DNA of 42,722 nucleotides, from positions 1 to 42,722 of the forward strand of contig CANFCB010000006.1 in assembly GCA_947445025.1 (NCBI GenBank). The letters are read 5' to 3'. This document shows, piece after piece, positions 1-42,722 of this stretch. Position numbers and translations under genes: made by a program. The stretch is from Myxococcales bacterium. GTDB lineage: Bacteria; Myxococcota; UBA727; JABDBI01. Positions within the stretch are counted from its first letter, which is position 1, and the number at the start of each line of letters is the position of its first letter. The notes under the pieces are model-generated. The model searched no databases. It was not told the origin of the DNA and saw only the letters and a list, made by a program, of their open reading frames with translations.

Positions 1-291
1 AGATGGCTTGAAGAATTTCCGTTATTAAACGGTAAAGACAACCGACCGTTACTGGATTATGATTTAATCGAAATGATTGTTTTCAGTTATCCTATCAACC
101 TGACTGGAAGACAATTGAATACGGCGATTAAAGATGAGCTACAGCATTTTAGCGAGGTGCCGTTTGCAGATGCACAGAATCCCGCCTGGAAACCTGGCCT
201 GCGCAGGAATGCACCCAAATTCTGTGCACTGGGGCTGGACACAGCAGCGTCGAAGAAAATCCCCCTACCCCCTTTTTCTAAGGGGGATTAA
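1..291 (+). CDS. 3' end of an unidentified ORF, truncated by the window start
   Basis: Frame 1 is open from the first base to a TAA at 289-291, so any gene here begins upstream of the window. The visible 96 residues match no family I recognise. The first ~60 residues look like ordinary protein (aliphatic and acidic, ending near FSEVPFADA). The last ~35 residues are translated from repetitive DNA: a CCCGCC/GGCCTGCGCAGG-type stretch around 180-215, then the palindrome at 258-289, which gives the tail IPLPPFSKGD. Either the original C-terminus was replaced by repeats, or the frame is open only by chance. It converges on rlmH. Confidence 0.3.
   Translation, partial: RWLEEFPLLNGKDNRPLLDYDLIEMIVFSYPINLTGRQLNTAIKDELQHFSEVPFADAQNPAWKPGLRRNAPKFCALGLDTAASKKIPLPPFSKGD
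258..289. repeat. Palindromic intergenic-type repeat (CCCCCTACCCCC...AGGGGG)
   Basis: Two 9-bp perfect inverted arms (258-266 AATCCCCCT and 281-289 AGGGGGATT) enclose a 14-nt loop. Sequences of this kind are scattered in many bacterial genomes as small palindromic repeats. It lies between the convergent partial ORF and rlmH and could form a stable hairpin in either transcript, but no strong T tract follows it. Confidence 0.7.
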
Positions 292-334
292 ATCCAGATA
301 CAAAGCGGCGTGAACATTTACAAATGCCCTTAGG

Positions 335-799
335 TTATTTATGATACGGCCCGTTTCTTAAAATTTCGCCGGCACGATAAATCTGCTCAGCTAAAATACA
401 GTAGGCCAATCTGTGCGGAAATGTCATTTGCGAAAGCGACCAAATCTCATTGCTTTGAGTGAGCACAGACGTCGATAAACCGCTGGCACCGCCGATCAAA
501 AAAGCAATGGGTTTGCCCTGGTGTAAAAGGCGTTCAAGAGCATGGGCAAATTGAACCGAACTTTGGGCTTTGCCGGTGCCATCTAAAGCAATGCGCCAGG
601 ATCCAACTGAAGCTTTCAGTAATAAAAGCGCTTCGTCTTCCTCGGCTTTAAGACTGCTGGCTTTGGATTTTCGCTTGCCTTCATGAATGGTCTTGAGTTG
701 CGGAGTTAATAGTCGGCTGGTTTTCTGCAAATAAGCATCGCCCAAGACCCGAAAAGGATCCTTTGCATCATCTCCGACCATCACCACTGAAAGCTTCAT
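335..799 (-). CDS. rlmH: 23S rRNA (pseudouridine-1915-N3)-methyltransferase RlmH
   Basis: A 154-residue SPOUT-class methyltransferase that uses S-adenosylmethionine to methylate N3 of pseudouridine 1915 in helix 69 of 23S rRNA on assembled ribosomes. The glycine-rich trefoil-knot motif FLIGGASGL is at residues 100-108. The highly conserved C-terminal segment (LSQMTFPHRLA... ending RNGPYHK) spans residues 122-154. The length equals the usual ~155 residues. It follows rsfS by 14 bp on the same strand, the common rsfS-rlmH arrangement, so the two ribosome-maturation genes are probably one operon. I see nothing aberrant. Confidence 0.95.
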   Translation of the reverse strand: MKLSVVMVGDDAKDPFRVLGDAYLQKTSRLLTPQLKTIHEGKRKSKASSLKAEEDEALLLLKASVGSWRIALDGTGKAQSSVQFAHALERLLHQGKPIAFLIGGASGLSTSVLTQSNEIWSLSQMTFPHRLAYCILAEQIYRAGEILRNGPYHK

Positions 800-813
800 A
801 AATATAACGAGGT

Positions 814-1257
814 TTAATGTAGCAACGGTGCCGATTCAGAAGCATCTTCCTCTAAAGGCAAACTCTTGGCGTCGGTCCAAAAACCTTCCAAGTCGTAGTA
901 ACGACGCTTGGTGTCCACAAAACAGTGAAATACCACGTCACCACAATCAACCAAGGCCCAGCTTCCTTCTTCGAAGCCTTCGATGCCTATGGGAGCACGG
1001 CCGTGACCTTTCAGCTCTGTCAAGACTTGCTTGGCAATGGCTTGCACTTGTCTTTCACTGGGAGCGGAACAAATGACAAAATAATCAGTAAAGCTGGTTA
1101 GCTCGGAAACGTCTAATATAAGGACGTTTTCGGCTTTTTTGTCAAGCGATACCGCTGCGCTTAGACGAGCAGTCTCAAGTCCATTTAATATTTTTGCTTT
1201 GGAGGGCTTAAGGTCGGATAACTTAGATTTTTTAGTATTTTCAGTATGAGATAACAT
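814..1257 (-). CDS. rsfS: Ribosomal silencing factor RsfS
   Basis: A RsfS/YbeB/Iojap-family protein. It binds ribosomal protein uL14 and blocks 30S-50S joining when nutrients are scarce. The conserved core (VLDVSELTSFTDYFVICSA, then AIAKQV, EGFEEGSWALVDCGDVVFH, RRYYDLEGFW) is complete. I place the start at the ATG at 1257 because AGAGGG lies 4 nt before it. An ATG 11 codons upstream (1290) has no ribosome-binding site. The product is 147 residues, with a lysine-rich N-terminal tail of ~25 residues before the fold. First gene of the rsfS-rlmH pair; nadD, often next to it, is not in view. Confidence 0.93.
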   Translation of the reverse strand: MLSHTENTKKSKLSDLKPSKAKILNGLETARLSAAVSLDKKAENVLILDVSELTSFTDYFVICSAPSERQVQAIAKQVLTELKGHGRAPIGIEGFEEGSWALVDCGDVVFHCFVDTKRRYYDLEGFWTDAKSLPLEEDASESAPLLH

Positions 1258-1525
1258 TGCCCTCTTATGACATAAAAGGAATTCAAACACAAGACCCGCT
1301 CTTTTTGGGAAATTTGCAGGCTTTTTTTAGCAATTCTTGAAGTCATATTTTGACTTGTAAAAATCGTGTCATGCCCTTTTGCTGCCTATTAAAAAATCAC
1401 AATGTCGTATTACATATTGAGCAGGTGACAATCTAGCAATATTTTTTTATTCTACTTGGTTTTTTACTTTTCCTTGTCGACGAAAACAGTTATCTTCAAG
1501 CAAATTTATTGGAGACGGAGAGGTC

Positions 1526-3169
1526 ATGTTCATCCAATTTCAAACACATCCAGATTCTTATCACCACTGGCGCCTGAGCGTAAAAAATCAAATCGCTCGC
1601 CTGGTCCTCGATGTTAAAGAAGACAAAGGGCTTTTTTCGGATTACAAATTAAAACTGAACAGCTACGATCTCTCGGTTGACATTGAGCTTGCCGACGCTG
1701 TTTTTCGCATCCGCTTTGAGCATCCTGAAGTAAAAGTCGTAGTAATTTCCAGCGGGAATGAGCGTGCTTTTAGTGCCGGTGCTAATATATTCATGTTGGG
1801 CCAAAGCAGTCACGAGTTTAAAGTAAACTTTTGTAAATTCACCAATGAAACCAGACTGTACATGGAAGACGCTTCCTTAAACTCTGACATTCACTTCTTA
1901 TGTGCAGCCAGCGGCACCACGGCCGGCGGTGGCTATGAATTAGCTTTGGCTTGTGATGAAATCATTTTGGTTGACGACGGCAATTCTGCGGTTTCTTTGC
2001 CAGAAGTTCCCTTGCTCGGTGTGTTACCAGGAACAGGCGGTTTAACCCGCCTTGTCGACAAACGTAAAGTTCGCAAAGATTTAGCCGATGTTTTTTGCAC
2101 CTTATCCGAAGGCATTAAAGGCGATCGCGCCGTTTCCTGGAATCTCGTTGATGCAGTTGTTTCTAAGAGCAACTTTCAAGAGACTGTCGAAAAACGTGTG
2201 CAAACCATTGCTCGGCAAGCAGAAAAATCTAGCCACCAAGGTATAAAACTTGCACCCATTACCTGTCACAGCAAATATAACATATTTAAGTATGACTATG
2301 TGCATTTAGAGATTGATGCAGTCAAACGATTAGCCCAAATTACCATCGAAGCTCCTCGGGCACCAGAACCAGAATCAGTAGACGCAATCTTGGAAATGGG
2401 CAGCGAACTTTGGGCACTAAAAGCTTTTCGTGAACTAGATGAAGCAATTTTAAAATTGCGTTTTAACTTCCCCGAGATTGGTCTGATTGTTTTTAAAAGC
2501 AAAGGAAACCCGACCTATATTATGGAATCAGAAAAATCACTGCTGCAACTTAGTAAAACACAAAAACCTTTTTGGTTTGCTAAAGAAGTTTTACTACACA
2601 TGAAACGTGTCTTAAAACGTATAGACGTCACCAGCCGATCAATTGTGGCCTTAGTCGAACCCAAATCGGCATTCGCAGGATCTTTAGCAGAACTCGTCTT
2701 TGCTGCGGATCGCAGTTACATGCTAAGCAGCGATGAGTCTTTTATTTATCTTTCCAATATCAACCATGAAACGCTGCCCATGGGCAATGGCTTATCGCGA
2801 CTTGAAGCGCGCTACTATGGTGCGCCTGCTGTTCTGGAAAAAGTTCAACAACGCTTTTCTGAAGGCCCTATCGACGCTAAAACCTGCCAAACGTTAGGGC
2901 TGGTCACTTATGTCTTAGATGAAATTGATTATGAAGATGAAGTGCGCTTGTTTTTAGAAGAGCGAACGTGCTTATCGCCCGATGCCTTAACCGGGATGGA
3001 AGCCAATTTGCGTTTTATTGGGCCAGAAACCTTGGAGACCAAAATCTTTTCACGACTTTCTGCCTGGCAAAATTGGATTTTCATAAGAGACAACGCCACC
3101 GGACCCACCGGTGCGCTAAGCAATTACGGCAAACCGACAAGGCCACAGTTTGATTTTACCAGGTGTTAA
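1526..3169 (+). CDS. boxC: Benzoyl-CoA-dihydrodiol lyase (BoxC)
   Basis: A 547-residue crotonase-superfamily enzyme. In the aerobic 'box' pathway BoxC hydrolytically cleaves 2,3-epoxybenzoyl-CoA, made by BoxAB, to 3,4-dehydroadipyl-CoA semialdehyde and formate. The N-terminal half matches the family along its length: KLKLNSYDLSVDIEL at 41-55, oxyanion-hole region SAGANIFML at 83-91, VNFCKFTNETR at 100-110, TAGGGYELALACDE at 132-145 and SLPEVPLLGVLPGTGG at 157-172. The C-terminal signature SRLSAWQNWIF is also present. Length agrees with known BoxC proteins (~550). A GAGAGG ribosome-binding site precedes the ATG. No boxA, boxB or benzoate-CoA ligase gene is in the window, so it is an orphan here and its real substrate is uncertain. 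Confidence 0.9.
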   Translation: MFIQFQTHPDSYHHWRLSVKNQIARLVLDVKEDKGLFSDYKLKLNSYDLSVDIELADAVFRIRFEHPEVKVVVISSGNERAFSAGANIFMLGQSSHEFKVNFCKFTNETRLYMEDASLNSDIHFLCAASGTTAGGGYELALACDEIILVDDGNSAVSLPEVPLLGVLPGTGGLTRLVDKRKVRKDLADVFCTLSEGIKGDRAVSWNLVDAVVSKSNFQETVEKRVQTIARQAEKSSHQGIKLAPITCHSKYNIFKYDYVHLEIDAVKRLAQITIEAPRAPEPESVDAILEMGSELWALKAFRELDEAILKLRFNFPEIGLIVFKSKGNPTYIMESEKSLLQLSKTQKPFWFAKEVLLHMKRVLKRIDVTSRSIVALVEPKSAFAGSLAELVFAADRSYMLSSDESFIYLSNINHETLPMGNGLSRLEARYYGAPAVLEKVQQRFSEGPIDAKTCQTLGLVTYVLDEIDYEDEVRLFLEERTCLSPDALTGMEANLRFIGPETLETKIFSRLSAWQNWIFIRDNATGPTGALSNYGKPTRPQFDFTRC

Positions 3170-3777
3170 TGAACAACCAATTCTCGAAGCAATTTACAAA
3201 GCGCCTTGACTTGCGCTGATGATGTTAACAGCGCTGCGTTTTCAATGCGCGTTTTTAACAGTCGAGGACTTTTAACCGGTTGCGAAGTCAATAACTGCTC
3301 AAGCGTTTGCAGAATATGCAGTACCACTTCTTCGTCGCGATGCGAAAGTCCTTTGGACAAAATATCCTCGTCGGCGGGGAGCTGATGTTCTGCTTCAAAA
3401 AGTGCGTTGATGGTACGGGTGATTTCATCTGGCGTTGTCGATCTTTTGATGGCTTCAATAAAAACATCATAAGTCGGAGCGCTCGCTGTCGATAACCGCC
3501 TCAAGGAACGTTCTGCAGGTTTTTTTTGAGTAATTCTGGATTCGGAATTACTTACGGGCACGCTTTCTGTGTCTGCGCCGGGAGCAAGAGAGCGAATATG
3601 CTCTGGCAACGGCGCTTTTCCATCGAAGAAAGCATGTAAAGAAGCTTTATATTTCTCGTAAGTGGTGTTTTTTGTTTGGCTAACTTTATTTGGAGACGCA
3701 GATCCTGATGAACCATTGGTCCGAACACGCTTGCTGTCAAGAGCGTTTGAAAACCGATCAAGATGTCCTTGGGACAT
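3166..3777 (-). CDS. Hypothetical protein, disordered N-terminus and helical C-terminus
   Basis: I do not recognise this 203-residue protein. The start is placed at the ATG at 3777 (MSQGHLDRFS), with GGAG about 9 nt upstream. A longer frame to 3822 adds 15 hydrophobic residues with no ribosome-binding site. The N-terminal ~90 residues are rich in Ser, Asn, Lys and Pro and look disordered. The C-terminal ~95 residues read as amphipathic helices (YDVFIEAIKRS, EEVVLHILQTLEQLL, KALCKLLRELV), possibly a small HEAT-like or helical-bundle domain. There is no signal peptide or membrane segment, so it is probably cytoplasmic. Its stop overlaps the boxC stop by 4 bp in convergent orientation. Confidence 0.65.
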   Translation of the reverse strand: MSQGHLDRFSNALDSKRVRTNGSSGSASPNKVSQTKNTTYEKYKASLHAFFDGKAPLPEHIRSLAPGADTESVPVSNSESRITQKKPAERSLRRLSTASAPTYDVFIEAIKRSTTPDEITRTINALFEAEHQLPADEDILSKGLSHRDEEVVLHILQTLEQLLTSQPVKSPRLLKTRIENAALLTSSAQVKALCKLLRELVVH

Positions 3778-4033
3778 AATTAGTTGTTCTCCATGTTGTT
3801 TTAGAAAAAGAATGAATAGCAAACTCTATGCACGACATCGCTTAAAAGAGGGGATCGGGCAACAAAAGACGCAAACCTAAGCCTGGTTTAAATTCGCTTT
3901 AACCAATGGATATCACTCCCAGTAGGGCACCGTCAAGATTTTTTTGTAATCACCTTGGAATTTTAACAAACCTGGCCCCGGTGATAAGGATGTGCTATGC
4001 AGTTCTCCTTGGATAATTATAAAGAGGTGTTCG

Positions 4034-4843
4034 ATGCGCAACTTTTTGTTTCTGCCAATTGTTTTTATTTTCAGTTTGTTAGCACCGGCAGCGAACGCCA
4101 AAGAAGTCATCAAGCCGGCTGCCGAGGTTGACGATACCGATGCCATTTTAAAAAAAGCTTTTGCCAAATCGATGTTCGGAACTTCACAAGGCAGCGCGAC
4201 GATAAACATGACCATCATCAGCCCCGAAGGCCACAAAAAAGAACGCGTACTACTTTTCAAAGCCTTAAGCGAAGCAGAAAATCAACTGCAATATTTAATC
4301 AAATTCGACAAACCTGCCGAGCTCAAAGGAACCGCCTTCTTGGTCAAAGAAAGAAAAGGCCAATTACCCGATCAATATGTCTACATCCCAGCAGCCAAAA
4401 CAGTCCGTCGCATTGCGGCAGGTAACGCAACCAGTTCTTTTTTTGGATCTGATTTTATTTACGCCGACATGCTGCCTTACCCGACTGATAAAAAAGATGA
4501 AGTCTCGATTAAAAAACTCCCCGATCAACAGCTCGGCGGTCAAGCCGTTTACGTCATCGAAGTGACACCAAAAATGGCAGAATCTCCCTATGGAAAACTC
4601 CTTATCTATATTGAAAAAGCAAAAGTGATTGCGAGCAAAATCGATTTTTTTGACAAGAGTAATCAACCTTTAAAAACCTTGAAAATCCGTAAACTCAAAA
4701 TCATCGAAGGCAAATTGGTCCCCGTTGATCTGGAAATGAAAAACCTGCAAACTAAAAGCAGTACCATTATCACGGTTGACAATATCGACTCAAAAGCCAA
4801 ATTATCAGCCAATGATTTTACTGAAGCGGCGATGCAACGCTAA
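4034..4843 (+). CDS. Periplasmic LolA-like outer-membrane lipoprotein-sorting protein (PF17131 type)
   Basis: A 269-residue protein with a Sec signal peptide (residues 1-22, ending APAANA|KE). It belongs to the LolA-like family often annotated 'outer membrane lipoprotein-sorting protein'. Family hallmarks are KGTAFLV (98-104), YVYIPAAKTVRRI (116-128) and the SSFFGSDFIYADM segment (134-146). These proteins have the half-barrel fold of LolA and LolB and are thought to bind lipids or lipoproteins in the periplasm. Their exact cargo is usually unknown, and many lie beside RND exporters, which are not seen here. The start at 4034 is chosen over an in-frame ATG at 3992 because AGAGGTG sits just upstream and the signal peptide begins there. 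gpmA follows after 14 bp. Confidence 0.8.
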   Translation: MRNFLFLPIVFIFSLLAPAANAKEVIKPAAEVDDTDAILKKAFAKSMFGTSQGSATINMTIISPEGHKKERVLLFKALSEAENQLQYLIKFDKPAELKGTAFLVKERKGQLPDQYVYIPAAKTVRRIAAGNATSSFFGSDFIYADMLPYPTDKKDEVSIKKLPDQQLGGQAVYVIEVTPKMAESPYGKLLIYIEKAKVIASKIDFFDKSNQPLKTLKIRKLKIIEGKLVPVDLEMKNLQTKSSTIITVDNIDSKAKLSANDFTEAAMQR

Positions 4844-4857
4844 TAGAAAGAGACGCC

Positions 4858-5463
4858 ATGAGCCAACTTATTTTATTGAGACACGGTCAGTCGGTCTGGA
4901 ATGCGGAAAATCGCTTTACCGGATGGGTAGATATTGATTTAAGTGAGCAGGGAATTAAAGAGGCCAAGTTTGCAGGTCAAAAGTTGAAAGATTTCAAGAT
5001 TGACAAGGTTTTTACTTCCACTTTGAAAAGAGCCATTGAGACTGCCCAAATTGTTTTAGATATCATTGGGCAAAATGCGCTCCCTCTGACCTGCTCTCCT
5101 GCTTTAAATGAGCGTAATTACGGTGACTTGCAAGGCTTGAACAAAGATGAAATGCGTAGCAAATTCGGCACAGAACAAGTGCATATCTGGAGGCGCAGCT
5201 ATGATATCAGGCCCCCCAATGGTGAAAGCTTAAAGGACACCTGTGACCGGGTTTTACCTTATTATCAAAGCACCATATTGCCTTGCTTGCTTAAAAAAGA
5301 AACAGTCCTGGTGGCAGCTCATGGAAATTCGCTGCGCGGACTCATAAAAGAGCTGGAACATTTAAGTAATTTAGATGTGGTTTCCGTCGAAATACCGACG
5401 GGATCACCACTCGTTTATGAGATGGATCAACAAGGCCGGTTTTTGCATAAAACAATGTTATAA
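4858..5463 (+). CDS. gpmA: 2,3-bisphosphoglycerate-dependent phosphoglycerate mutase
   Basis: A glycolytic/gluconeogenic enzyme that interconverts 3- and 2-phosphoglycerate through a phosphohistidine. The [10 protein letters not shown] motif at 6-15 places the phospho-accepting histidine at residue 9. [13 protein letters not shown] (20-32), [12 protein letters not shown] (85-96, catalytic Glu near 86), RPPNGESL (118-125) and [13 protein letters not shown] (from 152, second histidine 155) complete the active site. At 201 residues it is the short form lacking the C-terminal extension of the ~250-residue E. coli enzyme, and such short forms are common. It is preceded by AAAGAG and lies between the LolA-like gene and clpP (23 bp), so read-through into clpPX is possible. 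Confidence 0.93.
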
Positions 5464-5486
5464 TTTCTCATCTTTTAGGAGCTTAT

Positions 5487-6089
5487 ATGACTTATTACCC
5501 ACCAACAGTGATCGAGCAAACCCCAAGAGGTGAGCGTGCCTACGATATTTGGTCACGCCTTTTAAAAGATCGTATCATTTTTTTGGGAACCGCTATTGAT
5601 GACCAAGTTGCCAATTCCATTGTGGCCCAATTGCTCTTTTTAGAAAGCGAAGATGCGGAAAAAGACATCACCATGTACATCAATTCTCCGGGCGGTTCGG
5701 TCTCTGCCGGATTGGCCATTTACGACGCTATGCTGTATGTACGTAGTGACGTTTCCACAGTTTGCGTTGGGCAATGCGCTTCTATGGGAGCCACACTTTT
5801 AGCTGCAGGCACCAAAGGCAAACGTCTTATTTTGCCGCACAGCCGCGTCATGATTCACCAGCCTTTAGGCGGCGCACAAGGGCAAGCCACTGATATCGAA
5901 ATCCAAGCACGTGAGATCATAAAAATTAAAGGCTTGCTCAACGAGATTTTAGCCAAGCACACAGGCAAACCTCTTAAGCAACTTGAAAAAGATACCGATC
6001 GCGATTTCTACTTAAGCGCAGAAGAAGCTATCGAGTATGGTCTTGTGGACAGAATGGTGACCAGGCATGAACCAGTAAAGGTGGGATAA
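5487..6089 (+). CDS. clpP: ATP-dependent Clp protease proteolytic subunit ClpP
   Basis: The 14-mer serine peptidase that degrades proteins fed to it by ClpX or ClpA-type unfoldases. The catalytic triad is visible: Ser99 in CASMGATLL, His124 in [12 protein letters not shown] and Asp173 in [15 protein letters not shown], the oxyanion-hole loop, is at 65-70. The 200-residue length is normal. The first ~10 residues form the usual processed or axial-loop N-terminus. A strong TAGGAG site lies 6 nt before the ATG. clpX begins only 3 bp after the stop, so protease and unfoldase subunits are co-expressed. The tig gene often found upstream is absent. Confidence 0.97.
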
Positions 6090-6092
6090 ACC

Positions 6093-7352
6093 ATGGTGGG
6101 TCGACGTGACGACAGCGCGCTTTTATGTTCTTTTTGTGGTAAATCACAAAAGGAAGTAAGAAAACTGGTAGCAGGGCCTTCTGTTTATATTTGCGAAGAG
6201 TGCATTGCGCTTTGCAAGGATATTATTGCTGAAGACTTAAGCATCAGCAATGTTTCTTCAGCAGATGAAATCAGCCTACTTAAACCATCAGAAATCAAGA
6301 GCATCCTCGATAAATACGTCGTAGGCCAAGAGCACGCCAAAAAAACCCTTTCGGTGGCAGTACACAACCACTACAAGCGCATCTTTAGCGAAGTTGACAC
6401 TTCAGACGTCGAATTACAAAAAAGTAACATCTTGCTCATTGGTCCGACCGGTTCTGGAAAAACCCTGCTTGCCCAAACCTTGGCGCGCATCTTGAAAGTA
6501 CCTTTCACCATTGCAGATGCAACCAGCTTGACCGAAGCCGGTTACGTCGGTGAAGACGTTGAAAACATGATTGTCAATTTGCTAAACGCAGCAGATGGAG
6601 ACATCAGCAAAGCGCAGCGCGGCATTATTTATATTGACGAAATCGATAAGATTACCCGAAAAGGTGAAAACGCCAGCATTACACGCGACGTTTCAGGCGA
6701 AGGCGTACAGCAGGCGTTGCTCAAATTGATTGAAGGCACCAATTGCAACGTTCCTCCTAAGGGTGGGCGCAAACATCCGCAGCAAGAATTTTTACAGGTA
6801 GACACCTCGCAAATTCTTTTCATATGCGGCGGTGCGTTCTCGGGACTGGAAAAAGTAATTGAGCAACGCGTAGGCCAAAAAACCATGGGTTTCGGGGCAA
6901 AAGTACGCGGAAAAAGCGACAAATCCCCAAGCGACTATTTCAAAGAAGTACAGCCTCAAGACCTGCTCAAATTTGGCCTTATCCCTGAATTGATTGGCCG
7001 ACTTCCTGTGACTGCGACCTTAGAAGATTTATCAGAAGAGACTTTGGTGCAGATTTTAACGGAACCCAAAAATGCACTGGCAAAACAATATAAAAGACTC
7101 ATGGAAATGGATGGCATTTCTTTGCGCTTTACCGATGAAGCCTTAAAAACAGTTGCAAAAGAAGCCTTAAAACGTAAAACGGGAGCCAGAGGTCTACGCA
7201 CCATTTTGGAAAATGCCATGCTCGACGTCATGTACGATACTCCCAGCCAAAAAGGGGTTCAAGAGATCGTCCTAAACGAACAGGCTGTTTTGAAAAAAGA
7301 AGCGCCTATGGTTGTGATGGGCAAACGAAGCAATAAGCCGAGTGTTGCTTAA
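6093..7352 (+). CDS. clpX: ATP-dependent Clp protease ATP-binding subunit ClpX
   Basis: A hexameric AAA+ unfoldase that threads tagged substrates into ClpP. The N-terminal zinc-binding domain has four cysteines (12, 15, 34, 37). Walker A is GPTGSGKT (117-124), the pore loop GYVGED is at 150-155, and Walker B is IIYIDEIDK (178-186). [18 protein letters not shown] and [10 protein letters not shown] (RKH loop) follow. QKTMGFG corresponds to the IGF loop that docks on ClpP. At 419 residues it is full length and intact. The ribosome-binding site lies inside the end of clpP (AAGGTGGG). No lon or hup gene follows directly; rsgA converges from the other strand. Confidence 0.97.
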
Positions 7353-7376
7353 ATTGAATTTGATAACGCCGCTCTC

Positions 7377-8258
7377 TTAAAGATTCTGCAACATTTGCAC
7401 ATAATTTTGGTAACGCTCTTTTTTAATTTTCCCACTTTTGACAGCTTGAATAATTGTGCACTCAGGTTCATTCAGATGCAAACAATTACGAAACTTACAG
7501 GGGTCTTGCAAGAATTCTTCAAATCCCAAAAAATAATGTGCCAATTGCGCAGGCAAGACGTCGACAGGTTCAAAATCTCTAATCCCTGGTGTATCAATCA
7601 ATTCACCGGCACCGGGCAATTTTAGCAATGTTGAAACGGTTGTCATATGCTGGCCATGTTGATTGGCAGCATCAATAAGTCCGATTGAAAGATGCGCATC
7701 GGGCAACAATGCATTCACTAGAGAACTTTTTCCAGCTCCGGAGACGCCGACAAAAGCAGTTCTCCCCACTTTTTTTAAGAATTCAAAAAGCTCGGCAATG
7801 TGATTACCTTTTTTGGCGCTCACCTTAAAAATAGAAATATCTTCGCCAAATGCCGCACACAACTCTTCGTAGTACTGAGTCGTCTCTGCTTCATCAGATT
7901 TATTCACGACGATAAATGGTCTTATATTTTGACTAAGAGCACCCACCACCACTAAATCAATAAACTTTCTTGGGGTTTTAGGGATCACACTCGTCACAAT
8001 TCCTAGTGCATCTAAATTGGCAGCAATCACTTGTGTTTTGACATGCACTTTTCGAGAAAGCTCATTTCTCCTCGGTAAACGCTTTAAACGTGGCTCATCT
8101 AAATCAACAAAGTCACCGACCACATGACCAGATTTACGCGCAACGTGAAAAGGCATACGCACACCATGCGTATCTTCCACCAAAACTTTCACACCAAAAT
8201 GCGAGACAATGACACCTGTTTTCACATCACACCCAGAGAAAATAACGACCAACCACAC
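7377..8258 (-). CDS. rsgA: Ribosome small-subunit-dependent GTPase A (RsgA)
   Basis: A circularly permuted GTPase that checks late 30S assembly and releases RbfA. It has an N-terminal OB-fold (about 12-75) and then GTPase motifs in permuted order: NKSD (119-122, G4), SAK (147-149, G5), GVSGAGKSSLVN (171-182, G1), Thr206-207 (G2) and DTPG (222-225, G3). A C-terminal zinc finger uses Cys254, Cys259, His261 and Cys267 (CKFRNCLHLNEPEC). At 293 residues it lacks the N-terminal extension of the E. coli enzyme. The start is unsure: the GTG at 8258 has no clear ribosome-binding site, and an in-frame GTG at 8225 (VKTGVIVSHFG) would also leave the OB-fold intact. Confidence 0.92.
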   Translation of the reverse strand: MWLVVIFSGCDVKTGVIVSHFGVKVLVEDTHGVRMPFHVARKSGHVVGDFVDLDEPRLKRLPRRNELSRKVHVKTQVIAANLDALGIVTSVIPKTPRKFIDLVVVGALSQNIRPFIVVNKSDEAETTQYYEELCAAFGEDISIFKVSAKKGNHIAELFEFLKKVGRTAFVGVSGAGKSSLVNALLPDAHLSIGLIDAANQHGQHMTTVSTLLKLPGAGELIDTPGIRDFEPVDVLPAQLAHYFLGFEEFLQDPCKFRNCLHLNEPECTIIQAVKSGKIKKERYQNYVQMLQNL

Positions 8259-8368
8259 TTTTTTTTAAAAAAAACTACACAATTTGCTGGTTTTTGTATA
8301 TTTTCAGTTGACGATTGATAGCATATCGGACAACAGATGAAGATAAGGTTTTTGTTACGAGCTAAAAG

Positions 8369-8394
8369 ACTTGTCGCAAGTAACGATGTATAAA
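8369..8394 (+). promoter_or_regulatory. Dyad and AT-rich -10-like element upstream of the HU gene
   Basis: A perfect 5-bp dyad (ACTTG-TCG-CAAGT, 8369-8381) is followed 7 bp later by TATAAA (8389-8394), 24 bp before the HU start codon. No good -35 box is spaced correctly, so this is only a candidate promoter-proximal operator or leader hairpin. Confidence 0.25.
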
Positions 8395-8417
8395 TGGTTT
8401 TAAAAGGAGAATAGACA

Positions 8418-8690
8418 ATGACAAAGACAGAACTAGTAGATTTTGTTTGCAAGAATCAAGATGGACTTACCAAAAAAACCGGTGCAGATATTATTGACGC
8501 CGTATTTAATGCTGTGCAAAAAAGCATCAAAGCCGATGAAAAATTTTCCTATCCTGGATTTGGTACTTTCGTTGTTCGTTCACGCAAAGCCAGAACAGGT
8601 AGAAACCCACGTACCGGCGAAGAAATAAAAATCAAAGCTTCTCGTACCGTTGGTTTCCGCCCAGCTCGCGCATTTAAAGACCAACTTTAA
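8418..8690 (+). CDS. HU-family DNA-binding protein
   Basis: A 90-residue HU/IHF-type nucleoid protein, dimeric, which bends DNA without strong sequence preference. It shows the HU fold in order: helical N-terminus (TKTELVDFVCKNQ), the FSYPGFGTFVVRSRKAR strand region, the DNA-contacting arm GRNPRTGEEIKIKAS and the C-terminal helix FRPARAFKDQL. The arm RNPRTGE and the intercalating proline are conserved. GGAGA lies 9 nt before the ATG, and a strong terminator follows. It stands alone as a single-gene transcription unit. I cannot separate an HU from an IHF paralogue with certainty, but RNPRTGEEIKI fits HU better. Confidence 0.93.
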   Translation: MTKTELVDFVCKNQDGLTKKTGADIIDAVFNAVQKSIKADEKFSYPGFGTFVVRSRKARTGRNPRTGEEIKIKASRTVGFRPARAFKDQL

Positions 8691-8719
8691 TCTGCTGCAG
8701 CCCTGGTAAACATTTACAA

Positions 8720-8751
8720 AACCTCTTCACTACCATGAAGAGGTTTTTTTT
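8720..8751 (+). terminator. Rho-independent terminator of the HU gene
   Basis: A perfect 10-bp stem (AACCTCTTCA 8720-8729 / TGAAGAGGTT 8736-8745) with a 6-nt loop is followed by an uninterrupted T run to 8751. It overlaps the last codons of the convergent yidD gene. Confidence 0.9.
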
Positions 8752-8999
8752 ATTGCCTGTGATTTTTTAGCGGGAACTGGATCAAATCCACCTTGAACAA
8801 AAGGGTGACAACGCAAAATACGCTTCAAAATTAAATAACATCCGTAAAACAGCCTATGTGCAACAATTGCATCGCGAGCGTAGTGTGAACATGTTGGATA
8901 AAAACGACACGAGGGTCTTTTTAGTGGGCTAATAAAACGTTGATAAAAAAGAATCAACATCAAGGGAACATATAAAATAAATCGGTGAATTGCAGACAT
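8730..8999 (-). CDS. yidD: Membrane protein insertion efficiency factor YidD
   Basis: An 89-residue YidD-family protein, thought to sit at the inner face of the membrane and assist YidC-dependent insertion. The N-terminal amphipathic helix ([20 protein letters not shown]) and the family core [15 protein letters not shown], then [17 protein letters not shown], are intact, including the three conserved cysteines. yidD normally lies in the rpmH-rnpA-yidD-yidC cluster. Here it is isolated, divergent from the hydroxylase gene, and its last codons overlap the HU terminator. The C-terminal tail is short and lysine-rich. Confidence 0.93.
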
Positions 9000-9045
9000 A
9001 CTAACTCGGTTCAGTTTATAACGCTTGGAATAATGGAGAATACCT

Positions 9046-9603
9046 ATGATTGGAATACCGCTTGGGCTGATTTATGGAAATACGGTAGAATGGTTGCTTC
9101 ATAGATATCTCTTGCATGGCAGCGGAAAAAGTAAAAAGAGTTTTTGGAATTTTCATTGGCATGAGCATCATCGCAATGCGCATCGTGATGGCATGGTCGA
9201 TGTCGATTATAAAAAACCCTTCTTGCGATGGCACGGTCCTGGAAAAGAGTTGGTTGCTTTGAGCGCAACTGCCTTGGCGCATTTGCCTTTATTGCCAGTG
9301 GCTCCTTTTTTTACTTTGACGGTACAGTACTGCGTATTTAATTATTATCGTTTGCACAAAAAAGCACATTTGAATCCAGAATGGGCTCGTGAGCATTTAC
9401 CTTGGCATTATGATCATCACATGGGGCCCAGTCAGGACGCCAATTGGTGTGTCACCAAACCCTGGTTTGATCTAGTGATGGGAACGCGTATTCCTTACGC
9501 GAACACGGAAAAAGAGCGCGAAACCCAGCAGCGGCAAACAAGATTGCGGAATCGACGCAAAAACATTGCTTCTGGGCATCCTGCAGCCATGCCCGCTACC
9601 TAA
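9046..9603 (+). CDS. Small fatty acid hydroxylase/sterol desaturase-superfamily membrane protein
   Basis: A 185-residue membrane-bound di-iron oxygenase-type protein. The histidine clusters of the superfamily are present: HRYLLH (19-24), [10 protein letters not shown] (37-46), HKKAH (104-108) and HLPWHYDHH (117-125). A hydrophobic hairpin covers about 71-101. The substrate cannot be read from sequence; relatives hydroxylate acyl chains, carotenoids or sterols. It is shorter than typical members (~250 residues), with only one obvious membrane-spanning region plus a hydrophobic N-terminus. The C-terminal ~35 residues are basic and polar. GGAGA lies 6 nt before the start. It diverges from yidD and ends 11 bp from the convergent tolQ-like gene. 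Confidence 0.8.
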
Positions 9604-9614
9604 AATTTCGTTTC

Positions 9615-10283
9615 TTATGAGTAGTGACGCTTGATAATGTTTATAAAGTCACTGGAAAACGTATCCATCTCTTGCCCTAAAAAACGAATACGCACAGAAA
9701 AATAGTTGTAAGCAATGACCGCCGGAATAGCCGCTAAAAGACCTGCTGCGGTTGCAATCAAGGCCTCAGCAATACCGGGAGCTACAGTGGCTAGGCTTGC
9801 GGATCCTTGTTGTCCGATTTCATGAAACGAGGCCATGATACCGACAACCGTTCCAAATAATCCAATGAAAGGCGATGTCGCTCCAACGGTGGCCAAGAAA
9901 GGCACCAGGCTTTCCATTTGCGTCATTTGCGCCATCGAAATTTTGCGCAAGGCATGTTCAACACTCTCGACGCTAGAAACACCTAAATGCTCGGCTGAGT
10001 CTTTGGGCTTTTCGTCTTTTTTAAGATGCATCAGTTCTTGGTACCCTTTGATAAATATCTGGGCCAATGGGCTGTTAGGATAGCGATGGGTTGCTTCAAA
10101 GACTTCGTCGAAGCGTCTTAGTTTCCAAAAAACATCGGTAAATTCGTTGGAAGACTGTGCGGCTCTTTTTAGATTCAAGAATTTTAAGATAATAATTGCC
10201 CAGCTAGTCACAGAAAACAAAAGCAGTATAGCTAAAACAAGAAGTGCCACAGGCCCAGAATGCATGATTCCATCGAGTGTCAT
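9615..10283 (-). CDS. tolQ: MotA/TolQ/ExbB proton-channel family protein, TolQ-like
   Basis: A 222-residue inner-membrane proton-channel subunit of the TolQ/ExbB family. Membrane segments are at about 11-33, 127-152 and 172-194. The signature ATVGATSPFIGLFGTVVGIM (131-150) and PGIAEALIATAAGLLAAIPA (169-188) carry the conserved polar and helix-breaking residues. These proteins work with a TolR/ExbD partner to couple proton flow to TolA, TonB or other outer-membrane processes. The partner normally follows directly, but here a convergent gene follows 11 bp on, so no tolR, tolA, tolB or pal is adjacent. The gene lies downstream of rpsD behind a terminator. The subtype call, TolQ rather than ExbB, rests on overall similarity. 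Confidence 0.85.
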   Translation of the reverse strand: MTLDGIMHSGPVALLVLAILLLFSVTSWAIIILKFLNLKRAAQSSNEFTDVFWKLRRFDEVFEATHRYPNSPLAQIFIKGYQELMHLKKDEKPKDSAEHLGVSSVESVEHALRKISMAQMTQMESLVPFLATVGATSPFIGLFGTVVGIMASFHEIGQQGSASLATVAPGIAEALIATAAGLLAAIPAVIAYNYFSVRIRFLGQEMDTFSSDFINIIKRHYS

Positions 10284-10311
10284 AAAAATCTCCTAAAAAG
10301 TGGCCGCAATT

Positions 10312-10339
10312 AAAAAAGGCATGGCAACTATGCCACACC
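10312..10339 (-). terminator. Rho-independent terminator after rpsD
   Basis: Read on the minus strand, a 9-bp stem with two G-T pairs (GGTGTGGCA / TGCCATGCC, 10339-10318) and a TAGT loop is followed by six T (10317-10312). It separates rpsD from the tolQ-like gene, whose ribosome-binding site (TAGGAG) lies further downstream. Confidence 0.8.
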
Positions 10340-10363
10340 TTTCTTTATTCTGACAATAGCCTA

Positions 10364-10978
10364 TTACTTACCTGAGTAGTACTCAACGATCAATTGTTCG
10401 TTAACAATGACGGGAATGTCTTCTCGGGTAGGAGCCGTCACCATTCTAACTTGGTTGTCTTCTTGAATTGCCAAGTATGATGGCAGCGTTAGATTGTTGG
10501 GATCTTGGCGATTTTGTCCAATGGCTTCTTTCATTTTAGAAGCTTCGCGAGGTGCAATGACATCGCCAGCTTTCAATGAATATGAAGGAATGTCCACTTT
10601 ACGTCCATTGACAGTCACGTGACCGTGTCTTGCCATTTGGCGTGCAGCACTGATGCTTGGAGCATAACCGGCACGGAAAATGGCGCTGTCTAGGCGGCTT
10701 TCCAAAGCAGTAAGCAGGGTTAGTCCTGGATTTCCTTTAGCTCTAAATGCCTTTGCGACATAACGGCGCAATTGCTTTTCGCTCACACCGTAGTGAAAGC
10801 GTAGTTTTTGCTTTTCACGAAGACGCAAAGCATAATCTGATAGTTTTGCTCTTTTGGTAGGACCATGCTGTCCAGGTGGATACGGTCTGCGCAGATCAGG
10901 ATCTGTGCGCATTAAACCTGGCAAAGGGGTGCCGAGACGACGAATAATTTTAAGACGGGGTCCAAGGTAGCGAGCCAT
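10364..10978 (-). CDS. rpsD: 30S ribosomal protein S4 (uS4)
   Basis: A primary 16S rRNA-binding protein that nucleates assembly of the 30S body. In several bacteria S4 also represses translation of its own mRNA. It is full length (204 residues) with MARYLGPRLKIIRRLG at the start, the LRREKQKLRFHYGV-like helix, and an S4 RNA-binding domain (LESRLDSAIFRAGYAPSISAARQMARHGHVTVNGRKV, given here in outline) at about 90-155. It lacks the zinc-binding cysteines of some S4 paralogues. In many bacteria rpsD lies in the alpha operon with rpsM, rpsK and rpoA. Here it is a single gene with its own leader and terminator. GAGGAAAA precedes the ATG. Confidence 0.96.
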   Translation of the reverse strand: MARYLGPRLKIIRRLGTPLPGLMRTDPDLRRPYPPGQHGPTKRAKLSDYALRLREKQKLRFHYGVSEKQLRRYVAKAFRAKGNPGLTLLTALESRLDSAIFRAGYAPSISAARQMARHGHVTVNGRKVDIPSYSLKAGDVIAPREASKMKEAIGQNRQDPNNLTLPSYLAIQEDNQVRMVTAPTREDIPVIVNEQLIVEYYSGK

Positions 10979-11044
10979 TATTTTCCTCTTACTTTATCAC
11001 TCATAGCCCTCATGCGGACTACAAGTCATCTAATGGATAAAGCC

Positions 11045-11067
11045 AAAAAGCTTGAAGATTATCAAGC
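11045..11067 (-). promoter_or_regulatory. Terminator-like hairpin in the rpsD leader (candidate attenuator)
   Basis: On the minus strand, GCTTGA-TAATCT-TCAAGC (11067-11050) is followed at once by TTTTT (11049-11045). It lies ~70 nt upstream of the rpsD start and just downstream of the candidate promoter at 11089-11117. No minus-strand gene upstream needs a terminator here, so an attenuator or S4-responsive leader element is a reasonable inference. Confidence 0.4.
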
Positions 11068-11088
11068 CAGGTTATTTTAAGTGGATGG

Positions 11089-11117
11089 TACATAACTTTC
11101 AATTCGGCAGTGGTCAA
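11089..11117 (-). promoter_or_regulatory. Candidate sigma-70 promoter for rpsD
   Basis: On the minus strand, TTGACC (11117-11112) and TATGTA (11094-11089) are separated by 17 bp. Transcription would begin near 11082 and give a leader of about 100 nt. The -10 box matches the consensus only in its first three bases. Confidence 0.4.
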
Positions 11118-11250
11118 CCTCTGATCTTGTCAATTCAGAGAACCAAGCAATTCTATTGTGTTTATCTAATATTTTTGCTAGATCTTGGCCACTTTGGTAT
11201 TTATTGATATTACCTATTGCTAGCTAATATTTATTAATGAGGTTTTAATC

Positions 11251-11655
11251 ATGTCATCAGCACAAGATGTCCCAAGTCCAAGCGAGCCTAAAGCTGGAAA
11301 AAACACAAAACCCACTCGCCATTTGCGTGCGCCCATTGAGATTCGCGTCGAGATTACCGTAGGTCCTCAATCATTTACTGCGACATCACGCAATTTAGCC
11401 CTCGGCGGCGTTAGTTTTGAAACCCTGGAAAAACTAAGCGTGAACGACAGGGTGAATGTTCTGCTTTATATACCTGTCAAAAAAGAGCTTGAGCTACTGA
11501 AAGCGGCGGCTGAGATTGTCTGGATCGAAGACCAAAATGGATCCTACATGATCGGTGCCGCATTTAGAAAGTTTGCCCCGGGCGATCAAAAACGCTTGAG
11601 GGAATGGTTACTTGAATGTGTCCGTGCCCAAAAAGAAGGCCGACCTATGGCGTAA
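11251..11655 (+). CDS. PilZ-domain protein
   Basis: A 134-residue single-domain PilZ protein. PilZ domains typically sense cyclic di-GMP and adjust motility, surface or secretion functions. After a polar N-terminal tail (1-21), the beta-barrel starts at RHLRAPIEIRV and continues through TSRNLALGGVSFET, RVNVLLYIPV and AAEIVWIEDQNGSYMIGAAFRKFAPGDQKRLREWL. Both ligand motifs are imperfect: RxxR (23-26) instead of RxxxR, and NLALGG (48-53), in which Ala50 replaces the usual Ser of [D/N]xSxxG. Binding may be weak or absent, as in some PilZ paralogues. GAGG lies 8 nt before the ATG. It converges on the acyl-CoA dehydrogenase gene. Confidence 0.85.
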   Translation: MSSAQDVPSPSEPKAGKNTKPTRHLRAPIEIRVEITVGPQSFTATSRNLALGGVSFETLEKLSVNDRVNVLLYIPVKKELELLKAAAEIVWIEDQNGSYMIGAAFRKFAPGDQKRLREWLLECVRAQKEGRPMA

Positions 11656-11669
11656 TGAATGCCCTCTAC

Positions 11670-13493
11670 CTAAAATGCTTCGATGGGTAATTCCATCAGA
11701 TCCAAATTACTGTTTTCTACTAAAACGCGGTTAAGCGCTAAATTAGGCAAGGCTTGCTGACAAAAAAAGCGCACCGACGCGATTTTTCCGTCGTAAAAAG
11801 CTTTGTCTTTGGCGCTGGCTGTTTCTCGCTGCACAATGGCAACTTCGCCCTGTTTTACCAGCAACCAGCCAATCACCAATTCGGCGATACTTAGTAAAAT
11901 ACGATTTCCCTGAAGCCCGACGTGATAAAACGACTCACCCATTTTGGTCATCATAATGGCTAGCATTTTTTCTGCTTCAGCCAGCGCCTGTGCTAAGGCT
12001 TCGTACTCGTGGGCCAGCATAGTTGCTTGCGATTTTTTAGCAAGAACATCGCGAATTTCATCAAATATAATCTGCAGAGTAGCCGCACCATTTTTAGCAA
12101 TCTTTCTAAAAATTAAATCCAATGCTTGAATGTGAGTGGTTCCCTCGTACAAAGAGTCAATTTTTTGATCACGTATATACTGTTCAATGGGGTAATCTTT
12201 TAAATAACCCGACCCGCCGTAGCATTGCAAAGACACCGCCAACAATTCATAGGCTCTTTCCGAATTATAGCCTTTGATGAGCGGCAAAAGCATGTCAGCT
12301 AGGGTGTTAAATTTTTTGGACTTGGCTTCATCGCCACTAGCGTGAGCTATCACCGACAAATCTTGCATATAAGCACAATATGTACATAAAGCACGCATGC
12401 CTTCGACATGGCTTTTTTGCAACATCAACATACGTTTTACGTCAGGATGCTGAATAATAGGCACACGCGGAGAATGTTTATCCATGGCCAACAACAAGTC
12501 CGGACCTTGCACGCGCGATTTACAATAGTCTAAAGCGTTCAAATATGCCGTCGACAACGTCGCCATGGATTTGACACCAACAGCCATGCGTGCTCGCTCA
12601 ATCACTTTAAACATTTGCCGAATGCCATCATGGACATTTCCTAATAGCAAAGCTCTAGCTGGAATTTTTTCTCCGAATGTTAATTCGCAAGTAGCCGAGG
12701 CTTTGATGCCCATCTTTTTTTCTAGGTTGCTACAATAAACACCGTTACGTGCTTCCATTTTCCCGTCTTCATTAACCCAAAACTTCGGCACCAAAAACAA
12801 GGAAAGCCCTTTAGTACCGGTTTCTGCGCCTTCTGGACGCGCCAAAACCAGGTGAATAATATTTTCGGTCGAATCAAAATCACCATTGGTGATAAAACGC
12901 TTAACACCTTCGATGTGCCACTCATCATCTTTCACATGACGCGCTTTGGCCCTTCCGGAACCAACGTCGCTGCCGGAATCTGGTTCGGTCAGCACCATGG
13001 TCGCTCCCCAATGGCGATCAAGTATATTGTTCATGTAGCGCGTTTTTTGCGAGTCCGTTCCCAATTGTTCTAAAACACGAGAACTAAACGAGCTAAAAAG
13101 ATACAGACCAACCGGGGGATTGGCGCCTACTAATAATTCAAATGTTGCCCAATAAACGGAAGGAGGCGCATTGATCCCGCCTAATTCTTCTGACGTGTCG
13201 AGTCGATGCCAATCACCAGCAAAAAATTCTTCTATGGCATTTTTAATACCTTCGGAGAGATGCACATTGCCATCGTTGTCTAACTGCAGAGCAACCTCGT
13301 CGCCTTCTTGAAAACTCGCCGCGATTTTGTCGACACAAAGTGTTTCAAATGTTTTCAGTGTTTCTTTGAGTGTCGCCTCATCAAACGTCGTATACGGCTT
13401 ATGCCCTAAAACTGTTTTGCCAATTTGCAAAAACTCAAAAAGATTAAAATAAATATCTCGCAAATTGCTCTTGTAATGATTGGACATCGCCAT
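11670..13493 (-). CDS. Acyl-CoA dehydrogenase, long form with C-terminal extension domain
   Basis: A 607-residue FAD-dependent acyl-CoA dehydrogenase that introduces a trans-2 double bond into an acyl-CoA. It shows the N-terminal helical domain, the substrate/FAD middle domain (MVLTEPDSGSDVG at 166-178, FITNGDFD at 200-207), the C-terminal helical domain with QCYGGSGY (423-430) and the catalytic base Glu450 in LYEGTTHIQALDL. A further ~140-residue C-terminal domain follows, as in the AcdA/DmdC-like (PF12806) subgroup. The substrate cannot be assigned. No electron-transfer flavoprotein genes are nearby. GGGG lies 6 nt before the ATG. It diverges from the glutaredoxin gene with 70 bp between. 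Confidence 0.9.
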   Translation of the reverse strand: MAMSNHYKSNLRDIYFNLFEFLQIGKTVLGHKPYTTFDEATLKETLKTFETLCVDKIAASFQEGDEVALQLDNDGNVHLSEGIKNAIEEFFAGDWHRLDTSEELGGINAPPSVYWATFELLVGANPPVGLYLFSSFSSRVLEQLGTDSQKTRYMNNILDRHWGATMVLTEPDSGSDVGSGRAKARHVKDDEWHIEGVKRFITNGDFDSTENIIHLVLARPEGAETGTKGLSLFLVPKFWVNEDGKMEARNGVYCSNLEKKMGIKASATCELTFGEKIPARALLLGNVHDGIRQMFKVIERARMAVGVKSMATLSTAYLNALDYCKSRVQGPDLLLAMDKHSPRVPIIQHPDVKRMLMLQKSHVEGMRALCTYCAYMQDLSVIAHASGDEAKSKKFNTLADMLLPLIKGYNSERAYELLAVSLQCYGGSGYLKDYPIEQYIRDQKIDSLYEGTTHIQALDLIFRKIAKNGAATLQIIFDEIRDVLAKKSQATMLAHEYEALAQALAEAEKMLAIMMTKMGESFYHVGLQGNRILLSIAELVIGWLLVKQGEVAIVQRETASAKDKAFYDGKIASVRFFCQQALPNLALNRVLVENSNLDLMELPIEAF

Positions 13494-13563
13494 GGATAAC
13501 CCCTAAAGTTCTGCAAAGAAGATGAGCTGTGCATCATAAGCAGAAATAGTCTCCGGAGACAAC

Positions 13564-13818
13564 ATGAAAAAAGTAGTAATCTATACGACAACCTACTGTG
13601 GCTATTGCACTGCAGCAAAAAAGCTTCTGGAAAAACAAGGCATTGCTTTTACAGAAACCGATGTGACCACAGATGATTCTAAAAGAACATGGCTGGTTGA
13701 ACAAACTGGCCAACGCACAGTTCCGCAAATTTTCTTTGGCGACACACCCATTGGTGGCTTTAGCGAACTTTCAGAAATTGTTTCCAATAACAAGCTGCTT
13801 AGCCTCTTAAACACTTAA
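13564..13818 (+). CDS. grxC: Glutaredoxin (Grx3 type)
   Basis: An 84-residue dithiol glutaredoxin that reduces disulfides and glutathionylated proteins with glutathione. The active site is Cys12-Gly-Tyr-Cys15 (CGYC), a variant of the common CPYC. The cis-proline loop TVPQIFF (Pro54) and the glutathione-binding GGFSEL (64-69) are conserved, and the length is typical. CCGGAG lies 6 nt before the ATG. It is followed by the first coiled-coil gene, which has its own promoter, so the two need not be co-transcribed. Confidence 0.93.
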   Translation: MKKVVIYTTTYCGYCTAAKKLLEKQGIAFTETDVTTDDSKRTWLVEQTGQRTVPQIFFGDTPIGGFSELSEIVSNNKLLSLLNT

Positions 13819-13833
13819 ATAACAGCTACACGC

Positions 13834-13863
13834 TTGACAGCATCAGCACCTCCATTTTAATAT
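13834..13863 (+). promoter_or_regulatory. Promoter of the first coiled-coil gene
   Basis: Perfect -35 TTGACA (13834-13839) and TAATAT (13858-13863) with 18-bp spacing. Expected transcription start is near 13870, only about 4 nt before an ATG at 13874 but ~19 nt before the ATG at 13889, which supports the latter as the real start. The surrounding bases match the promoter at 15183-15212. Confidence 0.7.
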
Positions 13864-13888
13864 AACATATATTATGCAGGGAGATCAA

Positions 13889-15148
13889 ATGGATATAAAA
13901 ATTGAACCGCACACAGATCGTATACCGGAACTTGACCAAGAACCAGGACGACCGTTAGAACCTCCTCCTAAAGGCCTTCCCAATACAGACACTGCTCCTC
14001 GGCACATCGATACTGACAAAGACACGAAGGAAGCACTATCTGCTTTAAATAGCTCGCCGCCCCATGATAAAATAATCATGCATTTTAGAAGCATTATAGC
14101 AGATATCAACAAAGCCGAGCGTCCCATAACTAATCTCGATGACATAAAAACTGCTGTCAACAAGGCTAAGTCTTCTGTTTCTGATGGCGTGTGGAATAAT
14201 ATTAAAAAATGGTTTAGCAAATCACACCGAGACCTGTCCGATAATGTTAACAACGAACATAGCGAGATATTTAAAGCAATTGGCACTCACGAGGTACACA
14301 TGAAGCAAGCTCAGGTTGCTACCGCGCTGGCAGCTGAAAATGCGGGTCTCAAACGACAGCTGGCTGAACAACAAAAAGCGCACAGTGACATGGCAGCAGA
14401 ACGTACCAGGAACCAGCTCGATTATAATAGTCAAGCAGCTGGTGATTCCACGCAACTAAATGAGGCTCGCCAGGCGCTAGAAGCAAGTCAAACAAAAAAT
14501 GATGATCTCAAGCGACAACTAGAAGAGGCCAACCAAACGCTTCTCACTACTTCTCAACTAGAAAAAAATTACGATGCACTGAAAGAAAAGCTCGTTGTTC
14601 AAGAAGCAAGTATGAAATTGCTAGAACAAAAATTGGCAAATCCCAATCCTGAGTCTTCAAGAATAGATCAACCAGAGCAAACAGAAATAGATGTACAGCT
14701 GACAGAGTTGCAAAAAGAATTAAAGGACATAAAAGCAACACTAGCTACCGTTCGAAAAAATCTAACAACTGCCCAGGATGACAATAATACTCTTTCAGCT
14801 CTTAATGTTGAACTTGATATCAAAAATTCTGCTATGACAGTAAAATCCGTCAAAAATAGCGCAGAAAGAGAAAGACTCACGAAAGAAGTTGAAAAATTGG
14901 CAGCTGAATTAAGTGACAATGAAAACGTACTAAAAGAGTCAGATGCAGGTAATACGCATAGACTAGATCAAAATACGGAGCAGTTACTGAAAACCCATGA
15001 GGAAGCCATAGCGACTCTAAAACAACAAAATGCGCTTGATGTGCAAACAGCAAAAACCGAAGCCATGGAAACATTAATTGCTGGGCTGCAAAAAAAGCTC
15101 TCACAAGAATTGCTGGCTGAGGTTCAGAAAGCGTTAGCGAAGACGTGA
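13889..15148 (+). CDS. Coiled-coil-rich protein of unknown function (paralogue 1)
   Basis: I do not recognise this 419-residue protein. I start it at the ATG at 13889, 5 nt after AGGGAG; an in-frame ATG at 13874 lies too close to the predicted transcription start. Residues 1-45 are Pro- and Asp-rich and probably disordered. A conserved block SSVSDGVWNNIKKWFSKSH (95-113) follows, then a long predicted coiled coil (~130-390) rich in Gln, Lys, Glu and Leu (LKRQLAEQQ, LKRQLEEAN, LTELQKELKDI). The C-terminus is an amphipathic helix. There is no signal peptide or membrane segment. The next gene shares the block, the C-terminal helix and the promoter. An inverted repeat (15133-15139/15150-15156) spans the stop codon. 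Function unknown; a structural or secreted effector-like role is conjecture. Confidence 0.75.
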   Translation: MDIKIEPHTDRIPELDQEPGRPLEPPPKGLPNTDTAPRHIDTDKDTKEALSALNSSPPHDKIIMHFRSIIADINKAERPITNLDDIKTAVNKAKSSVSDGVWNNIKKWFSKSHRDLSDNVNNEHSEIFKAIGTHEVHMKQAQVATALAAENAGLKRQLAEQQKAHSDMAAERTRNQLDYNSQAAGDSTQLNEARQALEASQTKNDDLKRQLEEANQTLLTTSQLEKNYDALKEKLVVQEASMKLLEQKLANPNPESSRIDQPEQTEIDVQLTELQKELKDIKATLATVRKNLTTAQDDNNTLSALNVELDIKNSAMTVKSVKNSAERERLTKEVEKLAAELSDNENVLKESDAGNTHRLDQNTEQLLKTHEEAIATLKQQNALDVQTAKTEAMETLIAGLQKKLSQELLAEVQKALAKT

Positions 15149-15182
15149 ACGCTAACTCTTAATCAAAATAATAGCCACATGC

Positions 15183-15212
15183 TTGACAGTGCTAGAACAA
15201 TCCAGTTACAAT
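15183..15212 (+). promoter_or_regulatory. Promoter of the second coiled-coil gene
   Basis: Perfect -35 TTGACA (15183-15188) and TACAAT (15207-15212) with 18-bp spacing, giving a leader of ~25 nt before the ATG at 15244. The GCTTGACAG context and the downstream AATATAA and GCAGG are shared with the promoter at 13834-13863. A TATAAT at 15213-15218 would be spaced too far (24 bp). Confidence 0.75.
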
Positions 15213-15243
15213 ATAATATACACATAAAGCAGGAGCAGGAACA

Positions 15244-15975
15244 ATGGAACACTTAGTTGACAAAAAAGTGAATGCCCAACACCCGGATTTCGCTGGCGAC
15301 AAATCTCTAAAACCAGCAGGGAAGCCTCCTACTGCGAACAGCGCTGATATGTTTATCCATACTGATACCAACGCCAAGCCGAACACGAAAGAGACAGTAG
15401 CACTTTTAAAAAGTGCTGACACCGCAGAGATCGACAACCATTTAAACGATATTTTAACTGCACTAAAATCCACTGATCAGGATACCGATCTCACTAAGCA
15501 TATCAGCAAGATACAGGAAGCCGCAGAGAACGCGAGGTCTTCTGTTTCTGATGGCGTTTGGAATAATGTTAAAAAATGGATTAGCCCATCACACCTAGCT
15601 TTACACAATAGAGTCAACGATACTTTTAATAAGATAGCAGGTGCAGTTGATAGTTACCCAGCACTTAAAGCAAGTAGAGATAAGATAGCACAACTGACTG
15701 CTGATAGCATCAGACAACAGGCCAGCCTAGAAGCTGCCCAGAAAGAAGCCCAGCAGAACATAAAAACGCTAACTGATACAAACAAATGGCATGAAGCAAA
15801 CTCGGTGCAGCTAAATAAAGACCTGCAAGACGCAAAGTCTGTCGTCAGATCACAATTAGCAACTGGTGTAGGCAACGCAGAAAATTTACTGAATGTGCTG
15901 GGAAAAAATTTACCAGCAAAATTATTCAATGAAGTTTTATCCGAGTTAGATAAAAAAAAGAAAGATAAAAAATAA
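15244..15975 (+). CDS. Coiled-coil protein of unknown function (paralogue 2)
   Basis: A 243-residue paralogue of the preceding gene. A polar, Pro/Asp-rich N-terminus (1-50) is followed by a helical stretch. Then comes the shared block SSVSDGVWNNVKKWISPSH (99-117), a shorter predicted coiled coil (~145-205) and a C-terminal helix (NAENLLNVLGKNLPAKLFNE) that aligns with the end of paralogue 1. It ends in a very lysine-rich tail. The block is nearly identical at DNA level too: a 21-bp run at 15537-15557 equals 14170-14190. There is no signal peptide or transmembrane helix. A doubled ribosome-binding site, AGGAGCAGGA, precedes the ATG. It ends 1 bp from the convergent propeller-like gene. No known function. 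Confidence 0.75.
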   Translation: MEHLVDKKVNAQHPDFAGDKSLKPAGKPPTANSADMFIHTDTNAKPNTKETVALLKSADTAEIDNHLNDILTALKSTDQDTDLTKHISKIQEAAENARSSVSDGVWNNVKKWISPSHLALHNRVNDTFNKIAGAVDSYPALKASRDKIAQLTADSIRQQASLEAAQKEAQQNIKTLTDTNKWHEANSVQLNKDLQDAKSVVRSQLATGVGNAENLLNVLGKNLPAKLFNEVLSELDKKKKDKK

Positions 15976-15976
15976 C

Positions 15977-18148
15977 CTAATTTTTCACGGCAATATCGGT
16001 GCGACTGCTATTACCGTTTTCGTCAAAGGCGCGACAACTCACTGAATTAAATTGCGGCTTTTGTGCTATGATCCAATCATAGCTTTCAACGAGCTCATCG
16101 GTTATGCCGTCGACTGGATCCACCGGCATCCAAGTAGCGCCGTCAACTGCACACTGCACTAAAACCAATGGCAATTTGGCCTGCACCATAAAAGCAACAC
16201 GGGTTGCTTTTGTTGACCATTTGGCCTCGGTTTTGGTGAAAATTGGCGAGCTATTGGCAATCTCAAAAACATCGGACCATTGTTCATCTTCTAAAACACG
16301 GGCCGGGCCATTGCTTAACAAGTCATCGACGCTCACGCGCACACGATATCGCCCGTCTGCCATTTTGTAAGAATCAAAAGTAACCGAAGGGTCTTCAGAC
16401 CAAGGCTTGAGTAGCACCAGAGAGCCCGTATCTTTGCCTGCTAAATGCTCCAGGTAAAATTGGTAACGCAAAGCATCGGCGTCGATATCTTCCGCGTAAG
16501 CATATAACGATCGCATACCAGCTTCTTTGCTTAAAATAGCTTGTGGCGGCTGCAGCACAAACGGTGCGTAAATTGTCGCACGACCATCACTGGCAAAGGC
16601 TGCTTGGTCCAAACTCACAGCTTTAGGTGCTTCGCTTTCTGCTTTTTGCAAAACCAGCTTATTGGAAACCGGCAACACGCGCACCGACATAATTTGCGGC
16701 GCCCGGTTGCTCGGCAAATATGTCATACGGACCTGCTCAATGCTTATTTTTGTTTTTTGCAAAAGCAACTGCACCTGATTGTAACGGGCCAAAGGCAATC
16801 CGGAAAAATGTCCTTTAGAATTGCGCGCGACAAACGGACTCCAGGTTTGGTCGGGAATAAGGGTGTTACCAACGCGCACCAACACTTCCAATCCAGCAGA
16901 CAATTGCGACTGCCCATTGACCAGGACCGATCCAAATTGTGCCAGATAACCCATATCAAAAACCGGCGACAAGTAGTTTCCCTGCCCTGCGACCAGCGAC
17001 TCATCCCAGGCAAATATTTCTCCCAAAGCTGACATGCCTAAGTAGCATTGATCCTTTGCGTTGCGCACGATAGTCGATATCTCAGGATGCGATTTTTGAC
17101 CGGCAAGAATATCAACATCGCCACCACCATCCACACTCAAACGTAGCAGAACACCGAGCGGACTTGTGCCCAATAATAAATATTGTTCATTCAAGGTCAG
17201 AGCCATGGCCAAGACACCGTCACGGGTAGATTGCCATAATGTTTTCACTTCACCGTTTTTTTCAATGCGCACAACTTGTGACGATTTGATTTCCCGCAGA
17301 TCTGGCGGTGGATTTGCCGGCGTGACTGGCACTACTTTTTCAGAATTGGCAGCAACATCCAAATCGCGAAAAAGGCTGCTATCATCATCGACCAAAGCTG
17401 CGAACAGTCGTCCTTTTTTGTCTTTTATAATAGCAGTTACTTCGCCACTGGCCTGATAAATTGCAAAAACATGGTTGTTGTCTAAACGATAGATTGTGCC
17501 TTTTGCGGCGCTTCCAAAATAAATGGCTTGGCTGGCTGAATCAACATAGACAGAACGCAAATGGCTTTCTTCTAAGCTTGCTAAGATTTCTATTTTTTTA
17601 CTTTTTTGCGATAAACGAAGCAGTCTCCCCGTCTCTCCGCCTCCGACTAAATATAAATTATCACCCATGGCGGCGGCGCCTAACAACAAATGCACTTCGC
17701 TCACAGGTACAAATACAGGTTTAGTTTTTCCGTTTGCTTTGACAAAGTAAACGCCGCTATCGGGCGCAACCACAACCGCAATATCTCCATTATCCATAGC
17801 TACAATCGCTGTGATTAATGGTTTATCTGTTTCAAAGATTACCCGGGGTGCTTGGCCTTTTTGAATTTGCCAAATCTTTGCCGGAGTTGCCGTCGCAGCA
17901 TAAATTATGTCTTTGCCGTCGACAGCCAAAGCCAGAACAGGGCCAGACAAGGCAGCACCGATACCATTTGCTTTTGGACCCAGCTGCAATAGGCCTTTGC
18001 CACTTAAAGTCACGCCGTCAAATTCTCCCATGGCGAAAAGTGAATTGCCTTGCCAAGTAAAACTTTCCGGCTGGCTGGCCAACATCTCACCACTAAAACA
18101 AACCGATAATGCCAATGCATACACAATTTTTGAAAAAATTCGCTTCAT
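15977..18148 (-). CDS. Secreted protein with beta-propeller-like N-terminal half
   Basis: A 723-residue protein with a Sec signal peptide (residues 1-24, MKRIFSKIV...MLASQ). About 35-375 is a series of ~40-residue units with strand patterns and phrases such as VLALAVDGKDIIYAATA, GDNLYLVGGGETGRLLRLS and QAIYFGSAAKGTIYRLD, typical of a WD40/NHL-like beta-propeller. The C-terminal half is beta-rich, with immunoglobulin-like phrases (DADALRYQFYLEH, MADGRYRVRVSVDDLLSNGP). It probably acts in the periplasm or at the cell surface. Its start codon overlaps the end of the S55 peptidase-like gene by 4 nt, so the two are translationally coupled and may work together. No catalytic motif was seen. Confidence 0.75.
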   Translation of the reverse strand: MKRIFSKIVYALALSVCFSGEMLASQPESFTWQGNSLFAMGEFDGVTLSGKGLLQLGPKANGIGAALSGPVLALAVDGKDIIYAATATPAKIWQIQKGQAPRVIFETDKPLITAIVAMDNGDIAVVVAPDSGVYFVKANGKTKPVFVPVSEVHLLLGAAAMGDNLYLVGGGETGRLLRLSQKSKKIEILASLEESHLRSVYVDSASQAIYFGSAAKGTIYRLDNNHVFAIYQASGEVTAIIKDKKGRLFAALVDDDSSLFRDLDVAANSEKVVPVTPANPPPDLREIKSSQVVRIEKNGEVKTLWQSTRDGVLAMALTLNEQYLLLGTSPLGVLLRLSVDGGGDVDILAGQKSHPEISTIVRNAKDQCYLGMSALGEIFAWDESLVAGQGNYLSPVFDMGYLAQFGSVLVNGQSQLSAGLEVLVRVGNTLIPDQTWSPFVARNSKGHFSGLPLARYNQVQLLLQKTKISIEQVRMTYLPSNRAPQIMSVRVLPVSNKLVLQKAESEAPKAVSLDQAAFASDGRATIYAPFVLQPPQAILSKEAGMRSLYAYAEDIDADALRYQFYLEHLAGKDTGSLVLLKPWSEDPSVTFDSYKMADGRYRVRVSVDDLLSNGPARVLEDEQWSDVFEIANSSPIFTKTEAKWSTKATRVAFMVQAKLPLVLVQCAVDGATWMPVDPVDGITDELVESYDWIIAQKPQFNSVSCRAFDENGNSSRTDIAVKN

Positions 18149-19935
18149 GGTTTCGCCTCATTTTTTACGGTGATTGTTCCAGTTACATTGCCACGCATAA
18201 CAAAGTCCATATCCACACAGGCAAGCCGCACTGCACTCAAAGCTAAGTTCGCACCTAGCGGAACAGCGATTCTCGAGGTCAACTGTTTAAGACTAGGCGG
18301 TAGGTTAACCAAGGGAAAACCATTAATCCGCTTCGACACAAAAGCTTGTTGCAAATAAATGCAAACCTGGGTTTCTTTGGGCTCAGTTTGTATCTGCAAA
18401 AACAGTGTTTCATAATTTTGTGGCACGGCACTGATGCCCGCTTCTTCTTCAAAGTTAACTGCCAAAGCACGATCCAAAACCGAGAACTGGTATTGCCCTT
18501 GCGTCAAGCCCATAGGAATACCTATCTCAACGAACTTACTCTGAATTTGTGCAGACCAAGGCCGAAATGAAAAATTCAACTTGGCTTTTTTGCCAGCGTT
18601 AAAATCACCGCCCATGTCCACCGCCACTAAGAGCGCGGTGCTGACTTGCTTTTTATAAAGCAGATCCACCTCGATATTATCCAGTTCCAGTTGTTTAAAA
18701 TTGTGCAAACTCAAAGCTGAAATCGCCTCTAAAAAAACGCGCGCTACCTCGCCCTCTAGGGGAACGGCATATTCAGATATTTCTCGCTGCAAAGTGATTT
18801 TTCGACCATCAGCGAAGACTAATTTGATTTGCATCACATAGCTACCGCCCAGCTCTTTGTCCGTGCGCATCGCCAAGCTATTTCCTAGCGCAAAAGCGGC
18901 AAACAAGGGCACATCTCTTGCATGATCGGCAATTTTGTAATGCCAACTTTTTTGCCCCAACTTAATTTGTAGAGCAACGGTCCGTGCTTTTTGATGCATG
19001 ACCCCGGCAATTCCTACATTTCGATCATCAGACAAAGCTCCTATGATTTCCAGGGGCTGACCCAACTTGAAAGCTTCATTTTCAGAAAAAACCGTGGTCA
19101 CAATTTCCGCACTAGCAACTGGCATGCTGCTATTACCTGTCTCTAAAAAGGGATGACCAAATGCTGAAAAAAGATCTTTTTTAACCCAGGTCACTGTCCC
19201 TATTGCTGCCATGGTCATGGGACCTTCTACCAGCACAACCGCTATGGGACCGCCTGCATATAACAAATTTTGTGCAGGTTCAGACTTTAGCTTCAAGCCA
19301 CCTGCCCCAGGCATAAAAAATGCGTAACCCCGGCTTTCAAAGCGAGGCTTAAATTGCTCGGCTATTTGCGCAGAAAGACCAGTCGCAACCAAAGGCAAAG
19401 CAATGGGTTTTATTAAATTAGCAGCGATGTGATTTTGGGCAACTTGCAATCCGGCCATAGACTTTAGCCTATTGACGTCGGTGGGGCTTGCCATAGCAGA
19501 CAACATATATTGAATCGGCGTAATCCCAGCAATGGCCCCTTCTGTCAAAAAGCTGCCAATGCCATAGGAAACTGCGCCCAAAAGTTTGCCCTTCAAGTAA
19601 GCAGGACTGCCGCTCATGCCAGCGACGATACCGGATTTTTGAAACCTGGCCTCGGTAAAACGCACAATAATTAGGTCCTGCCCCGCCCCTAATTGTCCAC
19701 GCATCAGACCCAAAACTTCAAATTGAAAAGGTTCCAATCCTTTTTGACTGGAAAACACCGAATAGCCAGTTCCCTGCATGCCAATTTTCAACTCATCGAG
19801 GGGAAACAAGGGAGGATCTTCAGCCAAGATTTGCCAAGGTACAGCCTTCGCTAAATTGTCGGCCGCTAAAGCAGATGCCCATGAAAAAAATATTACATAT
19901 AACCAGTGAATATGCCGTGCAAATATGCTATTCAT
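18145..19935 (-). CDS. Exported SpoIVB-like (S55) serine-protease-family protein
   Basis: A 596-residue protein with an N-terminal signal sequence (about 1-24, ending ALAA). The S55-type motif GMSGSP (106-111, candidate nucleophile Ser108) is followed by AYLKGKLLGAVSYG and GITPIQYML (137-145). A second conserved segment, GTVTWVKKDLFSAFGHPF (246-263), carries the candidate catalytic His261. In Bacillus SpoIVB the GH motif precedes GMSGSP; here the order is reversed, as I recall for other exported deltaproteobacterial members. The ~300-residue C-terminal part is beta-rich. SpoIVB cleaves a membrane-complex protein to activate a sigma-factor protease; the target here is unknown. First gene of a two-gene unit, divergent from speA (48 bp between). 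Confidence 0.8.
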   Translation of the reverse strand: MNSIFARHIHWLYVIFFSWASALAADNLAKAVPWQILAEDPPLFPLDELKIGMQGTGYSVFSSQKGLEPFQFEVLGLMRGQLGAGQDLIIVRFTEARFQKSGIVAGMSGSPAYLKGKLLGAVSYGIGSFLTEGAIAGITPIQYMLSAMASPTDVNRLKSMAGLQVAQNHIAANLIKPIALPLVATGLSAQIAEQFKPRFESRGYAFFMPGAGGLKLKSEPAQNLLYAGGPIAVVLVEGPMTMAAIGTVTWVKKDLFSAFGHPFLETGNSSMPVASAEIVTTVFSENEAFKLGQPLEIIGALSDDRNVGIAGVMHQKARTVALQIKLGQKSWHYKIADHARDVPLFAAFALGNSLAMRTDKELGGSYVMQIKLVFADGRKITLQREISEYAVPLEGEVARVFLEAISALSLHNFKQLELDNIEVDLLYKKQVSTALLVAVDMGGDFNAGKKAKLNFSFRPWSAQIQSKFVEIGIPMGLTQGQYQFSVLDRALAVNFEEEAGISAVPQNYETLFLQIQTEPKETQVCIYLQQAFVSKRINGFPLVNLPPSLKQLTSRIAVPLGANLALSAVRLACVDMDFVMRGNVTGTITVKNEAKP

Positions 19936-19983
19936 GCTCTTTTCTATCCTTAAATCAGATTAACAAGCAGGCAGGAGCCACCA

Positions 19984-21900
19984 ATGAAAAATAATTGGTC
20001 TATACAGGACAGTTTTGATTTATACCTTATTTCCAGATGGGGAAATCCTTATTTCTCGATTAACGCCAAAGGTAATCTGGCTTGCGAGCCTACTGGCGAA
20101 AAAAATCTGCCTGGTATCGATCTAAAAGAATTGGTCGACGATCTTTGTCGTCGTGGCATACAGGCTCCACTTTTGATTCGTTTTAACGACATTTTAAGCT
20201 CACGCGTGCGCATTATTGCCGAGAGCTTTCGTAACAGCATTAAAGAATATGGCTATAAAGGCCAATACAAAAGCGTCATGCCAATCAAGGTAAATCAACA
20301 ACGTCACGTGGTTGAAGAATTAGTTAGGCACGGACGCGCTTATCAATTGGGACTTGAAGCTGGTTCTAAGCCGGAGCTGCTCGTGGCCATGGCTTTGCTG
20401 GAAGATTCTGATTCACTTTTAATTTGCAATGGCTACAAAGACGGCGAATATATTGAAACGGCATTAGACGCACAACGTCTAGGACTTTTGCCTTTTTTAG
20501 TACTTGATCGTTTCGACGAACTACCGCAGATTATTGCGATTTCTAAACGCATGAAGCTAAAACCACACATCGGCGTCAGAGCAAAATTGTCAAGTAAAGG
20601 CAAGGGACGATGGGAAGACTCTTCCGGAGATCGCAGCAAATTCGGCTTATCAGCGCGAGAAATTGTACGCGCCGTTGATTTGCTTAAAAAAGAAGACATG
20701 CTCGACTGTCTAGAACTTTTACATTTCCATATTGGATCTCAAATTACCTCAATTCGCGCCGTCAAAAGTGCGACCAGAGAAGCCACACATCTTTACTGTA
20801 ATTTGCGACGCATGGGATGCAGTAATTTGGGCTACATGGATATAGGTGGCGGCTTAGCTGTCGATTATGATGGCAGCCAAACCGATTTCCATTCTTCCAT
20901 GAACTACTCGACGCAAGAGTATGCCAACGACATCATTTCGGTCACACAAGATATTTGCGATACTAATTCAGAACCACATCCCATGATTGTTTCTGAATCA
21001 GGACGTGCTTTGGTTGCGCACCACGCCATGCTGGTATTCAATGTGCTTGGGGTAAGCGAACTCACCAGTTCAATCAGCAAAGAATTTATTGCCCCCGATG
21101 ACGACGATCATGGAATTTTGCATACCATGTGGGAAGCCTATCAATCGGTCAGCAAAAAAAGTTTTCAAGAAGCTTACAACGACGCTCAAGTCGCTAAAGA
21201 AGAAAGCGTAACTCTTTTCAGTCACGGCGTTATTGACTTGGAAACTAAGGCTAGAGTTGACGATTTATATTGGGCAACTTGTCAACGTATTCAAAGCACC
21301 ATTACCTCGGAAACTTATATCCCTGAGGATCTGCAAGGACTTGATAAGCACTTAAGTGATACTTATTATTGCAACTTTTCCATTTTCCAATCGCTGCCAG
21401 ATTCATGGGCTGTTGGTCATCTTTTTCCGATTGCGCCGCTGCATCGTTTGGAAGAAGAGCCAACCAGAGAAGCTATTTTAGCAGATCTCACCTGCGACTC
21501 CGACGGAAAACTTGACCAATTTATTGACTTAAGAGACGTTAAAAGCACCATTCGTTTGCATAAACCAAACGGAAAACCTTACTACCTCGGCGCCTTCTTG
21601 GTTGGTGCTTATCAAGAAATTTTGGGCGATTTGCACAATCTTTTTGGTGATACCAACGCTGTGCATGTTTCCGCAGGACCCGATGGTAGCTATCGACTTG
21701 ATCACGTCGTCCAGGGCGATACCGTTGCCGAAGTTTTGGGCTATGTGGAATATGATCGCTTAGACTTGGTTCGACGTATTCGCAATTTTGCTGAAGCAGC
21801 AGTGCGAAACAATCGCATGACTTTTGAAGAGTCAGCTCAACTTATGCGACGCTACGAAGACGGATTGTCAGGTTATACTTACTTGGAAGATATTGACTAG
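19984..21900 (+). CDS. speA: Biosynthetic arginine decarboxylase
   Basis: A PLP-dependent fold-III decarboxylase that converts arginine to agmatine, the first step of one putrescine/spermidine route. It is 638 residues, the usual size. The barrel domain has the PLP lysine in SVMPIKVNQQ (Lys102), then LEAGSKPELL, HFHIGSQ near 247-253 and GGGLAVDYDGS. The C-terminal region has LTCDSDGKLDQFID, with the conserved Cys-Asp pair, and GAYQEILGDLHNLFGD. GGCAGGAG lies 6 nt before the ATG. No agmatinase (speB) or agmatine deiminase gene is nearby. It converges on the DksA-like gene 7 bp away. Confidence 0.96.
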   Translation: MKNNWSIQDSFDLYLISRWGNPYFSINAKGNLACEPTGEKNLPGIDLKELVDDLCRRGIQAPLLIRFNDILSSRVRIIAESFRNSIKEYGYKGQYKSVMPIKVNQQRHVVEELVRHGRAYQLGLEAGSKPELLVAMALLEDSDSLLICNGYKDGEYIETALDAQRLGLLPFLVLDRFDELPQIIAISKRMKLKPHIGVRAKLSSKGKGRWEDSSGDRSKFGLSAREIVRAVDLLKKEDMLDCLELLHFHIGSQITSIRAVKSATREATHLYCNLRRMGCSNLGYMDIGGGLAVDYDGSQTDFHSSMNYSTQEYANDIISVTQDICDTNSEPHPMIVSESGRALVAHHAMLVFNVLGVSELTSSISKEFIAPDDDDHGILHTMWEAYQSVSKKSFQEAYNDAQVAKEESVTLFSHGVIDLETKARVDDLYWATCQRIQSTITSETYIPEDLQGLDKHLSDTYYCNFSIFQSLPDSWAVGHLFPIAPLHRLEEEPTREAILADLTCDSDGKLDQFIDLRDVKSTIRLHKPNGKPYYLGAFLVGAYQEILGDLHNLFGDTNAVHVSAGPDGSYRLDHVVQGDTVAEVLGYVEYDRLDLVRRIRNFAEAAVRNNRMTFEESAQLMRRYEDGLSGYTYLEDID

Positions 21901-21907
21901 CGCTGGT

Positions 21908-22300
21908 TTATTCACCGCTGCCCAAGCGTTTCTCTTCGCGCTCAAGTTCTTCTTTATGGGTGACACTGTAGCGCGTCCAGGGACGTAGTTTCAGTCGGGC
22001 ATAGCCGATGGGCTCATCTGTCCCCTCGCACAAACCATACAGTCCGTCTTGAACTTTTTCTAAGGCGCGCTCCACTTCACGAAGAAGTTTGGCGTCGCGA
22101 TCCATTAGTCTCGTTTCTAAAGATACTTCTGCGTCTTCAGATGCCAGATCGGCTTCATCTCCTGGTTGCTGTTCTACAGAAGCACCGCTGCGGCGCTTAC
22201 GTAATTTAAGCACTAATTCAGAGCGCTTGCCGTCGAGCATTTCTAATAGCTCTTTTTCCTGTGCGGGCGTCAAATTTTTCTCAAGAAATTTACCTGCCAT
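21908..22300 (-). CDS. DksA/TraR-family protein with degenerate zinc finger
   Basis: A 130-residue DksA-like protein. DksA enters the RNA polymerase secondary channel and, with ppGpp, redirects transcription. The helical hairpin is present (LTPAQEKELLEMLDGKR, acidic tip region GDEADLASEDAE, ETRLMDRDAKLLREVERALEKVQDGLYG), followed by GLCEGTDEPIGYARLKLRPW. Of the four zinc-finger cysteines only Cys91 remains. The second CxxC position reads Ser112...His115 (YSVTHK), so zinc is probably not bound. DksA proteins with few or no cysteines are known in some bacteria, so function may persist. AGGAG precedes the ATG. It follows the hotdog-fold gene by 117 bp on the same strand. Confidence 0.85.
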   Translation of the reverse strand: MAGKFLEKNLTPAQEKELLEMLDGKRSELVLKLRKRRSGASVEQQPGDEADLASEDAEVSLETRLMDRDAKLLREVERALEKVQDGLYGLCEGTDEPIGYARLKLRPWTRYSVTHKEELEREEKRLGSGE

Positions 22301-22417
22301 GCGCAGCTCCTATATTAAATCCGATTGCAGTGCATTCAAACAAAGCCTATATCTAGCAAAAAAAATACTGAAATAGCAAGTGCGATTCATCAAAAATGAG
22401 TGATTACTGTAAATTTA

Positions 22418-22882
22418 TTAAAAAGAAGGTCCAACCAGCCACCGGGCTTTGGCAATGGCCACTACATCTTTTTGCTTATCTTTGATTTCCGCAGTCACTT
22501 CATATTCAGTACGGGTATTATTGCTGGGAATAGCACAAAAGCATTCAGCAGTTAAAGTTCCCCTGGCTTTTTTTTTATATTCGATTGCCAGATTGGTCAA
22601 AATACCCCGGGCATTTTTTGGCAAACTATAATTAATGGCCAGACCAGTAGCTAACTCCGCCAGATTCATCATGGCAATGGCATGAATTGATTTCAAATGA
22701 TTCCTTAAATACCGACGATCTTTCATGCTAATTCTAGCATAGCCTTCTTTGATTTCTTCTATGTCAGCAGAAATCGTTCCGCTATAGGGTGCTGCGTAAC
22801 CAATAAATCGGCTAAATAAAAAATGGCCCCCTGGAATTTTTTTAAGCCTATTATAGGTCTGCTGAATCAGATTGGTCATCAC
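22418..22882 (-). CDS. Hotdog-fold protein, DUF4442 thioesterase-like
   Basis: A 154-residue protein of the DUF4442 hotdog-fold family, related to PaaI-type acyl-CoA thioesterases. The segment RNHLKSIHAIAMMNLAELATGLAINY holds the hotdog helix with the conserved N-H...H pattern and catalytic-position Glu. KKKARGTLTAECF and YEVTAEIKDKQKDVVAIAKARWLVGP form the C-terminal strands. The substrate is unknown. AGAGGT lies 7 nt before the first of two adjacent ATG codons (22882 and 22879). It diverges from rsmH, the first gene of the dcw cluster. Confidence 0.8.
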   Translation of the reverse strand: MMTNLIQQTYNRLKKIPGGHFLFSRFIGYAAPYSGTISADIEEIKEGYARISMKDRRYLRNHLKSIHAIAMMNLAELATGLAINYSLPKNARGILTNLAIEYKKKARGTLTAECFCAIPSNNTRTEYEVTAEIKDKQKDVVAIAKARWLVGPSF

Positions 22883-22918
22883 TTTTACCTCTTTTTAAAA
22901 AAGAATGCGTTCCATTTC

Positions 22919-22947
22919 TTGACGTTTTGCTAAAATACCCAATAATG
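22919..22947 (+). promoter_or_regulatory. Candidate promoter of the dcw cluster
   Basis: TTGACG (22919-22924) and ATAATG (22942-22947) with 17-bp spacing. The transcript would start within ~10 nt of the rsmH ATG (22961), giving an unusually short leader. No MraZ-box-like direct repeats and no mraZ gene were seen. Confidence 0.4.
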
Positions 22948-22960
22948 AAGGCATCACTTA

Positions 22961-23944
22961 ATGAATTTCCATGAAAACAGCAATCAGATCGATTTATCAA
23001 ATATGCAACCTCCCGAATTATTATTTCAACATATCCCCGTCATGCCCAAAGAAGTTTTAGATAATTTGGCACTTTTTCCAGGAGCTATTGCTGTCGACGT
23101 TACCGCCGGAGGCGGTGGACACTTGGCTTTAATGGCCGAACAAATTGGCGCAACCGGGCGAGTGATTGGTCTCGATCGTGACCACAGAGCACATGCACAA
23201 GACGCAGCAGGTGGAATTGCCAGCAAATATGACAACGTAGAGTTAGTGCGCGCTTCTTTTTCGCAATTACAGGGTGTTTTAGAAAAAGCCGGTATCGCAA
23301 AAATAGATGCCCTGCTTTGTGATTTGGGCGTTTCCTCGCCGCAACTTGATGACTCGGCCCGGGGCTTTTCTTTTATGCGCGACGGACCATTAGACATGCG
23401 CATGGATACCGAGGCTTACCCTTCTGTTTACGAACTTATACGAGACAGCAAAGAAGACGACCTGGCCAATATTATTTATCAATACGGCGAAGAAAGACAA
23501 TCACGACGCATTGCGCGCTATATCAAAAAAAGTTGGCCTTTAGCAAACTCGACTTTAGCACTGGCAGAAGTAGTGGCCAGAGCGTGCGGTGGCAAGCGCG
23601 GAAAGATTCACCCTGCGACGCGCACCTTTCAGGCCCTGCGTATTGCGGTTAACCATGAACTCGACGAGTTGACTGCTTTGCTTAAAATGTTGCCTGATAT
23701 TTTAGCTCCGCGCGGACACGCTGTTTTTATTTCATTTCACAGCCTCGAAGATCGTTTGATTAAGCAAGCTTTTAAAAAAGGTTCCATGCCCAATGAAAAC
23801 CAACCCGCCCTATGGAGTCTTTTACAAAAGCGTCCCTTGATTGCTTCTGATGAAGAGACCAAGGAAAATCCTAGATCCCGAAGTGCCAAATTAAGAGCAA
23901 TTGAAAAACTGGATCTGATTTTGGAGGAGACCGATGCACAGTAA
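22961..23944 (+). CDS. rsmH: 16S rRNA (cytosine-1402-N4)-methyltransferase RsmH (MraW)
   Basis: A SAM-dependent enzyme that methylates N4 of C1402 in the ribosomal P site. Its conserved place at the head of the dcw cluster is seen here. The protein has 327 residues. HIPVMPKEVLDNL opens the domain. The SAM site VDVTAGGGGHLALMAEQ, then GLDRDH, is followed by DALLCDLGVSSPQLDDSARGFSF, GPLDMRMD and the C-terminal VISFHSLEDRLIKQAFK-type segment (here VFISFHSLEDRLIKQ). GAAGG lies 9 nt before the ATG. A lone ATG at 23003 would also preserve the core but has no ribosome-binding site. Its 3' end overlaps ftsL by 11 nt. Confidence 0.96.
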   Translation: MNFHENSNQIDLSNMQPPELLFQHIPVMPKEVLDNLALFPGAIAVDVTAGGGGHLALMAEQIGATGRVIGLDRDHRAHAQDAAGGIASKYDNVELVRASFSQLQGVLEKAGIAKIDALLCDLGVSSPQLDDSARGFSFMRDGPLDMRMDTEAYPSVYELIRDSKEDDLANIIYQYGEERQSRRIARYIKKSWPLANSTLALAEVVARACGGKRGKIHPATRTFQALRIAVNHELDELTALLKMLPDILAPRGHAVFISFHSLEDRLIKQAFKKGSMPNENQPALWSLLQKRPLIASDEETKENPRSRSAKLRAIEKLDLILEETDAQ

Positions 23945-24344
23945 ACGCACTTATTATTTTTTCAATCATACTTTTTTAAAAAATCGTGAGCCCGGCAAAC
24001 TGCCACTAGGTTCTTTATTTTCGACAAGCTTTATCACCAAGCCAATCTCGCAGAGAATGCTGGTGATGTTTGCCACACTTTCATTTTTAGTCCTATCGCT
24101 TTTATTTCTTACCTGGATTCGCATCAGCCAAATGCAAAGCGGATATGCTCTGGCCAAATTGGAAACCCAGCACCTGGCATTACAAGAACAAGCACGCGCT
24201 TTGGAATTAGAAATTGCTGTTCTCAAACGTCCAGAACGTGTCAGGCGCATTGCCGTACAAGAACTTAAATTGATGATGCCCAGCGCGCATCAAATTATTC
24301 GACATCAAAAGTCTTTGGACAAAACAAATGCGCCCGTCCACTGA
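23934..24344 (+). CDS. ftsL: Cell division protein FtsL
   Basis: A 136-residue bitopic division protein of the FtsQLB complex, which activates FtsWI. Identification rests on position between rsmH and ftsI and on architecture: a basic cytoplasmic tail (1-41), a single membrane span (about 43-62, MLVMFATLSFLVLSLLFLTW) and a periplasmic leucine-zipper-type coiled coil (about 66-103), then LKRPERVRRIAVQELKLMMP typical of FtsL. GGAGGAG lies inside the end of rsmH. The cytoplasmic tail is longer than usual. It overlaps the ftsI start by 17 nt. Confidence 0.9.
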   Translation: MHSKRTYYFFNHTFLKNREPGKLPLGSLFSTSFITKPISQRMLVMFATLSFLVLSLLFLTWIRISQMQSGYALAKLETQHLALQEQARALELEIAVLKRPERVRRIAVQELKLMMPSAHQIIRHQKSLDKTNAPVH

Positions 24345-26073
24345 AATGACCAATAAAAGAGCCCTGCACACAAGACTTATTATTATATGCGGTCTCATTT
24401 GCTTTGGTTTTTTGATTGCTTGGGTAAAATCGGGAACGCTGCAATTAGCAAGAGGCAGCGCCTTAAAATATTTGTCTGAAAAACAATACCTGCGCTCGGC
24501 AACATACAATGCTGCTCGGGGAAATATTTTTGATCGCGAAGGTAAACTTTTATCAACCAGTGTTCCCGTAGACTCTATCTATGCCGAGCCAAAAAAAATA
24601 AATAATCCCTTATATGTTTCCAGGCAAATTCATAACGCAGCCCCGGAAATTTCAGATAAAACACTCGAGAAATTATCGTCGGACCGGTCCTTTGCTTGGC
24701 TGGCACGCCGCGTTGATCCCAACGTTTCTGCTAAAATAAAGGCTCAAAACCTAGAGGGTATTGGTTTTGCCAAGGAAGAACGCCGTTTTTATCCTAATCA
24801 TGCTTTGCTCGGGCAAACCCTAGGTCTCATTTCTATCGACGGAAAAGCAGTGAGCGGCATCGAGCGTGCCTTCGATGAATTTTTACGACCCAAGACCTAC
24901 ATGACGCCTTCCTATATCGATGCTAGAGGTAATTTGCTCAGGGCCTTTGTCGGTCCCGAGACTTCGCATTTGCGTGGCAACGATTTGTATCTCACCATCG
25001 ACCGCGACATTCAACACGTTGCCGAAGAAGCGTTGCTTCGAGCTGTTCGAAAACACCGCGCCAAAGGTGGGTGGGCCATCGTGATTCGTCCAAAAACGGG
25101 AGAGATTTTAGCTCTTGCCAATGTCCCTTTATTGAATCCCAATTATCCAGTAAATGCAGAGGCTGCCAAACGCAATAACGCTATTTCGCGCACCGGTGAA
25201 CCTGGCTCAACTTTTAAGATTATCACCTTTGCGGCAGCTTTTGATGCCAATGTTATTTCCCTTGATGAGAAAATTTTTTGCGAAAATGGCGTTTGGAATT
25301 TAGGGTACATGACTGTCAAAGATATTAGCAAAAAAGAATGGCTCACACCTGCAGAAATTTTTAACTACTCCAGCAATATTGGAACTTACAAAATTGCACA
25401 GCGTGTCGGTAAACAAAAATTGCACGAGGTCATACGCCTTTTTGGTTTTGGCCAGCTGCCTGGAATTCATTTAATGGAAGAAACCAAAGGCTCTGTTCCC
25501 GATTATAAAAAATGGGGTCATGCGCGCTTTGCCAACGTTAGCTTTGGCTATGGAATTATGGCCAACAGTTTACAACTGGCCTTGGCTACTTCCACTATTG
25601 CCAACGGCGGCGTCAGAATTGCTCCCAAACTTTTGCTGGCCATTAACGATAGCAATGGGCAAAATATTTTATCGGAAGCATCTGTTGAAAAAATTAGGGT
25701 CATTTCCAGCAGCGCCGCACAAAAAATGACAGCTTTGATGGTCGATGAAACCAAAAATGGTACTGGTAAACAAGCAGCTATTGCAGGTATTCTGGTTGCT
25801 GGAAAAACCGGAACGGCGGAAAAAATCGATCCACAAACAGGACGCTATGGAAAACATCTCAACGTTTCTTCTTTTGTAGGATTTGCTCCGGCCGACGACC
25901 CCGATATTGCCGCCTTAGTTGCCATTGACGAACCGCAGGGAATCGCTTACGGAGGCGTGGTAGCTGCTCCAGCCTGGCGTGAGATTGTAACAGCTGTGTT
26001 AATCAAGCAGGGTTTAATTTTCCAAAATTTAAGAGAGGCAATACCTAGCAAAGAAATGCCAAAAAAGATATAA
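24328..26073 (+). CDS. ftsI: Septal peptidoglycan transpeptidase FtsI (PBP3 type)
   Basis: A class B penicillin-binding protein that crosslinks septal peptidoglycan together with FtsW. It has one N-terminal membrane anchor (about 15-33), the dimerisation/pedestal domain starting RGNIFDREGKLL (64-75) and the transpeptidase domain with all three motifs: S294TFK297, S348SN350 and K493TGT496. There is no PASTA domain. At 581 residues it is of normal size. The start is uncertain between 24328, inside ftsL, and an ATG at 24346; neither has a strong ribosome-binding site, which suggests coupling to ftsL translation. It ends 8 bp before murE. Confidence 0.95.
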   Translation: MRPSTEMTNKRALHTRLIIICGLICFGFLIAWVKSGTLQLARGSALKYLSEKQYLRSATYNAARGNIFDREGKLLSTSVPVDSIYAEPKKINNPLYVSRQIHNAAPEISDKTLEKLSSDRSFAWLARRVDPNVSAKIKAQNLEGIGFAKEERRFYPNHALLGQTLGLISIDGKAVSGIERAFDEFLRPKTYMTPSYIDARGNLLRAFVGPETSHLRGNDLYLTIDRDIQHVAEEALLRAVRKHRAKGGWAIVIRPKTGEILALANVPLLNPNYPVNAEAAKRNNAISRTGEPGSTFKIITFAAAFDANVISLDEKIFCENGVWNLGYMTVKDISKKEWLTPAEIFNYSSNIGTYKIAQRVGKQKLHEVIRLFGFGQLPGIHLMEETKGSVPDYKKWGHARFANVSFGYGIMANSLQLALATSTIANGGVRIAPKLLLAINDSNGQNILSEASVEKIRVISSSAAQKMTALMVDETKNGTGKQAAIAGILVAGKTGTAEKIDPQTGRYGKHLNVSSFVGFAPADDPDIAALVAIDEPQGIAYGGVVAAPAWREIVTAVLIKQGLIFQNLREAIPSKEMPKKI

Positions 26074-26081
26074 CCAGCCGC

Positions 26082-27587
26082 ATGCAGCTTCAAGAACTTT
26101 TAAAAAACATATCGACACTTGTGAAAAATCAGAAAGCAGACACGTCTGATTCTTTAAAGCAAAATATTGAAGTCGTGACACTCAATTCAAAAGCTGCCAA
26201 ACCTGCCGCAATTTTTGTCGCAAGCCGGGGCGTGACCGATACTTCGCAAGATGGTCATGGCTTTATTGCGCAAGCAAAATCACAAAATGTCTCCTGTGTT
26301 ATTCTCGACGATAAAGAATATTGGGTGCCCTCAAGTTCTATTCCCATGGTGCTGGTCAAAAATAGTCGCATCGCAGCCGCGCAATTAAATGAATTCTTGT
26401 GTGATTATCCGTCTCGCTCCATGGATATTTGCGCCGTCACCGGCACCAACGGTAAAACTACCGTCAGTTTTTTAACGGCCAGTATCATGCAAAGTGCTGG
26501 TAAAAAAAGTGCAGTGCTCGGAACTCTGGGTGTCGGCGATTTGCAAAATTTAAAATACTTTGGCATGACCACGCCCGAGGCTGAAGTGCTAAGTCCGCTC
26601 TTACGCGATCTCTACCAAGAGCACTATCAGCATGTCACCATGGAAGTTTCTTCCCATGCCTTAAGTTCCCATCGCGTCGATGGCATCACTTTTAAAGCTG
26701 CGGCTTTTACCAACTTAAGTGTCGACCACCTCGATTTTCATGGCGATTTGCATCAATACCGACGAGCAAAACAGCGTTTATTCGAAGAGCTCTTGCCGGC
26801 ACAAAACTTCGCGATTATTCCAGAAAACGATGTTTTGGTTCTTGACTTAAAAAAACAAAACCATCCTATACTTACTTGGGGATATGGAGAACACGCCGAC
26901 ATTAAAGCTTTGGACATTCAACAAACCATGCAAGGCCTGGCATTTGTCCTCGAGATTAATGGCCAAAAGGCACAAGTCACTAGCGAACTTTTTGGTATCT
27001 ACAATTTAGACAACATGCTTTGTGCCGCTGGGCTTAGTTTTGCCTGCGGCATTAGCGTCGATAAAATTGCACATGGTCTCAAAAATGCCTCTATGCCAGC
27101 CGGACGAACTGAGCGTATAGTGAGCGACAATGCCTCACAAAAACCCACAGTATTTGTTGATTTTGCTCACACCCCCGACGCTTTGAAAAAAGTTTTAAGT
27201 GCAATGAAACAATTCACCAAAGGGCGATTAATCGTCGTCTTTGGTTGTGGCGGCGATCGCGATACCAGCAAACGTGCACAAATGGGCTTCATAGCAACTT
27301 CTCTCGCCGACAAAACCTTCATTACTAGCGACAATCCCAGAAGCGAAAATCCTGAAGAAATCATGAAGGAAATTTTGAAGGGCGTCAGCGATGATAAAAA
27401 AAGCTCCTGTCAATTGATAGGTGATCGACAAGAGGCCATTAAACAGGCTATTAACACTGCACAAATAAATGACATCGTGGTCCTGGCTGGTAAAGGCCAT
27501 GAAAAAACCCAAGAGATTGGCTCTTTATTTTACCCATTTGATGACGCCGACATTGCAAAATCTGTACTGGAGAATTGGTTTATATGA
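26082..27587 (+). CDS. murE: UDP-MurNAc-tripeptide synthetase (meso-DAP-adding) MurE
   Basis: A cytoplasmic ATP-dependent ligase that adds the third amino acid to UDP-MurNAc-L-Ala-D-Glu. The P-loop TGTNGKTT is at 120-127, TMEVSSHAL at 187-195, and VDFAHTPDAL at 359-368. DNPR (417-420), in SDNPRSENP, is the signature for meso-diaminopimelate rather than lysine, so the cell wall is of the DAP type. GRT(E)R and AGKGHE near the C-terminus are also present. At 501 residues it is typical. The stop overlaps the murF start (ATGA). Confidence 0.96.
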   Translation: MQLQELLKNISTLVKNQKADTSDSLKQNIEVVTLNSKAAKPAAIFVASRGVTDTSQDGHGFIAQAKSQNVSCVILDDKEYWVPSSSIPMVLVKNSRIAAAQLNEFLCDYPSRSMDICAVTGTNGKTTVSFLTASIMQSAGKKSAVLGTLGVGDLQNLKYFGMTTPEAEVLSPLLRDLYQEHYQHVTMEVSSHALSSHRVDGITFKAAAFTNLSVDHLDFHGDLHQYRRAKQRLFEELLPAQNFAIIPENDVLVLDLKKQNHPILTWGYGEHADIKALDIQQTMQGLAFVLEINGQKAQVTSELFGIYNLDNMLCAAGLSFACGISVDKIAHGLKNASMPAGRTERIVSDNASQKPTVFVDFAHTPDALKKVLSAMKQFTKGRLIVVFGCGGDRDTSKRAQMGFIATSLADKTFITSDNPRSENPEEIMKEILKGVSDDKKSSCQLIGDRQEAIKQAINTAQINDIVVLAGKGHEKTQEIGSLFYPFDDADIAKSVLENWFI

Positions 27588-29014
27588 CACAATTATTACT
27601 TTCTTTTATCCAAAATGCACTCAAAGATAGGCATTCTCGTAGTCAGGGAGAACTCGCTGCTGATTTTTTGGGCGTGTCCATTAATTCTAGAACAATTAAA
27701 CCTGGGGAAATTTTTGTTGCACTCAAAGGTGAGCGTTTAGATGGGCATCAATTCATTGAGGAAGCCTTTGGGCTAGGCTGCACTTTAGCAATTGTTGACA
27801 ATAACTACCAACCGCCAACGTCTACAACTGCCCATGCTTTTATGTTTGTCGATGACACCTTAAAAGCGCTGCACGATTTAAGTCGAGGCTATCTGCAAAG
27901 TTTGCCGGCAAAGCGCATTGCCTTAACTGGATCGAGTGGAAAAACCACCACCAAAGAATTAATTCGCCATGTCTTAAGTGCAGTTTTAGGAGAAGAAGCG
28001 GTCTTTGCCAGTTCAGGCAATCAAAACAATCATTTTGGCGTTCCCTTGTCAGCATTTGCGGTTAGGCAAAAGCACCAGGTTGCTATTTTGGAAATGGGCA
28101 TGAATCACTTCGGTGAAATTGCCACACTGGCCGGTATCGTTAAACCGAACATTGGCCTTATCGTCAACATGGGCACAGCTCACGCTGGAAATCTGGGTGG
28201 TCCAGACGGCGTCGCCAAAGCCAAAGCAGAACTTTATGAAGCTTTAACCGCAAAAGATATTGCCATTGTTAATGCCGATGACCCACGTTGTTTGCGCGAG
28301 GCTGCTGCCAAAGTCAAAGGCAAACAAATTACTTTTGGAAAAGCGCCCTGGGCAGATGTCCGCATTGAATCCACAGAACCTACCTGGGGTAAAAGCAACG
28401 GTCAACAATCCAAGTCGCTAGGCATGCACATCACCCTGGTGTTTCAAAACAAAAAAGAAACCGCATGGCTTTCATTGCTGGGGGTTCACAATGCACAAAA
28501 TGCCGCTGCCGCTGTCGCCGTCGCTATGGCTTTAAATCTGGATTTCAAAACGGCAGTCCAAGGTCTTTCTGCCATGCAAGCGGTCCATGGACGACTCGAA
28601 GTGCACACACTTGCTAATGGTGCCCTGCTTATTGATGACACTTACAATGCCAACCCCGAATCCATAGAGGCAGGCTTGTCGGTTTTATCCACATGGAAAA
28701 ATCACCGCCACGTCGCGATTTTGGGGGAAATGGCCGAACTTGGTGAAAATTCCTACGCTATCCATCGTACCATAGGCGCCGCTTGTGTGCAAAAAAATGT
28801 GGACCTGCTCTTGGCGTGTGGACCCAATGCCAAGGCTTACGGAGTAGGCGCAATTGCTGCCGGCCTTGCAAAAGAATGTTTTTTTTGGGCGCAAAATAGC
28901 GCAGAAATAGCTTTGATTGCCGCCTCCCAAATAAAAAACAATGATGTTATTTTAGTGAAGGGCTCCCGCTTCACTGAAATGGAAAAGGTCGTAACCAAAC
29001 TTTTAAGTTTATAA
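27584..29014 (+). CDS. murF: UDP-MurNAc-tripeptide--D-alanyl-D-alanine ligase MurF
   Basis: Adds the D-Ala-D-Ala dipeptide to give UDP-MurNAc-pentapeptide. The P-loop is GSSGKTTTKEL. ILEMGMNHFGEIA, IVNMGTAHAGNLGG, GVHNAQNAAAAVA and LLIDDTYNANPESI follow, all typical of MurF. I start it at the ATG at 27584, which overlaps the murE stop by 4 nt and follows GGAGA. A TTG at 27575 is too near that site. The product is 476 residues. No ddl gene, which would make the dipeptide, lies in the cluster. Confidence 0.95.
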   Translation: MTQLLLSFIQNALKDRHSRSQGELAADFLGVSINSRTIKPGEIFVALKGERLDGHQFIEEAFGLGCTLAIVDNNYQPPTSTTAHAFMFVDDTLKALHDLSRGYLQSLPAKRIALTGSSGKTTTKELIRHVLSAVLGEEAVFASSGNQNNHFGVPLSAFAVRQKHQVAILEMGMNHFGEIATLAGIVKPNIGLIVNMGTAHAGNLGGPDGVAKAKAELYEALTAKDIAIVNADDPRCLREAAAKVKGKQITFGKAPWADVRIESTEPTWGKSNGQQSKSLGMHITLVFQNKKETAWLSLLGVHNAQNAAAAVAVAMALNLDFKTAVQGLSAMQAVHGRLEVHTLANGALLIDDTYNANPESIEAGLSVLSTWKNHRHVAILGEMAELGENSYAIHRTIGAACVQKNVDLLLACGPNAKAYGVGAIAAGLAKECFFWAQNSAEIALIAASQIKNNDVILVKGSRFTEMEKVVTKLLSL

Positions 29015-29035
29015 CTTTAAAAAGAGTCGCTTACT

Positions 29036-30142
29036 ATGCTGTATAATTTTTTATATCCACTGCACTTTAAAATTAATTTTTTAAACGTGCTGCGCTACCC
29101 ATCATTTCGCATCGTCATGGCAGCTTTAACGGCTTTGCTCTTTACGCTCTTTTTATATCCTTGGTTTATCCGCCGCCTGCAAATATTTAAATTTGGGCAA
29201 GTCATTCGCCAAGACGGCCCAAAAGATCACTACAAAAAACAAGGCACCCCTACCATGGGTGGCATGTTGATTTTATTTGCCATCACGATTTCCACTTTGC
29301 TTTGGGCAGACTTAACCCACGTCGGCATTTGGCTCTTACTCTTGATTACTTTGGGTTACGGTGCCGTTGGCTTTTACGACGACTATAAAAAAATCAAACA
29401 GCGCAACTCCAAAGGCTTGTCAGGAAGATGGAAATTGTTTTGGCAGGCCTGTATCGGCTTGGTTGTTTTGCTCATCTACGCCATGGATTTTAGTTCGATG
29501 CCTTTTTCGACAGAGTTCACTTTGCCCTTCATCTCTGTGGAAAAATTTCACCCGGAATTACCTGCCTTGGTTTATTTGACGTTTGCTTTATTTTTATTGG
29601 TAGGAACTTCCAACGCCGTCAATCTCACTGATGGCCTCGACGGGCTGGCTATTGGACCTGTGATTATTAGTGCTTTCGTTTTTTTGATTTTAGCTTATGC
29701 CGCCGGAACCACGCTGGCTGATTTTAATATCGCCAAATATCTGCGTATTTTAAGCGTCAGCGGCGCGTCAGAATTATCGGTTTTTTGTGCCGCAATTATA
29801 GGGGCTGGCGTTGGTTTTCTTTGGTATAATGTTTACCCTGCCCTCGTCATCATGGGCGATGTCGGCTCATTGTCTTTAGGCGGTGCGTTGGCTATGTTGG
29901 CTATCTTAACCAAAAACGAAGTTCTTTCGGCACTCTTGCTTGGCGGTTTTTTATTGGAAGCCCTAAGCGTCATTTTGCAAGTTGCTTCTTTTAAACTCAC
30001 CGGCAAACGCATTTTTAAAATGGCACCTATCCATCATCATTTTGAATTATTGGGCTGGCCGGAGCCTCGCATCATTGTGCGTTTTTGGATTTTTTGCTCT
30101 TTTTTAGCATTGCTTGCTCTGGTCTCCCTAAAATTAAGGTAA
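29036..30142 (+). CDS. mraY: Phospho-MurNAc-pentapeptide translocase MraY
   Basis: An integral membrane enzyme that transfers phospho-MurNAc-pentapeptide to undecaprenyl phosphate to make lipid I. It has 368 residues and about ten membrane spans. Motifs are KKQGTPTMGGMLI, YDDYKK, NLTDGLDGLAIG, MGDVGSLSLGG (GDVGS in place of the commoner GDTGS, also found in other MraY) and the nucleotide-side loop PIHHHFELLGWPE. It lies between murF and murD, the standard order, with gaps of 21 and 9 bp. Confidence 0.97.
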   Translation: MLYNFLYPLHFKINFLNVLRYPSFRIVMAALTALLFTLFLYPWFIRRLQIFKFGQVIRQDGPKDHYKKQGTPTMGGMLILFAITISTLLWADLTHVGIWLLLLITLGYGAVGFYDDYKKIKQRNSKGLSGRWKLFWQACIGLVVLLIYAMDFSSMPFSTEFTLPFISVEKFHPELPALVYLTFALFLLVGTSNAVNLTDGLDGLAIGPVIISAFVFLILAYAAGTTLADFNIAKYLRILSVSGASELSVFCAAIIGAGVGFLWYNVYPALVIMGDVGSLSLGGALAMLAILTKNEVLSALLLGGFLLEALSVILQVASFKLTGKRIFKMAPIHHHFELLGWPEPRIIVRFWIFCSFLALLALVSLKLR

Positions 30143-30151
30143 AAAACTGCG

Positions 30152-31636
30152 ATGTCCCTTTATGAAAAACTGAAACAAATCAAAGGAAAGTCGGTTGTAG
30201 TAGCTGGAGCTGGAATTTCAGGAATATCCGCATGCAAATTTCTAGAAACACTGGGCGCGAACATTGTTTTAGTTGATGATGCCGACCTCGAGCTTATCCA
30301 AAAACGCATAGCCTCTTCAGGAGGGATTCCTGCTTGCGTATCGCTACAGCAGGGTATTAAATCTAGCATTACTTTGCAAGCTGAACTGATTATATTGTCT
30401 CCCGGTATCAGCAAAAATCACGTGGCTATTCAAGAGGCATTGGCTCACAGTATTCCGGTTATTAATGAACTCGATCTAGGCGCGGCCTTTCTTACCAGTT
30501 GCCATTTTGTCGGCATCACCGGAACCAATGGAAAATCCACCACGGCGACGATATTAGGTTTTATTGCCAAAGCCTTCGACGCCAACGCATTTGTCGGCGG
30601 CAATCTAGGCATTCCTTTGTGTGAAACTTTAGTAAAAGGCGTTTTGCCTAAAATCGCTGTTTTAGAATTATCAAGCTACCAGCTAGAGCTTCTGGAATTA
30701 CTGAGACTAGACGCTGGCGTTATCACCAATCTCACTCCAGACCATCTGGATCGTTACCCAAATGTAGAAGCTTACTACCTGGCAAAAGCAAAAATTTTTG
30801 ACTTGCTGCATACAACTGGTAGCGCGATTTTAAATCACGAAGATCCCAATTCGAAAATATTTCTCTTGGATCATGCTGCCCATCCTCGGCTGGATTTCAA
30901 TGTCAAACTAGGCGACCAAGGCATAGCAATTAAAGGCAACACCCTGCTTATTAATACCCCAACTTTGCAAGCAACTCTGACGCTGAATCAGGAACAATTT
31001 TTAGGCCAACACAATTACCAAAATGCCGCAGCGGCGGTTGCGGCGGCCCTCGCTTTAAATATTCCACTAGCCATCATTCAGAAAGGCCTGGATAGCTATA
31101 CCGGAATTGCCCATCGCTTAGAATCTTTAGGTTATGCTCAAGGCATCCGTTGGGTAAATGACTCCAAGGCCACCAACGTAGAATCCGTCTTGATTGCCAT
31201 GCAAAATTTCTCTGAAGGTGTGCATCTCGTCGTGGGCGGACTTGGAAAAAATTCGAGTTATGCGCCTTTGGTTAACTTCTGCCAGGGACGCGTCAACGCG
31301 ATTTACGCCATTGGACAAGATGCACCTAATTTAATGGAAGCTTTTAAAGATTTTGTTTGCTTCGATGCTAAGACTTTAGAAAACGCCGTCTTGCTGGCAC
31401 AAAAAAATGCACAAAAGGGAGACACAATCTTGCTATCTCCAGCCTGCGCCAGCTGGGATCAGTTTGAAAGCTTTGCCCATCGCGGTGATAGTTTTCGAAA
31501 ACTCTTTGAAGAAGCGAAGGCTTCGTCATTGCGAACGAAGGTGAAGCAATCCAGAGCCAAAAAGAGACTGGACTGCCACGTCACTAACGTTCCTCACAGT
31601 GACGATACGGGAGCATATAAAGGAAAAAGGAAATGA
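30152..31636 (+). CDS. murD: UDP-MurNAc-L-alanine--D-glutamate ligase MurD, with C-terminal extension
   Basis: Adds D-glutamate to UDP-MurNAc-L-Ala. The N-terminal Rossmann part begins VVVAGAGISGISACKFL. The P-loop is GITGTNGKST, with VLELSSYQLELL, NLTPDHLDRY and WVNDSKATNVES further on. The normal family C-terminus is reached at about residue 455 (LLSPACASWDQFESFAHRGDSFRKLFE, given in outline). About 37 extra residues follow, mostly encoded by a palindromic element at 31524-31604. The tail is basic and not like MurD. At 494 residues the protein is longer than most (~440-460). The ATG of ftsW overlaps the stop by 4 nt, so coupling is kept despite the insertion. Confidence 0.95.
   Translation: MSLYEKLKQIKGKSVVVAGAGISGISACKFLETLGANIVLVDDADLELIQKRIASSGGIPACVSLQQGIKSSITLQAELIILSPGISKNHVAIQEALAHSIPVINELDLGAAFLTSCHFVGITGTNGKSTTATILGFIAKAFDANAFVGGNLGIPLCETLVKGVLPKIAVLELSSYQLELLELLRLDAGVITNLTPDHLDRYPNVEAYYLAKAKIFDLLHTTGSAILNHEDPNSKIFLLDHAAHPRLDFNVKLGDQGIAIKGNTLLINTPTLQATLTLNQEQFLGQHNYQNAAAAVAAALALNIPLAIIQKGLDSYTGIAHRLESLGYAQGIRWVNDSKATNVESVLIAMQNFSEGVHLVVGGLGKNSSYAPLVNFCQGRVNAIYAIGQDAPNLMEAFKDFVCFDAKTLENAVLLAQKNAQKGDTILLSPACASWDQFESFAHRGDSFRKLFEEAKASSLRTKVKQSRAKKRLDCHVTNVPHSDDTGAYKGKRK
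31524..31604. repeat. In-frame palindromic element within the 3' end of murD (RPE-like)
   Basis: An 81-bp imperfect palindrome. The left arm begins CGTCATTGCGAACGAAGG and runs to AGCAATCCAG; the right arm starts CTGGACTGCCACGTCAC and ends CGTTCCTCACAGTGACG. Such CGTCATTGCGA...CAATCCAG elements resemble the Rickettsia palindromic elements and similar repeats of other proteobacteria, some of which sit inside genes. It encodes about residues 458-484 of MurD. Relation to RPE is by resemblance only. Confidence 0.8.
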
Positions 31637-32757
31637 AACTGCTGCCTTATAAAGTTTTGCTTTTTTGCGTTTTTGTTTTAGTGATGTTTGGCCTCGTCAT
31701 GGTTTATTCAAGTTCCGCTATCGTATCTGGAGCCGTCAACCACGATTCATTTTACTTTGTTAAACGGCAACTGGTTTTTATTTTTTTGAGCTGCGGCGCC
31801 TTTGTCTTCGCGCTTTATATTCACCCTGATTTATATCAGCGCTACGGCTATCCAATTTATATCGCCATGCTGCTGCTACTGGCCTCGTTACTGGTGCCTG
31901 GCATCGGCAAATCAGCTGGCGGCGCTGCGCGTTGGATCTCGCTTGGGGTATTCAGGCTGCAGCCAGGTGAACTTTTTAAGTTTGCCTTAATCGTTTATTT
32001 GGCAAAATCGTTAGCAAAAAAAGCTAACCACATGACTTTGTTTTCGGTGGGCATCGTTCCGCATATTATTATCCCTGGCGTCGCTATGGTTCTGCTCATG
32101 CTGGAGCCAGATTTTGGAACCACTTTTATGGTAGCCACCCTCACCTTTGTGATGCTTTTTATTGGAGGAGCACCGGTAACTTATTTGTTACTTGGCGTTC
32201 TCATCGCCATTCCGGTCGCACTGCAAATGATTACCAGTAGTCATTATCGATTAGAACGCGTGATTGCATTTTTAGATCCTTGGTCGCATCGACAGAATGA
32301 AGGTTATCAAGTCGTGGAAAGCCTTATGGCCTTTGGATCCGGCGGATTTTGGGGTTTAGGCTTGGGACGGGGACCGGGAAAATTGCACTTTTTGCCAGCA
32401 GCGCACACCGACTTTATTTTGGCGATTATAGGCGAAGAGTTTGGCTTTGTCGGAATCTCAGTTATTATCATTTGTTTTTTGTTAATCGTCATTTGTGGAT
32501 TTAAAATTGCACTGTCTTTAAAAGATCCTTTTCAAATTTATTTAGCCGCAGGTCTCACCACCTTAATGACCTTGCAAGCTATTTTTAACGCCTTCGTCGT
32601 CATGGGCTTAGTTCCCACCAAAGGCATCACTCTGCCATTTGTCAGTTACGGCGGCAGCAGTTTGATTATGAGTTGTTTTATGGCAGGCGTCCTGGTGCGT
32701 TTAAGCCAGGAATCCACGACTTTGGCTGATTGCGATCTCAAGGAGACCACAACATGA
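31633..32757 (+). CDS. ftsW: Septal peptidoglycan polymerase FtsW (SEDS family)
   Basis: A SEDS-family glycosyltransferase that polymerises lipid II at the septum with FtsI. It has 374 residues and about ten membrane spans. Motifs include GLVMVYSSSA, GAARWISLGVFRLQPGE, LEPDFGTT with the conserved acidic residue, and HTDFILAIIGEEFGF, then GLVPTKGITLPFVSYGGSS. The short N-terminal cytoplasmic tail starts directly at the first membrane span. It overlaps murD by 4 nt and murG by 4 nt. AAGGAAAAAGGAA precedes the ATG. Confidence 0.96.
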   Translation: MKLLPYKVLLFCVFVLVMFGLVMVYSSSAIVSGAVNHDSFYFVKRQLVFIFLSCGAFVFALYIHPDLYQRYGYPIYIAMLLLLASLLVPGIGKSAGGAARWISLGVFRLQPGELFKFALIVYLAKSLAKKANHMTLFSVGIVPHIIIPGVAMVLLMLEPDFGTTFMVATLTFVMLFIGGAPVTYLLLGVLIAIPVALQMITSSHYRLERVIAFLDPWSHRQNEGYQVVESLMAFGSGGFWGLGLGRGPGKLHFLPAAHTDFILAIIGEEFGFVGISVIIICFLLIVICGFKIALSLKDPFQIYLAAGLTTLMTLQAIFNAFVVMGLVPTKGITLPFVSYGGSSLIMSCFMAGVLVRLSQESTTLADCDLKETTT

Positions 32758-33839
32758 AACTCATTATTGCCGGCGGTGGCACCGGTGGCCATGTTTACCC
32801 TGCCATTGCCCTAGCCCAAGCTCTGCAAAAAATAGACAAAAACTCGGAAGTGCTCTTTATCGGCACCGAGTTAGGAATGGAAAAATTCGCAGTACCCCAA
32901 GCTGGGTATTCTATCGAATTTATCCACGTCTCCGGGATCAAAGGCCGCTCTTTCACGAAAAAGCTCCGCGCTTTCTTGCAGATTCCCTTTGCTATTTTAT
33001 CTTCAATTAAAATTTTGCGCCGAGAAAAACCCGACGCCCTGCTTGGTGTCGGCGGTTATGCTTCTGGGCCCTCTTTGCTCGCGGCCTGGATGCTCAGAAT
33101 TCCTACTGCTATTTTAGAACCAAACAGCATTCCTGGTTTCACCAATCGCATTTTGGCATTTTTTGTGCGCAAAATTTTTGGCGCTTTTCATAAAACCGCC
33201 GCTTATTTTTCCAGTAAACATTTTATAGTTGTCGGTGGTCCTCTTAGACAAGAATTTTTATCAGCAGCTTTACCCACAGAAAAAAAAGATAATAAAGTTT
33301 TTCATCTCTTGGTGGTCGGCGGCAGTCTTGGCGCCAAAGCTCTAAACGATGTCGCGCCCAAGGCCTTGTCTTTTTTAAAAGAGCGCCATCTGACTTTACA
33401 TGTTGTGCACCAAACGGGAAAAGGTGATTTTGAACGGGTCCAAAAACTATATAAAGACTTGCATGTTGATGCAGATGTCCGGCCTTTTATCGACGACATG
33501 GCAGCAACATATGCGCAAGCCGATTTAATTATTTGCCGCTCAGGAGCAGGAACTTGTGCGGAAATCACGGCCATGGGCCTACCCGCAATTCTAGTTCCCT
33601 TTCCCCACGCCATTTATGACCACCAAACGGAAAACGCCAAAGAACTAGTCGAAACCGGTGCCGCTATTTTATTACCCCAAACCGAAATGACACCAGAGCG
33701 TCTCGCCCTAGAGATATCTGAACTCATCCGTATACCTGCGAATCTGAAACGCATGCGGCAAGCAGCATTAGCCCTGGGCAGAACCGATGCCGCTGAGCAA
33801 ATCGCCAAATCAGCACTTAATAATTTTTTACTGCGATAA
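32754..33839 (+). CDS. murG: Lipid II synthase MurG (UDP-GlcNAc transferase)
   Basis: A peripheral membrane GT-B glycosyltransferase that adds GlcNAc to lipid I to form lipid II. The 361-residue product starts at the ATG at 32754 (overlapping the ftsW stop, with AAGGAG 8 nt upstream). GGGTGGHVYPAIALA is at 7-21, LLGVGGYASGP and EPNSIPGFTNR lie in the N-domain, and GGSLGAKALND and CRSGAGTCAEITAMGLPA then FPHAIYDHQTENA in the nucleotide-binding C-domain. It is intact. About 0.9 kb downstream lies a decayed copy of its last ~280 bp. It is the last gene before the interruption of the dcw cluster. Confidence 0.96.
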   Translation: MKLIIAGGGTGGHVYPAIALAQALQKIDKNSEVLFIGTELGMEKFAVPQAGYSIEFIHVSGIKGRSFTKKLRAFLQIPFAILSSIKILRREKPDALLGVGGYASGPSLLAAWMLRIPTAILEPNSIPGFTNRILAFFVRKIFGAFHKTAAYFSSKHFIVVGGPLRQEFLSAALPTEKKDNKVFHLLVVGGSLGAKALNDVAPKALSFLKERHLTLHVVHQTGKGDFERVQKLYKDLHVDADVRPFIDDMAATYAQADLIICRSGAGTCAEITAMGLPAILVPFPHAIYDHQTENAKELVETGAAILLPQTEMTPERLALEISELIRIPANLKRMRQAALALGRTDAAEQIAKSALNNFLLR

Positions 33840-33877
33840 ATAATTGCCAATAAAAGGCGACCAACCCAATTTCCTGT

Positions 33878-33902
33878 CCCCCTTTCTCTTTTTGCCAGAA
33901 CA
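33878..33902 (+). repeat. 25-bp direct repeat, left copy, flanking the murG-murC insert
   Basis: The 25 bp from CCCCCTTTCT to TTGCCAGAACA match the copy at 35491-35515 in 23 of 25 positions, in the same orientation. The two differ only at positions 10 and 11. Confidence 0.75.
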
Positions 33903-33963
33903 GGTTGCTGCGACGCCAAAGCATAGGCAACGTGTGGAGCAATGACGAGCATCAATTTGTCCT

Positions 33964-34299
33964 TTAGCCTACTACGCGTACTCGTTTGTTCGGAGCGGTT
34001 GTGGCTGGAAATGTAACCCGAATCTGAGTCAGGCCTCCTAAGTGCTGCAGGTAATTTAAAAGCTTTTCGATGCTCATCTTAGAAATTTTTCCATTTAGGA
34101 GCTCGCTCACGCGAGGCTGTGGCTGGTCTAGTACTTTTTCAAGATCCCGCTGCTTGTAGCCCCTCTTTTCGACAACGTCCAAGATTGAATTAAGGAGGGC
34201 GGCCTTTATCTCCAATGCTTCACTCTCGGCTTCATCGAAACCCAGATCTTTGAAAACACTCCCTGTTGTGACGTGACTTGCAGTATTTTTCTTTTTCAT
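33964..34299 (-). CDS. higA: HigA-type helix-turn-helix antitoxin
   Basis: A 111-residue Xre/HTH_37-type antitoxin. It neutralises the toxin encoded just upstream and probably represses the operon. The helix-turn-helix core is GYKQRDLEKVLDQPQPRVSELLNGKISKMSIEKLLNYLQHLG (outlined; about residues 47-89), with the RVSELLNGK recognition helix. An N-terminal helical segment (FDEAESEALEIKAALLNSI) is of the kind that contacts the toxin. It is the second gene of the operon, overlapping the toxin stop by 4 nt (ATGA). The toxin-first order is the HigBA pattern. The symbol is by family, not by orthology. Confidence 0.85.
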   Translation of the reverse strand: MKKKNTASHVTTGSVFKDLGFDEAESEALEIKAALLNSILDVVEKRGYKQRDLEKVLDQPQPRVSELLNGKISKMSIEKLLNYLQHLGGLTQIRVTFPATTAPNKRVRVVG

Positions 34300-34655
34300 T
34301 TTTTTGCCTCCCGAATTCTCACTAAGACCCTTTTCAATCTAATTTCAGCGGTTTCTAGGTCGTTCCTACTTGTCTTTGCGCTCTGCTTTTCGAACGAATG
34401 GAGCACATAGACAGTGTCCTCTATTTTCGCGAGATAGATGACGCGATACCAAGCTCTTTCATCCGCTTCTTTAAGTTCAAAAACCCCAGATCCTATGCTC
34501 GTCATTGGTTTTGAGTTTGCTGGCAGCCTCCCCTGTTGAAGAAGATCAAGAGCAAAACCCAAATCTTTTCGTACGTCGTCTGGAAACTCTCGCAGAATAT
34601 CCAGGGAATCACCCTCCCAAGCGATCTTTGCCCTTTTCTTGCTTGCTCGCTGCAT
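34296..34655 (-). CDS. higB: RelE/HigB-type toxin (phage Gp49-like family)
   Basis: A 119-residue toxin of the RelE/ParE superfamily, Gp49-like branch. Members usually cleave mRNA on the ribosome. The N-terminal lead is WEGDSLDILREFPDDVRKDLGFALDLLQQG. The core strand region is GSGVFELKEADERAWYRVIYLA, then DTVYVLHSFEKQSAKTSRNDLETAEIRLKRVL, with the family-typical F-x-K and A-x-x-R positions. It starts at an ATG with GGGGG 6 nt upstream. It lies antisense to the dcw genes. Base use seems a little different from the neighbours, with longer runs of AT-poor codons in the core, but I have not measured this. It appears intact. Confidence 0.85.
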   Translation of the reverse strand: MQRASKKRAKIAWEGDSLDILREFPDDVRKDLGFALDLLQQGRLPANSKPMTSIGSGVFELKEADERAWYRVIYLAKIEDTVYVLHSFEKQSAKTSRNDLETAEIRLKRVLVRIREAKK

Positions 34656-34671
34656 TTCGAACCCCCAAGAT

Positions 34672-34711
34672 TATACCCTTTAGTGTATACGAAATTCAGT
34701 ATAGATGTCAA
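34672..34711 (-). promoter_or_regulatory. Promoter and palindromic operator of the toxin-antitoxin operon
   Basis: On the minus strand, TTGACA (34711-34706) and TATACA (34689-34684) are separated by 16 bp. An inverted repeat TATAC-N8-GTATA (34672-34689) overlaps the -10 box, the expected place for autorepression by a HigA-type antitoxin. Confidence 0.6.
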
Positions 34712-34749
34712 AGAGAATTTAATGAACCCTAGGCCGTAAAAGTGTGAGC

Positions 34750-34902
34750 GCGGAAATCACGGCCATGGCCTACCCGCAATTCTAAATTCCCTTTCCCCAC
34801 GCCATTTACGACCACCAAACGGAAAACGCCAAAGAACTAGTCGAAACCGATGCCGCTGAGCAAATCGCCAAATCGGCACTTAATAATTTTTTATTGCAAT
34901 AA
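34750..34902 (+). pseudogene. Decayed second copy of the murG 3' end
   Basis: From CGGAAATCACGGCCATGG to the terminal TAA this segment matches murG 33559-33839 closely, for example the 31-bp run around CGGAAAACGCCAAAGAAC. One base is lost near 34767 and one gained near 34785. A 129-bp piece (murG 33653-33781) is missing exactly between two copies of AACCG(G/A)TGCCGCT. It has no start codon or known function. Confidence 0.92.
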
Positions 34903-34923
34903 TCCGCTCATTTAAATGCCTCG

Positions 34924-35409
34924 TTAATGCGCTGGAACAGGACGGTTCCCCCCAGAAATAATTTGGCAAGGGAGATTAGCTTCAATTTCACGTTCCTGAT
35001 CTCTAATTTTTGTTCCTGGCGGCGTCACAATTAACGTCGCAGTGTAGGCTGAATCAAGAAGATCAATTACCATCCGTGCAAAATAGCTAGCTCCACCTGG
35101 GCCTTTACCTCTAGCAGTGACACGAAGGTATCTTCGTTCACTGGGACCGCCGTGGCCTTGCGGCATAGTTTCAAATTGAGTAACAGGAAATTTGCCTTCG
35201 AATGCATATGGAGGCTTAACACTCCAATTATCGCTGAGAAAAATCACTAAATTTTTTCGCCCATCAGCATTTTCCGTGCGTACATACAGGAGTTGATCCT
35301 CCCACAAACCAGAGCATACAATATCATCCTGAGGCGAGATATTAATTGGATTTGCCGCCATCAAGTAGCCTGGGATTAAAAAAACAAGACTCAAAAATAA
35401 TATTCGCAT
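34924..35409 (-). CDS. Small secreted protein of unknown function
   Basis: I do not recognise this 161-residue protein. Residues 1-19 form a Sec signal peptide (MRILFLSLVFLIPGYLMAA|NP). The mature part (~142 residues) is beta-rich, with two cysteines (in DIVCSGLW near the start and LPCQIISG near the end) that could form one disulfide. The start at 35409 has GGAGG 5 nt upstream; the frame extends one codon further to a TTG that is less likely. It lies inside the murG-murC interruption, antisense to the division genes, with no co-directional partner. Whether it arrived with the toxin-antitoxin genes is unknown. Confidence 0.7.
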   Translation of the reverse strand: MRILFLSLVFLIPGYLMAANPINISPQDDIVCSGLWEDQLLYVRTENADGRKNLVIFLSDNWSVKPPYAFEGKFPVTQFETMPQGHGGPSERRYLRVTARGKGPGGASYFARMVIDLLDSAYTATLIVTPPGTKIRDQEREIEANLPCQIISGGNRPVPAH

Positions 35410-35490
35410 CAAAACCTCCAGCGAAGCAAAATACTTCTAACTAACTATTAGACCTAATCAGGATTTGGCCTAAAAGCGTTCACGAACCTC

Positions 35491-35515
35491 CCCCCTTTCG
35501 TTTTTTGCCAGAACA
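35491..35515 (+). repeat. 25-bp direct repeat, right copy, flanking the murG-murC insert
   Basis: It matches 33878-33902 in 23 of 25 positions and lies 41 bp before murC. A short direct repeat AAGGCTTAT (near 35523 and 35544) follows it. Confidence 0.75.
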
Positions 35516-35556
35516 TGTACAAAAGGCTTATTCAATTTTATCAATAAGGCTTATAT

Positions 35557-36975
35557 ATGACCATTAATTCGATTTTTTATGGGCGCGCTCGCGTTATCCA
35601 CTTTGTGGGCATTGGTGGGATTGGCATGAGTGGTATTGCCGAAATCATGCTCAGCTCAGGTCTAGAGGTTCATGGTTCTGATTTAAACGAAAATGATAAT
35701 ATTAGAAATTTACGCACCCGCGGCGCTATTATTCAAATAGGACACCATAGTCACCATGTTCAAGATGCGGATGTCTTGGTTATTTCTTCGGCGATAAAGC
35801 CTAATAATCCCGAAGTATTAGAAGCTCACCTGCGTAATATTCCGGTTATTTCCAGAGCACAAATGCTCGCAGAACTCATGCGTTTACAATATGGCATCGC
35901 CATTTCAGGATCCCACGGAAAAACTACCACCACCAGCTTAGTGGCTACCATGCTGCAACATGCCCAGCTGGATCCGACCGTGATTATTGGCGGCAAAGTA
36001 AACCAATTAGGCAGCAATGCCATGCTCGGCCAAGGCCCTTTTTTAGTTGCTGAAGCTGATGAATCCGATGGTTCTTTTTTACTTTTATCCCCCAGCATCG
36101 CCGTCATAACCAATATAGATCCAGAACATTTGGATTACTGGAAGGGCGGAATTAATCAACTAAAAAAAGAATTTTCGAACTTCGCCAACAAGCTGCCCTT
36201 CTTTGGTTTATGTGTGGCCGGCACCGACTCCGAGCATGTTCGCGCCATCTTGCCTGGTATCAATCGTCGTTTTGTGACTTACGCCATTGAAAATCCCGCT
36301 GATTATACTGCTGTCGATATTAAACACGTAGGATTAAACACCCACTTCTCTGTCTTTAAACATGGCAACTTATTAGGGAATATTTGTCTGCACTTAGTAG
36401 GACGTCACAACGTGCAAAATGCCCTCGCGGCCATCGCCGTTGGAGACGAACTAGGAATTCCCTTTTCCGCCATGGCACAAACGCTTGCGGATTTCCAAGG
36501 CGTGCAACGACGTTTTACCCTGGTAGGTCAGGTAAAAGATATTACCGTGATTGACGATTATGGGCATCATCCCGTTGAAATCGACGCAGTCTTGTGCGCT
36601 GCCAAGGTTACCTTTCCCGGTCGTCGCATTGCCGTGCTTTTCCAGCCTCATCGTTACACGCGAACTTTCCATCTTTTTCATGAATTTAAAAATGCTTTTG
36701 GTGCCGCCGATATCGCTATCTTAAGCGACATTTATAGTGCCGGTGAAAGCAAGATCGAGGGAATTTCCTCAGAGAAATTGGCCGCTGCCTGCCAACAAGA
36801 AGGCTTCTCTCAAGTGCAGTATGGTGGCTCACTCGAAAATGCTACAAAAACCATTGCTCAGTTGTCAAAAGCTGGCGATGTGATTATCACTCTAGGGGCT
36901 GGCAGCATTACCCATAGCGCCCCCCAGCTGGTCGAGATGATTTCAGCCTCGCACCGGGATATAACAACCGCATGA
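35557..36975 (+). CDS. murC: UDP-MurNAc--L-alanine ligase MurC
   Basis: Adds L-alanine to UDP-MurNAc, the first Mur ligase step. It has 472 residues. The N-terminal motif is VIHFVGIGGIGMSGIAEIM, the P-loop GSHGKTTTTSL, then VAEADESDGSFL, TNIDPEHLDYW, GRHNVQNALAAIA, IDDYGHHPVEI and FQPHRYTRT, all typical. It restarts the dcw cluster after the 1.7-kb interruption, so it may depend on a local promoter. AAGG about 8 nt before the ATG is a modest ribosome-binding site. It overlaps murB by 4 nt. Confidence 0.96.
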   Translation: MTINSIFYGRARVIHFVGIGGIGMSGIAEIMLSSGLEVHGSDLNENDNIRNLRTRGAIIQIGHHSHHVQDADVLVISSAIKPNNPEVLEAHLRNIPVISRAQMLAELMRLQYGIAISGSHGKTTTTSLVATMLQHAQLDPTVIIGGKVNQLGSNAMLGQGPFLVAEADESDGSFLLLSPSIAVITNIDPEHLDYWKGGINQLKKEFSNFANKLPFFGLCVAGTDSEHVRAILPGINRRFVTYAIENPADYTAVDIKHVGLNTHFSVFKHGNLLGNICLHLVGRHNVQNALAAIAVGDELGIPFSAMAQTLADFQGVQRRFTLVGQVKDITVIDDYGHHPVEIDAVLCAAKVTFPGRRIAVLFQPHRYTRTFHLFHEFKNAFGAADIAILSDIYSAGESKIEGISSEKLAAACQQEGFSQVQYGGSLENATKTIAQLSKAGDVIITLGAGSITHSAPQLVEMISASHRDITTA

Positions 36976-37910
36976 CTTCACCCTGCTCGCTATTTTTAAA
37001 ACAATTGGAAGGTCTGACTTATCACGAAAGCCTACCATTGGCGCCATATACGACTTTCAAAATTGGTGGACCCGCCGATGTCGTCGTTTTTGCACACAAT
37101 GAAGCTGACGTTTTACAAGTTTTAAAAGCAGCCTACCAAACTCAAACACCACTTTTTGTTTTGGGAGGCGGCAGCAATCTGTTGATTAGCGATGCCGGCC
37201 TCAGAGGCTGCGTGCTTATGCTAGGTGGCTTGCTTGCCGAAATAAAAGTCGACGACAGTGGTCAAGAAATTCTGGTCGGTGCCGGCGCCTCATTTCCTAA
37301 ACTGACCAACACTGCATTGAAACTTGGCTGGAAAAACGCCCTTGGTTTTTGCGGAACACCAGGTCATGTTGGCGGTGCCATAAAAATGAATGCTGGAACT
37401 AGGCTTGGAGAAATAGGTGAAGTGGTACAAGAAGTTTATGCGGCAACCCTTGATGGCTTGAAGGTTTTTCAAAAGCATGAACTGCAATTTTCTTATCGTC
37501 AAACAGTATTTCCAGCACACACAGTGATCACCAAAACACGTCTTCGCTGCCATGATGCCTCCCATCTTCATGCCGCAGAATTTCTAAAAAATGCCGAGGA
37601 GCTGGCTAAAAAAAGAAAAGCGACGCAACCAAAATTGCGTTCAGCCGGATCGATGTTTAAAAATCCTCTTCCACAATTTGCCGGGCGTCTGATTGAGGCC
37701 ACGGGATTAAAAGGCACCAAGGTCGGCGATGCCGAAGTTTCCACCACGCATGCCAACTTTATCGTCAATCTAAAACATGCAACAGCGCAGGACGTTTTTG
37801 CTTTGTCACAAATCGTGAGACAGGAAGTTTATAAAAAATTCAACATTTTACTTGAATATGAGGTAAAATTAGTAGGTTCATTCATAAATGATAAAAATGA
37901 AAAATTATGA
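36972..37910 (+). CDS. murB: UDP-N-acetylenolpyruvoylglucosamine reductase MurB
   Basis: An FAD enzyme that reduces UDP-GlcNAc-enolpyruvate to UDP-MurNAc with NADPH. It has 312 residues. Motifs are YTTFKIGGPADVVV, VLGGGSNLLISD, GVGGA-like GTPGHVGGAIKMNAG, SYRQTVF and RSAGSMFKNP, and a late glutamate in LEYEVKLVG. The short length and GSMFKNP fit the type II enzymes. murB between murC and ftsQ is usual in alpha- and deltaproteobacteria. ddl, often next, is missing. It overlaps ftsQ by 4 nt. Confidence 0.95.
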   Translation: MTSPCSLFLKQLEGLTYHESLPLAPYTTFKIGGPADVVVFAHNEADVLQVLKAAYQTQTPLFVLGGGSNLLISDAGLRGCVLMLGGLLAEIKVDDSGQEILVGAGASFPKLTNTALKLGWKNALGFCGTPGHVGGAIKMNAGTRLGEIGEVVQEVYAATLDGLKVFQKHELQFSYRQTVFPAHTVITKTRLRCHDASHLHAAEFLKNAEELAKKRKATQPKLRSAGSMFKNPLPQFAGRLIEATGLKGTKVGDAEVSTTHANFIVNLKHATAQDVFALSQIVRQEVYKKFNILLEYEVKLVGSFINDKNEKL

Positions 37911-38656
37911 CGAAACCTCTACGGCTTATCTCACTTTGTTTTATTTTAATGGCGAGCGGTGTATCACTACCACTTTTACATCGACTTTTATCCGACAGCT
38001 CTTTTTTCACAATTGAAACAATTGAACTTAGTTCACAAAGCACCCATGTCAGCACAAAAGAGATGCAAGCCTATTTGGCCCCCTATATTGGCAAGTCACT
38101 CTTCGCTATAGATATCGATGAGGTAACAGAAAAAGCTCAACAACATCCCTGGATTAAAACAATCGCAATTAGACGTTTTCCCCCACACGAATTGCATGTT
38201 GATTTTCGCGAACACACACCTGTGGCACTTATTTCGCTCCAGCAACTTTACTTAATTGACAACGAAGGTGTTTTATTTAAACTGTCAGAAAAAAATGACA
38301 CTTTAGGATTACCAATTATTACCGGGATTGCGCGACAAGGTTTTCTAGAAAATAAACCCATAGAAAAATATCAAATTAAAAATGCCATTGCTGCGCTCAA
38401 TGAACACATTGCAGCCAATTCTCCTGGTGGAAAAATATCTGAATTACATATTAGTAATGCTTTTAGAGTCACTGTTCATTTTCAAAGTGGCCTGGAAGTT
38501 ATATTAGGAAAAGATGACTATCAAAGAAAATGGTTAAAGCTATTACAAACTTTATCGATACTTCAAGAAAAAAAAGAAGATTTAGAGTATGCCTATCTTG
38601 ACGATTACCCCAATAGCGATCAAGTTGCCATTAGATTTAAAAAAACATCGTCATAA
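37907..38656 (+). CDS. ftsQ: Cell division protein FtsQ
   Basis: A bitopic division protein, hub of the FtsQLB complex. It has 249 residues: a short cytoplasmic tail, a membrane span at about 6-24 and a POTRA domain starting FFTIETIELSSQ, with SLFAIDIDEVTEKAQQHPWIKTIAIRRFPPHELHVDFREHTPVAL (outlined) typical of FtsQ. The FtsQ beta domain follows, to about 245. It is less conserved than its neighbours, as normal for this protein, and position supports the call. It overlaps murB by 4 nt; ftsA starts about 25 bp on. Confidence 0.92.
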   Translation: MTKPLRLISLCFILMASGVSLPLLHRLLSDSSFFTIETIELSSQSTHVSTKEMQAYLAPYIGKSLFAIDIDEVTEKAQQHPWIKTIAIRRFPPHELHVDFREHTPVALISLQQLYLIDNEGVLFKLSEKNDTLGLPIITGIARQGFLENKPIEKYQIKNAIAALNEHIAANSPGGKISELHISNAFRVTVHFQSGLEVILGKDDYQRKWLKLLQTLSILQEKKEDLEYAYLDDYPNSDQVAIRFKKTSS

Positions 38657-38680
38657 GTTTTATTTTGAGGTTTGCAGATT

Positions 38681-39913
38681 GTGTCCAAGTCTAAAAAAGA
38701 TAATATAATTGTTGGCCTAGATATAGGGACAACTAAGATCTGTGCCGTCGTCGGTGAAGTCAAAAATGGCGACGTGGATATTATCGGAATTGGCACAAGC
38801 ACTTCTAAGGGCCTAAGAAAAGGTGTTGTGGTTAATATTGAAGCCACCGTTAATTCCATTAAACGCGCCATTGAAGAAGCTGAGCTTATGTCGGGGTGCG
38901 CCATTCACTCTGTTTACGCGGGAATTGCCGGTAGTCACATTCAAGGTTTCAATAGTCATGGCATAGTGGCCGTGAAAAATGGAGAAGTGAGCGAAGCTGA
39001 TATTGAACGCGTGATTGATGCGGCCAAAGCAGTCGCTATTCCCTCAGACCGTGAAGTAATTCACGTTTTACCCCAAGAATTTATTATTGATGATCAAGAC
39101 GGAATTCGTGAACCCATTGGCATGTCCGGTGTGCGCTTAGAAACCAAAATTCATATTGTCACCGGCGCTATTACTTCGGCACAAAATATCGTAAAATGTG
39201 CGCAAAGATGTTCCTTAAGTGTTAATGATATCGTATTGGAACAACTGGCTTCTGCTTTTGCCGTTTTAAGTGAAGATGAAAGAGAGCTTGGTGTTGCATT
39301 AGTAGATATAGGTGGCGGCACCACAGATATTGCTATTTTTTGTAATGGGTCTATTCAGTACACTTCTGTTATCGCAATTGGTGGGCAACATTTGACCAAC
39401 GATATCGCAGTTGGACTTAGAACACCGCAGGAGAATGCTGAGGAGATCAAGAAACATTTTGGGTGCGCTAGCAGTAAAATGATTGGCAAAGACGAAGTGA
39501 TTGAGGTGCCCAGTATTGGAGATAGACCACAGAGAATTTTGCGTCGGCAGATACTTGGTGATATTCTAGAACCAAGAGTGGAAGAAATTTTTGAATTAGT
39601 CGCGCAAGAAATTGATCGCGCGCACTTAAGAGAACTGCTAGCGTCGGGTGTGGTTTTGACAGGAGGATCTTCTTTGCTGCCCGGTATGATTGAAATGGCT
39701 GAGCATGTCATTGGTTTGCCAGTGAGACGAGGTGTCCCTCAGGGAATTAAAGGCATGGCGGATATTGTAAATAGTCCTATTTATGCCACAGGTGTCGGAT
39801 TAGTGCTTTATGGCGCACAAAATTATGATCAAAAGTATTTCAGAAGCAAAGAAGAAAATATTTATACTAAAGTTCGAAAGCGCATGGGATCTTGGCTTTC
39901 TGATATGATTTAA
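38681..39913 (+). CDS. ftsA: Cell division protein FtsA
   Basis: An actin-like ATPase that anchors FtsZ to the membrane. The ATP-binding phosphate-1 motif GLDIGTTKICAVVGEV comes near the start. The 1C domain (RKGVVVNIEATVNSIKRAI, outlined), phosphate-2 VDIGGGTTDIAIF and adenosine motif VLTGGSSLLPGM follow. The C-terminus VRKRMGSWLSDMI is an amphipathic membrane-targeting helix. I choose the GTG at 38681 (VSKSKKDN), 11 nt after GAGG, over a TTG at 38672, which lies only 2 nt from it. That gives 410 residues. Confidence 0.95.
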   Translation: MSKSKKDNIIVGLDIGTTKICAVVGEVKNGDVDIIGIGTSTSKGLRKGVVVNIEATVNSIKRAIEEAELMSGCAIHSVYAGIAGSHIQGFNSHGIVAVKNGEVSEADIERVIDAAKAVAIPSDREVIHVLPQEFIIDDQDGIREPIGMSGVRLETKIHIVTGAITSAQNIVKCAQRCSLSVNDIVLEQLASAFAVLSEDERELGVALVDIGGGTTDIAIFCNGSIQYTSVIAIGGQHLTNDIAVGLRTPQENAEEIKKHFGCASSKMIGKDEVIEVPSIGDRPQRILRRQILGDILEPRVEEIFELVAQEIDRAHLRELLASGVVLTGGSSLLPGMIEMAEHVIGLPVRRGVPQGIKGMADIVNSPIYATGVGLVLYGAQNYDQKYFRSKEENIYTKVRKRMGSWLSDMI

Positions 39914-39931
39914 ATTTAGCAATGTATAACC

Positions 39932-39953
39932 AGAGCTCAAAATACTGGGCTCT
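39932..39953 (+). promoter_or_regulatory. Hairpin between ftsA and ftsZ
   Basis: AGAGCTC (39932-39938) and GGGCTCT (39947-39953) form a 7-bp stem with one G-T pair and an 8-nt loop, followed by ATTTT. It lies 20 nt before the ftsZ start and could tune ftsZ expression or mRNA processing. No T run long enough for a firm terminator call. Confidence 0.35.
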
Positions 39954-39973
39954 ATTTTCCGGGGGAGAGTAAA

Positions 39974-41260
39974 ATGATTGAGTTTGATGAAATGCAAAAA
40001 CGTGGACCTCGTATTAAAGTAATTGGTGTTGGTGGCGGTGGCGGTAATGCTGTCAATAATATGATCAAACACGGCATTGCCGGCGTTGAATTTATTGTTG
40101 CCAATACTGATTGCCAGGCATTAGATATCAACGCTGCTGATATTAAATTGCAACTTGGCCAAGGCTGTACCAAGGGACTTGGAGCTGGTGCCAAGCCTGA
40201 AGTAGGCGCTAGTGCGGCCAAAGAAAGTATTGACCGCATCGAAGAGCTTTTACTGGGAGCTGACATGGTTTTCATCGCCGCCGGTATGGGTGGTGGAACT
40301 GGAACTGGAGCTGCTCCTATTATTGCTGATGTTGCACAACGCTTAGGCGCTTTGACCGTTGGCGTCGTAACCAAGCCGTTCTTATTCGAAGGCAATCGCC
40401 GTCGTAAAGTTGCAGAAAAAGGCGTGGAAGCTTTGAAGCAAGCTGTTGATACTTTGATTGTGGTTCCTAACAATCGTCTTTTGCAGTTAGCCGATGAAAG
40501 CACTTCCATGTTAGATGCTTTTAAAATGGCTGATCAAGTATTGCTTAATGCCGTCAAAGGCATCAGCGATATTATTACCCAACAAGGCATAGTCAACGTC
40601 GATTTTGCCGATGCTATTTCTGTCATGAGCGATCAAGGAATGGCATTGATGGGTATTGGGGTTGGTAAAGGTGAAAGGCGTGCTATTGAGGCTGCTGAAA
40701 AAGCCATTTCCAGTCCACTGCTGGAAGACATTTCGGTAGACGGCGCCATGGGTATTTTGGTCAATGTCACCGGTGGTTCTTCGCTAACTCTGCACGAAGT
40801 CAATGCCGCCATTGAACTGATTACTGCAGCAGCTCATGAAGATGCCAACATCATCTTTGGTTATGTGGTAGACGAAACCATGGAAGATGAAGTTTCGATC
40901 ACTGTGATTGCCACGGGATTTGAACCAGCACAAAGACAAGCTTATCGTGCTGGAGAAGCAGGCCCTGCTAGTGTCGTTCCACAAGTACAGACCGCCCTTC
41001 AAAGCACGTCTCGTGATATTCCAACTTACATACGTAACAATTGGGAACGTCTGGATCAAGATAACCAAACCGAGATTCCCCCTTTGGCAGCCAAAACAAG
41101 CCGGCCGCAAACTTCGGAACTCCGCATTCCAGTGTTGGCACCGATTGATGAAGAAGCCCAAACGTTTCATGGATATCCCAATCCAACCCGTACGCCACCG
41201 GCTGCAAAAGAAGATGAGTATGATATCCCGGCATTCCTTAGACGCGGCGTAGAATCTTGA
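39974..41260 (+). CDS. ftsZ: Cell division protein FtsZ
   Basis: A tubulin-like GTPase that forms the Z ring. It has 428 residues. The N-terminal nucleotide motif is [16 protein letters not shown] (15-30), the tubulin signature GGGTGTG at 106-112, and the T7 catalytic loop region is [16 protein letters not shown] ~75-residue variable linker follows, and the conserved C-terminal peptide YDIPAFLRR (416-424) binds FtsA and others. GGGGGAG lies 6 nt before the ATG. It is the last division gene; pgpA starts within its stop codon. Confidence 0.98.
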
Positions 41261-41733
41261 GCTTTGCTGTTTGGATTGCAACATTAGGCTACGCGGGTTT
41301 TTCTAAACGCGCACCGGGCACCATTGGTTCAATGGTGTCCCTCTTTTTTTGGGCCCCACTGCTTTTCTGGGGAGCCCCTTGGCAAATCCGCATCGTTGCT
41401 GCTGGTTTGCTTTTTTGTTTAGGCCTTTGGGCCACCAGCAAATCTCTTACCCAATTTAACGATAGCGATCCCCAGTCCATCGTCATCGACGAAGCAGTTG
41501 GCATGGGCATCACCTTGTGTTTTTGCCAAGCGAGTTGGTGGAATTTACTGTTGGGCTTTCTGCTCTTTCGTTTTTTTGATGTGCTTAAACCCTGGCCGGT
41601 GAGCTTTGCCGATCAAAAAATCAAGGGCCCTTTGGGTATAATGCTCGACGATGTTTTGGCAGGAATTTACGCATTGCTCGTGCTCTCAGTTTTACAGCAA
41701 TGGCTTTTGCCTTGGTTTGGATTCTCCCTATGA
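41257..41733 (+). CDS. pgpA: Phosphatidylglycerophosphatase A
   Basis: A membrane phosphatase of the PgpA family that dephosphorylates phosphatidylglycerol phosphate to phosphatidylglycerol. It has 158 residues. [12 protein letters not shown] (15-26), [13 protein letters not shown] (with the metal-binding acidic residues), [12 protein letters not shown] and [17 protein letters not shown] are the conserved parts, with three to four hydrophobic spans. It begins at a TTG that overlaps the ftsZ stop (TTGA) without a good ribosome-binding site, so translation probably depends on ftsZ. It ends in an ATGA overlap with pncC. Confidence 0.93.
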
Positions 41734-42218
41734 AAAAACTAGACTCTGTTCTTGTGCCCATCATAGAAACTTTAAAAAAACGCCAAGAGACTTTAGCGAC
41801 CGCAGAATCTTGTACCGGTGGCATGATTGCAGAATGGATTACTCGCATCCCCGGTGTTTCACAGGTTTACCGGGGCGGTGTTATTGCATACGCCAATAGC
41901 GTCAAGATACATGCGCTGCAAGTTCCAAAGAGTGTTTTAGAAAAACATGGTGCCGTCAGTGAAGCAGTGGCGTTTTATATGGCCAAAGGTGCGCAAAAAA
42001 ACTTCGCTGCCACTTGGAGTATCAGCATTACTGGTATAGCAGGCCCTGACGGGGGTAGCTTGAATAAACCCGTGGGCACCTTCTTTTTAGGAATTGCTGG
42101 CCCGGCCGGAATTATCACCAAAGAAATTCGCTTGAAAGATTTAGGCCGCCAAAAAAACCGCGAAGCAGCGGCAATGGCGGCCTTGTTATGGTTACATAAA
42201 AGCTTATTCGGCCCCTGA
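41730..42218 (+). CDS. pncC: Nicotinamide-nucleotide amidohydrolase PncC (CinA C-terminal domain family)
   Basis: Hydrolyses nicotinamide mononucleotide to nicotinate mononucleotide in NAD salvage. It has 162 residues and is a stand-alone CinA C-terminal domain without the N-terminal MoeA-like domain. Motifs are ATAESCTGGMIAEWIT (catalytic Ser), YRGGVIAYANSVK, HGAVSEAVAFYMAKGA, ISITGIAGPDGG and KPVGTFFLGIA. I start it at the ATG at 41730 ([10 protein letters not shown]), overlapping the pgpA stop; an in-frame ATG at 41700 lies deep inside pgpA. Its last 15 bp overlap the convergent gene that runs off the window. Confidence 0.94.
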   Translation: MKKLDSVLVPIIETLKKRQETLATAESCTGGMIAEWITRIPGVSQVYRGGVIAYANSVKIHALQVPKSVLEKHGAVSEAVAFYMAKGAQKNFAATWSISITGIAGPDGGSLNKPVGTFFLGIAGPAGIITKEIRLKDLGRQKNREAAAMAALLWLHKSLFGP

Positions 42219-42722
42219 CGCTTTGTTAACCTTTGCAGCTTTCGCTGCGTTAGCTCTAGCTACAGCGGCTTCAGCTGAAGCCGCACGCTTCTTAATCAGA
42301 AAATCATCCATAGCCTGACCAGCAGCAGCGGCACCAGCAACAGCAGCCTCCGCTGCTGTTTTTTTTTCATTAATCTTCTTGCGATAGGCTTCAGCATAAG
42401 CTTCTGCAGGCTCCCCGACAAAATTTGCGCTAGTAGCTGCAGCGTGTGCCTGGCTTATTAGTAATCGCTCCGCGTCATACTTTTCACCTGTTTCTGATAT
42501 CAGAGGCGCGTCCGCAAATGAAACACTCTTATTGACCTGAACCGCGCTAACTACCCCAGTAGCTGGCGCATTCTCCGCAATCGGTTGACTAACAAACGAG
42601 TTTCTCACATTATCTAGCGTTACCTTGCCACCATTGCTGTCTGCGAGTTGGTCAATCTGAGTCCGCACCGCTTCGGGGGTTTGTTGCGTTCCCTGCGCCA
42701 AACGACGCGCTAAGGCGTCACG
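42204..42722 (-). CDS. Alanine-rich protein, N-terminus cut by the window end
   Basis: The frame stays open to the last base, so the gene starts outside. The visible 172 residues match no family I know. The first ~90 are polar (TPEAVRTQIDQLADSNGG, VSFADAPLISETGEKYD). The last ~85 are very rich in Ala, with Lys, Glu and Arg (AEAYRKKINEKKTAAEAAV, AASAEAAVARANAAKAAK), predicting a long amphipathic helix or coiled coil. There is no membrane segment in view. The 3' end overlaps pncC by 15 bp in convergent orientation. It may be another low-complexity helical protein like those at 13889-15975, but it lacks their SSVSDGVWNN block. Confidence 0.55.
   Translation of the reverse strand, partial: RDALARRLAQGTQQTPEAVRTQIDQLADSNGGKVTLDNVRNSFVSQPIAENAPATGVVSAVQVNKSVSFADAPLISETGEKYDAERLLISQAHAAATSANFVGEPAEAYAEAYRKKINEKKTAAEAAVAGAAAAGQAMDDFLIKKRAASAEAAVARANAAKAAKVNKASGAE

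Follow-up and report, generated by a model that had tools for sequence, protein, structure and literature searches.

A SpoIVB-type serine protease-like protein with its halves in reversed order has a near-obligate partner with a predicted propeller in three bacterial phyla

A gene for a serine protease-like protein of the SpoIVB type (S55) and a gene for an exported protein with a predicted β-propeller are near-obligate companions in three phyla, and this pairing is the main new result of the analysis. Among 493 genomes sampled from Myxococcota, Acidobacteriota and Planctomycetota, both genes are found in 202, the protease alone in 2, the propeller alone in none and neither in 289. Co-occurrence so nearly without exception suggests an undescribed two-part envelope protease. 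The reading that we favour, and rate somewhat above an even chance, is that the pair forms an exported two-subunit serine protease, made up of a permuted S55 catalytic subunit and a dedicated propeller partner.

The pair lies in a window of 42,722 nucleotides, the whole stretch of DNA analysed, from a Myxococcales bacterium (GCA_947445025.1, contig CANFCB010000006.1). A check of open reading frames places a 596-residue exported S55-type protein at 18145-19935 and a 723-residue exported propeller protein at 15977-18148, both on the minus strand. The protease has a hydrophobic N-terminal export segment (residues 5-28), and the propeller protein is modelled with a hydrophobic N-terminal helix (residues 2-22). 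As the first-pass annotation had described, the stop of the protease gene overlaps the start of the propeller gene, by 4 nt in the form of ATGA (18145-18148, minus strand; junction ...aaaccATGAag...), and the two proteins would be translated together. By a crude screen, 193 of 199 proteases and 151 of 158 propellers have a hydrophobic segment at the N-terminus. The window has no match in Rfam.

Both genes are present in 139 of 149 sampled Acidobacteriota, and their distribution in Planctomycetota is patchy (38 of 149 sampled). The first-pass annotation had placed such proteins in deltaproteobacteria, which is too narrow given this distribution. It had also set a gene-neighbourhood survey as a test that could refute the coupling to a secreted propeller-like protein, and the coupling proved to be strongly conserved across phyla. 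The two genomes with the protease only are both Myxococcota, one of them 85% complete (G005) and the other with the contig ending (G031), and no full propeller was found in either. In trees built for each gene from 55 pairs and the window pair, both proteins follow the phyla among the branches listed, and the trees look alike by eye; long branches leave the deep joins unsure.

The propeller gene is downstream of the protease on the same strand at 57 of 80 loci, and within 150 nt at 45 of them. Such adjacency is what would be expected if the two genes were neighbours inherited and lost together, with no joint function. That explanation appears extremely unlikely, given that the partner is found elsewhere in the genome in 19 of 22 cases without a neighbouring copy in the fetched stretch, and that one genome (G025) has the propeller and the protease on different contigs. 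Furthermore, duplicated copies remain paired, with an adjacent propeller match for each protease copy in 7 of 7 two-copy genomes, while all remaining neighbours change with lineage.

The first-pass annotation had placed the GMSGSP serine (Ser108) ahead of the GHPF histidine (His261), the reverse of the order in SpoIVB; both residues are at those positions, and comparison of sequences indicates that the reversal is a real circular permutation of a SpoIVB-type protease. The Ser half (residues 40-149; 19489-19818, minus strand), a trypsin/HtrA-like Ser barrel, corresponds by homology to the C-terminal portion of SpoIVB S55, and the His half (residues 227-337; 18925-19257, minus strand) to its N-terminal portion. 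The sole Pfam sequence match of the window protease is S55 (PF05580, E 6.5e-10), at 39.8 bits against a curated cut-off of 25, and all 22 family members examined match this profile at E 0.01. The profile runs from the His part to the Ser part, but the window protein has them reversed, and its best stretch, protein residues 66-124 on profile positions 133-192, is the Ser part. The equivalog profile for SpoIVB itself, TIGR02860, whose proteins join a PDZ to the protease domain and serve the sigma-K checkpoint of sporulation, is missed at 32.6 bits against a curated score of 305.25.

When a profile of 16 relatives was re-ordered, with the His half placed before the Ser half, it matched the SpoIVB structure 9lnf in a single collinear stretch, chain residues 119-304, with an E-value of 3.4e-12. 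With the halves left as they stand in the protein, the profile aligns its Ser part to chain residues 220-300 at 35.6 bits (chain E-value 1.2e-8) and its His part to residues 119-167 at just 1.0 bit. PF05580 is likewise matched by 16 of 16 re-ordered relatives, and the re-ordered window protein covers profile positions 13-192 in one stretch (E 6.6e-12). That two separate matches become one collinear match on re-ordering argues for a genuine permutation.

The model of the protease (pLDDT 87.5, pTM 0.86) was compared by VIA mainly over residues 30-304. Structurally, the Ser half is matched best by HtrA/Deg proteases, at Z of about 7-8, a common range, and model residues 29-149 superpose on 9lnf residues 302-416 with Z 7.3 over 112 residues at 3.5 Å. 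Only the Ser barrel is matched; no match takes in both barrels of the fold together, which is expected for a permuted chain. A Foldseek search of the whole model against the PDB is weak, with a best E-value of 3.7e-3 and none of 676 matches at E ≤0.001. The C-terminal region (residues 338-596; 18148-18924, minus strand) is predicted, in a mostly confident part of the model, to mix helix and strand.

The structural matches of the Ser half, together with the wide distribution in Acidobacteriota, would suit an HtrA/DegP-like protease for envelope quality control, with the propeller as a substrate adaptor. This seems rather unlikely, as the match is limited to one barrel at Z 7-8, HtrA proteases do not in general work with a dedicated partner, and a PDZ domain is in general not detected, a point missing from the first-pass annotation. 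Instead of the trypsin-like domain followed by PDZ that defines HtrA/Deg, the family profile search of the window protease finds neither the Trypsin nor the PDZ families, and across the protease family 1 of 22 members has a match, to PDZ_2 only, with E 0.0091. A hidden PDZ as a general feature of the protease was rejected on this single weak match, though a divergent PDZ may be present.

The predicted active site combines the nucleophile Ser108 (19612-19614), the general base His261 in GHPF (19153-19155) and, 43 residues further on, Asp304 in a DR motif (19024-19026), all on the minus strand. In relatives selected without use of the motif, Ser108 is invariant in 118 of 118 sequences that cover the position, and His261 and Asp304 are each invariant in 119 of 119, in keeping with the conserved Ser, His and Asp of PA-clan serine proteases. 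The invariant Asp304 is a feature absent from the first-pass annotation. Where SpoIVB has Thr393, all 198 relatives that cover the site have A, S or G. Coevolution analysis of 198 sequences (effective number 149) places the top couplings mostly inside each half; the strongest coupling between halves, 147-308, ranks 8th among all pairs and lies near Asp304, and as a weak stand-in for the Ser-His distance this is suggestive only.

In the one SpoIVB crystal structure found in this analysis, the third catalytic residue is disputed and the triad is atypical (PMC12502668), so that a triad assigned by homology is unsure. Asp304 bears on that question, in that it points to a chymotrypsin-like site rather than to Thr393. 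The atypical triad of SpoIVB (PMC12502668) could also be taken to favour a non-proteolytic scaffold or chaperone that has retained the protease fold. We consider this very unlikely, given that the invariance of all three residues in 118-119 unselected relatives is hard to explain without catalysis.

The partner is predicted to consist of a seven-bladed β-propeller (residues 49-384; 16997-18004), a β-sandwich region with invariant R425, G427, W436 and Q458 (residues 385-500; 16649-16996) and Ig/FN3-like C-terminal strands (residues 536-723; 15980-16543), all on the minus strand. The model has a pLDDT of 88.6 and shows the seven blades over residues 49-382, and VIA aligns 280-283 residues of its propeller at Z 34 and 2.1 Å; the seven-bladed assignment from the model is supported by a seven-bladed designer protein (7big_A, Z 33.8) and by 5yzv_B (Z 33.8). 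On its own, the window propeller matches no Pfam family at 0.01 (Reg_prop, E 0.061), and Reg_prop is matched by 46 of 55 members of the propeller family. The C-terminal strands agree with family profile matches to Big_13, Big_7 and fn3 in 13, 12 and 3 of the 55 members.

The top-ranked Foldseek matches of the propeller are the sensor domains of BT4673 and BT4663, which belong to hybrid two-component systems. With the homology to SpoIVB, these matches favour a signalling protease that makes the first cut in regulated intramembrane proteolysis and is restrained by the propeller as its sensor. Such a role is improbable, since PDZ is generally undetected, no third neighbour is conserved and the near-universality in Acidobacteriota suits a housekeeping role at least equally. 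The sensing or processing of envelope material and the chaperone-like action that the first-pass annotation had put forward are likewise tentative.

A third universal partner gene was considered and rejected, since the neighbours of 101 loci are bound to lineage and none is universal. A gene with a VWA domain is near the pair at 32 of the 101 loci, an alcohol dehydrogenase cluster at 15 and a mixed ABC-ATPase cluster at 14. A cluster of FtsX/MacB-type permeases accounts for 15 loci, among which L101 and L130 are MacB-like by eye. TsaC and RpiB are neighbours chiefly in Brocadiales, and speA in Myxococcota.

In Acidobacteriota, lolCE often follows the propeller gene, with lolD further on in several loci; among 14 fetched regions with the propeller away from the protease, lolCE follows it in 6. 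This would suit maturation of a specific exported class, such as lipoproteins or surface proteins, as the role of the protease. That role also seems unlikely, given that the lolCE link is seen in Acidobacteriota only and that a lipobox is rare in both proteins (16 of 199 proteases and 13 of 158 propellers). In addition, in a check restricted to L062 and L106 from the permease cluster and L141 and L147 from other regions, all four match TIGR02212, with three of the four lolCE proteins and both scanned LolD proteins below curated cut-offs.

In the favoured reading of a two-subunit protease, the first gene would encode the subunit responsible for catalysis, a chymotrypsin-fold protease of the SpoIVB type (S55) in circularly permuted form, with a predicted His261-Asp304-Ser108 triad, and the second a dedicated subunit of a seven-bladed propeller and Ig-like domains. 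The propeller, acting in trans, would take over substrate recognition, positioning or control for a protease that appears to lack the regulatory PDZ of SpoIVB, and the pair would function extracytoplasmically, with an envelope protein or an incoming substrate as its target. The permutation, the invariant residues, the near-obligate co-occurrence and, as a model, the propeller fold are results of the analysis, from which we infer catalysis, the physical complex, the division of labour, the compartment and the substrate. More broadly, and tentatively, at slightly less than an even chance, the pair may represent an ancient, undescribed extracytoplasmic protease system, in which a naturally permuted chymotrypsin-fold protease has exchanged a built-in PDZ regulator for an obligate propeller subunit made by the adjacent gene. 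Such a system would be among the core genes of Acidobacteriota, and Myxococcota and Planctomycetota would acquire or lose it as one unit.

If so, most genomes of Acidobacteriota, a phylum abundant in soil, hold a protease pair that has yet to be studied and that can be tested in cultured strains. The permuted family is also a natural test of how well the chymotrypsin-type fold tolerates circular permutation. The SpoIVB peptidase (S55) is described as widely detected in acidobacteria in the accessible text of PMC8841776, so that presence of the protease there is, on that text, already known at the level of annotation. No report of the permutation or of the pairing was found among the titles and abstract openings listed from the accessible literature on SpoIVB/S55, also in connection with phyla or propellers, and on permuted trypsin-like or PA-clan proteases; the available portions of PMC6524800 and PMC3434108 mention neither permutation, S55 nor SpoIVB. 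The first-pass annotation had held that such S55-like proteins have no known function, and none is given in the accessible literature.

Compared with known systems, SpoIVB (MEROPS S55, PF05580, 9lnf) is homologous in both halves and has the GMSGSP and GH motifs in common with the window family, although 9lnf is an active-site mutant with GMAGAP in place of GMSGSP. The halves of SpoIVB are in the opposite order, and Asp304 of the window family corresponds to Asn in 9lnf by ungapped hand alignment; the family has A, S or G at the position of Thr393. A PDZ domain regulates SpoIVB, whereas none is detected in 21 of 22 members of the window family; the window protease is longer by a C-terminal region of some 260 residues, and the near-obligate propeller partner is a property of its family and not of SpoIVB. 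HtrA/Deg proteases of the PA clan superpose with the Ser half through their Ser barrel, but the window protease is permuted and has S55 as its only Pfam match, PDZ is in general not detected in its family, and the general HtrA scheme has no dedicated partner. The WD40-like/Reg_prop periplasmic propellers, such as the BT4673 and BT4663 sensors, share the predicted seven-bladed fold and the Reg_prop repeats; unlike them, the window propeller is free-standing and exported, has no kinase part and appears dedicated to one protease.

The 596-aa protease gene (window 18145-19935, minus strand) and the 723-aa propeller gene that directly follows it (15977-18148, minus strand) overlap by ATGA. On the protease side the neighbour is the divergent speA, which starts at 19984. 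Beyond the propeller gene, positions 13874-15975 of the plus strand encode two adjoining long, helix-rich proteins of 424 and 243 aa, neither of which gave a Pfam match above the cut-off; the A-over-T skew is strong along this stretch (0.306 at 14001-16000). Elsewhere in the window, a Gp49-like (PF05973) and HTH_37 gene pair with a 4-nt overlap (33964-34655, minus strand) lies inside a cell-wall and division cluster, on the opposite strand between murG-like and murC-like genes, organised like a HigBA-type toxin-antitoxin module. The host assembly of 1.09 Mb is incomplete (73% complete) and contains a single match to PF05580, the S55 Pfam profile. Other members of the host's family have genomes of 1.1-1.8 Mb, versus about 0.3 Mb for G002 (87% complete) and about 0.5 Mb for G004 (91% complete); such small sizes point either to a myxobacterial family whose genomes have been strongly reduced or to artefacts in the binning or the completeness estimates.

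The first-pass annotation had proposed that Ser precedes His in the protease, the reverse of the order in SpoIVB, and profile comparison with the SpoIVB structure 9lnf bears this out. A native-order profile built from 81 relatives matches 9lnf in two pieces of reversed order, with profile positions 33-113 on chain residues 220-300 (35.6 bits) and positions 240-284 on residues 119-167 (1.0 bit). When residues 227-337 were moved ahead of residues 40-149 in 16 relatives, the resulting profile matched 9lnf as a single stretch on chain residues 119-304 (E 3.4e-12), as circular permutation predicts. Each of the 16 re-ordered proteins also hits PF05580, the one from the window spanning positions 13-192 of the 210-position profile in one stretch (E 6.6e-12). 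The AlphaFold2 model of the protease is confident (mean pLDDT 87.5, pTM 0.86), and its residues 29-157 superpose at Z 7-8 on the Ser barrels of both 9lnf and HtrA-type proteases, although a Z below 8 may reflect no more than a common arrangement. Foldseek with the same model was weak, with a best E of 3.7e-3 and no matches at E <= 0.001.

The predicted catalytic residues are invariant. Ser108, His261 and Asp304 are each kept in 80 of 80 loci found by a genome-contig search, where the invariance of Ser108 is partly by construction because the search pattern included GMSGSP. Whole-protein or profile searches gave a set free of this bias (120 rows including the window), in which fragments leave two rows without the Ser position and one without the His and Asp positions; here Ser108 is kept in 118/118 covering rows, and His261 and Asp304 each in 119/119. 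His261 and Asp304 are 43 residues apart, and the corresponding spacing in chymotrypsin is 45. Asp304 lies opposite an Asn of 9lnf in an ungapped hand alignment (G299...G311 on GDINRNSPFGIFG), around which HMMER's own path is gapped. According to Zhu et al. (PMC12502668), Asp363 of SpoIVB is about 24 A from His236, and Thr393 is proposed instead. Of 200 rows, 198 cover the position of Thr393, and every one of them has Ala, Ser or Gly there; that proposal thus does not extend to the permuted family.

In the model of the 723-aa partner (pLDDT 88.6, pTM 0.78), residues 49-382 form a propeller (Z 34, 2.1 A), after which come a beta-sandwich and then Ig-like strands; a seven-bladed designer protein matches at Z 33.8. 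Of 55 partner relatives, 46 match Reg_prop in Pfam and some match Ig-like or FN3 families. Two reduced relatives in the window's family, G007 and G003, retain the protease and carry short, relocated propeller genes of 409 and 496 aa close to it on the opposite strand (L032 10438-11667, minus; L033 5394-6884, plus), which suggests that the needed part of the partner is the propeller and the next domain.

Among 80 named loci, the propeller is downstream on the same strand in 57, within 150 nt of the protease in 45 and up to 1743 nt away in 12, several of which have an alcohol dehydrogenase in between. One locus (L058) has it close by on the other strand, and 22 have none in the stretch examined, several owing to a contig end. 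For 19 of these 22, a propeller of the partner family was found elsewhere in the genome (best matches E 2.3e-206 or better); genome searches of G195, G208 and G210 found none. In 100 further loci, with stretches picked around known matches, the propeller is downstream in 83 and overlaps the protease by more than 300 nt in 4, which we read as over-long ORF starts; 13 have none within the stretch examined, and opposite-strand propellers are absent from this set. Seven genomes (G235, G287, G308, G326, G344, G353 and G451) have two protease copies on separate contigs, each preceding a same-strand propeller match; several of these copies are truncated where a contig ends.

The coupling of protease to propeller noted in the first-pass annotation is conserved across genomes. 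The protease occurs in 27 of 195 Myxococcota genomes. Since propellers are common, weak matches to the partner appear in 149/195 at E 0.001, and a line of 60 bits was therefore used, set after a gap (97.3 versus 51.9 bits) was seen among per-genome best matches. Above it, the propeller is present in 25 of the 27 protease genomes and 0 of the 168 others; the protease genomes that lack it are G005 (85% complete) and G031, whose contig stops shortly past the protease (L050). In Acidobacteriota, both protease and propeller (at E 1e-25) are found in 139/149, the same ten genomes being negative for each, and in Planctomycetota both occur in the identical 38 of 149. In total, 202 genomes have both, 2 the protease only, 0 the propeller only and 289 neither, among 493 genomes that are related, often incomplete, and not independent events. 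Families f1, f5, f7 and f14 of Myxococcota include genomes with the pair and genomes lacking both genes, which together with the unlinked cases and the patchy planctomycetes argues against one simple event.

In a crude screen, an N-terminal hydrophobic segment was found in 193/199 proteases and 151/158 propellers and a lipobox-like pattern in few of either, which makes it probable that both proteins are exported in soluble form. The propeller gene of Acidobacteriota often comes just before lolCE, and sometimes lolD too, a lead toward lipoprotein traffic confined to this phylum as far as seen. A lolCE-type gene comes directly after the propeller gene in L062, L141, L142, L143, L144, L147 and L151, and this holds even where no protease is close by.

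The S55 homology of the protease is clear, but at 32.6 bits it falls far short of the 305.25 cut-off of the SpoIVB model TIGR02860 and so does not qualify as SpoIVB. PMC8841776 already notes 'SpoIVB peptidase (S55)' in many acidobacteria; neither the permuted order nor the two-gene partnership is mentioned in the titles and abstract openings listed by the literature searches. The permuted protease differs from SpoIVB in the order of its parts. SpoIVB is under the control of a PDZ domain, as described in PMC12502668, whereas the permuted family generally has no PDZ domain by Pfam and has instead a near-obligate propeller partner, a difference suggesting that the propeller provides recognition or control in trans.

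Follow-up and report, generated by a model that had tools for sequence, protein, structure and literature searches.

The window, by which we mean the whole 42,722-nucleotide stretch of DNA analysed here, carries the usual cluster of division and cell-wall genes, including mraY-murD-ftsW-murG-murC-murB-ftsQ-ftsA-ftsZ, in which the names other than murD and ftsW were read from the translations. On the plus strand, murD (30152–31636) encodes a protein of 494 residues with three Mur ligase Pfam domains. Residues 15–453 match TIGR01087 (375 bits), and since the murein-ligase homology stops at residue 453, 41 residues lie beyond the core. This C-terminal extension (residues 454–494, EAKASSLRTKVKQSRAKKRLDCHVTNVPHSDDTGAYKGKRK; 31511–31633, plus strand) is set apart by the protein ends of relatives, by its calculated pI and by a structure model. 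The next gene, ftsW (31633–32757, plus strand; TIGR02614, 402 bits), begins within murD, its start lying over the murD stop in an ATGA read from the sequence and the open reading frames (31633–31636, plus strand), and a likely ribosome-binding site for it, AAGGA, can be read on the same strand at 31620–31624.

Near the 3′ end of murD lies an 81-bp palindromic repeat (31524–31604, plus strand). A preliminary description of this DNA had proposed such a palindrome here, lying in frame and supplying MurD with a basic tail, and both parts of that proposal hold. The RNA of this segment folds into one long hairpin of −27.5 kcal/mol, compared with −16.2 ± 2.8 kcal/mol for shuffled sequences (z −4.05), with none of 200 shuffles equally good. 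The murD copy has unequal, inverted arms, and CGTC stands at both outer ends: the left arm, CGTCATTGCGAACGAAGGTGAAGCAATCCAG, is followed by a spacer and then by the right arm with its GTGACG end. The repeat encodes residues 458–485, that is, most of the extension, and residues 458–494 include the peptide LDCHVTNVPHSDDTGAYK. From residue 458 onward the calculated pI is 10.5, as against 6.0 for the MurD core. The frame used is the only stop-free one among the three forward frames of this copy.

The window holds a single copy of the element; the remaining 12 full-length copies lie elsewhere in the genome, a draft metagenome-type assembly of 1,085,086 bases (1.09 Mb) in 43 contigs, 73% complete. 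BLAST over this draft matches the element at 13 places, and a search with a covariance model and the consensus recovers the same 13 full-length copies, while neither the covariance model nor BLAST found isolated half elements in this genome. In the copy alignment, both inverted arms with CGTC-type ends on the outside are present in 13 of 13 copies, and the consensus arms, roughly CGTCATTGCGAGCGAAGGCGAAGCAATCCAG and CGTCATTGCGAGGAGCGTAGCGACGTGGCAATCCAG, stand head to head across a short spacer, their CGTC ends outermost. As DNA, the consensus dimer folds strongly (z −7.2) and the lone arms poorly, the left arm forming a 5-bp stem (z −0.4 to −0.6) and the right arm reaching z −0.05 to −1.6; the unit in this genome is the full dimer of 72–81 bp. 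Over the 13 copies, 38 of 78 frames are open, against about 28–29 (s.d. 4) in shuffled or random stretches, and we rejected the idea that the element is unusually stop-poor overall because this excess is only modest. Other dispersed repeats surround several of the copies, many of them at contig ends (L010, 1400–1700, and contig ends of G000, the window's own genome), which makes this genome repeat-rich for its size; one 301-base stretch that includes the element (L010, 1400–1700) has 22 matches.

The preliminary description had likened the palindrome to Rickettsia elements that enter coding genes, and the genome-wide count bears this out, with 13 full-length copies of which at least one other lies in frame in a conserved gene. 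This copy, on contig C41, sits inside the gene for EpmA (TIGR00462, 314 bits), so that one gene flanks it on both sides, and adds about 27 residues in frame, IVIASVGEAIQTNNLDYLVASAPRSDD, in a loop. It is read in a different frame of the element than the murD copy, here too the sole stop-free forward frame, and 19 aligned relatives have nothing alike at that place. Most other copies in this genome lie at or near contig ends and repeats, with no convincing conserved open reading frame across them, and we therefore claim only MurD and EpmA as coding cases there. AlphaFold models of both proteins show intact cores (mean pLDDT 93.7 for MurD and 91.1 for EpmA). In MurD the last helix (441–476) reaches into the residues that the element encodes, and beyond it the tail is predicted to be disordered, with pLDDT falling to 45; in EpmA the insert forms a low-confidence loop (pLDDT 44–49). 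Judging from the models, both inserts would occupy exposed sites and leave the fold preserved.

The tail is not common to relatives. MurD ends 2–17 residues past the aligned core in 37 relatives, with a couple ending even earlier, and 2 residues past it in the six same-family members examined; across 80 named genomes the distance has a median of 3 and never exceeds 20 residues, compared with 41 here. The element is absent from MurD in all of these 37 relatives and 80 named genomes, so that the tail is not a conserved, shared feature, and the further copies in the genome mark it as repeat DNA. The MurD identity to the nearest relatives is only about 45–55%. The preliminary description had also held that the insertion kept the ATGA overlap with ftsW. 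The four-nucleotide overlap is real, but it is not ancestral: in the clearest family relatives (G007, G003 and G005) the ftsW ATG precedes the murD end by 11 nt, for example ATGATCTCTAG, indicating that the murD-ftsW junction has been rebuilt.

The guess of a deltaproteobacterial type of genome is correct under the older use of that name, the organism belonging to the Myxococcota. A tree of MurD sequences places the window's family in one group with most of its order, and genomes labelled with the same phylum cluster with named Archangiaceae and other Myxococcota; the phylum assignment thus rests on this one-gene link together with kinship labels. Genomes of the family members examined span 0.3–1.8 Mb, which makes this a genome-reduced family of Myxococcota. 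One member (G002, contig C1) is a single-contig genome of 311,743 bases listed as 87% complete, very small for the phylum, which still has MurD and EpmA-like genes.

Within this family, full or half copies of the element turn up in the sister genera G003, G007 and G005; searching 8 genomes from the order's other families gave none. In the sister genera, copies lie in frame in a nucleotidyltransferase (an NTP_transf_5 protein, L098) and at the C-terminus of a prolyl oligopeptidase (L103), and in ThiL of G005 a half element lies in frame in a loop whose length varies among relatives. A further in-frame case is the end of a MepB-like protein (L101), where the stop codon falls within the repeat. 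A 292-residue frame in G005 (L115, contig C239) combines a helix-turn-helix domain with a half element, and some of its stretches (VIPDLIRDPV... and RLGGRDDNMELDPG) resemble derivatives of another repeat, so that several repeat types may be present in one gene; since these other repeat-derived stretches seem to lie inside it, we do not claim this frame as a coding case.

Rickettsia and Wolbachia are the best-known hosts of protein-coding palindromes. CGTC-tagged REPs have been described in five phyla, mostly as head-to-head dimers, some within genes and some at gene ends; their units have an 8–9 bp stem and a 4–5 nt loop, some intragenic copies encode 20–30 residues, about 10% of intragenic units lie at gene 3′ ends, and Rickettsia RPE-6 and RPE-4 correspond to CGTC-1 and CGTC-4 (Di Nocera et al. 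2013, PMC3733652). Aligned with that description, our element shows the terminal CGTC tag, AT as the first stem bases and the CCA tail at the inner arm ends, as well as unequal facing arms, copies within open reading frames and the lack of a dedicated transposase. It differs in that a single arm has a 5-bp stem and folds at about the shuffled level, where published units have 8–9 bp, and in that the full dimer is the unit, with isolated halves not found in its own genome; the phyla named there include Proteobacteria in the old sense and not Myxococcota (PMC3733652). Since its arms lack the 8–9 bp stem, we call the element CGTC-REP-like and RPE-like and do not file it as a member. Plasmids of Novosphingobium and Methylosinus carry full-length repeats that resemble it.

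The likeness to Rickettsia RPE-4, RPE-6 and RPE-7, which in R. japonica carry ATGAC motifs and lie at solvent-exposed sites (PMC3767692), rests on shared ATGAC/GTCAT ends as compared with that description, and extends to multi-copy palindromes lying in frame in conserved genes, at exposed sites of the proteins and in small genomes. RPE host genes include tRNA synthetase and cell-wall genes, as here, and according to a review a guanylate kinase of Rickettsia that carries an RPE is both translated and active (PMC2229807). The phylum is different, the genome of the window being of Myxococcota and not of Rickettsia or Wolbachia origin, and the element measures 81 bp in murD against 100–150 bp for RPEs. 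In being short, non-coding, multi-copy and apparently non-autonomous, with inverted repeats, the element also resembles MITEs as reviewed (PMC10969869), from which it differs in that neither a target duplication nor a parent transposon was found for it. A literature text search for the arm sequence returned nothing relevant.

A multi-copy palindrome that lies in frame in conserved genes and is absent from their orthologues, as in MurD and EpmA, works like an RPE. We conclude that the element is very probably a dispersed, non-autonomous, MITE-like repeat, a near-neutral piece of selfish DNA that was inserted into murD and made protein-coding. Such a repeat, presumably mobile, would have spread through this genome and the sister genera of the family, and one copy would have entered the 3′ end of murD in its only stop-free forward frame, either within the final codons or at the murD-ftsW junction, the old stop being lost later. 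MurD would thereby have gained about 40 C-terminal residues, and its stop would have come to overlap the ftsW start. Because this end of MurD follows the last conserved helix and is probably exposed, enzyme activity should be preserved and the insertion tolerated; we take it to have been neutral or nearly so. That only the used frame is open in the coding copies is what the survival of tolerable insertions would leave, and a special mechanism of gene entry would not be needed. The element is best read as being like head-to-head dimers of CGTC-tagged REPs and like RPE-4/6/7, tolerated where the frame is open and the site exposed.

Could the hairpin instead have been kept for an action at the RNA level in the mur-fts operon, such as mRNA stabilisation, attenuation or control of ftsW translation, with the tail as a by-product? 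Consistent with this are the strong predicted hairpin (z −4.05), the frequent position of REPs directly 3′ of genes, where they are thought to work in RNA (PMC3733652), and two paired double changes in the murD copy relative to the consensus (G-C to A-U and C-G to U-A), which leave its helix intact. Such paired changes might just as well stem from template-switch repair at imperfect palindromes, however, and covariation over the 13 copies, which revealed no conserved RNA function of the element, is no better than in shuffles, 469 of 500 of which reach its score. Relatives lack the element at the murD-ftsW site, and translating the end of MurD would require ribosomes to open the hairpin. In the fold of 31501–31660, the hairpin does not include the AAGGA of ftsW, and together with covariation at the shuffle level this leaves the earlier idea of hairpin-ftsW coupling without support. 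We regard an RNA role as unlikely.

It is very improbable, in our view, that the tail was recruited for a function of its own, for example in binding membrane phospholipid, RNA or divisome partners near FtsW or MurG. Its high pI and the predicted helix extension would suit such a role, but the differences of the murD copy from the consensus mostly change amino acids in the murD frame, which looks like drift and not like selection for the peptide, and all relatives examined do without it. That a repeat was collapsed into murD by faulty assembly or binning can scarcely be credited: several other copies do lie near contig ends, where assemblies break, but the murD copy sits inside a contig of 42.7 kb on which murD and ftsW follow each other as expected and the frame stays open throughout, and the EpmA copy likewise has one gene on both flanks.

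A genome-reduced family of Myxococcota may perhaps have undergone, independently, a Rickettsia-like wave in which a palindrome added peptides to MurD, EpmA, ThiL and other proteins, and such protein invasion could be a recurrent consequence of genome reduction and not a rickettsial peculiarity; we offer this wider reading tentatively. The evolutionary novelty is smaller than the preliminary description had supposed, since coding palindromes outside Rickettsia have already been published (PMC3733652). The kind is known; of this lineage and these host genes we found no description in the literature searched. With a distant genome-reduced lineage, essential enzymes and several independent insertions in one family, this is a second system in which to ask whether such inserts are merely tolerated selfish DNA or have turned useful, and whether genome reduction favours them. 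For annotators, it means that repeat DNA can account for a basic C-terminal tail peculiar to one lineage.

As a driver of the element's mobility we considered a RAYT-type enzyme and rejected it, as the genome's own Y1 (IS200/IS605-type) transposase is not flanked by the element. This gene, the only such gene found (G000, contig C2, 3914–4258; L235, 1486–1941, 151 residues), has no element copies within about 1.5 kb on either side. Its flanks instead carry different, long inverted repeats (CCCCGGATGAAATCCGGGG), and in this it is similar to tyrosine transposases bordered by TIRs (PMC3733652). Elsewhere in the window (33558–34902), a decayed second copy of the murG 3′ part lies at about 34750–34902, with pieces 87–95% identical. 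Between murG and this fragment lies a toxin-antitoxin pair on the minus strand (Gp49/HigB-like and HTH_37/HigA-like, 33964–34655), a layout as if insertion of the pair had duplicated the murG end. Two adjacent genes with no Pfam matches (13874–15148 and 15244–15975) share a 70-nt segment that is 87% identical (14162–14231 and 15529–15598), suggesting local duplication of long, probably coiled-coil proteins.
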